Shown: positions 1 through 64,000 of the stretch, piece by piece
How positions within the stretch are numbered: the first letter of the stretch is position 1
How the letters are laid out: every line of letters begins with the position of its first letter
Assembly (NCBI GenBank): GCA_015488685.1
Contig: WFNH01000089.1
Location: 1 to 64,000, forward strand
DNA from: Marinosulfonomonas sp.
GTDB taxonomy: Bacteria > Pseudomonadota > Alphaproteobacteria > Rhodobacterales > Rhodobacteraceae
Direction of reading: 5' to 3'
Length of the DNA: 64,000 nt
The notes under the pieces: model-generated
What the model was told of the DNA's origin: nothing
Seen by the model: the letters and a program-made list of their open reading frames with translations, nothing else
Database searches by the model: none
Translations under genes and position numbers: made by a program

Positions 1-250
1 CCAGTACATAGCCCCCTGCCTTGGCATGATCGACCACCGCGCGGCAAATCGGGGATTGCGCCGCAATCGCACCACAGCGCAGATAATCGCCAAAGGAAAA
101 TCCACCCGGAACACCGATCATATCCAGCCCCTTGGGCAGGGATGTTTCCTTGTGCCAGATCATCGTGACATCGGCACCGGCGGCGCGAAAGGCAACTTCC
201 AGATCGCGGTCACAATTGGACCCCGGAAAAACGACAATCCCGACCCGCAT
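1..250 (-). CDS. purQ: Phosphoribosylformylglycinamidine synthase subunit PurQ (N-terminal part; runs off left edge)
   Basis: Minus-strand translation from the ATG at 250 reads [30 protein letters not shown], typical PurQ start; overlaps the purS stop (ATGA). Confidence 0.9.
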
Positions 251-489
251 CACAGTATCTCGATGCTGTAAGATTCAATCACCGTATTGGCCAGCAGCTT
301 CTCGCACATCTCGCCCACGGTTTTCTCGGCGACGGCAGCGTCGGTTTCGGCCAGATCCAGCATGATCACCTTGCCTTGCCGCACCCCGTTCACCCCGTCA
401 AAGCCCAAAGCGTCCAGCGCGTGGTGCACCGCCTCGCCCTGCGGGTCCAGAACCCCGTTTTTCAGCATCACAGTCACACGCGCTTTCAT
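250..489 (-). CDS. purS: Phosphoribosylformylglycinamidine synthase subunit PurS
   Basis: 79 aa, [30 protein letters not shown], between purC and purQ. Confidence 0.93.
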
Positions 490-501
490 CCCCTGATCCC
501 C

Positions 502-1263
502 CTAGTTGACAAGCGTTGGTTTGCCGGGCTGTGGCCCGTTCACAGGCAACACACCCAGACGACGTGCCACTTCGGTATAAGCATCGGCCAGATTGCCCAG
601 ATCGCGGCGGAACACGTCCTTGTCCAGCTTTTCGCCGGTTTCGACATCCCACAAACGGCAACTGTCGGGGCTGATTTCGTCGGCCACGATCAGCCGCTGG
701 AAATCACCGTCCCAGACACGGCCGATTTCGATCTTGAAATCGATCAGCCTGATGCCGACTGCCATCATCACACCGGACATAAAATCATTCACCCGCAGCG
801 CCAGCGACACGATGTCATCCAGATCCTGCTGACTGGCCCAACCAAAGGCGATGATATATTCTTCGGGCACCAGCGGGTCGCCCAAGGCGTCATCCTTATA
901 GGAAAACTCGACAATCGGGCGCGGCAGTTGTGTGCCTTCCTCGATCCCCAGACGTTTGGAGATGGAGCCGGCAGCCACGTTGCGCACGATCACTTCCAGC
1001 GGAATGATTTCCACCTGCCGGATCAATTGTTCGCGCATGTTCAGACGTTTTATGAAATGGGTCGGCACACCGATCTGCATCAGACCCTTCATAAAGAATT
1101 CGCTTAGGCGGTTGTTCAACGCGCCCTTACCGTCAATCACATCCATCTTCTCGGCGTTAAAGGCGGTGGCGTCATCCTTGAAATATTGCACCAACGTCCC
1201 CGGCTCGGGGCCTTCGTACAGGATTTTGGCTTTGCCTTCGTAAATCATCTTGCGTCGCGACAT
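502..1263 (-). CDS. purC: Phosphoribosylaminoimidazole-succinocarboxamide synthase
   Basis: [36 protein letters not shown]; start placed at 1263 rather than ORF start 1425. Confidence 0.93.
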
Positions 1264-1449
1264 GAGGTCTCCGATCCGGTCGGGGGCAGAAATTAAGTGC
1301 CTGTTGCCCGCGCCTATACGACATGCCCTGCCATCCCGCAATCCCGCAATAGCAGGTTCGTGGCGATAAACTGTCGCTGCCCCCTTGCGATATGTGGCTT
1401 GCAAGGGCATATCAGACGGGAACACGAAACTTTTTCGAACGAGGACATG

Positions 1450-1764
1450 ATGAGCACTTTTGAAGAACGCGAAGCCGCCTTTGAGAACAAATACGCCTAT
1501 GACGCTGACGTTCAGTTCAAGGTCAACGCCCGCAGCAACAAGATGTTGGGGCTATGGGCTGCTGAAAAACTGGGCAAAACCGGGGCCGAGGCCGAGGCCT
1601 ATGCCAAGGAAGTGGTTATTTCCGATCTTGAAGAAGCCGGCCACGAGGATGTTGTGCGCAAGGTTGCTGCCGATCTGGGCGACAAATCGGATACAGATGA
1701 AATCTGGGCCAAGATGGACGAATTTCTTACCGAAGCAAAAAAACAGATCATGACCGAAGATTGA
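1450..1764 (+). CDS. DUF1476 family protein (F1-ATPase zeta-subunit-like inhibitor)
   Basis: [42 protein letters not shown], typical DUF1476. Confidence 0.88.
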
Positions 1765-1790
1765 TTGGCGATTGTAGAACCAAGACAAGG

Positions 1791-1818
1791 GGCATCTGTT
1801 TTTACAGGTGCCTTTTTT
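1791..1818 (+). terminator. Rho-independent terminator downstream of the DUF1476 gene
   Basis: GGCATCTG-ttttta-CAGGTGCC followed by TTTTTT. Confidence 0.8.
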
Positions 1819-1978
1819 GATGGAATTTCAGATTTTCATCGCAACCGGCCGCTAATCTTAACGCCATTTTCAAGATCATTATGATCAATATGCGTTTGCA
1901 CTGATGCCCTTGCCGTGGCATTGGACCTGCAACAGCCGCCATTGCGCGGCCTTATTTCGTGCATGAAAGGTTTTTTCA

Positions 1979-2992
1979 ATGACCAACGCCCTATCGCGTA
2001 TGCTGGCTGAACGGGACTGGATTCTGGCGGACGGTGCCACCGGCACAACGCTGTTCAACATGGGCCTAAGCTCGGGTGATGCGCCCGAACTGTGGAATGT
2101 CGACCATCCCGATAAAATCCGCGCGCTTTATCGTGGTGCGGTGGATGCGGGTAGTGATCTGTTTTTGACCAACAGCTTTGGTGGCAATGCCTCGCGCCTG
2201 AAACTGCATGGCGCGCAATCCCGCGCCCGCGAATTGTCGCGCATTTCGGCCGAACTGGGCCGCGAGGTGGCCGATGCATCGGGCCGGACCATCGTGGTTG
2301 CAGGCTCGGTCGGGCCGACCGGTGAAATCATGGCCCCGATGGGGGAATTAACCCACGAGTTGGCCGTCGAAATTTTCCACGAACAGGCCGAGGGCCTGAA
2401 AGAAGGTGGCGCGGACGTTTTGTGGTGCGAAACCATTTCCGCCCCCGAAGAATACAAAGCCGCCGCCGAAGCCTTTGCACTGGCCGATATGCCGTGGTGT
2501 GGCACGATGAGCTTTGATACCGCCGGACGCACCATGATGGGCCTGACGTCGGCCGGCATGGTCGATATGGTCGAAAAGCTTAAGACCCCGCCGATTGCAT
2601 ACGGTGCCAACTGTGGTGTCGGGGCAGCCGACCTGCTGCGCACCATCCTTGGCTTTGCCGCGCAAGGGTCGGAACGCCCGATCATCGCCAAAGGCAACGC
2701 CGGCATCCCGAAATTCCACGATGGCCACATCCATTACGACGGCACACCGGAGCTGATGGGAAAATACGCCTGCCTGGCCGCCGATTGCGGTGCCACGATC
2801 ATTGGCGGTTGCTGCGGCACCACACCCGAACATCTGGTCGCCATGCGCGCCGCGCTCGAGGCCCGCACACCCGGCCCCCGCCCGACGCTGGAAACCATTG
2901 CCGACGTGCTTGGCGGGTTTTCCTCGGCATCGGATGGCACAGATGACGCCACCCCCGCCGCCCGCAAGAACCGCCGCCGCAACAGAGGTTAG
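1979..2992 (+). CDS. Homocysteine S-methyltransferase domain protein (betaine-homocysteine methyltransferase-like / split MetH homocysteine module)
   Basis: LADGATGTTLFNMGL, ANCGVGAADLL, IIGGCCGTTPEHL (zinc-binding GGCCG) motifs. Confidence 0.88.
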   Translation: MTNALSRMLAERDWILADGATGTTLFNMGLSSGDAPELWNVDHPDKIRALYRGAVDAGSDLFLTNSFGGNASRLKLHGAQSRARELSRISAELGREVADASGRTIVVAGSVGPTGEIMAPMGELTHELAVEIFHEQAEGLKEGGADVLWCETISAPEEYKAAAEAFALADMPWCGTMSFDTAGRTMMGLTSAGMVDMVEKLKTPPIAYGANCGVGAADLLRTILGFAAQGSERPIIAKGNAGIPKFHDGHIHYDGTPELMGKYACLAADCGATIIGGCCGTTPEHLVAMRAALEARTPGPRPTLETIADVLGGFSSASDGTDDATPAARKNRRRNRG

Positions 2993-3112
2993 CCTATATT
3001 TAGTCGTTGCCGGAACGGTCCATGTCGCAAGTGGCCAATACCGGCCAGCGACAAACCGCCAATCTGGGCAAAAAGGAAACCGCGCAACGCGCGCCTGTCA
3101 GGGAATAAAACC

Positions 3113-3814
3113 ATGAGCGAAGAAGACGATCTGATCCTGTCCGAACTGTCTGATGACGAACTTGTGCTGCAAATGCACGATGACCTGTATGACGGCATGA
3201 AAGAGGAAATCGAGGAAGGCGTGACCATCCTGCTGGACCGCAAGTGGGAACCCTACCGCGTTCTGACCGAAGCGCTGGTTGCCGGCATGACCATCGTCGG
3301 GCACGATTTCCGCGATGGCATCCTGTTTGTCCCCGAGGTTCTGTTGGCCGCCAACGCAATGAAGGGCGGCATGGCCATCCTGAAACCGCTGCTGGCCGAA
3401 TCCGGCGCACCCCGCATGGGCAAAATGGTAATCGGCACCGTTAAAGGCGACATCCACGACATCGGCAAAAATCTGGTTTCGATGATGATGGAAGGGGCCG
3501 GTTTCGAGGTGGTCGATCTGGGGATCAACAATCCGGTCGAGGATTATCTGGACGCCCTGACCCGCGAAGACGCCGACATTCTGGGCATGTCTGCCCTGCT
3601 GACCACCACCATGCCCTATATGAAGGTCGTAATCGACACGATGGTCGAAAAAGGCATCCGCGATGATTACATCGTGCTGGTCGGCGGCGCCCCCTTGAAC
3701 GAGGAATTCGGCAAAGCCATCGGCGCCAACGCCTATTGCCGCGATGCGGCGGTTGCGGTGGAAACGGCCAAAGACCTGATGTTGCGCAAACATAACCAGA
3801 TGGCGGCGGGCTGA
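3113..3814 (+). CDS. Corrinoid (B12)-binding methyltransferase protein
   Basis: GTVKGDIHDIGKNLVSMMMEGAGFEVVDLG is the DxHxxG cobalamin-binding motif; VGGAPLNEEFGKAIGANAY. Confidence 0.92.
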   Translation: MSEEDDLILSELSDDELVLQMHDDLYDGMKEEIEEGVTILLDRKWEPYRVLTEALVAGMTIVGHDFRDGILFVPEVLLAANAMKGGMAILKPLLAESGAPRMGKMVIGTVKGDIHDIGKNLVSMMMEGAGFEVVDLGINNPVEDYLDALTREDADILGMSALLTTTMPYMKVVIDTMVEKGIRDDYIVLVGGAPLNEEFGKAIGANAYCRDAAVAVETAKDLMLRKHNQMAAG

Positions 3815-3831
3815 TCCGCCAAGGCGGGATC

Positions 3832-4473
3832 ATGACACCTGACGACAAAACGCTAACCGAAAGCGGGTTTGCCCCCATAGGGGACAAGGCCCGCATTCTG
3901 CTGCTGGCCTGCGGGGCGCTGGCGCATGAAATCCTGTCGCTGATCAAACGGAATGGCTGGGATCACATCAGCCTGACCTGCCTGCCCGCAAACCTGCACC
4001 TTTATCCCGACCGTATCCCCGCTGCAGTCGAAGAAATGGTGCACAAGCACCGTGCGGATTATGACGAAATATTCGTGGTTTACGCCGATTGCGGCACCGG
4101 CGGGTTGCTCCAGAAAAAATGTGCGGAATTGGGCGTGGAAATGATGCAGGGGCCGCATTGCTATTCGTTCTACGAGGGCAATGATGCCTTCGCCAAAATA
4201 GCCGAAGGCGAATGCACGGCCTTTTACCTGACCGATTTTCTGGTTCGCCAGTTTGATGCCTTTGTCTGGAAACCGATGGGGCTGGACCGGCACCCCGAAT
4301 TGCTGGAAATGTATTTCGGCAATTACGAAAAACTGGTGTATCAGGCGCAAACTAATGCGCCCGAACTGGATGAAAAAGCCCGCGAATGCGCCAGACGCAT
4401 GGGGCTGACCTATGAGCGGCGTTTTACCGGATATGGTGATCTGGCAACAACACTGGATCAGGTCGCAACCTAA
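3832..4473 (+). CDS. DUF1638 domain-containing protein
   Basis: LLLACGALAHEIL...YADCGTGGLL...GPHCYSFYEG pattern; co-directional with the corrinoid protein. Confidence 0.85.
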   Translation: MTPDDKTLTESGFAPIGDKARILLLACGALAHEILSLIKRNGWDHISLTCLPANLHLYPDRIPAAVEEMVHKHRADYDEIFVVYADCGTGGLLQKKCAELGVEMMQGPHCYSFYEGNDAFAKIAEGECTAFYLTDFLVRQFDAFVWKPMGLDRHPELLEMYFGNYEKLVYQAQTNAPELDEKARECARRMGLTYERRFTGYGDLATTLDQVAT

Positions 4474-4898
4474 CCCGCCGCTGCCTCGCCTGCGATTTTG
4501 CGGATGCGTTCCACCATCGCCCGCAACCCGTTGCTGCGCTGTGCCGACAGATGGTCGTTCAACTGAAGGCGCGCCAACTCGCCGCCTGCATCCACCTTCA
4601 GCACCTCGGCCACGCTCAACCCGTTGAACAGCGCCGTCAGCACCGCCACCAGACCGCGCACGATCATTGCATCGCTGTCGCCGCGAAACCGGAACACAGC
4701 CCCCGGCCCCGTGCCGTCAACCTGCGCTGCGATCCACACCTGAGACGTGCAGCCGTCAACCTTGGTCGCGGGCACCTTCAGGGCGTCCTCCAGCGGGGCC
4801 ATCGCCTTGCCCAGATCGATCACGAACCGATAGCGGTCCTCCCAATCGTCCAGAAACTCAAAGTTCTCTACGATGTCTTCAAAGGCTTCGGTTGCCAT
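4470..4898 (-). CDS. sufE: SufE family Fe-S assembly protein
   Basis: FEFLDDWEDRYRFVIDLGKAM...VDGCTSQVW conserved SufE signature. Confidence 0.92.
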   Translation of the reverse strand: MATEAFEDIVENFEFLDDWEDRYRFVIDLGKAMAPLEDALKVPATKVDGCTSQVWIAAQVDGTGPGAVFRFRGDSDAMIVRGLVAVLTALFNGLSVAEVLKVDAGGELARLQLNDHLSAQRSNGLRAMVERIRKIAGEAAAG

Positions 4899-5029
4899 CT
4901 GCCTGCTCCTTCATTTTGTGTCCCATCAGATAGTGGGCCAAAGCAAAAAGGTCCAGACCGCGTAAGGCGGGTTTTCAAACCCTGCATAATCGGCTAATTC
5001 GGTTACATGGAACGAAGGGGCCTGACACC

Positions 5030-5488
5030 ATGAGAACACCGATCGCTGCAATTTTGCTGGGCACGCTTGTGCTGACAGGCTGTGCCACCAAACTGAACCC
5101 GTTCAACTGGTTCAAACGCGGCAGCACCGAAGAAACCCTGACTGTGTTGCCCGACCCCACCGTGATCAATGATAATCGCGCCTTGGTGCAACAGGTGGTT
5201 TCCCTGTCGGTCGAAAAAACACCAGGCGGGGCCATCATCCGCGCAACAGGGCTGCCTCCGACCCAAGGGTATTGGGATGCCGAACTGATCGCCGAAAACG
5301 GCGAAAAGCCGGTAAAAGGCGTACTGACATATCAATTCCGGATAGAACAACCAATTGATTTTCAACGTGTTTCTACCCCGCAAAGCCGCGAAGTGGTGGT
5401 GGCGCATTTTGCGTCAAACATCAAATTGCAAGGTGTGAACCAGATCCGGGTGGTCGGGGCGAAAAATGCCCGTTCAACACGTCGTTAA
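5030..5488 (+). CDS. Putative lipoprotein
   Basis: Signal peptide with lipobox LVLTGC (MRTPIAAILLGTLVLTGCATK). Confidence 0.75.
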   Translation: MRTPIAAILLGTLVLTGCATKLNPFNWFKRGSTEETLTVLPDPTVINDNRALVQQVVSLSVEKTPGGAIIRATGLPPTQGYWDAELIAENGEKPVKGVLTYQFRIEQPIDFQRVSTPQSREVVVAHFASNIKLQGVNQIRVVGAKNARSTRR

Positions 5489-6642
5489 AGGTCTACCACC
5501 TTAACCGCTGTGCCCTGCGCCGTCAGGGCGATTTTACCGTCACACAGGCGCAAGGCGTCTTTGCCAAACACCTCGTTACGCCAACCGGACAGGGATTTCC
5601 CGTCGCGCTGGCCTGCTGCGATCTTGTCCAGTTCGGCAGATGTAGCGATCAGTTTCAGCGCCACGCCAGCCTCTTCGGCCTTTGATTTCAAAAGCACCCG
5701 CAACAGATCGGCCAGCGCAGGATTAACCTGTAATTTTTCGCGCGATTTGTCGGGTTTGGGGAAATCCGCCGGATCAGCCTCCAGCCCCTTGGCCACAGCC
5801 GCCAAAATCCCTTCGGCAATCTCGCCCTTGCGGGCCTCGCGTTGCAACAGACGCGAGCGGCCCAGATCCTGCATGGTCTTTGGCTTGGTCGAGGCCAGCT
5901 CCAACATCGCCTCGTCTTTGTAAACACGGTTTCGCGGCACATTGCGCCCTTGGGCGTAGGTTTCGCGAAACGCTGCCAGCTCTTTGACAATCGCCATGAA
6001 GCGGCCGGAATTACTGCGGGTTTTCACCCGCTTCCATGCATTTTCCGGCTGGATTATATAGGTTTCAGGGCTAAGAAGAACTTTAAGTTCCTCCTCTACC
6101 CATTTGGTTCTGTTTGTTTTTTCAATTTTTTCTTTCAGGAATTCGTAAATCACCCGCAGGTGTGTCACATCACCAATCGCATAGGTCTTCTGCGCATCCG
6201 TCAGCGGGCGGCGCGACCAGTCGGTAAAGCGGGACGACTTGTCCAGAGGTTCCTTGGCGATCTTGCGCACCAGCGTTTCATATCCCACCTGCTCGCCGAA
6301 ATCGCACACCATCGCGGCAACCTGCGTGTCAAACAGCGGCTTGGGAAACACCCCGCCCTCGATAAAGAAAATTTCCAGATCTTGGCGTGCAGCATGGAAC
6401 ACCTTGACCACATCCTCGTTGCGAAACAGATCATACAGCGGTTCCAGCGACAGCCCATCGGCCAGCGGATCGACCAGAACCGCGCAATCCTTGTCATCGC
6501 CTTTGACCGCCATCTGGATCAGACACAGTTTGGAATAATATGTGCGTTCGCGCAAAAATTCGGTGTCGATCGTCACATAGGGGTGTTTGGCGGCCATTTC
6601 GCAGAAATCGGCCAGCTGTTGCGTGGTGGTCAGGGTTTTCAT
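5485..6642 (-). CDS. rnd: Ribonuclease D
   Basis: TIDTEFLRERTYYSKLCLIQMA exonuclease motif and downstream HRDC-like region; start placed at 6642. Confidence 0.93.
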   Translation of the reverse strand: MKTLTTTQQLADFCEMAAKHPYVTIDTEFLRERTYYSKLCLIQMAVKGDDKDCAVLVDPLADGLSLEPLYDLFRNEDVVKVFHAARQDLEIFFIEGGVFPKPLFDTQVAAMVCDFGEQVGYETLVRKIAKEPLDKSSRFTDWSRRPLTDAQKTYAIGDVTHLRVIYEFLKEKIEKTNRTKWVEEELKVLLSPETYIIQPENAWKRVKTRSNSGRFMAIVKELAAFRETYAQGRNVPRNRVYKDEAMLELASTKPKTMQDLGRSRLLQREARKGEIAEGILAAVAKGLEADPADFPKPDKSREKLQVNPALADLLRVLLKSKAEEAGVALKLIATSAELDKIAAGQRDGKSLSGWRNEVFGKDALRLCDGKIALTAQGTAVKVVDL

Positions 6643-6709
6643 GAAGGTCTGCTGCTCACTTGGTAAAGGTTGGCGGCTTCTTACGCAATTTCGCCAGAAA
6701 TGAAAAGCC

Positions 6710-7303
6710 TCAGGGCAAATTGACCACGGTTTGGTCCCCCGCCGCAAACCGGCGCAACACCGCGGGATACAGGCGGTGTTCCATCGGCAGCACGCGGGCC
6801 GCCAGGGTTTCGGGGGTGTCATCCGGCAAAACCGGCACCCGTGCCTGTCCCAAAACGGGGCCGCCATCCAGTTCGGCGGTGACCAGATGCACGGAACAAC
6901 CGGCCTGATCATCCCCAGCCTCGATCGCACGGGCGTGAGTGTGCAAGCCTTTGTATTTGGGTAATAATGACGGGTGGATGTTCAATATCCGGCCCTGCCA
7001 GCGGGTGACGAAACCGGCCCCCAGCACCCGCATGAAACCGGCAAGGCAAATGATGTCGGGCTGTGCCTGCTCCAGCCTGCGGGTCAACGCGGCCTCGAAC
7101 CCCGCGCGGTCCTTGCCAAAGGGGCGGTGATCGACCACCGCTGTGGCAATCCCCATATCCGCGGCCTTTTGCAAGCCGCCGGCATCCGCATTATTGGCCA
7201 ATACCAGAACCGGCCGCGCGGGGTGGTCACCCGTCATCGATTGCGCCAAAGCCACCATGTTCGAGCCACCGCCCGAAATCAGTATCGCAACCCGTTTGTT
7301 CAC
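6710..7303 (-). CDS. purN: Phosphoribosylglycinamide formyltransferase
   Basis: [19 protein letters not shown]...LAGFMRVLG...[23 protein letters not shown]. Confidence 0.96.
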
Positions 7304-8346
7304 AAAAGCGCACCTGTATAGGAAACGCCCGACCCGTCAGCCACCTGACCGATGCGGAACACCGTTTTACCCTCGCCTTGCAAAAGGTCGGTGATGGCGT
7401 CGGCGCGATCTGCCGACACCGCCAGCACCATGCCGATACCCGCGTTGAAGGTTTTCAGCAGTTCGGCCTGTTCCATGCCGGCCGTTTTGGTCAGCCATTT
7501 GAACACCGGCGGCAATTCCCATGCTGACAGGTCCACCTGCGCCCCCACCCCTTCGGGCAACACCCGTGGCAGGTTTTCCGTCAACCCGCCGCCGGTGATA
7601 TGGGCCAGCGCATGCACGCCCCCTGCCCGTATCGCCGCCAACGTCGATTTCACATAAAGCCGTGTGGGTGCCAGCAAAGCCGCGCCAAGGTTGCCATCGC
7701 CAAACGGGCAATCGGCGTCCCAGCCAAGGCCGGAAACCTCGACCACCTTGCGCACCAGCGAATATCCGTTGGAATGCACGCCATCACTGGCCAGTCCCAG
7801 CAACACATCGCCCGCCGCCACGCCTTCGGGCAGGGCCGTGCCGCGTTCCATCGCGCCCACGGCAAAACCGGCCAGATCGAAATCGCCATCGTGGTACATC
7901 CCCGGCATTTCCGCCGTTTCGCCGCCAATCAGCGCGCAACCGGACAGCTCGCAACCCTTGGCGATGCCCTCAATGATCTGCGTGGCCTGATCCAGCTCCA
8001 GCTTGCCGGTGGCAAAATAGTCCAGAAAGAACAGCGGCTCGGCCCCCTGACAAATCAGGTCATTGACGCACATCGCCACCAGATCAATGCCGATGGTCGA
8101 TACATTGCCGGTATCAATCGCGATGCGCAGCTTGGTGCCAACCCCGTCGGTCGCCGCCACCAGAACGGGGTCGGTATAGCCAGCCCCCTTCAGATCAAAC
8201 AATGCGCCAAAGCCGCCCAGCCCCGACATCACCCCGGGGCGTTTGGTGCGTTTGGCGGCGGGTTTGATCCGCTCGACCAGCGCGTTGCCCGCATCAATAT
8301 CCACACCGGCATCGGCATAGGTCAGACCGTTTTTACCCGAAGTCAT
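7300..8346 (-). CDS. purM: Phosphoribosylformylglycinamidine cyclo-ligase
   Basis: [22 protein letters not shown]...[10 protein letters not shown]...[11 protein letters not shown]. Confidence 0.96.
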
Positions 8347-8480
8347 TTGGCAGCACCCCTTGGAATAGAATCCGTTTAGCAGCGCAGTAACAACTCTGCC
8401 CCCTTCTGTCCATCATAACGGGCAAAACACCCCTTGACCAAAGCGCCCCGCCCAAATACCCATGCGCCCATGACTACAGT

Positions 8481-8557
8481 GGGCCTGTAGCTCAGTTGGT
8501 TAGAGCAGAGCGCTCATAACGCTTTGGTCGCAGGTTCGAGTCCTGCCGGGCCTACCA
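8481..8557 (+). tRNA. tRNA with CAU anticodon (elongator Met, or Ile2 after lysidine modification)
   Basis: Full cloverleaf: GGGCCTG/CGGGCCT acceptor, D-arm TAGCTCAGTTGGTTAGAGC, anticodon arm GAGCG-CTCATAA-CGCTT, T-arm GCAGG-TTCGAGT-CCTGC, encoded CCA. Confidence 0.95.
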
Positions 8558-8577
8558 TGATTATTCGACAACCCAGC

Positions 8578-10062
8578 CTAGGAAACCGCCTGCAGACAGG
8601 CATCGGCATCAACCCGTTTGACCGTGGCGCCATCCGGCCCAACGGCCAAATCGGGGCAGTTGGTTTGCAAATGCAGCTTCATTTCCGCACCTGTCATCGG
8701 ATCCTGCCCTTCCTTGCGCCGCTTGGCCTGAATCAGGGATACGACACCGGCCACAATACCGCTGGCCGCCGAGGTGCCCCCGAACGAAGCAAACTGCGAA
8801 CGCTGCATGATCGAGGAGTCGTAACCCGTTTCCTCGATCGTGGAAACGCCGCCATCTTCGGCCCCGAATGCACCGGGCACATCCGTCGACAGGACACCCC
8901 ATGTGGAATAATCCCCCGCATCCTCTGGTTCGGACTCGGCCTGCGTGACAACATGGTTGTGCATCGTGCGCCCCTTTGGATCAAGGCGCAGTTCCCGACG
9001 GGTCCAGACCGGCGCATCGTCACTGGGGGCGTAAACCGTCACATTCCTTGTGTTGGTATAGGAACTCGGCTTGCGCTTGCCGTTGATTGCCCCAACCGAG
9101 ATCAGCGCATTATCGGGGCCGGCCAGTGACGCCGGATAAACCATTTCATGTCTGAACCCGTTGTTACCTGCGGCAATAATCACGGGCACGCGTGATGCTA
9201 TTTCCAGCAACAGGGCTTGGAAAACCGCAGCCTGTTGTTTCACAACCGGATCGGTATCAATCCGCGAGGCGCGTTTGTCTTTGGGGCGATGCGGGTCTAC
9301 CTTGTTGCCTTTGGCCGTCGGCATATAAATCGCGCGCGGGATACAGATGGCATCGGCCCCCATGCCAACTGCGTATAGCAGCGCATGGATCAACCCGATG
9401 AATTCGGGTCGAAAGCTGGTGTTCAGCGGCAACAGGCGGCAACGGGGATCAGCGCCGAAATATGTGATGGCCTCGGCACATTCTTCGGGCATTACGGCAG
9501 GCGCACGCGCGCCCACAACACCGGCCAGCAATGTGCCATGTGTTGGCAGATCATCCGCATATGTGGTGACCGAGCGGACAACCCCCTTGTTGTTTTCAAG
9601 GGCATCGATGATGTCGTTTACCCCCGGGATGTCGGTGTCCTGATCAAAATCGTTGATACGCTGCCAGAACTGCGGGTCTGCCGCATTGGCTGCATCAAAA
9701 TGGTTCAGGCGGCCTTCGCGGTCCGTGGTGCATTGCGTCAGGTCGCCATCAGCACCCAAAGGCCGAATGATCGCCCCGAAATCATGGGTGGCAAAATCGA
9801 TCCCCTCGATCATGCCGCCAGCATCCCCCGCCGCAGGCAAATACGGGTGTTGCGATGAGCAGCCGTTGTCAATCATCGCCACTAGTGACGGCTCCACTGC
9901 ATCGTCATACAGATCATCCCAAACACTGCCGGTAACCTCGTAATGTGGCAGGTCCTCGTCTTCGGCCAGTTCAAGGGTGATGACGCCCGCATCATGCAGA
10001 TGCCACAGGTAATGGGCGTATTCGCTATCGCGGTTCAGATCATTATCCGGCATTATATCCAC
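8578..10062 (-). CDS. S8 (subtilisin-like) serine protease, no obvious signal peptide
   Basis: Catalytic blocks Asp (VAMIDNGCSS), His (LPTHGTLLAGVVGA), Asn (IIAAGNNG), Ser (FGGTSAASGIVAGV). Confidence 0.88.
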   Translation of the reverse strand: MDIMPDNDLNRDSEYAHYLWHLHDAGVITLELAEDEDLPHYEVTGSVWDDLYDDAVEPSLVAMIDNGCSSQHPYLPAAGDAGGMIEGIDFATHDFGAIIRPLGADGDLTQCTTDREGRLNHFDAANAADPQFWQRINDFDQDTDIPGVNDIIDALENNKGVVRSVTTYADDLPTHGTLLAGVVGARAPAVMPEECAEAITYFGADPRCRLLPLNTSFRPEFIGLIHALLYAVGMGADAICIPRAIYMPTAKGNKVDPHRPKDKRASRIDTDPVVKQQAAVFQALLLEIASRVPVIIAAGNNGFRHEMVYPASLAGPDNALISVGAINGKRKPSSYTNTRNVTVYAPSDDAPVWTRRELRLDPKGRTMHNHVVTQAESEPEDAGDYSTWGVLSTDVPGAFGAEDGGVSTIEETGYDSSIMQRSQFASFGGTSAASGIVAGVVSLIQAKRRKEGQDPMTGAEMKLHLQTNCPDLAVGPDGATVKRVDADACLQAVS

Positions 10063-10985
10063 TCCTGCATCGCGGCGAACACCTGTTCACGGCATAATTC
10101 AATCATGTAGGGGCAGAACCATTTGGCCAGCAAACGGCCCGCATCAGTGTCCGACGGATAATGGATGCCCGCATATTCGCGGTTTTCCCCCACCCGTTGC
10201 GCGACAAAGAACAATTCCGGCATCGCCCCGACTTCGGGCACCATGCGCGACAGAACCTCGGCAACAGAATACATCTGGAATGTATGGTTTGACGGATAGG
10301 CGTTATGCGGCGGGTTGCCGACAAAGGGGCGCAATGTGGGATCAATCTGGTTTGGCCGGGTGCGGCTGAATTTGTCCTTGTAGTGAAACCCGACAACGCC
10401 TGCGACGTCGATCACTGTCCGGATCAAGGTTTCCGTGGCACCATACCCGCCCAGTTCTTCAATCCCCATTGGCCGTAAAATATCGCTGATATCTTCGGTT
10501 GTTGCCTGATCCATTATTTCGGACTGGCGCAAAGGGTCTTTCATCAGACGTTTTTGGTATTTATGTAAATGCTTGATCTCTTTGGTAAATGTTTCATCCT
10601 GATCCGGCGGTGCGGGCAATGGCAGGTTTTCCCAAGCAAACCGTTTTGCTTTCAGCTCTTCTGGCAATTGTGCCCAGAACAGCTCGCGAAATTCGTACCA
10701 GTTCTGTAACGGTGCGCCGCCCCCTGCTGCCGCCACATTGCTGCGTGATCGCGACCGGCTGCGTGATCTTGAGCGGCTACGGCTGCGTGATCTGGACCGG
10801 CTAAGTGCACCGGAACCGGTTGCCGCCGCCCCTGCCCCTTCGCCCGATCCGGTTCCAAACGCGCTGATCAGCTGTGACTCGCCCCCCGGGTTCGCATGGA
10901 CCAGTTTGCTGTTTCTGTAGACCAGCAAATTGCCACTGATCGACTCGGAAAATTTTGGATACACAATAGTATCTGGCATAATCAT
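10053..10985 (-). CDS. PAP2 / vanadium haloperoxidase-fold protein with an N-terminal (SR)10 repeat
   Basis: KDKFSRTRP (KX6RP), PSNHT (PSGH-like), REYAGIHYPSD (RX5HX3D); SRSRSR tract near residues 60-83; 10-bp overlap with the protease gene. Confidence 0.82.
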   Translation of the reverse strand: MIMPDTIVYPKFSESISGNLLVYRNSKLVHANPGGESQLISAFGTGSGEGAGAAATGSGALSRSRSRSRSRSRSRSRSRSRSNVAAAGGGAPLQNWYEFRELFWAQLPEELKAKRFAWENLPLPAPPDQDETFTKEIKHLHKYQKRLMKDPLRQSEIMDQATTEDISDILRPMGIEELGGYGATETLIRTVIDVAGVVGFHYKDKFSRTRPNQIDPTLRPFVGNPPHNAYPSNHTFQMYSVAEVLSRMVPEVGAMPELFFVAQRVGENREYAGIHYPSDTDAGRLLAKWFCPYMIELCREQVFAAMQEWI

Positions 10986-11004
10986 ATTCCTTAAATAATA
11001 GCGT

Positions 11005-12855
11005 TTACAAATCGCACAGCAGCAGGCTGTTGCCGATCACATTGGCCGCCTGCGCCGACGGGACAGGATATTCCTGCGTGCCGATGATTGCCGAGGACAG
11101 GTGCGGTTCGACCCGCGCAAGTTGCCCAAAGGTTTCGCGCGCGCGCGCAATCTGCCCCATTTGCGCGTAACAGGCCCCAAGATAACGCAGGGTGGGCGGA
11201 TAGTATTTGCCGGTATTTTTCGGCTGCAATGACAGGGCCAGATTGCCATTGCGGATACCCGAGCGGTAATCCCCGTTCAGGGTGTCGATCATGCACAGGG
11301 TGGTGACAAACGCATAGCGATGCGGCAAGAAACGCCCCAGCATGGCGGCCTTCATCGCCGATTTTCGCGCCGCCGCCAGATCGCCCTTGTATAATAACAA
11401 AAGCGCCTGTGCATCGTGGGTCATGACATGATCGGACTGGACCATATGCGCCCGGTCAATCAGCTCGGTTGCTTGTTCGAAATCACGAAAAACAAAGGCT
11501 GACACAAAGGACAATAGCGAAAGCGTCAGACCGTTATACGGGTCCAGCGCCAATGCCCGTTCGGCATATTCATGTGTGCGCGCCAGAATATCTGCGCGCT
11601 CGCAACTGTCCTGTTCTTCCATCCAGTGGGCGCCCAGATAGGCCCGCCACGCCAGAATGCTGGAGCTTTCATTCAAATCACACGCCAGAGCAAAGCTTTT
11701 GTCAGACAAATCCAGATTCCGCGCAGTCAGGGAAAACATGCTGTTTATTCCCTGAACCGCCAAAGCCGCAGCCAGATATGGCTCGGTCGAGAATTGCCCG
11801 GGCTGGGCGGCCAGTTTGGTGAATATCTGGTCGGATAATTCGTTCGCCAGACTCCAGTCGGTAATATTGCCCTGCTCGGTGACAGGAATGTGCCGGACCT
11901 GTGACCAGATGATTGATTTGTCCGAGGACCGCAGCAGGTTGAGAGATATTTCCACCCGCAAATCATTACTTTGGGCAAACAGCTGCAAATACACATCCGG
12001 TATAACGCAGGGCGCGATATTCTGATCGGGGCCACGTAAATCGACCACTTCGAAACCGCCAAATTCCATAAAAAAATGCGTGATTTTTCCAAGCAGGATA
12101 TTTCCAGTCGTCGAGGCGCGCATGTCTTCGGGGGCCGTCATGACATTTTGCAAACCGATCTTGATCGTGTGACACGGGGCAATGGCGCCGGATAATCTGT
12201 GCAGCAGCGGATTACGGTGCCCCGGCTGCATGGTCGCGGAACGGGCCGTGCGCAACCAGTCCTCGAAACCGTCCTCGCCAACAATATCGATCCCTTCCAG
12301 CAATTCGCCGTCTGCGTCCCCTTCCAAGGCATCGATATGGATCCGGTCCTTTAACAACCGCACACAATCACGCCTGATCTCGATCGGACTGGATTCCTGC
12401 GGCCCGAATATTTTACGCAAAGTTGAAAGTTCATGCCGCAGGCTTGCCTGGGCCTGACATTTTTCACGGCTGCCCCACAACCGGTCCATCAACCAGCCAC
12501 GTTGCCGCTCCAAATTGGGGGAAAGCGCCAATATCGCCAAAATTGCCCGCGCTTTTTTGCTGACGACCTCCAGTCGTTCATCATCTGGCGAGACCACCCG
12601 AAAGCTGCCGCATATATTCAGTTTATAAGTGGAGTCGACAGTTGTTTCATCCATGTCTGATATGGGTTTTTCATTTTTGTTCGGCGTTTTGGTATTGGGG
12701 TAATTTGTTAACTTATTGTTAACACATTGGCCCAAACCTGTAAACTTTCCCGGGTTTTGCGCCCCATTGGGAACGTCCCCTGCTGCATCGGAAACATGCG
12801 AAAGGGCCTTTGATGTACATGTATCAACTGTCTTGCCCAGACCGATGCGTTTCAT
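11005..12855 (-). CDS. SARP-like/OmpR-type winged-helix regulator with BTAD-like and C-terminal TPR-like regions (start may be 12654, MDETTVDSTYKLN)
   Basis: LNICGSFRVVSPDDERLEVVSKKARAILAILALSPN...RLWGSREKCQAQASLRHELSTLRKIFG; repeated Ala-rich helices in the C-terminal half. Confidence 0.75.
   Translation of the reverse strand: MKRIGLGKTVDTCTSKALSHVSDAAGDVPNGAQNPGKFTGLGQCVNNKLTNYPNTKTPNKNEKPISDMDETTVDSTYKLNICGSFRVVSPDDERLEVVSKKARAILAILALSPNLERQRGWLMDRLWGSREKCQAQASLRHELSTLRKIFGPQESSPIEIRRDCVRLLKDRIHIDALEGDADGELLEGIDIVGEDGFEDWLRTARSATMQPGHRNPLLHRLSGAIAPCHTIKIGLQNVMTAPEDMRASTTGNILLGKITHFFMEFGGFEVVDLRGPDQNIAPCVIPDVYLQLFAQSNDLRVEISLNLLRSSDKSIIWSQVRHIPVTEQGNITDWSLANELSDQIFTKLAAQPGQFSTEPYLAAALAVQGINSMFSLTARNLDLSDKSFALACDLNESSSILAWRAYLGAHWMEEQDSCERADILARTHEYAERALALDPYNGLTLSLLSFVSAFVFRDFEQATELIDRAHMVQSDHVMTHDAQALLLLYKGDLAAARKSAMKAAMLGRFLPHRYAFVTTLCMIDTLNGDYRSGIRNGNLALSLQPKNTGKYYPPTLRYLGACYAQMGQIARARETFGQLARVEPHLSSAIIGTQEYPVPSAQAANVIGNSLLLCDL
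12708..12723. promoter_or_regulatory. CtrA-type box TTAA-N7-TTAAC (also an 11-bp-spaced TTGTTAAC direct repeat)
   Basis: TTAACTTATTGTTAAC upstream of the alternative regulator start at 12654. Confidence 0.45.
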
Positions 12856-13099
12856 TTTTTTTGCGCCTCCAAAAACAAGCGATAATGATAATCTAAAAAT
12901 AATTGCCGTAGCGTAATCCTGAAATGAAATGACAGCTTTTGGAAAAAGTTAACGGCGTTTTTTGAGATCACGTCATTATTCACGGTTTATTCACGATAAA
13001 TAGGCGGGCAGTTGGCGCTGACCGGTGAAACTGTCGGTATCTTGGAACCGAAAACAACCACTCTCATCATTTAATCCATAGATAGCAAAGTGATAATAA

Positions 13100-14095
13100 A
13101 TGATCATGCTCTCCCTATTATGTAGTGCAAATAAATTGAAAACAGCGTCTTTATTTCGAAATATCAAACATTTAAGCGTCTCGGAAGCCGACACAAGGCA
13201 ACTGGAAAAGCAAACTGTCCGCAATCTGCTTGCCGCCGTTCCCGCACAAAAGGTCAGAGCCGATTACGAGTTGGTTCTGGGGCAATTGTTCTTTCTGAAT
13301 TTCACAACAACGATCCACACAAGCCCCCCGAAGGATGGTGATCATATCTTTGCACCCGACTGGATTGCCCGGATTGATGACGATATCCAAAAGGCGAACG
13401 GGCATGAAACAAGCAAGGTCGAACAAGCCTTTCAGAAATTATTTGATACACTGGTTGTGATGTTTCAATCCGCAGGTCAAACCCGCCAATCCGCCATCGA
13501 CCGCGCCACAACCGAAGCCCATTACCATTACCAATGGATGCTGATGAATTTGGTCTTGCCTGCTATGATCGACGAAAATCTGCAAACCGAAATTCTGAAC
13601 TCCAAAGCACCGCTATATTCCGAATTCAGACGGCAAAACGCGTTTGAAAACAGCCGCGAGCATACCTATCCCAAGGAATTCATTTTCCTGACGGTCCCGC
13701 TTGCGTTGTATTTGTGCCGTGGCGCACAGAAAAATCAACCGTCGCCGATGTCCCTGATTTACGACTTGAACATGCACAGTTTTCCATCTGCACAGGACGC
13801 AATACAAGATATATTCAAACGCACAGGCATCGTGTTGAACCAGCCACAGTTACACATGAATACTGCAAAGATGCCGATCTGGGTGTTTCTTGTTAACGAA
13901 ATGGAACAACAGGACGGGCGTTGTTTGATTGGGTCGCTGGGCAGTTATATTCTGTGTGACACCATCATCGGCATGTTGATTTCCGACCCTGACACCTATT
14001 GGCATCAAGCCGGAAGCGATGCAGGGCGCTGGTCACCAGATGACGGAAGCCTGAAACGGCCGGTAGATACGCTCGAAAAACTGCTGGCATTATAA
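13100..14095 (+). CDS. Divergent animal-heme-peroxidase-like protein, probably lacking the heme-ligand motif
   Basis: HYQWMLMNLVLPAMIDENLQTEIL, YPKEFIFLTVPLALYLCR...YDLN, GSLGSYILCDTIIGMLISDPDTYW resemble blocks of bacterial heme-peroxidase-superfamily proteins. Confidence 0.5.
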   Translation: MIMLSLLCSANKLKTASLFRNIKHLSVSEADTRQLEKQTVRNLLAAVPAQKVRADYELVLGQLFFLNFTTTIHTSPPKDGDHIFAPDWIARIDDDIQKANGHETSKVEQAFQKLFDTLVVMFQSAGQTRQSAIDRATTEAHYHYQWMLMNLVLPAMIDENLQTEILNSKAPLYSEFRRQNAFENSREHTYPKEFIFLTVPLALYLCRGAQKNQPSPMSLIYDLNMHSFPSAQDAIQDIFKRTGIVLNQPQLHMNTAKMPIWVFLVNEMEQQDGRCLIGSLGSYILCDTIIGMLISDPDTYWHQAGSDAGRWSPDDGSLKRPVDTLEKLLAL

Positions 14096-14589
14096 CCTGT
14101 GCAACACGGGCAGTGCCCCTGTTATCCGGCAATTTGCGTAACACGAATTCAACATTACCAATGAAGGAGACACCAGTACCGATTCCCGCTGTGAAACAAA
14201 AAATCGGTACCTGGCGCCGCCGACAGGGAGGTAATAACTTTGACCTTTAACGTATCTCTAATTATAAAATAATACTTAAATAACTTGCGCTTATCTTAAC
14301 CGTTCAATAAATTTTGGATCAAATACCGATCCGACTATTCAGTGCAATATAGATAGCACAAGCCACGAAACCGACCGAGCGTGAATTCGGGAATCCTTGC
14401 GGATACACGAAAAATTCACGCTATATTTCCGGTTTTTCTTGATTTGGTTTACGTTAGGGAATGTTCTCGCCTATTCCGACGGGAATCCGCGTTTTATTCC
14501 TTTGGTTTTTGATGCCCAACAACTGTGAATCAGTGTAGCAACAACAAAAACGGGGCCACAAAGGTCCCGTTCAGTGTTTTCAGCCGACG

Positions 14590-14874
14590 TTACACACCTT
14601 CAACAAAGGTATACTCCCGATCCGCTGCGGGCAGGCCATATGAAAGCGCCTCTTGATATTCCGGCGAATGATAGAATGATTTCGCCGTTTCCATATCCTT
14701 GAAACGGATAATCACATTGCGCGACCGCCCCTTGCCTTCCATGTGGAAACACTCGCCGCCACGGGCTAAAAACTCGCCGCCGTATTTCGCCACGGCCGGC
14801 CCTGCCAATTCCGCGTATTTCGCATATTTCTCGGCGTCATTCACATCGATGTGCACCATCGCATAAGCAACCAT
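14590..14874 (-). CDS. DUF1330 family protein
   Basis: YAMVHIDVNDAEKYAKYAELAGPAVAKYGGEFLARGGE, classic DUF1330. Confidence 0.9.
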   Translation of the reverse strand: MVAYAMVHIDVNDAEKYAKYAELAGPAVAKYGGEFLARGGECFHMEGKGRSRNVIIRFKDMETAKSFYHSPEYQEALSYGLPAADREYTFVEGV

Positions 14875-14877
14875 TCT

Positions 14878-17541
14878 CTACCCTTTCAATATTTCTTCTG
14901 CCGCTTTGATCGCAGCCTTTGCATTCTCGACATCCTTGCCGCCACCCTGTGCCATATCGGGGCGGCCACCGCCGCCGATCCCGCCCAGTTCCGCCACAGC
15001 GGCCTTGACGATATCCACCGCCGAAATGCGATCGGTCAGATCATCGCTAACCCCCGCCGCCACAGCGGCCTTGCCGCCGGTATCGGCGATCAACAGCACC
15101 GCACCCGAGCCGATCTTGGCCTTATGCTCGTCAATCAGCGCGCGCAAATCCTTGCCGCTGACACCGCTCAACACCTGCGCCACAAACTTGATGCCGTTGA
15201 TTTCCTTAACGTCCTGCGCGCCGCCCTGCCCCGCACCACCGGCCATCGCCAACTCGCGCCGCAACTGCGCCACTTCGTTTTGCAACGCCTTGCGCTCGTC
15301 CAGCAACGCCTTGACTCGCGTGCCAACTTCGGACGCTTGCGCCTTGAGCAAACCTGCAACCTCGGCCAAGGCCTTCTCTTTTCCGGCCAGATAGTCCAGC
15401 GCCGCAGCCCCCGTTAGCGCCTCGATCCGGCGCACACCGGCCGAGGACGCGCTATCGCCCAACAGCGCAAACAGCCCGATATCGCCGGTTTGTTTCACAT
15501 GGGTGCCGCCGCACAATTCCAGCGAATAGGTGTCGCCATCGGCACCCTTGCCGCTGCCCTCTTGTGCGCCCATCGACACCACCCGCACCTCGTCGCCGTA
15601 TTTTTCACCAAACAGCGCCTGCGCACCCAGTTCGCGTGCATCATCCGGCGTCATGATCCGGGTTTCCACCGCTGTATTCTGGCGGATATAATCGTTCACC
15701 TCGGCCTCGACCGATTGCAACTGTTCATCCGTCAGCGCCTTGCCATGCGAGAAATCGAACCGCAACCGGTCGGCCGCATTCAATGACCCGCGCTGCGCCA
15801 CATGATCGCCAAGCGCCTGCCGCAAAGCTTCGTGCAACAGATGCGTGGCCGAGTGGTTGGCCCGAATGGCCCCGCGCCGCGCATGATCGACCTCCAGTTC
15901 AGCCCCCTGCCCGACGCGCAATTCGCCCTTGGTCACCTCGGCAATATGGATGAACACATCTGCGGTTTTCTTGGTGTCGCTGATCTGTGCAACGCCACCG
16001 TCAACCTTCAGCACACCGCTGTCACCAACCTGCCCGCCGCTTTCCGCATAGAACGGGGTCTGGTTCAGCACGATCTGCACCTTTTCCCCCGCCTTGGCCG
16101 ATTGCACCGGCTTGCCGTCCTGCACCAGCGCCAAAATCTGCCCCTCGGCAACTTCGGTGTCATAGCCCAGAAACTCGGTCGCACCATGTTCTTGCGCCAG
16201 ATCGAACCAGATTGCGGCATCCGCCGCCTCGCCGGTGCCGGCCCAGGCCGCCCGCGCCTTTTCCTTTTGCGCCTGCATTGCTGCGTCAAACCCGTCGGTA
16301 TCCACTGCACGACCCTTTTCGCGCAAGGCATCCTGCGTCAGATCCAGCGGGAACCCGTAGGTGTCATACAGCTTGAACGCCGCCTCGCCGGGCAAATCCG
16401 CCCCTTCGGGCAGGGCCGCCAATTCGTCATCCAACAGCTTTAGACCACGGTCAAGCGTCTGTTTGAAACGGGTTTCTTCCTGATGCAGGGTTTCTTCAAT
16501 CAACGCCTGCGCCTGCCCCAGTTCCGGATAGGCCGCGCCCATCTGTTTCACCAGTTCGGGCACCAACCGATACATAAGCGGATCCTTGGCCCCCAGCAAA
16601 TGCGCATGGCGCATCGCGCGGCGCATGATCCGGCGCAGCACATAACCGCGCCCGTCATTGCTGGGCATCACACCGTCCGCCAGCAGGAAGGATGTTGAAC
16701 GTAGATGGTCGGCAATTACCCGATGGTGAGTTTTGCCCGGTCCGTCCGGATCGGTCGAGGTTGCATGCGCGCTGGCCTCGATCAGGCTGCGCATCAGGTC
16801 GGTTGCATAGTTGTCATTCGTGCCCTGCAACAGTGCCGCCACCCGTTCGATCCCCATGCCGGTATCAATCGACTGGTTCGGCAGATCGGTGCGGCTGCCA
16901 TCCTCGTGCTGTTCATACTGCATGAACACCAGATTCCAGATTTCCACGAACCGGTCGCCATCTTCCTCGGGCGTGCCCGGTGGGCCACCCCAGATGTGAT
17001 CACCATGATCATAGAAGATCTCGGAACACGGACCGCATGGCCCCGTTGCCCCCATCGACCAGAAATTGTCGCTGGTCGGAATCCGGATAATCTTGTCATC
17101 CGAAATACCTGCAACCTTCTTCCAGATCGCCGCCGCCTCGTCATCGGTGTGATAGACCGTCACCAGCAGTTTTTCAGCCGGAATTTCCAGCTCTTTGGTG
17201 ATCAGCTCCCAGGCAAATGCGATTGCCTCGTCCTTGAAATAATCGCCAAAGGAAAAATTTCCCAGCATTTCGAAAAACGTGTGATGGCGCGCGGTATAGC
17301 CAACATTGTCCAGATCATTGTGCTTGCCGCCCGCCCGCACGCATTTCTGCGCCGAGGCCGCGCGTTTATAGTCGCGGGTTTCAACGCCGGTGAACAGGTT
17401 TTTGAACTGCACCATGCCCGAATTGGCAAACATCAACGTCGGGTCATTGCGCGGAACCAGGGGCGAGCTTGGCACGATCTCGTGCCCCTGCTTTCCATAG
17501 TAGTTCAGAAATGTGCTTCGGATATCATTCAGGCTTCGCAT
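14878..17541 (-). CDS. alaS: Alanine--tRNA ligase
   Basis: [48 protein letters not shown]; start placed at 17541. Confidence 0.98.
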
Positions 17542-17667
17542 ATCAGGCTCTTTTTGGGCTGAAGGTCGGGTCAAACCCGTTTATCGCCCCCCGCCACGCC
17601 TGTCCACAGTAAGAAAGGGCCGCAAAGGCAATTTGCCTGCGGCCCCGTCCTTAAATCTTGCGTAAAA

Positions 17668-18741
17668 TCACGCTTCCAGAACGTCCCCGTCTTCGGAAAT
17701 TTCCGGCATCTCGAAATCAAGCCCGTGGGCCGCGCGGATTTTATCCTCGATCTCATAGGCGATACGGTTGTGTTCCTTCAGATAGGTTTTGGCATTTTCA
17801 CGCCCCTGCCCGATGCGTTCATCCCCGTAGGAAAACCACGATCCGGACTTATCGACGATGCCCGCCTTCACGCCAAGGTCCAGCAATTCGCCCATCTTGG
17901 AAATGCCTTCACCATACATGATGTCGAATTCCACCTGTTTGAACGGTGGTGCCACCTTGTTCTTGACCACTTTTACGCGGGTAGCGTTGCCAACAATTTC
18001 GTCACGGTCTTTCAGCGCGCCGATCCGGCGGATATCCAGACGCACCGACGAGTAGAATTTCAGCGCATTGCCGCCCGTTGTGGTTTCGGGGCTGCCGAAC
18101 ATCACGCCGATTTTCATGCGGATCTGGTTGATGAAAATCACCGTGCAACCGGATCGCGAGATCGAGCTGGTCAGTTTGCGCATTGCCTGGCTCATCAGGC
18201 GGGCATGGACGCCAACACTGGCGTCGCCCATGTCACCTTCCAGTTCCGATTTCGGCGTCAGCGCGGCAACCGAATCGACCACCACCATATTCACAGCCCC
18301 TGAACGCACCAGAGTGTCGGTGATTTCCAGAGCCTGTTCGCCGGTATCCGGCTGCGAGATCAACAGATTGTCTGTATCCACACCCAGATTTTTCGCATAA
18401 AGCGGATCCAGCGCATGTTCCGCATCAACAAAGGCACACACACCGCCCTTTTTCTGGGCTTCGGCAATGCAATGCAGGGTTAGCGTGGTTTTACCCGAAG
18501 ATTCCGGCCCGTAGATTTCAACAACCCGCCCTTTCGGGATACCGCCAATCCCCAGCGCAATGTCCAGACCAAGTGAACCGGTCGAGGTGGCCTCGATTTC
18601 CTGAACCGCACCCTCCTGACCCAGTTTCATGATCGAGCCTTTGCCGAACTGGCGTTCAATCTGGGCCAGCGCTGAATCCAGCGCCTTTTGTTTGTCTGCT
18701 TCGCGCTTGTCTGTCATTTTCAATAAATCTGCCGTTGCCAT
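17668..18741 (-). CDS. recA: Recombinase RecA
   Basis: [24 protein letters not shown] Walker A, full-length. Confidence 0.99.
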
Positions 18742-18790
18742 TATTCCCGTCCCTTATTTCATAACCACGCAAGCGCGGCAATCCGTAAAT

Positions 18791-18805
18791 GTTCCTGTCA
18801 TGTTC
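18791..18805. promoter_or_regulatory. Alphaproteobacterial LexA (SOS) box upstream of recA
   Basis: GTTC-CTGTCAT-GTTC matches the GTTC-N7-GTTC direct repeat, 50-64 bp upstream of recA. Confidence 0.7.
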
Positions 18806-19006
18806 TCGTTTCTTATGGGGGTAAAAGAAGAACATTGCAATCCCATTTTTACATATCCAGCTTTATACAAATTGGTTAACAATCAATTACCAGCAGACGG
18901 CAAGTGGATTTTCAACAGCAAATACTCTCCACAACATACTGTTATTAATGATTTTTAGGTAACGCATGGAATTTATATGAAGCCATCACCGGATACAGCA
19001 CAAGCC

Positions 19007-21346
19007 CTAACAGAACTGTTTTTGAACCGTCGCGGTCAGGTCTGCCAAAGAAAACGGTTTGGGCAGAAAGATCGAATTCGGAATTTTTGACTGGTGATCG
19101 ACCACATCCTCTTCCGCATAACCCGAAACAAATACCACCTTTACATCCGGGCGCCGCTCAAGCGCTTTACGAACCCAGCTGGGTCCGTCCATTCCGGGCA
19201 TGATCACATCGGTTACAAAGACATCAATCTGTAAGTTTTCATCCTCAAGTGTTCCAAGGGCGTCCTCGGCATTTTCAGCCTCCAGAACAGTATATCCCCG
19301 CAAACGCAACGCTCGCGATGCGAATGCCCGCACAGGAGCCTCGTCCTCGACAAGAAGTATTATTCCCTCACCCATCTTATTTTTTGCATTCTCGCTTTGA
19401 TCAGCAGGCATTGGCTTGGCCAATTCATCTTTATGGTGAGCGGGAAAATATAGCGAAAAACAGGTGCCCTGCCCCGGAACGCTGTCAACAAACACAAACC
19501 CGCCGGATTGTTTCACAATCCCGTAAACCGTCGACAGACCAAGGCCCGTTCCCTCGCCAACCCGTTTGGTGGTGTAGAACGGCTCAAAAATTTTGTGGAT
19601 TTTATCCGGCGGGATCCCGACCCCGACATCGCTGACTTTTACGACAACATAATCACCGGCAATAACGCGGGCACGATCCCTTTCCATATCCTGTGCCAAT
19701 ACTTTGCCTTCGGTTACAATTCGGATCTCTCCCCCCTCCGGCATCGCATCGCGTGCATTCACCACCAGGTTCATCAGCACCTGTTCCAATTGGCGTTTAT
19801 CGGCGCGAATCGGGCGCAACCCCGGATCATGAGACAATGACAGCGTTACCTTTTCACCGACAAGCCGGTTCAACAAATGGGTCAGGTCCGACAAAGTATC
19901 CCGCAGATCCAGAACTTCGGGTTGCAGGTTTTGCTTGCGTGAAAAGGCCAACAGCTGGCCAACCAGACTGGCCGCACGGTTGGCATTCTGATTGATCTGC
20001 ACCAGATCGCCATAGTCTGGGTCACCCTGATCATGACGCAATAACAGTAAATCGCAGTGCCCCGAAATTGCTGTTAGCAGATTATTGAAATCATGCGCCA
20101 CACCACCGGCCAACTGGCCAATGGCCTGCATTTTCTGGCTTTGAACGAATTGCGCTTCCAGCGTTTTTAGCTCGGTCGCGTCATTCAACACCGCAATCAG
20201 CACTGGCTTGCCGTTTTCCTCAATCCGGCTCAGACTGACTTGCAAATAAACTTCGTTGTCCGGCTTGCGCGCCTGAAGCACCTCGGAGCGCTTCAATCCA
20301 CGGCCTGCAATGGCATCCGCAATCCAGTCAGAAATTGAACGCCCCAACCCTTCGACCAAATCCCCCAGATCAGTGGCTTCTGACATCGGGTCATTCAACA
20401 ACCTGCGCGCCAATCGATTTGCCTGTATCACCTTGGCATCATCCGAAATCTTCAACATAGGTACCGGAATCTCGTCAAAAAACTGCCAGCCGTTGCAGTT
20501 TTTCCCTTCGGATACGCTTGGCAGCAGGTAAATCTCTCGCCTGTCCGAGGCCACTTCCATTTCCGCCACCAACGCCCGGATGATCCCATCCTTACCGGCA
20601 ACTTCATGCTCCTGACCGCTGACCAAAGGCAGGTCGTTAAACACAGCTTCCAACGTCTCGACCCGCCCCCCCAACAAGCGGCACAGGATATCGTTCATAA
20701 ACAGAACCGTTCCCGATTTGGATACCGTCAGCATCGGCAGACCGATATTGCCGCGCCCCTGCCCCGTTTGTTCAGTATCCAGCCGCCAAAGGTAACGATC
20801 ACCGGATATCTGGTGCACCATCAGCCCAAGCATTCCATCCCGCGTTACAATATCTTCCTGTGCGGCACCAAGCGCCTGAGCCTTGTTTTGAAGGCGAAAA
20901 AGCATCGCGGACGGATTGGCCACCATATAGCGCAACACATAGGACAAGGGCCTGCCGGTCACAGTCGAAAACCGGTCTGTTGCCGCACAGTTGAAATATA
21001 TGATTTCATCATCAAGATCGGTGATAAAACAGGGCGAGGCATCATTGCCGACAATGCCAGCCAGCGTGTCAATGTCAGCTTTTTGCACGCGGGCCTTCCA
21101 ATATGCCCGCACCATCACGGCCAGACCGACAAACCCGAGTGTCAGACCACCGGCCATCAATATCAGGCCTGCCACCGGATCGGGCACAAAGACAGCTGCA
21201 ATGATCAACGCCGCCGCCATCAGGCCAAGGTAAAACATCCTGCCTGTAGTAAAGCCCGCCTTGCGGATTTGAATATCAGGCGTTTGCGCCGTGTGAGCCA
21301 CCGAAAGCCCTCGCTGATTGATTCGTGGACTCTCAATCTCCAACAC
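19007..21346 (-). CDS. cckA: Hybrid sensor histidine kinase with receiver domain, CckA-like
   Basis: Two TM segments, PAS regions, [23 protein letters not shown]-box, [21 protein letters not shown]-terminal receiver [14 protein letters not shown]. Confidence 0.88.
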
Positions 21347-21352
21347 AAGGTC

Positions 21353-21367
21353 TTAAGCATGTGTTAA
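21353..21367. promoter_or_regulatory. CtrA-type box TTAA-N7-TTAA upstream of cckA
   Basis: TTAAGCATGTGTTAA just upstream of the annotated GTG start. Confidence 0.45.
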
Positions 21368-21422
21368 GCTTGAATCAGAAAAGCGAAGATGCGCCACTTC
21401 CGGTTGATTATGGCCGGTTTTC

Positions 21423-22580
21423 CTATCGCGTCAAGAGAGCACAGAAAAATCCGTCGCCACCATCCAGCGGGGTAAAGCGGTTCTGACTGGTGCATGTCCA
21501 GTCGCTATCGGCTGTAAACGCTTCAATCTGTTTGCTATTTTCCGCATCCAGAAGTGAACAAGTGGTATAGGCCAGCACCCCGTTTGGGGCGACCAAACCG
21601 GCGGCTTTGGTCAGGATTTCAGCCTGAATTTCGCGCAATTGCTCCAGTTTTTCCGGCGTGAACTCCCATTTTCCCGCAGGCGAGCGCCGCCATGCACCGC
21701 TACCGGAACAAGGCACGTCACACAGCACCAGATCATAGGGGCCGCTACCGGCCACGTCTTCCGGCTCCAATAGGGTCACCGATGCTCCGGCACGTTGCGC
21801 CCGATCAGGCAGGTCTTTCATACGTTGCGGATTGGCATCATGGGCGAAATAGCTGGCAGGGGCACGCGCGGCCATCGCCAACACCTTGCCACCGCCACCG
21901 GCGCAATAATCCAGAACTCGCATGTCGGGGCGCAGCGGCAACAGATCTACCACCGCCTGCGAGGCAGCATCCTGAAGCTCCACCCGGCCGTCATTATAGG
22001 GCGCACTCAGATGCACGCGGCGGGGGTTCTCGGTGACCTCAAGGGCGGTCGGGGACAAGGGGTGCGGGTTGGTCTGGATGTTTTCCTCGGCCAGATCAAC
22101 GGCAGCCTGTTTCAGGTTTGTTTTCAGGGTGTTGATCCGCAGAAATACGGGCGCACGTTTTTGCAGCGCATGGCAGACGGGGGTAAAATCATCACCCAGA
22201 TAGGCAGCCAGTTGCGGGGCGTTCCAGTCGGGGATATCCAGCGCGGCGTTGCCCTCGGGTGTATCCCCTTGCGTCCGTTCAATGTCTGTCAAAGGCGTGG
22301 GCGCGTGGCCAACACCGGTGAACATTTCATCCGGCTCTATCCCTTGGGCGCGCAGCAGGCCCAGCACAATGCCACGTCCCGTCTTCGCCCCACCAAGGGC
22401 CGCGAACGAGCGCTTGCAACGCAATGCCGAAAACACATGATCCCGCACCGCCGCACGGTCCTTGGATCCGGCATAGCGTGAACCGCGCGCCCAGTTGGTC
22501 AGCGCCCTTTCGGCGGCGTCCCCGTCCAGAATATGGTCCAGAATTTCGATGGCAGCTGAAAGGCGGGCGGCTGGGGTCAT
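21423..22580 (-). CDS. RsmB/NOP family class I SAM-dependent RNA methyltransferase
   Basis: LDYCAGGGGKVLAMAA, CDVPCSGSGAWRRSP, YTTCSLLDAEN; start likely MTPAARLSAAIEIL. Confidence 0.88.
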   Translation of the reverse strand: MTPAARLSAAIEILDHILDGDAAERALTNWARGSRYAGSKDRAAVRDHVFSALRCKRSFAALGGAKTGRGIVLGLLRAQGIEPDEMFTGVGHAPTPLTDIERTQGDTPEGNAALDIPDWNAPQLAAYLGDDFTPVCHALQKRAPVFLRINTLKTNLKQAAVDLAEENIQTNPHPLSPTALEVTENPRRVHLSAPYNDGRVELQDAASQAVVDLLPLRPDMRVLDYCAGGGGKVLAMAARAPASYFAHDANPQRMKDLPDRAQRAGASVTLLEPEDVAGSGPYDLVLCDVPCSGSGAWRRSPAGKWEFTPEKLEQLREIQAEILTKAAGLVAPNGVLAYTTCSLLDAENSKQIEAFTADSDWTCTSQNRFTPLDGGDGFFCALLTR

Positions 22581-22596
22581 GGGGTGGTTCCACATG

Positions 22597-25130
<2,534 letters not shown>

Positions 25131-25224
25131 ATTTTATCTTTCCCGCTTTTCGCACCAATAAATGAAAGCAATAAGAGATATATGCGGTCAAATATGAAAG
25201 CAGTACAACAAAAAGGATATACCA

Positions 25225-25518
25225 ATGCCCGATAAATGTTACTTCCTAATTACCTTTGAGGTAAAACCAAACAGCATTCCAAATTTTGAAGATACTCTTG
25301 GTTCGGTTCAAACCGAGTTGCCAAAGATAAAGGGCTGTCAGAGCGTCATAGTTTTCAGACACGATAATGCTGCTAACAAATTCACCCTGCTCGAAGCGTG
25401 GGACTCAAAGCCTCTGCATCAGGCACATCTTGCCCAAATGCAGGAAAATGGCCAATGGGCCGATCTCGAAGAAATGTTGCTCAGACAACCCACGGGAAAC
25501 TATCTGCTGACATTCTAA
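25225..25518 (+). CDS. Antibiotic biosynthesis monooxygenase (ABM) domain protein
   Basis: ITFEVKPNSIPNFEDTLG...VFRHDNAANKFTLLEAWDSKPLHQAHL; divergent from the LysR gene. Confidence 0.78.
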   Translation: MPDKCYFLITFEVKPNSIPNFEDTLGSVQTELPKIKGCQSVIVFRHDNAANKFTLLEAWDSKPLHQAHLAQMQENGQWADLEEMLLRQPTGNYLLTF

Positions 25519-25576
25519 TCCGGCACCAACCGGGCAGCAAACCGTTCAATATGAATGGCACTGCCCGGTCAGATTG

Positions 25577-26263
25577 TTATTCAGGGACTTCGACTGAAAA
25601 CCCCATGCCATACCAGTTTTGCATTCCCCCACGGTAATAATGCAGTTTTTCCGCCGGATAGTTGATGGCAAGTAGATTGCGTATGGCAGTCGGTGATTGA
25701 CCACACCAAGGGCCATTACAGAACAACATCAAATCTTTGGGGTCTTTGAAGGTCCACTCATCAAATTCCGATTTGGTTCCGCCAAGCATAGCCATTACTG
25801 AATCGAAAAAAACATTGTCCGGCCCGGGCACAAACACATTATAAGGCACATTTACCGCACCGGGAATTGTGCCCTTGGCATACCAATCGCTTGTGCGCCC
25901 ATCGATCAAAAAACCTTTGCCAGTACTGACGTAATCCTGAAGGAAAGACAGAAGTTCCAGCTCACCGACAGTATTCACACCTTCATGTACTTTCATGGGC
26001 TGCACACAAAACTTGGGGCAACTACGGGATGTTTTGGCATAGTCATCAGGGATACGTGCATTCGGATCCTGATTGCGGCTGATCACATATGTTTTGCCGT
26101 TAAATGTATATTCAATCTGCATTAAGTCTTTTGTGATGCGCACATCCTGAGCCGTAGCTTGCATAGCTCCGCAAAACAAAGTCGCAATGACAAGTGCCGA
26201 AAATTTCGTTGCCATACTGCGGCCCGCCATAAAAGGTTTCATTCTTGTGCTTCCTTTACCCAT
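25577..26263 (-). CDS. Exported rhodanese-like domain protein (copy 1)
   Basis: Signal peptide; FLIDGRTSDWYAKGTIPGAVNVPYN; LMLFCNGPWCGQSPTAI active-site loop. Confidence 0.82.
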   Translation of the reverse strand: MGKGSTRMKPFMAGRSMATKFSALVIATLFCGAMQATAQDVRITKDLMQIEYTFNGKTYVISRNQDPNARIPDDYAKTSRSCPKFCVQPMKVHEGVNTVGELELLSFLQDYVSTGKGFLIDGRTSDWYAKGTIPGAVNVPYNVFVPGPDNVFFDSVMAMLGGTKSEFDEWTFKDPKDLMLFCNGPWCGQSPTAIRNLLAINYPAEKLHYYRGGMQNWYGMGFSVEVPE

Positions 26264-26453
26264 TCACATATCGCGATATTTCGCACGTCCCCATACCGCA
26301 ACAATACGGCCGTGATTGCGGAAAAAATGTGGACTTTTGAGGGCATTGCAATTTTTACTTTAATTGCCCAACCTTTGCCGATTTAGGTGTCCTTATGTGT
26401 AAAACCCAAGCAGACTAAAGTTCTGCATGGAATTTACACATCAGTTACAATTT

Positions 26454-27119
26454 CTATTTGGGGATCTCAATCGTTAGCCCCAACCCGGCCCAAGCTTGCA
26501 ATCCGTCGCGGTACCAGTGTAATTTTTCCGGCGGATAATTGATTGCCATAAGGTTTTTTATGGCTCTTGGGGAACGGGAACAATATTTCCCATTGCAGAA
26601 TAACAGAAGATCTTTGGGATCCTTAAATTCCCATTCACCTTTATCCGATTTCGAGCCACCCAACATATTCATGACTGAATCAAAAAACACATTGTTTGGT
26701 CCCGGTATAAAAACATCCGATGCCAGATTAACAGCGCCTGGGATTGTGCCTTTTTCATAATCGGCAGAACCGCGGGAATCGATCAAAAAACCTTTGCCAG
26801 TGGTTACATAATCCTGCAAAAATGCCAGCAATTCCAGTTCACCGACGGTTTCAACATCTTTATGCAGTGACATTGGTTGTATACAATGTTTTGGGCAAGG
26901 GCGCGACGTTAATGCAAACCGATCCAAAGTGCGATTGTTATGGTCCTGGTTCCGGCTGATCGAATATGTTTGACCGTTAAATGTATATTCGACTTCCATC
27001 GTATCTGCTGTAATACCGACATCTTGCGCCGAAGCCTGCAATGTCCCGAAGAACAAGGCAGCAACCACAACAGTTGATAGTTTTGATACCAGTCTGTCGC
27101 CTATAAAGAACCGTTTCAT
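26454..27119 (-). CDS. Exported rhodanese-like domain protein (copy 2)
   Basis: Paralogue of 25577-26263; LLLFCNGKYCSRSPRAI loop. Confidence 0.82.
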   Translation of the reverse strand: MKRFFIGDRLVSKLSTVVVAALFFGTLQASAQDVGITADTMEVEYTFNGQTYSISRNQDHNNRTLDRFALTSRPCPKHCIQPMSLHKDVETVGELELLAFLQDYVTTGKGFLIDSRGSADYEKGTIPGAVNLASDVFIPGPNNVFFDSVMNMLGGSKSDKGEWEFKDPKDLLLFCNGKYCSRSPRAIKNLMAINYPPEKLHWYRDGLQAWAGLGLTIEIPK

Positions 27120-27300
27120 AATTGCATTTCCTTACCGATTTACTACACATTTCCATCTTATATTTTTCCTACAACAGCTCAAAACTGTCACGATTGCGGA
27201 AGAAATATGAATATTTAATGATCGGTAAAATTTTAACGCTCAAACCTGTCCAAAAGGGCAGGCTCCAGCTATATAATTCACGCCATGTGTTGCAAATCTG

Positions 27301-28263
27301 TCAGGCCGTGGCGGCACCGGATTTCCGGGACAGATCACCTGTGACCCACTCCATTACGGTGCGATAGACCAGATACAAGACCACAGGGGTACCAATAGCC
27401 AGGCCAGCATACACCCCGATTTCAGCCAGAATACCGTGCCCTTTGGCCACGGCCATAACCTGAACATTCAGAAATGCCGCAATCGGAAACGTAAAGGCCG
27501 CCCAGACAGGTGTATACCCGCCGCGCATCATCCAAGGGGCCAGAAACAACAGAACCAGGGCAACGATGCTACCGGCCCAGTAAAACACGCTAAATGCCAG
27601 ATTATAACCCAACGTGCCATAGCCCAGTGCAAACAGGCACAAAGGCGCAAGAAAGATCATCACAGAAGGGCGTAGCGTTACCGGAATGGGGTCGCGACGC
27701 ATTGTGAAAATGATTCCTGCGGTAACAATCACATAGGCCACAAGAGCCGCATCAATCAGCAGCTTGCTTTCCCAGACATACCCCAGCGGCACACCTGCAA
27801 TCGGCCCGACAACAGGCCCGACAAAGGTCAGATACTGAAAGGTCGAGAAATGGCGCTTTTCCGGCGGTTCAACCCAGATCGCATGCAGAACAACCACACT
27901 TGCAATGATCTGCAATATTACGCCGGTCCACCAGACCAGAGGAACCGAGATCCCAAATGGCAACAGGGCAGCAGCCAGAAGCATCATTGCCATCGCCATC
28001 GCTGCAATCCCTGCGCGCGCAGGTGCGGATCGCATATCTTCCAGCACAACTGTTGGGCGCGACAGCACCTTTCGTAAATAGAACGCCAGAAACCAGATGA
28101 AATACCCGGTCGAAGCCGCCAATAGCAAATGGCCTATATCTTCGGAAATGTCAGGTATCACATGGGACGCATTGGTCCATCCCAGCGCAAGGGACATAAA
28201 TCCAAGGCAAACAGGAAAAGCGGCAGGCGGTGTTTGCCGCCATAGGGGTGTTTCTAATAGCAT
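27301..28263 (-). CDS. TDT/SLAC1/TehA-family transporter
   Basis: About 10 TM segments, FPVCLGFMSLALGW start, YLTFVGPVVGPIAGVPLGY. Confidence 0.75.
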   Translation of the reverse strand: MLLETPLWRQTPPAAFPVCLGFMSLALGWTNASHVIPDISEDIGHLLLAASTGYFIWFLAFYLRKVLSRPTVVLEDMRSAPARAGIAAMAMAMMLLAAALLPFGISVPLVWWTGVILQIIASVVVLHAIWVEPPEKRHFSTFQYLTFVGPVVGPIAGVPLGYVWESKLLIDAALVAYVIVTAGIIFTMRRDPIPVTLRPSVMIFLAPLCLFALGYGTLGYNLAFSVFYWAGSIVALVLLFLAPWMMRGGYTPVWAAFTFPIAAFLNVQVMAVAKGHGILAEIGVYAGLAIGTPVVLYLVYRTVMEWVTGDLSRKSGAATA

Positions 28264-28462
28264 TTGATCTCCAGTCAGCTGCTTGTTTCACGCGTTGTGT
28301 GTTCACCCTAAGTGGAAATTGCAGTGTCGATCAAGGCTTACGATATTTTACCCTTGCAACTGGAATCCTGATTTCCGGTGCAAGGTATGGAATACCAGCA
28401 TCGCTAACGGCGTCTCGATCTGCTTAACATTGGGCTACATTTACTTAAAAAAGGATTTGAAC

Positions 28463-28987
28463 ATGCGTATTATAACAACCCTTATGGCAACGGCCCTTCT
28501 GGCCCTACCTGCCTGCAAAGATGATGCCGAAGAAATCGGGAAATTTACCGTTGATCTGAATGGCAATAACATGGAGTTCATCAGCACTATTGATAGCGAT
28601 GGTCGTAGCAGCATTCGTACAATGTCACCCGGAGGGGTGAAGCTGATCCTTATTGACGGTTATGCGGGCACTAAAGATGGCGAACCGGATTTGCCGGTTA
28701 TCAGCATGTCGCTGCAAAGCGGGATTACAAATAATTCGATGAGTCTTTCATTTGTTCAGGTGTTTGATGAATCATACGAGACCGTCTTGTCTGCCGAAGG
28801 TCAATTTGGGCAAAAACGGATGGATAACCTCACGATCGGTGACGATGGCAGCATCAGTTTCGATTTTTCCGCCGATCTGGTGCGGATCACGACGCAGAGT
28901 GAAGAACCGATTGCCGGCGCGGACGGTGCGCATATCGAGGGCCATTTCAGCGGTAATATCCCAGCCAGCGAACAACAGGAAAAATGA
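28463..28987 (+). CDS. Putative lipoprotein of unknown function
   Basis: MRIITTLMATALLALPACKDD lipobox; start placed at 28463. Confidence 0.7.
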   Translation: MRIITTLMATALLALPACKDDAEEIGKFTVDLNGNNMEFISTIDSDGRSSIRTMSPGGVKLILIDGYAGTKDGEPDLPVISMSLQSGITNNSMSLSFVQVFDESYETVLSAEGQFGQKRMDNLTIGDDGSISFDFSADLVRITTQSEEPIAGADGAHIEGHFSGNIPASEQQEK

Positions 28988-29031
28988 AATTAGGTGGCGC
29001 AATTCAGCAATCCGCGAAAGGGTTTTTCCAA

Positions 29032-29628
29032 ATGCAAAACTATATCCGCACTATCCTGGTAACACTTGCCCTGATCCTGCCGACCCAAAGCCGCGCCGAT
29101 TACATCCCGCCCGGCTATGAATGGATCGGGAGGTTCGATGGCCGCATTGCCGGTGCCCGTTACCGTCTGTTTTCGGCGGCCAATGCCCGCGACGAAATCA
29201 GCGATCTTTATTACACCAACGACTATGACCAGAACAGCGGTGTCACCAACAAGATCTACACTGTTCAGGCCTCGGTTATGTTGGATCAGCAGGCCGAATA
29301 CGTTAACCCGACCATCTCGATCGAGTTCAAGCGGATACGTGGCAGTTCCAGCATGAAGCCCCTGCGGGTGTTTCTGATTGACGAGACATGGGATCTACCG
29401 ATGGCCGCCGACCCCGCCTTCGGCTTTGGGGAATTCGCCATCAGAAACCTGCGTTTTTCCCCGACCGAAGGGAAGATACAGTTCGAGATCTCGGCCACGC
29501 TGGTGCGCATCGACATGAACAGCTATGCCGAAGTGCCCCACACAGGCACGATCCGGGTGACGGGCAGTTACGAGGGCACCTTCCCCGCCTTTGCCCTGCA
29601 AAACCCGCGCATCTTTGGCGATTACTGA
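29032..29628 (+). CDS. Secreted protein of unknown function, related to the preceding ORF at its C-terminus (ORF opens at 28984)
   Basis: MQNYIRTILVTLALILPTQSRA signal peptide; IQFEISATLVRI...GTIRVTGSYEGTFPA matches ISFDFSADLVRI...GAHIEGHFSGNIPA. Confidence 0.65.
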   Translation: MQNYIRTILVTLALILPTQSRADYIPPGYEWIGRFDGRIAGARYRLFSAANARDEISDLYYTNDYDQNSGVTNKIYTVQASVMLDQQAEYVNPTISIEFKRIRGSSSMKPLRVFLIDETWDLPMAADPAFGFGEFAIRNLRFSPTEGKIQFEISATLVRIDMNSYAEVPHTGTIRVTGSYEGTFPAFALQNPRIFGDY

Positions 29629-29750
29629 TCCCCCCGCCCCTGTCAGCAAACTCCCGCTGACAAGGGCCGCGATCATGCCGCCTTTTGCTGGTAGCACAGC
29701 GCAATATGCTTTAGGGATCATCCCGCACCCCAGCGAAAGGTTTCCCTGAC

Positions 29751-30200
29751 ATGAGCGCCGCCCTGCATCTGGCCAAACCCGCCGATCTGCCCCGCCTGCA
29801 ATCCCTTGTCGCGGCTTTTCATGCACAAGAGGGGATCACCCAATCCGACGAGGACCGCGCGGCCGCCCTGACCCCGCTACTGCAGGGCACACCGCACGGG
29901 GCTGCCTATCTGATCGGACCAAAGAACGGGCCGGTGGGCTATATCGTGGTGGCCTTTGGCTATTCTGTGGAAATGGGCGGGATCATTGGGTTTATCGACG
30001 AATTCTACATCCGCGAAAACGTACGCGGGCGTGGTATGGGCAGCGAGGTGCTGCGCACCCTGATGCCCGCCCTTGCCGAATACGGGGTCAAGGCGCTGCA
30101 TCTGGAAGTGAAACGCGACTTTGACGGGGCCAAACGGCTGTATTCACGGCTGGGGTTTGTAGCCCGTGACGATTATCACCTGATGATGCGGCGGTTTTAG
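29751..30200 (+). CDS. GNAT family N-acetyltransferase
   Basis: IDEFYIRENVRGRGMGSEVLRTLMPALAEYGVKALHLEVKRDFDGAKRLYSRLGF. Confidence 0.9.
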   Translation: MSAALHLAKPADLPRLQSLVAAFHAQEGITQSDEDRAAALTPLLQGTPHGAAYLIGPKNGPVGYIVVAFGYSVEMGGIIGFIDEFYIRENVRGRGMGSEVLRTLMPALAEYGVKALHLEVKRDFDGAKRLYSRLGFVARDDYHLMMRRF

Positions 30201-30237
30201 GATCTTTCCTCGCCTCCCGCATCGGATGCACCGGCCC

Positions 30238-30282
30238 CGAAATCTTTAGAAGATTTCGACCGTTTTCTTTCAAAGAAAACGG
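30238..30282. repeat. Tandem perfect hairpins (repetitive element or terminator)
   Basis: CGAAATCTT-tag-AAGATTTCG then CCGTTTTCTTT-c-AAAGAAAACGG. Confidence 0.75.
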
Positions 30283-30328
30283 GACGCGCCAACCGCATGG
30301 CTGCCGCGCCCCTGTTCAGCACACCGGC

Positions 30329-32671
<2,343 letters not shown>

Positions 32672-32736
32672 TCACTTGCAGAACCGGCTGTTGCCCCCAT
32701 GTGCCCGTACAAACTATAATGGCGGACCCGAAAGGA

Positions 32737-34179
32737 ATGCCGATGCCGCTGACCATCCCCTTTGACAATTCCTATGTCCGTCTGCCGGATCAATTCTACG
32801 CCCGCATCGGCACTGCCCCTGTGGCCCGTCCGCAACTGGTGGCCCTGAATGAAGCGCTGGCGCAGGATCTGGGAATAGACGCAGATGAATTGCGCTCGCC
32901 CGCCGGTGTGGCCGTGCTGTCGGGCAGCGCCATTCCCGACGGGGCCGCGCCAATCGCGCAGGCCTATGCAGGCCATCAATTCGGCGGATGGTCACCGCAA
33001 CTGGGCGACGGGCGCGCAATGCTGCTGGGCGAGGTGCTGGACGCAAACGGCACACGGCAGGACATCCAGCTGAAGGGATCAGGCCGCACCCCGTTTTCGC
33101 GTGGCGGTGACGGGCGGGCGTGGCTTGGCCCCGTGCTGCGCGAATATGTGGTGAGCGAGGCAATGGCGGCCCTGAACATCCCCACCACCCGCGCGCTGGC
33201 GGCTGTTACCACCGGCGAAACCGTAATGCGCGAAACCGCCCTGCCCGGCGCGGTGCTGACCCGCGTTGCCACCAGCCACATCCGCGTTGGCACCTTCCAG
33301 TATTTCGCCGCGCGGCAAGATACCGAGGCGTTGCAAGCCCTGACCGATTATACCATCCAGCGCCATTTCCCCGATGCTAAAACCCCGCTGGACCTGCTGC
33401 AATCGGTGATCACCGCACAGGCCAGTCTAATTGCCCGCTGGATGGGCATCGGCTTTATCCACGGGGTGATGAACACCGACAACACCCATATCGGCGGCAT
33501 CACCATCGATTACGGCCCCTGCGCCTTCATGGACAGCTACCACCCCGCCCGCGTTTATTCCTCGATCGATCACGCGAGGCGCTATGCCTTTAACCAGCAA
33601 CCGGAAATCATCGTCTGGAATCTGGCGCAATTCGCCACCTGCCTGATCCCGCTGATGGGGGACGAGGACACCGCAGTGAAACAAGCCACCGAGGCCCTGC
33701 ACGGGTTCCGCGATCAGTTTCTGGGGTTCTGGATCACCGAACACCGCGCCAAACTGGGCCTGAAACGTGCCATGGCGGGGGATGACGAGCTGGTGATTGA
33801 TCTACTGGACCGGATGGCACAGGGACAGGCGGATTTCACCAACACCTTCCGCGCGCTGGCGGATGGAAATGCCCGCGACCAGTTCCTTGATCCGGCGCTA
33901 TATGACGACTGGCACACCCGCTGGCAGGCCCGTCTGGCGCAGGAGGGAACGGATTGGGACGAGCAACAAGCCCTGATCCGCGCCACATCCCCTACCCTGA
34001 TCCCGCGCAACCACCGGATAGAACAGATGATCGAAGCCGCCGTAGCAGGAGATTATGGCCCGTTTGAACGGCTGATGGCCGCACTGGCACGGCCCTTTGA
34101 GGATGTGGCGGAGTTTTCGGATTTGCGGCGGCCACCGACCGAGGACGAAGAGGTAAAGCAGACGTTTTGCGGGACGTGA
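32737..34179 (+). CDS. selO: SelO/YdiU family protein adenylyltransferase
   Basis: IPFDNSYVRLPDQFYARI...GHQFGGWSPQLGDGRAMLLGE...GVMNTDNTHIGGITIDYGPCAFMD, C-terminal QTFCGT; start among 32719/32737/32743. Confidence 0.93.
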   Translation: MPMPLTIPFDNSYVRLPDQFYARIGTAPVARPQLVALNEALAQDLGIDADELRSPAGVAVLSGSAIPDGAAPIAQAYAGHQFGGWSPQLGDGRAMLLGEVLDANGTRQDIQLKGSGRTPFSRGGDGRAWLGPVLREYVVSEAMAALNIPTTRALAAVTTGETVMRETALPGAVLTRVATSHIRVGTFQYFAARQDTEALQALTDYTIQRHFPDAKTPLDLLQSVITAQASLIARWMGIGFIHGVMNTDNTHIGGITIDYGPCAFMDSYHPARVYSSIDHARRYAFNQQPEIIVWNLAQFATCLIPLMGDEDTAVKQATEALHGFRDQFLGFWITEHRAKLGLKRAMAGDDELVIDLLDRMAQGQADFTNTFRALADGNARDQFLDPALYDDWHTRWQARLAQEGTDWDEQQALIRATSPTLIPRNHRIEQMIEAAVAGDYGPFERLMAALARPFEDVAEFSDLRRPPTEDEEVKQTFCGT

Positions 34180-34405
34180 GGGAAAAAGCATCAAAAACTG
34201 TCCCAATTGCATGTGAAGAGAAAAACAATTCCTCCTCTTCTTCTCCATCTTTGCCCGCTTGAACACCTCGCTCCTGATCCGCACCTCTTCATGCTGCACC
34301 ACCTTGAAACCCACCGCCGCAAAGGCAGGTTGGGCCATCACAACGTAAACTACCCACCGCGACGCATTACACCGCCGCTACTGTGGCCTAGTATTGCTCC
34401 ACCGT

Positions 34406-34747
34406 TTACAAATCACGATCAATGCAAAGGCGAACTCTTTTCTCTGAATTATTATTCAGCTTGATGGTTATTCCAGATTCCTTATCAAAACCAGACAAGT
34501 AAACGCTCTTACCACTAATCGGCAACTTTGCATCTTCAAGCCCTCTTTTGGATGTATCCACTCCAATATTCACGAATGGGCCACTTGTCTTTATTCGGCG
34601 GCCACGCTCATCCTTTCGTTCAACATACAGTATGTTGGACAGTATTATAAACTCCTCGGTAAGACTGTTGGGGTTCTTAAGGCGTTCCGCGCAGTTAATT
34701 ATGAACTCCTCGGAATCTGGGGTGAAATATATATCGTTCCTAGTCAT
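34406..34747 (-). CDS. Hypothetical protein (AT-rich, orphan)
   Basis: 113-aa ORF MTRNDIYFTPDSEEFIINCAERLKNPN; coding-like composition, no family recognised. Confidence 0.5.
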   Translation of the reverse strand: MTRNDIYFTPDSEEFIINCAERLKNPNSLTEEFIILSNILYVERKDERGRRIKTSGPFVNIGVDTSKRGLEDAKLPISGKSVYLSGFDKESGITIKLNNNSEKRVRLCIDRDL

Positions 34748-34835
34748 TTTCCTATCGACTCCAATAAGTTATCTTACTCTGAATTGCCCTCAAATTTGGA
34801 TTAGCCTGTTCTTCAATGAATAGATGCAGTTTCAG

Positions 34836-35075
34836 CTAAGGGCGTACCCGCATCACCTGCACCTGTCCATTTTCAATTAATGATATAGGGAAAAATATCA
34901 GCCCCCCATTATTTTGTTTGATCATTATACCTTGATATTGATCAATGGGCCATTCTGTGGATGTGAACTCATCGGAATAGGAATTATTTGGCTTGCAAAA
35001 CATGACCTTTCCCTCAATATCACCATCTACGATTACAACGTCCCCAGAACGTATATCCGAAATATGTTCTTTCAT
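34836..35075 (-). CDS. Hypothetical protein (AT-rich, orphan)
   Basis: 79-aa ORF MKEHISDIRSGDVVIVDGDIEGKVMFCKPNN. Confidence 0.5.
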   Translation of the reverse strand: MKEHISDIRSGDVVIVDGDIEGKVMFCKPNNSYSDEFTSTEWPIDQYQGIMIKQNNGGLIFFPISLIENGQVQVMRVRP

Positions 35076-35293
35076 AATAATACCTGCATTATGGAGTTAG
35101 AGGCGGAGATCATTGCGTGAACCGTACCATCCAGTGCGAGGAAGATGAACCCACCGGTTGCCATCGAGATTAAAGGTGAAATGAGACGCGGCTAAGATGC
35201 GAATTCTACTTGCGCTCATCTGATCCAGGCCCTGTATTTTCGGTACAAAAGGACAGCGGATACACAAATAAGTAATGTAACCGGAATGCTTAT

Positions 35294-35395
35294 TCAGCCC
35301 AACCACAGCTCTAGGAATTGTTGAAACACAGCCATGAGGAATGTGATCACTATCTCAAATAGAAGTGACATTATTTTTCGCATGATTGTACGCAT
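35294..35395 (-). CDS. Possible small hydrophobic protein (33 aa)
   Basis: MRTIMRKIMSLLFEIVITFLMAVFQQFLELWLG, purine-rich upstream sequence; open frame resumes after TGA. Confidence 0.35.
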   Translation of the reverse strand: MRTIMRKIMSLLFEIVITFLMAVFQQFLELWLG

Positions 35396-35400
35396 ACCCC

Positions 35401-36039
35401 CTACCTTTTCCTGCGCCGAAACAGCCGCCGGTTCTTGCTGACAAACTCGCGGATTATCCCCGCCAGACCGCTTTTGTCGTGCCCCTGCAAATAGCCGTAA
35501 CCAGCCCACGCCCCGACAAAAGCGCCGATCACATCGACGATCAGATCCCACATGGTGTCGATCAGGCCGGACTTTTGCATGTTCAAGCCGAACGTCTGAT
35601 CCATGGCGAACTCGAAAATCTCCCACATCACCCCGATGCTGACGGCAATCGCGAAGGCCATAAAGGACAGCGCCCAAGGCGGGGCGGCATAGCGGTCGCC
35701 CTCGAACAGGATGAACACAAAGATAAACCCGATCAGCCCGAACCCCATGGCCGAGCCGCCATGCAACAGCACATCCCACCACCAGTATTTTTCGTAAAAG
35801 TCGAACGCCTCGCCCAGATAAATGGTGCCGAATACGAACAGCACCACTCCGGCGAAAAACCTTACCGGCAGGCGAATTCGGAAGCGGTCGGCAAAGACCA
35901 TAGGGGCAAACGACAGGGACAGGGTGGCCAGAGTGATGAAGGCGAGCGAGTATTGCCCGTTGATCATTGAGGCCACAAATTCCAGCGCCAGAACGGCCCA
36001 GATCAGGTAGACGACATAGCTTTGCTTGCCCAGTTTCAT
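35401..36039 (-). CDS. Multi-pass integral membrane protein of unknown function (YjdF/DUF2238-like)
   Basis: About 6 hydrophobic segments; WWDVLLHGGSAMGFGLIGF, GVMWEIFEFAMDQTFG, DTMWDLIVDVIGAFVG. Confidence 0.7.
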   Translation of the reverse strand: MKLGKQSYVVYLIWAVLALEFVASMINGQYSLAFITLATLSLSFAPMVFADRFRIRLPVRFFAGVVLFVFGTIYLGEAFDFYEKYWWWDVLLHGGSAMGFGLIGFIFVFILFEGDRYAAPPWALSFMAFAIAVSIGVMWEIFEFAMDQTFGLNMQKSGLIDTMWDLIVDVIGAFVGAWAGYGYLQGHDKSGLAGIIREFVSKNRRLFRRRKR

Positions 36040-36103
36040 GCCATGATGATATGCCGCGCGGCCGCCGGGTTCAATCGGTGTTAAAACGGGTTATATAGCG
36101 GGT

Positions 36104-36790
36104 ATGACACAAGAGTTTCGCATCGCTTCCTATAATCTGCGCAAATGCGTTGGCCTTGACCGGCGGCGCACCCCGTCGCGCAGCCTTGAGGTGATCAACA
36201 GCATCGGTGCCGATATCATCGCCCTGCAAGAGGCCGACCGCCGTCTGGGCAAACGCCCCGCCGCCCTGCCCGCCGATATGGTGCGGGCCTATAGCGATTA
36301 TGTGCCGCTGGCGCTGGATGAGACCGGCGTGTCGCTGGGATGGCATGGTAATGCGGTGCTGGTGCGCGAAGGGCTGGAGGTTGGCGCGATCCACCGGCTG
36401 TCCCTGCCGGGGCTGGAGCCACGCGGCGCCGTGGTGGCCGATATCGGCCCGCTGCGGCTGGTGGCGGTGCATCTGGGGCTAATCCGGCGTTACCGGCTGG
36501 AGCAGATGGCAGCGATACTGGCTGCCCTTGCCCCCCTGCCCGCGCGTCCCACGGTGATCACCGGCGATTTTAACGAATGGTCGCCTTCGCGCGGGATGGA
36601 GCCGCTGAAAGAGCATTTCACCATCCACGCCCCCGGCCTGTCCTTCCACGCCGCCCGCCCCGTGGCCGCGCTGGACCGGTTTGCGATTGATCGCGGTGTG
36701 CATCTGAAAACCGCAGGCGTGGTGCAAACGCCCTTGTCACGGCGGGCATCGGACCATCTGCCCGTTTGGGCGGATGTGGTGGTTGGATAG
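36104..36790 (+). CDS. Endonuclease/exonuclease/phosphatase family protein
   Basis: FRIASYNLRKCVGLDRRR...DIIALQEADRR...VITGDFNEW...SDHLPVWADV. Confidence 0.9.
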   Translation: MTQEFRIASYNLRKCVGLDRRRTPSRSLEVINSIGADIIALQEADRRLGKRPAALPADMVRAYSDYVPLALDETGVSLGWHGNAVLVREGLEVGAIHRLSLPGLEPRGAVVADIGPLRLVAVHLGLIRRYRLEQMAAILAALAPLPARPTVITGDFNEWSPSRGMEPLKEHFTIHAPGLSFHAARPVAALDRFAIDRGVHLKTAGVVQTPLSRRASDHLPVWADVVVG

Positions 36791-36813
36791 GATATGACTT
36801 GTGCCGCCCGCAC

Positions 36814-36976
36814 CCGTCATTTTGTAAAAGTGATAGCGCCCGACCTGGAGGGTGCATTTCAATGTGGATTCCACATATGGAACGGTTGTGCCAATCCCAT
36901 ACGTCCACCTATTCGCTACCGTAGCAAAGCGCCCTCCTTGGGGAGGTCGGGCGCTGTCATTTTTGCAAAATGACGG
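36814..36976. mobile_element. MITE-like element or long inverted-repeat intergenic unit with 33-bp terminal inverted repeats
   Basis: CCGTCATTTTGTAAAAGTGATAGCGCCCGACCT (36814-36846) vs reverse complement of 36944-36976 CCGTCATTTTGCAAAAATGACAGCGCCCGACCT: 30/33 identical. Confidence 0.6.
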
Positions 36977-36985
36977 CCCGCCACC

Positions 36986-37870
36986 TCACCGCACCGGCCT
37001 GTTCACCAGCAATATCCCCCCGGCCACCAGAACCAGCGACAGGATCAAGGACGGGCTTAGCGACTCGCCCAACAGCAGCCAACCCATGAACACCCCGAAA
37101 ATCGGCGTTAAAAAGCTGAACGAGGCCACTGAGGACGCCGGATAGATTGAAAGCAGCCACAGCCAGAAGATAAATCCTGCCGACACCACCACAACGATCT
37201 GAAAGCCCAGCCCCCACAGGTGGATCGGCGCAAGGTCCCGCACCAGTGGGCCAAACAGCGGGGCCACGGCCAGCAGGATCGGGGCCGAGATCAGAACCTG
37301 CCAGAACACCTGCATTTCCGCCCGCACCTCGGACAGGCGCGTGGCGCGGGCGACCAGTGTGATCCCTGCCCAGCCAAATGCGGCTCCCAAGGCAAACAGA
37401 TCACCCGTCAGGCTGCCCTCACCGCCCGATCCACGCGAAATGATAGCCCAGGACACGCCCGCAAACGCCATCAGAAGCCCTGCCGCCTTAATGGGTGTGA
37501 TCCGCTCGCCCGGCATCAGGAAATGCGCGGCAATCGCCAGCCAGACAGGCATGGAATAAAAGATCACCGTGGTGCGGGTGACGCTGGTCAGATCCAGCGC
37601 CATGAACAGGCAGATGAATTCAAACGCAAACACCACGCCCATCAGAATCCCCGCGCGGATGGTTCCGGGTTTGAAATCCAGCTTGCGCCCCCGCAGACGG
37701 ATCCACAGCCAGACACAAAAAATCACCCCGAGCGAGCGTAATCCGGCAAAGAACACCGGCTGCAAGCCACCGTTCACCACCTTGATCACAACCTGATTGA
37801 ACCCCAGCAACACCGAAAACCCGATCAGGGAAATCGCACCGAACATGTCGATATTGGGTTTGCGTTGCAT
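36986..37870 (-). CDS. DMT superfamily (EamA) transporter
   Basis: Ten TM segments; FGAISLIGFSVLLGFNQVVIKVVNGG; start placed at 37870. Confidence 0.87.
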   Translation of the reverse strand: MQRKPNIDMFGAISLIGFSVLLGFNQVVIKVVNGGLQPVFFAGLRSLGVIFCVWLWIRLRGRKLDFKPGTIRAGILMGVVFAFEFICLFMALDLTSVTRTTVIFYSMPVWLAIAAHFLMPGERITPIKAAGLLMAFAGVSWAIISRGSGGEGSLTGDLFALGAAFGWAGITLVARATRLSEVRAEMQVFWQVLISAPILLAVAPLFGPLVRDLAPIHLWGLGFQIVVVVSAGFIFWLWLLSIYPASSVASFSFLTPIFGVFMGWLLLGESLSPSLILSLVLVAGGILLVNRPVR

Positions 37871-37981
37871 CAGGCCTCCTGTCTTTTCGTCAACAGCGCA
37901 CGGCTTCGCCGATCTTGCAAGTTCCATTTTGCAAGGCGGGTGTGATAGGAAGCAAGAAAACAGGATTAGGGACGCCCCAAT

Positions 37982-39232
37982 ATGACACTTCTGCAAATCG
38001 CTTCACTATTGATCGTGCTGGCCGGTGCATTCGGCGCGTTCAATTATCTGTTCCTGAAACTCCCCCCTTCCATCGGCATCCTGATCGTGGCCTTTCTGGC
38101 GTCCTTGGCCGTGATGGGGGTGGATTACGCCCTGCCCGAATGGGGCATGGCCGACAAGGTACGCGGCATTGTTGAGGAGATCGAGTTTTCCTCCTCGCTG
38201 CTGGAAGGCATGTTGGGCCTGTTGTTGTTTGCCGGTGCGCTACATGTAAAGATGAGCGATCTTAGGCGCGAATGGGCACTGGTGGCCTTGATGGCCACCG
38301 TTGGCGTGGGCCTGTCAACCGCCGTTATTGGCGTTGGCTTTAGCTGGATCACCGGTATGCCGCTGATCGTGGCGCTGGTGTTTGGCGCACTGGCCTCGCC
38401 CACCGATCCGGTGGCGGTGCTGGGGGTGCTGCGCTCGGCCAACCTGAAAAAATCCATGGAAACCAAGATCGCAGGGGAAAGCCTGTTCAATGACGGCGTG
38501 GCCTATGTGGTGTTCCTGATCCTGATCGGCATGGCCTTTCCGACCGGCCACGAGGAACATGCCTCGGGTTTGATCGGCGGGCTGAAACTGTTTGGCCAGG
38601 AGGCGATCGGCGGTGCGGTTCTGGGTGCGGTTCTGGGCTGGCTGACATTCCGCGTGATGCGGCTGATCGACGATTATTCGCTTGAGGTGCTGATCACGCT
38701 GGGGCTGGCGTTCGGCGGCTATGAACTGGCGGTTTTCCTGAAAGTGTCCGCGCCCATCATGGCGGTGGTTGCAGGGCTGTTCATCGGCGATGTCGGCATG
38801 AAACACGGCATGTCTGAGGAAACCCGCAAATACGTCAACGCCTTCTGGAAACTGATCGACGAAATCCTGAACGCGGTGCTGTTTTTGATGATCGGATTCG
38901 AGGTGTTCGCAGTGGCCTTTAACACCGATGCGATCACCGCAGGCGTCGCGGCAATCGGCCTGTCGCTGGCGGGCCGTCTGGTGGCCGTGGTGGTGCCAAT
39001 CCTGATGCTCAAACCCTTTCGCGGCTTTTCCAAAGGGGTGATCCCGATCATGACTTGGGGCGGGCTGAAGGGCGGCATATCGGTTGCGCTTGCCTTGTCC
39101 CTGCCCGCCAGTGAATGGAAACCGCTGATCCTGGCGGCAACCTATATTCTGGTGATGTTCTCGATCATCGTGCAGGGGCTGACGGTGGGACCGCTGGCAA
39201 CACGGGCCGGACGGGAACCGGAATTGGTGTAA
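37982..39232 (+). CDS. Cation:proton antiporter (CPA1/NhaP-type)
   Basis: GALASPTDPVAVLGVLR...IAGESLFNDGVAYVVF signature. Confidence 0.92.
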   Translation: MTLLQIASLLIVLAGAFGAFNYLFLKLPPSIGILIVAFLASLAVMGVDYALPEWGMADKVRGIVEEIEFSSSLLEGMLGLLLFAGALHVKMSDLRREWALVALMATVGVGLSTAVIGVGFSWITGMPLIVALVFGALASPTDPVAVLGVLRSANLKKSMETKIAGESLFNDGVAYVVFLILIGMAFPTGHEEHASGLIGGLKLFGQEAIGGAVLGAVLGWLTFRVMRLIDDYSLEVLITLGLAFGGYELAVFLKVSAPIMAVVAGLFIGDVGMKHGMSEETRKYVNAFWKLIDEILNAVLFLMIGFEVFAVAFNTDAITAGVAAIGLSLAGRLVAVVVPILMLKPFRGFSKGVIPIMTWGGLKGGISVALALSLPASEWKPLILAATYILVMFSIIVQGLTVGPLATRAGREPELV

Positions 39233-39244
39233 AATTCAAACAAA

Positions 39245-39275
39245 AAGCCCCGGACCAGAACCTGATCCGGGGCTT
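39245..39275. terminator. Terminator hairpin downstream of the antiporter gene
   Basis: AAGCCCCGGA-ccagaacctga-TCCGGGGCTT. Confidence 0.8.
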
Positions 39276-39341
39276 CAATGTATTTGTGGCAGGTCCCGCA
39301 TCAAGTGCGGGACAGGCATCCGGTGCGGGACAGTGTGGTGA

Positions 39342-39680
39342 TCAATACCCGCCCTTGCGACGGCTTTCCGGCAGACCGGCGATGCGTCCGCCCTGTTTGG
39401 AGGGGTCCAGCGGGAACAGTTTATACAAATCCCCCTGTTTGATCTTTTCGCCCCAAGCCGCCGACATCGCCTTGATGATGGTACGGGTGTTGGGCTGAAC
39501 CTGACCGTTTTCGAAATATTCCTCGCGCAGGTAATTCATCACATCCCAGTGGTGGTCGGTCAGTTCGATATTTTCCATCTCGGCCATGTGTTTGCCCATG
39601 TCTTCGGACCAGTCTTCCTGATTGACCAGATAGCCGTTGTCGTCGGTTTCGATTGTTTTACCGTCAAATTCAAATGACAT
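39342..39680 (-). CDS. DsrC/TusE family protein lacking the C-terminal conserved cysteine
   Basis: DDNGYLVNQEDWSEDMGKHMAEMENIELTDHHWDVMNYLREEYFENGQVQPNTRTIIKAM...GGRIAGLPESRRKGGY. Confidence 0.85.
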   Translation of the reverse strand: MSFEFDGKTIETDDNGYLVNQEDWSEDMGKHMAEMENIELTDHHWDVMNYLREEYFENGQVQPNTRTIIKAMSAAWGEKIKQGDLYKLFPLDPSKQGGRIAGLPESRRKGGY

Positions 39681-39861
39681 TGTGCACTCCCTGTTTCGTC
39701 GCGCTGGTTGGTTTTGATTACATTCAATTATCACAATGTATGCCATCCATCAAGCATCAGACATACGCAAGCTGACCTTTGGTCAGGAAATTTCCCCTAA
39801 AGGGTTTGAAGATTTTGTGCCATAAAGGGGGCGAACCGTATCAGTAACCTGGGAGAATACC

Positions 39862-40803
39862 ATGAGTCTTATGAAAACACTGGCCAAAGTCGCCATCGGT
39901 GTGGCCGTCGCCAAAGGCGTTGGCGCGATGGCAAGCAAAGGGCGCACACGTCAAGCAAGCAGTGGTGGCGGTGGCGGCCTGCTGGATGCCTTGACCGGTG
40001 GCGGCGGGGCTTCTCAGGCACAAGCAGGTGGCGGGTTGCAGGATATGCTCGGATCACTTCTGGGCGGGGGTCAGCAACAGGCAGGCCCGTCAGCCGGTGG
40101 TCTGGGCGGATTGCTGGAAGGGCTAAGCGATGCAAGCCAGCCCCACGGCGGTGTGCAATCCAGTCGCGGTGCTGCCAGCGGCGGGTTAAATGATCTGCTG
40201 GCCGGGATGGGTGGTCAAAGCGGCGGCGGCCTTGGCGGTTTGCTGGGGGGGCTAAGCAAAGGCGGCGGTGGCGATCTGGGTGGATTGCTGGGCGGACTGA
40301 TGGGCGGTGCAGCTGCGACGGCAGCGGCGGCCCCCAAAGCGAAATCAACTGGTAAAGACAAATCGGCGAACAAGCAGAGAAGCTTTGGCGACAAGTTGAA
40401 CCAGTCTCTTCTGGCCGGGGATGAACCGGATGAAGCCCCAAGCCCCGAGGAAGAATTCGCAGCCGGTCTGATGCTGAAAGCGATGATCCAAGCCGCCAAA
40501 TCGGATGGCAAGATCGACGATCGCGAGCGGGAAAAACTACTGGGCCAACTGGGCGACATTTCCCCGCAAGAGCGCGATTTCGTCAACGCCGAACTGGCGG
40601 CGCCAATTGACGTAAACGGACTGGCCGACCAAGTGCCAAATGGCATGGAAGCACAGGTTTACGCGATGTCTGTCATGGGCATTGATCTGGATAACCGCAA
40701 CGAGGCGCAGTATCTGCATGATTTTGCCACGGCACTGGGGCTGGACAGGAACGGCGTGAACAACATCCACGCACAACTGGGCGTGCCGTCGATTTACGGA
40801 TAA
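39862..40803 (+). CDS. DUF533 / TerB-like tellurite resistance domain protein with Gly-rich N-terminal region
   Basis: C-terminal LMLKAMIQAAKSDGKIDDREREKLLGQLGDIS...; N-terminal GGLGGLLGGL repeats. Confidence 0.85.
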   Translation: MSLMKTLAKVAIGVAVAKGVGAMASKGRTRQASSGGGGGLLDALTGGGGASQAQAGGGLQDMLGSLLGGGQQQAGPSAGGLGGLLEGLSDASQPHGGVQSSRGAASGGLNDLLAGMGGQSGGGLGGLLGGLSKGGGGDLGGLLGGLMGGAAATAAAAPKAKSTGKDKSANKQRSFGDKLNQSLLAGDEPDEAPSPEEEFAAGLMLKAMIQAAKSDGKIDDREREKLLGQLGDISPQERDFVNAELAAPIDVNGLADQVPNGMEAQVYAMSVMGIDLDNRNEAQYLHDFATALGLDRNGVNNIHAQLGVPSIYG

Positions 40804-40818
40804 CCTGTTAAAATCCAA

Positions 40819-40855
40819 AAAACCGCCCTGTGTAAACCTTGCGTGGGGCGGTTTT
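40819..40855 (+). terminator. Rho-independent terminator after the DUF533 gene
   Basis: AAAACCGCCC ... GGGCGGTTTT. Confidence 0.75.
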
Positions 40856-40937
40856 CTTATGCGTGCGCCTAAATATCGGACTAGAGCCTTGCGAATTTTT
40901 CCCTTATCCTGCCAGAAAACGTATCAGGACCACCGCA

Positions 40938-41344
40938 ATGCCACAAACCATCATCGCCAAATGCGAACGCAGCGGGCTGCGTATGACCGAACAGCGCCGC
41001 GTGATTGCCAATGTGTTGGAAGACGCCCACGACCACCCCGATGTCGAGGCGCTCTATACCCGTGCCAGCGCGATTGACCCGCGCATTTCCATCGCCACCG
41101 TCTATCGCACCGTCAAACTGTTCGAGGAAGCGGGCATTCTGGACAAACACGAATTCGGCGATGGCCGTGCCCGTTATGAATCGGCTGATCGTGATCACCA
41201 TGACCATCTGATCGACATGAACTCGGGCCAGGTGATCGAATTTTGCGACCCCGAAATCGAAGCCCTGCAGGAAAAGATCGCCCAGAAACTGGGCTACAGG
41301 CTGAAAGGGCACCGTCTGGAACTCTACGGCGTGCCGATCAAGAA

Positions 41345-41348
<4 letters not shown>
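40938..41348 (+). CDS. fur: Fur family transcriptional regulator
   Basis: ERSGLRMTEQRRVIANVLEDAHDHPDVEALYTRA...ISIATVYRTVKLFEEAGIL; DHHDHLI metal site. Confidence 0.88.
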
Positions 41349-43578
<2,230 letters not shown>

Positions 43579-43579
43579 G

Positions 43580-43624
43580 AAAATGATGGTGCAACCGGAC
43601 AAGCACGGTTTGCACCATCATTTG
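43580..43624. terminator. Strong hairpin downstream of eno
   Basis: AAATGATGGTGCAA-CCG ... CGG-TTTGCACCATCATTT. Confidence 0.7.
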
Positions 43625-43756
43625 CACTTTCGATGAAAGGATTACGATGGCGTTATCTTGCCGACCTACCTTATTACGCAGCTTGTAACACATCTTCAAT
43701 TACGGCAGTATCCCATTTTAATCATTCAGCTTCCTGACATATTAAGGAGCCTTAAG

Positions 43757-44572
43757 TTGCACAAATCCCTGCTTGCCCTTGCCTTGCTCACCTCGGCTTG
43801 TGTTGTTCCGATCCCCGAAACGCAGGAAATGAAGGACGCCCGTGTTCCGGTGGTTCCGGCAAACCCCTGCGAAACCAAAAGCGCTGCCAGCTGTAACTAC
43901 ATCAATGCACCAGTTGTCCTGCAGCCCAAACCGATCCGGCTAAAGAACCGCTCCCTGCCTTTTTTCAGGACCGCCCGTGAAATCGAATTTGTAGATGCGC
44001 GCCCGAACAAATGGATCGCGCCCCGCAATACGCTGACGGATGGCGCCTCGATTCCGAAAATGTTTTTCAAACTGATCGGCACCCCGCGCAGCAAGGAATT
44101 CATCAACGCCGCCACCCTGCATGATGCCTATTGCGGGGTCGGCAATGAAAATCTGCCGCAATATCACTCGGATATCTGGCAAAACGTGCACAGGATGTTC
44201 TATGACGCGCTGCGGGTCGATGGCACGCCCTCCCCAAAGGCCAAGATCATGTATGCGGCCGTATATCTGGCCGGTCCCCGCTGGAACATGCCCGGCACGG
44301 CACCAAAAGTCCGGGCCGTTCCGGGGCTTATGGTCGTTACAGCGCCGCTAACTGCAGGCCCGCCCAACACTCCGCTGCCAAAACTGATCCCGGAAGATAT
44401 GCTGATCAAAGCGATGCAGGACGCAATCCTGTTCATCAACAAAACCAATCCGTCGCTAAGACGACTGGAATCCTATCTTCGCAAAAGCGAACAAGGCATG
44501 TTGGCCCAAATCAGCAAAGGGGCGGCGGACAGCAACCAGACCAGCAGCACTTCGGAATCCGCCAATTACTAA
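43757..44572 (+). CDS. Lipoprotein with DUF1353 domain (probable TTG start)
   Basis: LHKSLLALALLTSACVV lipobox; LTDGASIPKMFFKLIG...NAATLHDAYC; AAGGAG upstream of TTG. Confidence 0.75.
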   Translation: MHKSLLALALLTSACVVPIPETQEMKDARVPVVPANPCETKSAASCNYINAPVVLQPKPIRLKNRSLPFFRTAREIEFVDARPNKWIAPRNTLTDGASIPKMFFKLIGTPRSKEFINAATLHDAYCGVGNENLPQYHSDIWQNVHRMFYDALRVDGTPSPKAKIMYAAVYLAGPRWNMPGTAPKVRAVPGLMVVTAPLTAGPPNTPLPKLIPEDMLIKAMQDAILFINKTNPSLRRLESYLRKSEQGMLAQISKGAADSNQTSSTSESANY

Positions 44573-44575
44573 AGT

Positions 44576-45013
44576 ATGACCATACCCAATACCGCCGACC
44601 GGATCATCCAGCAACTCAACCTGTCCCCCCACCCCGAGGGCGGGCATTACCGGCAAACATGGATTGCCGATGCCGATCAGGGCACCCGCCCCGACGGCAC
44701 AGCAATCCTGTTTCTGCTGAAAGCGGGCGAAGTCAGCCGCTGGCACCGGATCGATGCGGTGGAAATCTGGCACTTCTACGCAGGTGCGCCATTAACCCTC
44801 AGCATGGCCAAAACCGAATCCGGCCCCGCCTGCGATCACACCCTTGGGCCGGATGTTCTGAACGGCCAGTCCCCGCAGTTGATCGTCCCTACCCGCCATT
44901 GGCAGGCCGCCCGCAGCACCGGTGACTATACATTGGTCGGCTGCACCGTTTCCCCCGCCTTTAGGTTCGAAGGGTTCGAAATGGCAGACACAAGTTTCGA
45001 TATTCCGCGCTAG
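44576..45013 (+). CDS. Cupin domain-containing protein (DUF985)
   Basis: LNLSPHPEGGHYRQTW...SRWHRIDAVEIWHFYAGAPL...GCTVSPAFRFEGFE. Confidence 0.9.
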   Translation: MTIPNTADRIIQQLNLSPHPEGGHYRQTWIADADQGTRPDGTAILFLLKAGEVSRWHRIDAVEIWHFYAGAPLTLSMAKTESGPACDHTLGPDVLNGQSPQLIVPTRHWQAARSTGDYTLVGCTVSPAFRFEGFEMADTSFDIPR

Positions 45014-45177
45014 GCTTCCCGTCTTTGTTCCACAAATATCCGCGCCGCAGGCATCTGCACTTGCAATAATATGAAACGTCCGCATCTGAAGCGAAACACC
45101 GGCCACAGACACCCGTTAAACAAACCAGCGTGGGCGCAAGCCCACTCCTTTTGGGCAGCCGAGCATCACAACGCAGT

Positions 45178-46272
45178 TCACGGATAACTGATCCTGCCGC
45201 CGCCAACTGTCGCCGCCACACCCGTGGTCATTGGCGCCGAGGTCGGCAATCCCCGCAGCACCCGCACTGCCAGATAGGCAAACGCCTGCGCCTCCAGCAT
45301 ATCACCGTCCAGCCCCACGTCCTCGACCGGCAGAACCGGACATTTCAACACCCCCGCCAACAGTGCCATCAACACCGGATTATGCCGCCCACCGCCACAG
45401 ACCAGCACCCGCTTGGGCGGCACGGGGCAATGTTCCATCCCCTTGCCCACCGATGCCGCGGCAATCGCTGTCAGCGTAGCCACCGCATCGGCATCCGAGT
45501 GGCCGGACACCTGTTGCAACAGATCGTCAAATTCGTTCCGGTCCAGCGATTTCGGTGGAACCTGGTGAAAATACCCCCGCTTCAAAAATGCCCGCACCAA
45601 CGCCATATCCACCGTGCCCTTTGCCGCCAGTTCTCCGTCACGATCACAGTCCTGCCCTAACCTTTGCGCCACCAGATCATTGATCGGCGCATTGGCGGGA
45701 CCGGTGTCAAACGCCAGCAGGGCACCCTCTTCCTCGGGCACAGATTTCAAGGGATCCACCCATGTCACGTTGCCCACACCGCCAAGGTTCAAAAACACCA
45801 GCGGTGCATCGGCCTTGATCCATTTGGCGCAGGCAAAATGGAAAAACGGTGCTAGCGGCGCGCCTTGCCCGCCCATTTCCACATCACTGCTGCGAAAATC
45901 CCAGACCACCGGCTTGTTCAGCAATTCCGCCAACCGCTGCCCGTCGCCCGCTTGATGGGTGCCGCGCCCGCCCGGGTCATGCGCCAGCGTCTGGCCGTGG
46001 AACCCCACCAGTTCGGCCTTTTTGAAACCGGACAGAACCTCGGCATGGGTGGCCTCGACCAATTCGGTTGCCGCATCGACACCCGCGTCACCAGGCCATT
46101 TGCCAAAGGCTGCGGAAATCACCTGCCGGTCCTTGTCCGAATAGGGTTGATAGGCATTCTCGCCAAACTCGAAAATCACCTCGCCATCGGTTCGCAGCAT
46201 CGCCGCATCCACCCCGTCAAGCGAGGTGCCCGACATCGCGCCAAGCGCCCAAACCGGTCCTGTTTTCAACAT
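45178..46272 (-). CDS. anmK: Anhydro-N-acetylmuramic acid kinase
   Basis: [17 protein letters not shown]...[14 protein letters not shown]; start placed at 46272. Confidence 0.96.
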
Positions 46273-46341
46273 CCTCTTTCCCTTCGCCGCTGTCCCCGAT
46301 ATATCAGGGCGCAACGCACATGAGAACGGATATTTGATACC

Positions 46342-47598
46342 ATGACCTACCACGCCAAATCAGAGTTTATGCGGGTGATGCTGGAACGCGGCTTTGTTGC
46401 CGATTGCACCGATTACCAGGCATTGGATGACGCGCTGATAAACGGGGTGGTGCCAGCCTATATCGGCTTTGACGCCACGGCGAAATCGCTGCATGTGGGC
46501 AGCCTGATCCAGATCATGATGCTGCGCTGGTTGCAGAAAACCGGCCACAAACCGATCGTTCTGATGGGCGGCGGCACCACCAAGGTGGGTGACCCGTCTT
46601 TCCGCGCCGATGAACGCCCGCTGCTGACCGAGGACCAGATCAACGCCAATATCGCCGGCATCAAACAGGTATTTTCCGGTTATGTCCGCTTTGGCGATGG
46701 TGAAACGGATGCGAAAATGGTCAATAACGCCGAATGGCTGGATGATCTGAACTACCTGTCATTTCTGCGCGACATCGGGCGGCATTTTTCGGTCAACCGG
46801 ATGCTGGCGTTTGAATCGGTGAAATCGCGGCTGGATCGCGAACAGTCGCTGTCGTTCCTTGAATTCAACTATATGATCCTGCAAGCCTATGATTTCCTTG
46901 AACTGAACCGCCGCTATGGCTGTTTGCTGCAAATGGGTGGCTCGGACCAATGGGGCAATATCGTCAACGGGATCGACCTGACCCGCCGCGTGCTGGACAA
47001 CCAGATTTTCGGCCTGACCACACCGCTGCTGGAAACCTCGGACGGAAAAAAGATGGGCAAATCGCAGGACGGTGCGGTCTGGCTGAATGCCGATATGCGT
47101 TCCCCTTACGAATTCTGGCAATTCTGGCGCAACACCACGGATGCCGATGTTGGCCGCTTCCTGAAGCTGTATACCGAACTGCCGGTCCAGGAATGTGAAC
47201 GCCTTGGCGCACTGGAAGGGGCCGAGATCAACGCAGCCAAGATCCGCCTTGCCAACGAGGTCACCACATTGGCCCACGGTGCCGAAGCCGCCAAAACCGC
47301 CGAAGCCACCGCCCGCGAAGTGTTTGAAAAAGGCGGCGTGGGGGATGACCTGCCAACCCTGTCGCTGACCACAGATGATATCGGCGACGGCATTTCCATC
47401 GTGCAACTGTTCGTCAAATCCGGTCTGGCCAAATCCGGCAAAGACGCCAAACGCCTGATCGCCGAGAATGGCGCCAAGATGAATGATGAACCTGTCACCA
47501 GCGCCGGCCTGATGATCACCGCTACCGATCTGGACGCAGCGATCAAACTGTCAGCAGGTAAAAAGCGTCATGCGCTGGTGTCTTTGACCGGCAGCTAA
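46342..47598 (+). CDS. tyrS: Tyrosine--tRNA ligase
   Basis: [26 protein letters not shown]...[15 protein letters not shown]4 domain. Confidence 0.98.
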
Positions 47599-47765
47599 AC
47601 TCACCACCGCTGGTGCAATTACGCAACGTCAAGAGAATAAGGGCGGGCAACATTCTGTTCGTCCTTTTACACTGTTCGCCCTTTAACATATCTAGTATCA
47701 GGCATATGCCATAATTACGTAATTATAAGACTCGCGAATTATTGAAAAGAATACAGGAGGGAATT

Positions 47766-48647
47766 ATGACCCCTAAGACACTTGCCATTGGTTTTCTTGT
47801 ACTTGGCTTTTCCACGATACAGGCATCTTCACAGGAATATTATGGAGCCATTGGGCTATCCTATCAGAACAATGATGGCGAAAATACGATTGGAAACCCA
47901 GCACCAGCAGTTGATGCTCCAAACAATGAACCGTTGGATTTTGGCCAGACACAAATCGACCTGACTTTTGGCGCACGGTTCAACAACGGATATTATGGCC
48001 AGCTTGATCTTAGCTATATGGAGACGGACGTTTTATCAATTGCAGACGATACACTACACGACGGCACAACAATTGCCCTGCGTGGCGGTCGCAACTTTGA
48101 CAGATACCGTTTAGGTGTATTCCTTGGGTATATCGACGCAACCATTGACAACACAATCGGTGATAACAAGGTATACCGGACATTTGGCGGTATCGAGGGA
48201 CGCTACGACATATCCCCGAAACTGTAGGCCACTGGTGAACTGGGTGGAATTGGGGGCCCCAAAGGCAACCATGGCAGCTTCCGCGGGGATGACGGCATCC
48301 ATTCCGGTAGCTATGTTATTGCAGGGATCGGGTATCAACTGAATGACAAGTTGTCTTTTGAAGGATCACTCGGTTATGCCGATGGAACAACGGATGACGA
48401 CCCAACATATGTCAAAATGGCCGGAATCGGTGTGAATTACACATTCAACAATCCGGCGATCACAGCATATGCCCGTTTGAATTTCACCGATTACTATCAG
48501 GCCGTAGAAGATGAGGGAATGTCGAACAACACCCTGAAACTGGGGATCAGTTACAAGTTCGGCGCAAAAGGTACCGGTACCAAACCGCTTCGCCCATTGG
48601 CGCCAATTGTTGACTGGCTGGGCTACACCGGTGGCCATCTGGAATAG
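47766..48647 (+). pseudogene. Outer-membrane beta-barrel (porin-like) protein interrupted by one in-frame TAG at 48225-48227
   Basis: Frame reads ...EGRYDISPKL*ATGELGGIGGPKGNHGSFRGDDGIHSGSYVIAGIGYQLNDKLSFEGSLGYADG... without frameshift; alternating beta-strand pattern on both sides. Confidence 0.75.
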
Positions 48648-48669
48648 TTTAAACAGCTGATTAAAAATC

Positions 48670-48701
48670 AAAACGCGGCTGCAAACATGTGGCCGCGTTT
48701 T
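48670..48701. terminator. Bidirectional terminator between porin-like and DUF3179 genes
   Basis: AAAACGCGGC ... GCCGCGTTTT. Confidence 0.8.
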
Positions 48702-49681
48702 TATTTTGGCAACATCCATTTGCCTTTCGGGAAAAACGCGTGAAACGCAAAGGCGAACATCACGTCATGGGGCACATCGCGCCCCTTGGCGTCGCGCACA
48801 CGAACCGTGCCAACGTCCTTGCCCTTGCCAATCCGCCGCGTATCCAGCGCCGAGGCCTGCCCTGACGCCCAGCTGATCACCAGCCCCGCCTCGCGCACTT
48901 CGCCCTCTTCACTTAACCGGCTCATCGGCCAGGCCCGCTTGCCGACCCGCACCACCCGCATCAGCGGCGGAATACCATGCGGCGGCATTTCCCCGTTGAA
49001 CAGGAACGGCCGCGCGGAACTGTCATAGCTGACGTAAGGGTTCTGCCCGTAACTGCGGCTCCAGTCAGGTTCATCCATCACCAGAGCATCAGGATTGCGC
49101 CTCTTGAACTCGCCCCAGCTTTCCATCCAGCTGGGCAGTTGTTTCAGCACCTTGCCCTTGTTTGCCCCGACAATACCGGTGCCGATCGCCTGTTGCCACC
49201 AGCTCTCGGTCTGTTTGTCATACATCACCATATCCGAATTGCGCAGCTTGCCGGACACGCCGAATTCCAGCGCCTTGCCCCCGACCCGCCGATCAAACAC
49301 CATGCCCGAATTGCACAGCGGGCAGAAGGTGACCGCCACCGGCACACCGCCCACCACATCGTTTACAATTTCATGCCAGAGCAGATAACGGATCGGATAG
49401 GCGCGCGGAGTCTGCCCCTTTATTTCAACCGTGATCACCGGTTCGCGCGGCTCGATGCGGGTTTCGGATGAAACCTTGCGAAACTTTGGATTGCTGATGG
49501 CCGGTATCCCGTCCTTGGGCGGACCGCCGGACAGGATTTCGCTCCAGTCCGTCACGCTGCTGCGGGAAAAATCGGTATTGGGCCATTCAGATTTCCAGCG
49601 GTCCGGGTTGGCGCTAGCCGTGGTGGCAAGTGCCGCCACAACGGCAGCAATCATTGGGAATATGCGTAGATGGCGGCGCAT
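48701..49681 (-). CDS. DUF3179 domain-containing exported protein
   Basis: YPIRYLLWHEIVNDVVGGVPVAVTFCPLCNSGMVFDR...LEFGVSGKLRNSDMVMYD. Confidence 0.92.
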   Translation of the reverse strand: MRRHLRIFPMIAAVVAALATTASANPDRWKSEWPNTDFSRSSVTDWSEILSGGPPKDGIPAISNPKFRKVSSETRIEPREPVITVEIKGQTPRAYPIRYLLWHEIVNDVVGGVPVAVTFCPLCNSGMVFDRRVGGKALEFGVSGKLRNSDMVMYDKQTESWWQQAIGTGIVGANKGKVLKQLPSWMESWGEFKRRNPDALVMDEPDWSRSYGQNPYVSYDSSARPFLFNGEMPPHGIPPLMRVVRVGKRAWPMSRLSEEGEVREAGLVISWASGQASALDTRRIGKGKDVGTVRVRDAKGRDVPHDVMFAFAFHAFFPKGKWMLPK

Positions 49682-49792
49682 GGGGCATCCTCCTTTTAGG
49701 GGTGGATGCAGGATGCCAGAGGGATCGGCGCAGGAATAGGCCTGCTCACGGTGGTTTGAAGGGGCGTGCGTCAGGCCCGCCCCTTCAAGGAT

Positions 49793-50416
49793 TTATTCGT
49801 CAACGACGGTGACTTTGGCCATATAATCGGGATCGATGACCAGTCCGTTTTGAGCCTTGTCCCCCAGCTTGATGTCGTTCAGCGTTGCAAGCCCGTCAAT
49901 AAGGCGTCCAACCACAGTATATTTGCCGTTCAGATTTTTTGCCGGACCAAACATGATAAAGAACTGGCTGTTGGCCGAATCCGGGCTGTTGGATCGCGCC
50001 ATCCCGACTGTTCCCAGCTTGAATGGAATATTCGAAAACTCGGCCTTCAGATCCGGCAAATCGGACCCACCGCGGCCAGCATTACTAATATCCCCATCCT
50101 GCTTGCCAAATTGCACGTCCCCTGTCTGGGCCATGAATTCATCGATCACACGGTGGAACACAACGCCGTCATAGGCACCGGATTTTGCCAGCTCAATGAT
50201 GCGTTCGACATGGGCTGGCGCAACATGGGGCAGCAGATCAATCACCAGCGTGCCTTTGGGTGTGCCATCACTGGCCGCAACCTCGATCACCAGATTGGGG
50301 CCGGGGGTGTCCTCGGCCAATGCTTTGCCGTTGGCACCGTCATAGAGGAAAAACGCCCCCCAGATCGCTGCGCCAAGCACCAGCATGGCAATCGGAAAAC
50401 CAAAGCCCTTAAACAT
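49793..50416 (-). CDS. Peptidylprolyl isomerase (cyclophilin), membrane-anchored/exported
   Basis: N-terminal TM segment; GVVFHRVIDEFMAQTGD...NSQFFIMFG. Confidence 0.92.
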   Translation of the reverse strand: MFKGFGFPIAMLVLGAAIWGAFFLYDGANGKALAEDTPGPNLVIEVAASDGTPKGTLVIDLLPHVAPAHVERIIELAKSGAYDGVVFHRVIDEFMAQTGDVQFGKQDGDISNAGRGGSDLPDLKAEFSNIPFKLGTVGMARSNSPDSANSQFFIMFGPAKNLNGKYTVVGRLIDGLATLNDIKLGDKAQNGLVIDPDYMAKVTVVDE

Positions 50417-50915
50417 CGGCAGCCACCTTCATGCTGATAATACGGTCGGGATTCATCGGCGGCTCGCCACGGGCGATTTTGTCGACATGCTCCATGCCGT
50501 CAATCACCTGCCCGTAAACGGTATATTGGCCGTTCAGGAAATCATTGGCGCCAAAGTTGATGAAGAACTGGCTGTTGGCGGAATCAGGATTTTGCGACCG
50601 TGCCGCCCCGATGCTGCCACGCGCATGTGGCACTTTGGAGAATTCAGCCGGAACATTGGGCATGTCCGAGCCACCTGTGCCGGCAGCACGCAGGTTGAAA
50701 TCCTTTTCCATGTTGCCGTTGGCCACATCGCCCGTCTGGGCCATGAAACCGTCAATCACACGGTGGAAACAGACATTGTCATAGGCGCCGGAACGGGCCA
50801 GCGTTTTCATCCGCTCGACATGCTGGGGGGCAACATCGGGCAGCAGCTCAATGGTGACTGTGCCGTCTTTGAGTTCCATCAGAATGGTATTTTCGGGGTC
50901 TTTGATCTCGGCCAT
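50409..50915 (-). CDS. ppiB: Peptidylprolyl isomerase (cyclophilin), cytoplasmic
   Basis: NVCFHRVIDGFMAQTGDVANG...NSQFFINFG; overlaps the adjacent cyclophilin gene. Confidence 0.93.
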   Translation of the reverse strand: MAEIKDPENTILMELKDGTVTIELLPDVAPQHVERMKTLARSGAYDNVCFHRVIDGFMAQTGDVANGNMEKDFNLRAAGTGGSDMPNVPAEFSKVPHARGSIGAARSQNPDSANSQFFINFGANDFLNGQYTVYGQVIDGMEHVDKIARGEPPMNPDRIISMKVAADV

Positions 50916-51067
50916 ATCGGCGCTCCTTTGATAGGGTGTTCATTCGAGGGGAACCTATGCGGGATGGCGCGGTTTTTAAAGGGGCAATACACTGTGCCAC
51001 ATTGACCCGAGGTTTGTGATAGGGTTTTGTAAGCGAGAAGCGGCGCAAAACCCAACGGAGGTCTGGC

Positions 51068-52261
51068 ATGGGCTGGAAAACACTCGATGATATCAATCTG
51101 GACGGTAAAACGGTTCTGGTGCGGGTCGATATCAACGTGCCTGTCAAGGATGGCGTAGTCACCGATGCCACGCGAATTGAGCGGATTGTGCCGACGATCA
51201 AGGATATTTTGGCGGCAGGAGGCAAACCCGTATTAATGGCCCATTTCGGTCGGCCCAAAGGCATGATAGTGCCGGAACTGTCGCTAAAGGTCACCCTGCC
51301 CGCGCTTGAGAAAGCTTTTGGCCAGCCGGTGATTTTCGCTGACGAAAGCGAAGGTAAACGCGCGGGGTCATGGATCAACGAAATGAACCCCGGTGATATT
51401 GTGCTGCTGGAAAACCTGCGCTTTCACCCCGGAGAAGAGGCCAATGACCCCGGCTTTGCCGCCGAACTGGCCAGCCTTGGGGATGTTTACTGCAACGACG
51501 CCTTTTCCGCCGCCCACCGTGCCCATGCCTCGACCGAAGGCATTGCCCACCTTCTGCCCGCTTGCGCCGGCCGGTTAATGCAAGCGGAACTAAGCGCGCT
51601 TGAAGCCGCTTTGGGCAATCCGGACCGACCGGTTTGTGCCGTTGTTGGCGGGGCCAAGGTTTCAACCAAACTGGATTTGCTAGGCAATCTGGTATCCAAA
51701 GTCGAATATCTGGTGATTGGCGGCGGCATGGCGAATACATTTCTGGCCGCGCAAGGCGTGGATATTGGCAAGTCACTGGCCGAACATGATATGGCGGATA
51801 CCGCCCTTGAAATTCTGGACAAGGCCAAAGCCGCCGGATGCGAGATTATTCTGCCTGTCGATATTATCGTCGCGTGGGAATTCAAGGAAAATGCCAAACA
51901 CAAAACCGTTTCGGTCAAGGCCTGCCCGCCGGATGCGATGATTCTGGATGCCGGCCCAAAGACAGTTGCCAAAATCAATGCAGTGATTGATGTTTCAAAA
52001 ACCCTGATCATGAACGGCCCGCTGGGGGTGTTCGAAATACCCCCCTTCCAAGAAGGCACCTTTGCCATGCTGGGTGAAATTGCCAAACGGACCAAAGCAG
52101 GCAAACTGGTTTCCATTGCCGGGGGGGGAGATACCGTTGCTGCAATCAATGCTTCGAATCATGCATGTGACTTCACCTATATCTCGACCGCTGGTGGTGC
52201 ATTTCTGGAATGGATGGAGGGCAAAACCCTGCCCGGGGTTGCCGCGCTGGAAGGGGCATAA
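51068..52261 (+). CDS. pgk: Phosphoglycerate kinase
   Basis: [23 protein letters not shown]...GGGDTVAAI. Confidence 0.98.
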
Positions 52262-52355
52262 GTTTTTAGGGACTGATAGCGCCAACAGCATTGCACACCA
52301 CCGTATACCTTTATAGAGCGGTAGAAAAATCTGCTGCTCTTGAAAGGAATTCGCG

Positions 52356-53285
52356 ATGAAAGCGACACGGATTGTCCAGAAAATTCTATCGAATTACGAG
52401 GCCGACTGCCCTGGTGTAAAAGCCAACCTTTGCCGGATCCTGATGAATGGCAAACTGGGCGGCACCGGCAAGATGATCATCCTGCCGGTCGATCAGGGGT
52501 TCGAGCATGGTGCGGCACGCTCGTTCGCGCCCAATCCGGCGGCCTATGATCCGCATTATCACTACCAGCTGGCGATTGATGCAGGCCTGAACGCCTATGC
52601 CGCGCCTTTGGGGATGTTAGAAGCGGGTGCAGACACTTTTGCCGGTCAAATCCCGACCATCCTAAAGGCCAACTCGGCCAACTCGCTGATCCCGTCCGAG
52701 GCAGCCAAAGATCAGGCCATCACAGCCTCTGTTGATGATGCCTTGCGCATCGGGGCCTCGGCCATCGGCTTTACCATTTACCCCGGCTCGTCACAGGGGT
52801 TGGAAATGTTCGAGGAAATCTCGGCGATGCGCGAAGAGGCTGCGGCCAAAGGCGTCGCCACCGTGATCTGGTCCTACCCACGCGGCGAAGCACTGGACAA
52901 AGATGGCGAAACCGCAATCGACATTGCCGCCTATGCTGCGCAAATCGCCGCCCTGCTGGGTGCGCATATCATCAAAATCAAACTGTCCACCGATCATTTG
53001 TCCCTGCCCGCCGCCAAAAAGGTCTATGAGGACGAAAAGATCGACATCGCAACGCAAGCTGCCCGCGTGAAACATTGTATGGACGCCAGCTTTGCCGGTC
53101 GCCGCATCGTGGTGTTTTCCGGTGGCTCTAAAAAAGGCGCCGACAGCGTTTATGACGATGCCCGCGCCATCCGCGACGGTGGCGGCAACGGTTCGATCAT
53201 CGGGCGCAACACCTTCCAGCGCAGCCGTGAAGATGCGCTGGCAATGTTGGCCAAACTGGTCGATATCTACAAAGGCAAGGCCTGA
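52356..53285 (+). CDS. Class I fructose-bisphosphate aldolase
   Basis: ILPVDQGFEHGAARSFAPNPAAYDPHYHYQLAIDAG...IKIKLSTD. Confidence 0.93.
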   Translation: MKATRIVQKILSNYEADCPGVKANLCRILMNGKLGGTGKMIILPVDQGFEHGAARSFAPNPAAYDPHYHYQLAIDAGLNAYAAPLGMLEAGADTFAGQIPTILKANSANSLIPSEAAKDQAITASVDDALRIGASAIGFTIYPGSSQGLEMFEEISAMREEAAAKGVATVIWSYPRGEALDKDGETAIDIAAYAAQIAALLGAHIIKIKLSTDHLSLPAAKKVYEDEKIDIATQAARVKHCMDASFAGRRIVVFSGGSKKGADSVYDDARAIRDGGGNGSIIGRNTFQRSREDALAMLAKLVDIYKGKA

Positions 53286-53328
53286 GTGGCTGCGGGCTCG
53301 CCTGCGCCAAACAGACCAAGAAAACAGC

Positions 53329-53353
53329 AACCCTCTGGCCCCGCCAGAGGGTT
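53329..53353 (+). terminator. Terminator after aldolase gene
   Basis: AACCCTCTGG-ccccg-CCAGAGGGTT. Confidence 0.8.
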
Positions 53354-53492
53354 TCCTTTCAAATAGAGTCCAATAAGTCACAGGTAATGCAGTAAAATAT
53401 CGCTGATACAGCAATCAGGGGATTCACAATTACCTTGGCGTATGCCATTGTGTCCAAAGCCGCATCAAGACGGCATTTCGAGGCAAAACATA

Positions 53493-53795
53493 ATGACCAG
53501 TCACCGCAAATATCCCGCAATCGGGGGAATCCTTTACTTTGGGTTCGCCTTCATGCTTGGCCTGTATTTCGCCTTTGCCGCAATTCAGGGCGACTATGGC
53601 CTGTTTCGCCGCATTCAGATTGATGCCCAAGCCGATGCATTGCAAGGCGAATTGGCGGGCCTAAGCGAACAAGTACAGCGAATGGAAAACAAAACCCGCC
53701 GCATGTCTGACGATTTTCTGGACCTTGACCTGCTGGACGAACAGGCCCGCAACGTATTGGGCATGCTGCGCGCTGACGAAATCGTCATCCGCTAA
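53493..53795 (+). CDS. Septum formation initiator (FtsB/DivIC) family protein
   Basis: One TM segment followed by coiled coil and LDLLDEQARNVLGMLRADEIVI. Confidence 0.87.
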   Translation: MTSHRKYPAIGGILYFGFAFMLGLYFAFAAIQGDYGLFRRIQIDAQADALQGELAGLSEQVQRMENKTRRMSDDFLDLDLLDEQARNVLGMLRADEIVIR

Positions 53796-53834
53796 AATCT
53801 TTTCTCGCACTTCTTGCCGGTTTGTTATAGAATA

Positions 53835-53852
53835 TAGTTTAACACTAAACTA
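53835..53852. promoter_or_regulatory. Operator-like perfect inverted repeat upstream of pdhA
   Basis: TAGTTTA-acac-TAAACTA. Confidence 0.5.
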
Positions 53853-53879
53853 CTTAGCAAAACGCGAGGGCCTCCCCCT

Positions 53880-54899
53880 ATGGCAGCCAAGAAACCTTCA
53901 AAGAAATCAAATGTTTCCAAGGATGAACTATTAAAGTTCTATCGCGAGATGCTGTTGATCCGTCGATTCGAGGAAAAGGCGGGCCAGCTGTACGGCATGG
54001 GTTTGATCGGCGGGTTCTGCCATCTTTACATTGGGCAAGAGGCTGTGGTTGTCGGGCTTGAGGCCACCACCAAAGAGGGCGACAATCGCCTGACATCCTA
54101 CCGCGACCACGGCCATATGCTGGCTTGCGGCATGGACCCCAAAGGTGTGATGGCCGAGTTGACCGGCCGCGAAGGGGGCTATTCCAAAGGCAAGGGCGGC
54201 TCGATGCATATGTTCTCGAAAGAGGCGCATTTTTATGGGGGCCACGGTATTGTCGGCGCGCAGGTGCCAATCGGCGCGGGACTGGCCTTTGCCGATAAAT
54301 ACAAGGGCAACGACAACGTCACCTTCACCTATTTCGGTGATGGTGCCTCGAATCAGGGGCAGGTTTACGAAACGTTCAATATGGCGTCGCTGTGGAAACT
54401 GCCGGTGATTTTCGTGATTGAAAACAATCACTATGCGATGGGCACCTCGCTGGAACGCGGCTCCTCTACCCCCGAACTTTACACCCGCGGGCAGGCCTTT
54501 GGCATCCCCGGTGAATCGGTGGACGGTATGGATGTTCTGGCGGTGAAAGCGGCGGGCGAAAAGGCGGTTGCGCATTGTCGCGCCGGCAATGGTCCCTACA
54601 TTCTGGAAATGGTCACCTACCGTTATCGCGGCCATTCAATGTCGGATCCCGCCAAATACCGTTCCCGCGAGGAAGTGCAGAAAATGCGCGCGGAACACGA
54701 CGCGATTGATCATGTGCGCCAGATATTGTTGCAGGGCAAATATGCCTCCGAGGATGATCTGAAAGCGATTGATAAAGAGATCAAGGCGGTGGTGAATGAC
54801 TCTGCCGATTTTGCCCGCGAAAGTCCGGAACCGGACCCAAGCGAATTGTGGACAGACATCTACGCAGACGCGCAACCATCGGATAAGACGGAGAAATAA
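53880..54899 (+). CDS. pdhA: Pyruvate dehydrogenase E1 component subunit alpha
   Basis: FEEKAGQLYGMGLIGGFCHLYIGQEA...GDGASNQGQVYE...RYRGHSMSDP; ORF start 53880, near-perfect match to other alphaproteobacterial PdhA motifs from memory. Confidence 0.97.
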   Translation: MAAKKPSKKSNVSKDELLKFYREMLLIRRFEEKAGQLYGMGLIGGFCHLYIGQEAVVVGLEATTKEGDNRLTSYRDHGHMLACGMDPKGVMAELTGREGGYSKGKGGSMHMFSKEAHFYGGHGIVGAQVPIGAGLAFADKYKGNDNVTFTYFGDGASNQGQVYETFNMASLWKLPVIFVIENNHYAMGTSLERGSSTPELYTRGQAFGIPGESVDGMDVLAVKAAGEKAVAHCRAGNGPYILEMVTYRYRGHSMSDPAKYRSREEVQKMRAEHDAIDHVRQILLQGKYASEDDLKAIDKEIKAVVNDSADFARESPEPDPSELWTDIYADAQPSDKTEK

Positions 54900-54902
54900 T
54901 AC

Positions 54903-56267
54903 ATGGCAATCGAAATTCTAATGCCCGCGCTTTCCCCGACGATGGAAGAGGGCACACTGGCGAAATGGCTGGTAAAAGAAGGGGATGTGATCGAGGCCGG
55001 CATGGTGATTGCCGAAATCGAAACCGATAAGGCTACGATGGAATTCGAGGCGGTTGACGAAGGTATCATGGGCAAAATCCTGATTCCCGAAGGCACCGAA
55101 GGCGTCAAGGTCAATATGCCGATTGCCGTGCTGCTCGATGAGGGCGAGGATGCCGATACCATCCCCGAACCCGCTGCCGCACCGGTTGCAGCCCCTGCCC
55201 CGGCGCCCGAAGCCATCCCTGCACAGGCGGCCGCACCCGTAGAGATCACGACCCCGCAAGATCCCGAAATCCCCGAAGGCACGGAAATGAAACCAACCAC
55301 CGTGCGCGAAGCCCTGCGCGACGCAATGGCCGAAGAAATGCGCCGCGATGAAACCGTCTATCTGATGGGGGAAGAAGTCGCGCAATATCAGGGCGCCTAT
55401 AAGGTGTCACAAGGGCTGCTGGACGAATTCGGCGAAAAGCGGGTGATCGACACACCGATCACCGAACACGGGTTTACCGGTATCGCTGTTGGTGCCTCTT
55501 TTGGCGGGCTGAAGCCGATTGTTGAATATATGACTTTCAACTTTGCCATGCAGGCGATGGACCAGATCGTCAATTCCGCCGCCAAGACGCTATACATGTC
55601 TGGTGGCCAGATGGGCGCGCATATCGTGTTTCGCGGGGCCAATGGTGCCGCTTCCCGCGTTGGCGCGCAACACAGTCAGGATTACGCCGCGTGGTATGCG
55701 CAAATTCCGGGGCTGAAGGTGGTGATGCCTTATTCCGCCGCCGATGCCAAGGGCCTGCTGAAAACCGCGATCCGCGATCCCAATCCGGTGATTTTTCTGG
55801 AAAATGAAATCCTTTACGGCCAGACTTTCGATGTGCCGGTGCTGGACGATTACACCATCCCCTTCGGCGTTGCCAAAATCTGGCGCGAAGGCACGGATGT
55901 GACCATCGTCAGTTTCGGCATCGGCATGAAATACGCATTGGAAGCGGCGGACCGTTTGGCACAGGATGGAATTTCAGCCGAGGTCATCGACCTGCGCACC
56001 CTGCGCCCGATGGACACTGCTACGGTGATAAAATCCGTCATGAAAACAAACCGTTGCGTCACGGTCGAAGAGGGCTGGCCGGTTGGCTCTATCGGCAATC
56101 ACATCTCTGCCGTGCTGATGCAGGAGGCGTTTGATTATCTCGATGCCCCGGTGATCAACTGCACCGGCAAGGACGTTCCGATGCCCTATGCCGCCAACCT
56201 TGAAAAACTGGCGCTGGTGACAACCGACGAGGTTGTCCAAGCCGTCCACCAAGTCACCTATCGTTAA
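54903..56267 (+). CDS. pdhB: Pyruvate dehydrogenase E1 component subunit beta with N-terminal lipoyl domain
   Basis: Lipoyl [10 protein letters not shown], then [23 protein letters not shown]. Confidence 0.97.
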
Positions 56268-56279
56268 GGGAGCCGCACA

Positions 56280-57545
56280 ATGCCGACAGAAATCCTGATG
56301 CCCGCACTCTCCCCCACGATGGAGGAAGGCACGCTTGCAAAATGGCTGGTGAAAGAGGGCGACACGGTTCAATCCGGCGACCTGATTGCCGAAATCGAAA
56401 CCGACAAGGCGACGATGGAATTCGAGGCCGTGGACGAAGGGATCGTCGGCAAACTGCTGGTGCCCGAGGGCACAGAAGGGGTCAAGGTCAACACCCCGAT
56501 TGCCGTGCTGCTTGAAGATGGTGAAACGGCAGATGACATCACCGATACAGCGACAAAACCCACCGCTGCCCCGGCCCCCGCACCGGGGCCAGCTGTGGTA
56601 AAACCCGAAAAAACAGCACCCGTTTCTGCCCCAAAATCAGACGGCAAACGCATCTTCGCCTCGCCTCTGGCCCGCCGGATTGCCGCTGGCAAAGGCATTG
56701 ACCTGACCCAGATCACCGGCTCCGGCCCGCACGGGCGCGTCGTCAAAGCCGATGTTCTGGAACAGCCCGCCGCACCTGTGGCCGCAGCGCCCGCATCCGC
56801 CCCGATGCCCACCGGCCCTGCCACCGATGTTCTGACCAAAATCTACGCTGATCGGAACTATCAGGAAATCCCCCTGAACGGCATGCGCAAAACCATCGCC
56901 GCCCGCCTGACCGAAGCCAAACAGTCGATCCCGCATTTCTACCTGCGCCGCGACATCCGCATCGACGCATTGCTTCAGGGCCGCGCCCTGATCAACAAGC
57001 AACTGGAAGCCAAGGGGCTGAAAATCTCGGTCAATGATTTCATCATCAAGGCCTGCGCCATGGCCCTGCAATCGCTGCCAAAGGCCAACGCAATCTGGGC
57101 GGGTGACCGGCTGTTCCAACTGAAGCCCTCGGATGTGGCCGTGGCCGTGGCTGTGGATGACGGGCTGTTCACACCGGTGATCAAGGACGCCGAAACCAAA
57201 ACCCTGTCCCAGCTTTCAGTCGAGATGAAAGACCTGGCCACCCGCGCCCGCGAAGGCAAACTGTCCCCTCACGAATACCTTGGTGGCAGCTTTGCAATTT
57301 CCAATCTGGGCATGTTCGGGATCGACAATTTCGACGCCGTAATCAACCCGCCGCACGGGGCCATTCTGGCCGTCGGGGCAGGCGTGAAGAAACCCGTGGT
57401 CGGCAAGGATGGCGAATTGTCCGTGGCCACGGTGATGTCGGTCACCCTGTCGGTTGATCACCGTGTGATCGACGGGGCGCTTGGGGCAACCCTGTTGGAT
57501 GCCATCGTCAACAATCTGGAAAACCCGGTCTCGATGCTGGCCTGA
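56280..57545 (+). CDS. pdhC: Pyruvate dehydrogenase E2 (dihydrolipoamide acetyltransferase)
   Basis: Lipoyl domain, [35 protein letters not shown]3-binding domain, [11 protein letters not shown] catalytic motif. Confidence 0.97.
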
Positions 57546-57603
57546 CAATCAACCTGGAACTGGCGAAGGCAAAAACCGCTACTGCGCCAGTTTCCTTTCA
57601 ATA

Positions 57604-58416
57604 TCAGTCATTTCCACCCAAAAGCTGATCCATCGTCACCGAGGGCTGATCACAACCGGAATCGCCAATAATCTTGGCCGGAACCCCCGCCACCGTCTTG
57701 CGGGCCGGCACGTCATGCAGCACCACCGAACCGGCGGCAATGCGTGAACAATTCCCCACTTCGATATTGCCCAGCACCTTGGCCCCCGCACCGATCAGCA
57801 CCCCGTTGCCAATCTTCGGATGCCGGTCGCCATCCTCTTTGCCAGTGCCGCCCAGCGTCACCGAATGCAGCATCGACACGTTGTTGCCGACCACCGCCGT
57901 TTCGCCAATCACAATCGAATGGGCATGGTCGATCATCAGCCCCTGCCCGATCCGGGCAGCGGGATGAATATCGATCCCGAACATTTCCGACACCCGCATC
58001 TGAAAGAAAAACGCCATATCGTGCCGCCCGTTCTGCCACAGCCAATGGCCGATGCGATAGGCCTGCACCGCCTGAAACCCTTTGAAAAACAGCAGTGGCT
58101 GCAACAACCGGTGGCATGCCGGATCACGTTCCCGGATCGCCACCAGATCGGCCCGCGCGGCCTGTCCCAATTCGGGGTCATCGGCATAGGCTTCATCCGA
58201 AATCTCGCGCAAAATCTGCTCTGACATCTCGCCCGAGGCCAGTTTCAGCGACACCCGATAGGCCAATGCGCGCTCCAGTGTCGGGTGGTGCAGCACCGAC
58301 GAATGGGCCAATCCCCCCAGCAACGGCTCATCCGCTACTACGCCGGTTGCCTCTTTGCGAATCTGTTCCCAGACCGGATCCACCTCGGCCAGTTTTGTGC
58401 GCGCGTTTGTCATCAT
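57604..58416 (-). CDS. cysE: Serine O-acetyltransferase
   Basis: DIHPAARIGQGLMIDHAHSIVIGETAVVGNNVSMLHSVTLGGTGKEDGDRHPKIGNGVLIGAGAKVLGN. Confidence 0.97.
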   Translation of the reverse strand: MMTNARTKLAEVDPVWEQIRKEATGVVADEPLLGGLAHSSVLHHPTLERALAYRVSLKLASGEMSEQILREISDEAYADDPELGQAARADLVAIRERDPACHRLLQPLLFFKGFQAVQAYRIGHWLWQNGRHDMAFFFQMRVSEMFGIDIHPAARIGQGLMIDHAHSIVIGETAVVGNNVSMLHSVTLGGTGKEDGDRHPKIGNGVLIGAGAKVLGNIEVGNCSRIAAGSVVLHDVPARKTVAGVPAKIIGDSGCDQPSVTMDQLLGGND

Positions 58417-58498
58417 GGTTTCCTTGCTGCCTGTGCTGCACTATAGCAGATAGGCCGCGCAGGCAAAATTGAAAACCCTGATCACAGGTATTTGCATC

Positions 58499-58837
58499 AT
58501 GAATGACACGGAACTGGCGCATTTTCGCACCCTGTTGCTGACACTTCAGGACGAGTTGGCATATCAGGGCAACAGCACCAAAGACGCCCGCAAAACCGTG
58601 GTGCTGGACCAGCAATCGGTCGGGCGCCTGTCCCGCATGGACGCGATGCAGCAACAGGCAATGGCCAAGGCCACCCAGACCCGCCGCGATCAACAGGCCC
58701 TTCGGATCAAGGCCGCATTGGCGCGGATGGATCAGGGCGAATATGGCTATTGTGTCGAATGCGGCGAGGATATCCCCCTCAAACGGCTGCAGCTTGATCC
58801 GACCGTGCCGACCTGCATTTCCTGCGCCTCCGGCTGA
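58499..58837 (+). CDS. DksA/TraR-type zinc-finger protein
   Basis: ALARMDQGEYGYCVECGEDIPLKRLQLDPTVPTCISCA, four-Cys zinc finger. Confidence 0.9.
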   Translation: MNDTELAHFRTLLLTLQDELAYQGNSTKDARKTVVLDQQSVGRLSRMDAMQQQAMAKATQTRRDQQALRIKAALARMDQGEYGYCVECGEDIPLKRLQLDPTVPTCISCASG

Positions 58838-59129
58838 ACATGGCCCTTTCGCCCCGCCATGCCAGCAACTCCGAAAACACAGTAATCAGACAGCGGCAAT
58901 ACTCGGGATCATCCAGAAACGGATCAGCCGCCCTTTCCCGCCACATCGCCACCGCCATCAGGCTGCCGTTGCCCCACGCAGGGTGCCCCTTGCCCAACCG
59001 CTTGCGATACAGGTCCGCTGCCGCCGCCTGTTCCAGCATGTCGCGCATAACTTCAGGACGCGCCGAAACCGGCAACCGCAACAACACAAGCGCCGCAGCC
59101 ACCACATCCCCGTGCAGAACCGGCCGCAT
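58779..59129 (-). CDS. Small conserved protein adjacent to the GTA operon (function unknown)
   Basis: 116-aa ORF, MRPVLHGDVVAAALVLLRLP...AWGNGSLMAVAM; 2 bp from the last GTA gene. Confidence 0.65.
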   Translation of the reverse strand: MRPVLHGDVVAAALVLLRLPVSARPEVMRDMLEQAAAADLYRKRLGKGHPAWGNGSLMAVAMWRERAADPFLDDPEYCRCLITVFSELLAWRGERAMFSRRRRKCRSARSDQAAAV

Positions 59130-59131
59130 TG

Positions 59132-62100
59132 CTAGGCCGTGATCTCGACTGTTTCAAACGGACCGGGGCCAAAACTGTCGGAAATCTGCGCCACCTCGAC
59201 GGTAAACGGCGCACTCACCCCGTCTGCCGCCTGATCCGCCGCCGCATAGGTCCAGTCCGGCACACTACGGAAAACCTCGCGCAGGATCATGCTGCCGGAT
59301 TTCACCCGCAGCAAATACCGCTCGACCGTTTCACCCAAGGGCACCTCGACCCCTTCCCAACTGTCGCCATCCACCCGCGTGCGCCGGATCCAGCTGATGG
59401 CAATATCGCTGCCCACAGTCCCGCTGACCCGTAAATGGCACGGCGCATAGGGCCGCATCCCGATCCCCCGAAACGCTGCCTGCATATGCAGATAGGACGG
59501 ATCATCATAATTGCGCGCCGCCGGACCAATCCGGTAATGCCGCGACAATCCCCGCTCGCTTAACGCCAGATCAATCTGCTCCGGCACCCCGTTCAGCAGC
59601 ACAAACTGGCTGCCCACAGGCCATTCCGCCGGCATAATCCCGTCCGATCCTGCCTGCCCCCGCAACCGCAGCGACAGATCATAGGTATCCTCGGCCACCA
59701 GCGCGGCCTCGGCAAACTGGAACACCTCCCAGTTATCGCCGGACCCATCGCCAATGGCGGCCAGATTGGCCCCGTTCAGCACATCCTCCCAGGGGGCCGA
59801 GGCCAGATCACCGCCGTATATCTTCACCCGCAAAGGCGCACCATGGTCTTTCAACCCGCTTTGTGCTGCCTGCATCACCGTTTGAGTCACGCCAATCACG
59901 CTTGACGCCTCGATCAGCTTGTTCAGACCATATCCCGAGTCCGTTGACGAACTGTATAGGGCCACCGATCCCGGCCAAGGCGTAGCTGTCACCGCCAGAT
60001 GCGGCGCATGCGCCACCTCGTCCCCGCGCAGCAACGGCAGGTCCAGAAACAGCGGATAAACCGGCACCGCCGGGGTGAACGGGCGCAGGTTGGGCACCTC
60101 GTCCGTCCCTTCCGAAGGCTGGTAAACACCCCCTTCCACCCGCACCGCCTCGATCATCTGCGCACCGGCCTGCTCCACATTGTCCAGCCGGTAGAGCGCC
60201 TCGCCATCCCCATCCGGCAGGCGCACCACATCGCCCGCGCCCAGCGCCAGTTCACTCATCGGCAGGGCAAAACGCGCACCGTCCCGCGCCACCCGCGATT
60301 CCGCCAGCCAGCGCTCCACCACGGCGCGGCCCTCGGCCCCCGTCAGCGCCAGCGGCAATTCGGATTGCGACACGCTGAACGTTGCCTCGTCCGGGAACAC
60401 CACTTCAACCGCCCGCACCTCGTAATCGCCCGTGGCTTCGACAAAATTCAGCCGGATGCGCCCCGCCACCTCGGCCACCGGCGCGCGGGTGACCTCGATC
60501 AACCCGTCCGCCTCGGCCGCCATGGCCAGTTTCTCGGCCGGCACCACACCGGTTTCGCGCCCGTCACGGTTACGGAAAATCAGCACCCCGTCCCGTTCCA
60601 CCGCGTCAAACCCGTAGGCCAGCATCAGCGGCTGCAACGCCGCCCGCGCCCCGTCAATCGCGGGCACGGAATAGCCCCGCACATAGCCAAACAAACGGCT
60701 GACATCATATTGCGTCACGCCCGAGCGCTCGCAAATCTCGGCCACAACCGAGGCCAGCGAGCGCGCCGCCGTGCGCCCGTTCAGCCAATGCCCGCGCGCA
60801 TAATTGTCCCCGTCAGCCCACAATTCCCGATGGTTCGGGAAATAGGGAAAGGGCCGCGCATCCCAGGCCCAGACATGCGTATGTGCCATATCCACCATCT
60901 GCACGTCGGTTTCGTCATGCACGGGGTTATTCGCCGGATCATTCCAGAACTGGTGCATCGCCCGCAGATACTGCATCTGGATCAATTCATCCCGCGTGCC
61001 ATCGGAATAACGCGGCAGGCTAGATTCGGATGATTTCGGATCGACAAACTTGTTCGGCTCGTTCGTCGCCTTGTCCACCGCCGCACAGCCCAGCTCGGTA
61101 AACCACACCGGCTTGCTGCCCGCTTCCCAAGCCGTCGGCGTGCTTTGGCGCACCCCGCCGATACGCTCGTGATGGGTGCTTAACCACCAGCTTTTGATAT
61201 CCTTGAAGCGGTAAATCCACGGCTCGCCATGTTCATCATCCGTGATCGGGGTGCGTATCTGCGCCTCGCGGGCCTCGGGCGAATGGTAATACCAGTCATA
61301 ACCCTCGCCGCCCATGATGTTGGATTTCAGATAGTCGAGGTTGTAAATCGACCCCGCCCCCGCATCCAAATGCTCATAGCCTTCGCGCCAGTCCGACAGC
61401 GGCATATAGTTGTCGATGCCGATAAAATCTATGTTCGCATCCGCCCACAGCGCATCCAGATGGAACAGACGGTCCCCACTGCCATCCTGCGGCTGATACC
61501 CGAAATACTCGGACCAGTCCGCCGCATAGGAAATCTTTACCCCCGCGCCCAGAATTGTGCGCACATCCGCCGCCAGATCGCGCAACGCCTGCACCACGGG
61601 GAACGAACCGCCCGCCCCCCTGATCTGCGTCAGCCCGCGCAGTTCCGAGCCTATCAGGAAAGCCTCGACACCTCCCGCCGCCGCACACAGATGCGCGTAA
61701 TGCAGCACGAACCGGCGATAGGACCATTCCGCTGGGCCGTTATAGGACACCCCGCCTGCGGTCGCGGTGAAATCCCCCACGGCCGCCGTGCCGAAAAACG
61801 CCGCCACCTCGGAATCCACCGCCGCCGTGCCATCCGGCGACCCCGCCTGCCCGGGTGCAACCGACAGCGTAATGCGCCCGCGCCACGGCAGGGCCGGTTG
61901 ATCCGCCGCACCCGTGTAAGGGTCGCTCAGCCCGTTGCCCGACAGTTGATCCATCAGCACAAAGGGGTAAAACACCACCCCCTTGCCCTGCGCCGCCAGA
62001 TGCTGAATCGCTTCCTTCACCGACTGATCCGTCGGCGTACCCCCATAGACCGAACGCCCGTCCAGTTCCGGTACCACCGCCGCAGCCCCGCGCGACACAC

Positions 62101-63043
62101 CGGAAACCGACCAGGGCATTCCCGTGCCGTCATCGCCCGCCTGTTCGACCTTGGGCTGCACATCGCAACTGCCACAGCGCAGATCATTGCCAAACCACGA
62201 CACCACCAGCGACACCGAACCGACATTGGGCATCTCCTCGCCCAGCGCCTCGACCGATATCACAAAATCCGTCTTGCCCGATGGCGTGTTCATATTCGCC
62301 GTGCGGTTCACGCCGAAACCGGCACTGTAATGCACAGGGGTCGTTGCCAGCCCGTATTCCCCCGTGCCAGGAATCAGCGCCACCGCCTGCACGGCCTGCG
62401 CAATATCCCCCTCGGCCACATCCTGCGCCGGACGCAGAACCTCAAAGGTAAACTGCGGGATCCGGTTGCCAAACTGCCCCAGCGGCAGATCCTCCAGCAC
62501 CACATAGGCAATGCCGCGATAGGCCGGCGCATTGCCCGCACCTTCAACCGCTTCAATCTTTGGGTCCGGCATCTGGTCTTCTGAGCCGGTATAAACCCGC
62601 AGGTTCAGATTGTCGCGCGGCACCTCTATCCCGTCGGCCCAAACACGCCCCACCCGCGTGATCACCCCTTCACACAGGGCAATCGCCAGATTTGCGGTGT
62701 AACTATAACTGGTGGTCTTGGGACCACTCGGCGCGCCCTTGCCCCCGCCACTCGTCGTGCTGACCTCTTGAAAGCGCGACGCCCAGATCACCTGACCGCC
62801 GATCCGCATCGCCCCATATACTTGCCCCACCGGCGCCCCCTCGGACGCACCGGTCAGGCGGAACCGGTCTACCTTGCCGGTTTCCACGATTTGCGAGCCA
62901 GCCCCCATGATCCGCTGGTCAATCACCCGCCCCAGCGTGGCCCCGATCGCGCGCCCGATCACCGCGCTGGACAGGCCGAAAACCGCACCACCAACCGATG
63001 CACCGGCAGCAAAGCCGATCGAAGATAAAACTATAGTCGCCAT
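59132..63043 (-). CDS. Gene transfer agent tail/host-specificity protein (RcGTA orfg15-like, TIM-barrel glycoside hydrolase-like domain)
   Basis: MATIVLSSIGFAAGASVGGAVFGLSSAVIGRAIGATLGRVIDQRIMG; WSEYFGYQPQDGSGDRLFHLDALWADANIDFIGIDNYMPLSDWR; start placed at 63043. Confidence 0.93.
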   Translation of the reverse strand: MATIVLSSIGFAAGASVGGAVFGLSSAVIGRAIGATLGRVIDQRIMGAGSQIVETGKVDRFRLTGASEGAPVGQVYGAMRIGGQVIWASRFQEVSTTSGGGKGAPSGPKTTSYSYTANLAIALCEGVITRVGRVWADGIEVPRDNLNLRVYTGSEDQMPDPKIEAVEGAGNAPAYRGIAYVVLEDLPLGQFGNRIPQFTFEVLRPAQDVAEGDIAQAVQAVALIPGTGEYGLATTPVHYSAGFGVNRTANMNTPSGKTDFVISVEALGEEMPNVGSVSLVVSWFGNDLRCGSCDVQPKVEQAGDDGTGMPWSVSGVSRGAAAVVPELDGRSVYGGTPTDQSVKEAIQHLAAQGKGVVFYPFVLMDQLSGNGLSDPYTGAADQPALPWRGRITLSVAPGQAGSPDGTAAVDSEVAAFFGTAAVGDFTATAGGVSYNGPAEWSYRRFVLHYAHLCAAAGGVEAFLIGSELRGLTQIRGAGGSFPVVQALRDLAADVRTILGAGVKISYAADWSEYFGYQPQDGSGDRLFHLDALWADANIDFIGIDNYMPLSDWREGYEHLDAGAGSIYNLDYLKSNIMGGEGYDWYYHSPEAREAQIRTPITDDEHGEPWIYRFKDIKSWWLSTHHERIGGVRQSTPTAWEAGSKPVWFTELGCAAVDKATNEPNKFVDPKSSESSLPRYSDGTRDELIQMQYLRAMHQFWNDPANNPVHDETDVQMVDMAHTHVWAWDARPFPYFPNHRELWADGDNYARGHWLNGRTAARSLASVVAEICERSGVTQYDVSRLFGYVRGYSVPAIDGARAALQPLMLAYGFDAVERDGVLIFRNRDGRETGVVPAEKLAMAAEADGLIEVTRAPVAEVAGRIRLNFVEATGDYEVRAVEVVFPDEATFSVSQSELPLALTGAEGRAVVERWLAESRVARDGARFALPMSELALGAGDVVRLPDGDGEALYRLDNVEQAGAQMIEAVRVEGGVYQPSEGTDEVPNLRPFTPAVPVYPLFLDLPLLRGDEVAHAPHLAVTATPWPGSVALYSSSTDSGYGLNKLIEASSVIGVTQTVMQAAQSGLKDHGAPLRVKIYGGDLASAPWEDVLNGANLAAIGDGSGDNWEVFQFAEAALVAEDTYDLSLRLRGQAGSDGIMPAEWPVGSQFVLLNGVPEQIDLALSERGLSRHYRIGPAARNYDDPSYLHMQAAFRGIGMRPYAPCHLRVSGTVGSDIAISWIRRTRVDGDSWEGVEVPLGETVERYLLRVKSGSMILREVFRSVPDWTYAAADQAADGVSAPFTVEVAQISDSFGPGPFETVEITA

Positions 63044-63483
63044 CAGGACCCCTCCTCGGGAAACGCAAATCGCGCCACAATGCGGCGCTGCCACGGGCGG
63101 CTCAGGGGGCTTTCAACCACCCCGTGACCCGTATAGGCATGAATAAAAGTCGGTTCAGGGCCAATGCGCCCCGCAATCCCCAGATGCTTGGCCACACCGC
63201 CTGCCCGCATCCTAAACAGCAGCAGATCGCCTACGGCCCGCCCCTGTTGTACCTCTAGATGCCGCAAGGCCGCCCGCCATAACCGCTCCTCGCCCTGTGG
63301 CTCGGACCAATCCGGCGTATAGGCAGGCACATCCTCGGGCTCAGCCCCATACAGCTCGCGCCACACACCGCGCAGTAGACCCAGGCAATCGGTGCCCGCC
63401 CCCCTGGTCGAGGCCTGATGCCGGTAAGGCGTGCCGATCCAGCCACGTGCGGCCTGAACCACCTGTTCGCCAATCACGCTCAT
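63043..63483 (-). CDS. GTA NlpC/P60 family peptidase (RcGTA orfg14-like)
   Basis: AARGWIGTPYRHQASTRGAGTDCLGLLRGVWRELYG (Cys active site), HLGIAGRIG. Confidence 0.92.
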   Translation of the reverse strand: MSVIGEQVVQAARGWIGTPYRHQASTRGAGTDCLGLLRGVWRELYGAEPEDVPAYTPDWSEPQGEERLWRAALRHLEVQQGRAVGDLLLFRMRAGGVAKHLGIAGRIGPEPTFIHAYTGHGVVESPLSRPWQRRIVARFAFPEEGS

Positions 63484-64000
63484 CCCCCCAGACTCCCGCC
63501 ATCATTGACACCACCGCGTGTCGGATAACTCATCAACCAGTCCTCGCCGGGGATATCGGGGAACCCGCGATAGTTCAGGAAATTGTCGAACTTCAGACGG
63601 CAGGTTTCGGGGCGCTTGTCACAGCCTGCCTCGATCTTCACCAAATCACCCGTGACAATCGGCGCGCGGATACTCTCCCACAACTCGATCTCGCGACCTG
63701 CCCCGGTGATGCGGTCATTCTTGACCAAACCAACCAGCCCCTGCGCTTCGCCACTCATCACCGTAAAACGCCCGTATTCAAACCAGCGCACATCAAAACC
63801 GGCCAGATCGGCAAACCGGAACACCCGTGCCTCCTCGACCACCTCGACCGCCAGTTCCGCTACATACCCCGGCAGATCAAACCCGAACCGGCAATCCTTA
63901 TCGCCCAGCACCGCCGTGCAGGCCTTTTGATACACCCGCCCCTGCGGCTGGTTCAGCGCCTCGGTCAGCCCGCGCAATTCCGCCTGAAACGCCCCGCCGC
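63480..64000 (-). CDS. GTA DUF2163 family protein (RcGTA orfg13-like), runs off right edge
   Basis: ELRGLTEALNQPQGRVYQKACTAVLGDKDCRFGFDLPGY; overlaps orfg14 start. Confidence 0.9.
   Translation of the reverse strand, partial: GGAFQAELRGLTEALNQPQGRVYQKACTAVLGDKDCRFGFDLPGYVAELAVEVVEEARVFRFADLAGFDVRWFEYGRFTVMSGEAQGLVGLVKNDRITGAGREIELWESIRAPIVTGDLVKIEAGCDKRPETCRLKFDNFLNYRGFPDIPGEDWLMSYPTRGGVNDGGSLGG

Follow-up and report, generated by a model that had tools for sequence, protein, structure and literature searches.

Four adjacent genes in the 64,000-nucleotide stretch of Marinosulfonomonas sp. DNA analysed here (the window) raise the question of whether they form a system of their own and, if so, what its parts would do. 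A first-pass annotation of the sequence had read them as a regulated, cytoplasmic cassette made up of an S8 protease, a haloperoxidase-fold PAP2 protein with an SR repeat, a SARP-like regulator and a peroxidase-like protein. The regulated and cytoplasmic-looking character of the cassette is supported. The SR repeat, which is indeed present, had been mentioned there as a mere detail and is in fact the main finding, as it is the hallmark of the whole family.

Organisation of the locus

The four open reading frames lie exactly at the coordinates first given. The operon is on the reverse strand and its first gene (11005-12855) encodes a winged-helix (OmpR/SARP-like) regulator with TPRs. It is followed by the PAP2 gene (10053-10985), assigned from the reading frame, Pfam, motifs and matches of fold and profile, and by the S8 protease gene (8578-10062), assigned from the reading frame, Pfam, an alignment of relatives and a structure model. 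On the forward strand, the peroxidase-like gene (13100-14095) encodes a 331-aa degenerate homologue of An_peroxidase and is separated from the regulator gene by a divergent intergenic region (12856-13099) that measures 244 bp, close to the 245 bp estimated earlier. The 10-bp overlap reported between the protease and PAP2 genes holds for a GTG start at 10062, but the protease more likely starts at the ATG at 10053, which gives a TAATG junction (10051-10055, reverse strand) where the PAP2 stop codon overlaps the probable protease start. From its sequence, this junction probably couples the translation of the two genes.

A tRNA-Met(CAT) gene (8481-8557, forward strand) abuts the 3' end of the protease gene and marks the edge of the inserted cassette. 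The flanking genes, named by reading their translations, are purM, purN and rnd on one side and alaS and recA on the other, and in a congener (G003) all four genes are present with these neighbours as well. Between the window and this congener dN/dS is 0.115 for the protease, 0.060 for the PAP2 protein, 0.057 for the regulator and 0.105 for the peroxidase-like protein, and 0.025-0.037 for the comparison genes recA, alaS and rnd. All four genes are under purifying selection and the cassette is more than a chance arrangement.

Conservation and distribution of the operon

Searches were seeded with the PAP2 protein alone, and neighbouring genes were not taken into account when the loci obtained were annotated. 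Co-occurrence was counted over 127 distinct PAP2 loci, each with 3.5 kb or more of flank on both sides. Where the PAP2 protein has a clear repeat, the regulator was present within 2.5 kb in 118/118 loci and the protease in 115/118, counts that are not independent events, the loci being related by descent. Three loci fall outside the 115. In L051 the S8 domain is part of the PAP2 protein and a trypsin-like gene comes next; L170 has an S8-like reading frame too weak for the profile; and in L181 a search for a protease found none. Of the nine loci without a clear repeat, six have the protease and five of these also the regulator; on inspection, the repeat of these six was short or interrupted or lay outside the part that was searched, or the gene was damaged. 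The other three (L171, L172 and L215) are ordinary PAP2 genes that lack both the repeat and the partners, and they were used as controls.

The gene order regulator-PAP2-protease recurs in nearly all close relatives. The operon occurs in Rhodobacterales, Rhizobiales, Devosia and Pelagibius, and also on plasmids of Rhizobium and Aliiroseovarius. It was verified in at least 56 of the 298 sampled genomes of Rhodobacteraceae, in addition to Rhizobium and other groups, within genome sets that are biased to Alphaproteobacteria and hold two genomes from elsewhere in the phylum (L165 and L168). The possibility, raised with the first-pass annotation, that the genes are not found together outside this genome does not hold for the regulator, the PAP2 protein and the protease, which co-occur far beyond it. 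No phage-borne copy was found in one scan of viral contigs. Duplicated and decaying copies were also seen: L178 (genome G191) has two PAP2 copies about 5 kb apart with the units (GS)n and (SAY)n, the decayed PAP2 gene of Citreimonas salinaria (L043/L080) has an internal stop and lies near a contig start, and that of Parasedimentitalea marina (L254) is broken and annotated as hypothetical while its NSF array survives.

The PAP2 enzyme

The window protein matches the Pfam family PAP2 (E 2e-6). All three motifs reported for it are present (K203-R210-P211, PSNH at 231-234 and R269-H275-D279), and the patterns KX6RP, PSxH and RX5HX3D are invariant in 16 to 50 relatives. AlphaFold gave a confident domain of about 215 residues, from about residue 93 to about 310, with block pLDDT values mostly of 86-98, preceded by a disordered tail (about residues 1-92). 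The domain superposes on the class A acid phosphatase 7f17 (Foldseek TM to target 0.73, E 9e-9), and the profile match to class A acid phosphatases covers the whole domain (E 3e-22). The haloperoxidase fold first proposed has to be replaced by this one. An identity as vanadium haloperoxidase was rejected, as TM to target reaches only about 0.1-0.34 and the domain of about 215 residues compares with a two-bundle fold of 400-600. The models place the protein among soluble, all-helical, PhoN-type class A acid phosphatase folds.

The fold and the catalytic motifs are common to this domain and to the class A acid phosphatases (PhoN/PhoC; PDB 7f17 and 1d2t). Those enzymes are secreted to the periplasm, whereas neither the window PAP2 protein nor its close relatives have an N-terminal signal sequence, judged by eye, in agreement with the first-pass annotation. 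Moreover, the present subgroup has PSNH instead of PSGH, and it differs in having a repeat tail and regulator and protease partners.

The repeat tail is selected as protein

In the window the tail contains the tandem peptide repeat (SR)10-S at residues 62-82 (10740-10802, reverse strand). Every intact family member found beside the regulator has such a repeat N-terminal to the PAP2 domain, with a period of 2-5, most often perfect, 10-57 residues long and built from one of about 60 different units. Repeats of at least 12 aa occur in 133 of 143 PAP2 proteins, against 2 of 1296 other reading frames of the same loci and 0 of 302 partner genes. Beside the window type of protease (S8 group A) the units are SR in the window and NR, NK, SK, AK, AR, AQ, AN, GR, TK, NRG and NRD in relatives. 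The other classes of protease beside PAP2 are a distinct S8 group B, accompanied by 36 different units (NSF, ENW, TGW, GNQ, GHE, NAE, LQS, GGA, GAGS and QG, for example), a papain-like C1 protease (GGMN, GGLN, GGTH, GATH, GSHS and GGGN) and an A4 glutamic peptidase (NAG and NTG). Some units are basic, some acidic and some made of Gly/Ala alone; cysteine never occurs in them, proline occurs once, and some units (NR and NK) are common to many genera. The period is mostly 2 with S8 group A, always 4 with C1 and mostly 3 with S8 group B, a correlation that follows the PAP2 tree, is not independent and is also explained by shared descent.

The DNA behind these peptides is far less regular. None of 139 repeat genes has a single DNA unit throughout its array, which rules out DNA slippage and phase variation, and the ten SR units of the window are written with seven distinct DNA units. 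Neighbouring units had codons in common in 1040 of 3011 comparisons, against 1243 +/- 23.5 expected when the same codons were shuffled within each array (z = -8.7), so that codons recur from unit to unit less often than chance would give, as though repetition of the DNA were being avoided in the arrays. A true microsatellite looks different: the pure hexanucleotide (TCTCGG)n was seen in both species, at G000:C26:14628-14740 in the genome of the window and at G003:C1:2107086-2107270 in the congener, unlike the codon-varied SR array.

In the arrays of 14 close pairs, matched on the same unit type and thus measuring constancy once the unit is set, 121 codon changes were found, all of them synonymous; the sites compared were about 254 synonymous and 772 non-synonymous ones. 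Whole units can be gained or lost between close pairs. Three species of Phaeobacter keep the unit NSF, and in one genus with the gene in 7/7 species the arrays are AGV, SGV or TGV, with every unit switched together; a single AGV unit was found inside a TGV array of this genus. Selection acts on the tail at the protein level: all units of a gene are the same, other lineages have other units, and a change of unit affects the array as a whole. Gene conversion does not explain this identity because it would homogenise the DNA as well. No common repeat model, whether slippage, gene conversion or disordered linkers, fits the combination of perfect periodicity, a unit free to change between lineages and non-repetitive DNA, and the arrays imply a strong selected demand for sameness between units. 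We put at about 0.97 the probability that a TPR regulator, a repeat-tailed PAP2 protein of class A fold and a co-encoded protease form a conserved system whose tail is selected as protein.

The partner protease and the regulator

The window protease matches Peptidase_S8 (Pfam, E 2e-16) and its catalytic triad, D65/H175/S431, is complete as first described and invariant across 16 relatives. It is of the intracellular type, with an invariant N-terminal LWHL motif. Its AlphaFold model has the subtilisin fold, and the structures matched include intracellular subtilisin and the leader peptidases EpiP, NisP and PagA. Across loci the protease is swapped for unrelated folds while the PAP2 gene stays, so proteolysis itself seems to be required. 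L051 (7985-10765) encodes PAP2 and S8 as a single chain of 926 aa; this fusion has a His-Thr repeat, and its Tat-like N-terminus suggests that it is exported in that lineage.

The regulator had been called SARP-like. The TPRs stand (Pfam, above cut-off), but the protein is more aptly called a winged-helix and TPR regulator. It has weak matches to Trans_reg_C (E 0.008) and to AfsR (E 5e-7, over 88 residues), and a profile search of the window protein gave no match to the bacterial transcriptional activator domain (BTAD) that goes with an OmpR-type winged helix in SARP (AfsR/DnrI) regulators. Among 151 regulator matches, duplicates included, 130 have a winged-helix head and 17 a class III nucleotide cyclase head, and four were unclassified. 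The TPR part is retained although the head differs.

Possible roles of the tail

The tail can be understood as a tag that is read by the partner protease, which would thereby control the PAP2 enzyme or free peptides; we regard this mechanism as plausible, at somewhat less than even odds. The TPR module would sense a signal and the operon would be switched on, by way of the winged helix in the window protein and of a nucleotide cyclase in some of its relatives. The protease would then engage or cut the repeat units, turning the PAP2 enzyme on or off or releasing units as short peptides. This reading is favoured because the third partner is consistently a protease, of whichever fold, because the PAP2 and protease genes overlap here and were fused once (L051), and because the tail is the evident accessible substrate; it is the only long low-confidence stretch in the two modelled proteins, short termini and loops aside. 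The correspondence of repeat period and protease class also counts in favour, subject to the reservation of shared descent. In addition, a change of protease specificity would force all units to change together, leaving one unit per lineage. Against it, one protease family would have to change its specificity repeatedly to accept basic, acidic and Gly/Ala units, and NR and NK recur in many genera.

A comparable arrangement is known from bacterial gasdermin operons and the fungal het-Q1/het-Q2 systems, in which a small effector lies beside a protease and proteolysis controls the effector (PMC10989679). As here, the protease class varies (theirs is S8 or caspase-like), and the strain specificity of the het-Q systems can be counted as a further likeness to the tail system. 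The effector here is nevertheless a PAP2 protein of acid phosphatase fold, neither a pore former nor of gasdermin fold, and the repeat tail has no counterpart there. By analogy the biological role may be defence or self-recognition.

The main rival, which is unlikely, makes the tail a self-assembly element: identical units of neighbouring molecules would stack or condense, clustering the PAP2 enzyme, and the protease would dissolve or regulate the assembly. Unit identity would then need no external partner, and a search of G609 and G681 for a second protein with the same repeat found the AGV array only in the PAP2 gene. Many units (GAGS, GGA, NSY, GGF and QG) also resemble low-complexity or silk-like sequences, but the commonest (NR, NK and SR) set like charges in a row, which disfavours in-register stacking, and AlphaFold gives the window repeat no structure.

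In RRNPP quorum-sensing systems, too, a regulator with HTH and TPR parts is encoded next to a protease and to something that may supply a peptide. A similar scheme, to which we give a rather low probability, would have the tail as a multi-copy precursor of lineage-specific di- to tetrapeptides, released by the protease and read by the TPR regulator of the same operon as a signal of self-identity, density or infection, with PAP2 as the output. The peptide would in that case be a 'password' peculiar to each lineage, such as NSF for Phaeobacter and AGV, SGV or TGV within one genus. In contrast with RRNPP systems, the regulator here has an OmpR/SARP-type winged helix or a cyclase, and the peptide would sit inside an enzyme.

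It is improbable that the tail acts as a low-complexity barrier at which AAA+ unfoldases such as ClpXP are stopped or held back in degradation, so that PAP2 is protected or partially processed. Many units are rich in Gly, Ala, Ser or Asn, but aromatic units (NSF, TGW, ENW and GGNWF) would be gripped well and perfect unit identity is not required for such a role. The reading is further weakened by the report that the positions immediately next to the folded domain are decisive and that, of the low-complexity sequences, Gly12 alone was inhibitory (PMC6677533). The window repeat ends about 10 residues before the domain.

Optional partner genes

In Rhizobium relatives the cassette also includes a ThiF-like E1 protein and a homologue of the aKG-HExxH peptide beta-hydroxylases (TIGR04267, E 5e-20), which could point to the tail as a peptide-modification (RiPP-like) core carried on an enzyme. 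This is very doubtful, as the two enzymes are confined to a single subgroup with (NK)n tails, at 8 of about 100 loci, and no leader-like conserved element was seen. They occur at L033-L035, L124, L129, L133-L135 and L176, in Rhizobium and related versions, directly after the protease gene or, in L133, a few kb after it. Neither an HExxH nor a ThiF homologue adjoins the window cassette, so the pairing of precursor peptide and modifying enzyme expected of a RiPP cluster is missing there, and the likeness to aKG-HExxH peptide hydroxylase clusters is absent from most relatives too. Peptide modification, one of the roles first suggested, is consequently dropped as a general one.

An animal-type peroxidase, or a dead peroxidase, is an optional fourth gene. 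An_peroxidase was found within 5 kb in 11 of 118 loci and is absent from about 90%. Counted by genome, it lies within about 4 kb of the PAP2 match in 8 of 298 (G004, G006, G063, G141, G172, G238, G258 and G274), against a rough chance expectation of about 0.1. The 331-aa window protein has no Pfam match and, like the other short versions (L036, L169, L180 and L189), lacks the distal His, the catalytic Arg and the proximal His that full-length An_peroxidase partners retain; five of the 11 distinct copies found are dead. Having lost these landmarks the window protein cannot work as a normal peroxidase, and an active enzyme is not supported; it persists under selection, perhaps in a binding role. 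An oxidative or halogenating cassette, with PAP2 as a vanadium haloperoxidase partnered with a haem peroxidase, would draw on the shared PAP2 superfamily motifs and on a proximity far above chance, but there is very little probability in it when the best structure and profile matches are class A acid phosphatases and the peroxidase is so often missing or dead. Least credible of all is the cationic repeat as an anchor to nucleic acid, polyphosphate or membrane, which fits the units SR, NR and NK alone and is contradicted as a general role by the neutral or acidic and equally conserved units found in nearly all cases beside S8 group B and in all cases beside C1.

Novelty and further observations

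None of the four window proteins matched a named defence system in PADLOC, and no published description of this system was found in the open-access literature, an absence that is weak evidence; the first-pass annotation had likewise given no named system as a match. The repeat-tailed PAP2 protein with its regulator and protease looks like an undescribed system in which the tail is a lineage-specific tag. Identifying what reads the tail could bring to light a type of protein-level recognition, or of protease-controlled switching, that is new.

Several other genes were seen near the cassette in relatives. At L037 (14008-17799) a 1263-aa protein with trypsin-like, DNA/RNA endonuclease (NS) and S8 domains adjoins the peroxidase beside the cassette, and a PGAP1-like/trypsin protein has the same position in L038 (13846-16461). 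In G149, G101, G105, G223, G293 and G295, animal-type peroxidase domains are duplicated within reading frames that run to about 2300-3400 residues. Type I secretion genes are annotated near the cassette in L032, and the same ABC transporter cluster is present in L037 and L043. In the Phaeobacter and Parasedimentitalea cassettes (L249-L254), three to four conserved hypothetical genes lie downstream of the protease on the opposite strand, one of which is annotated 'mAFB alternative'.
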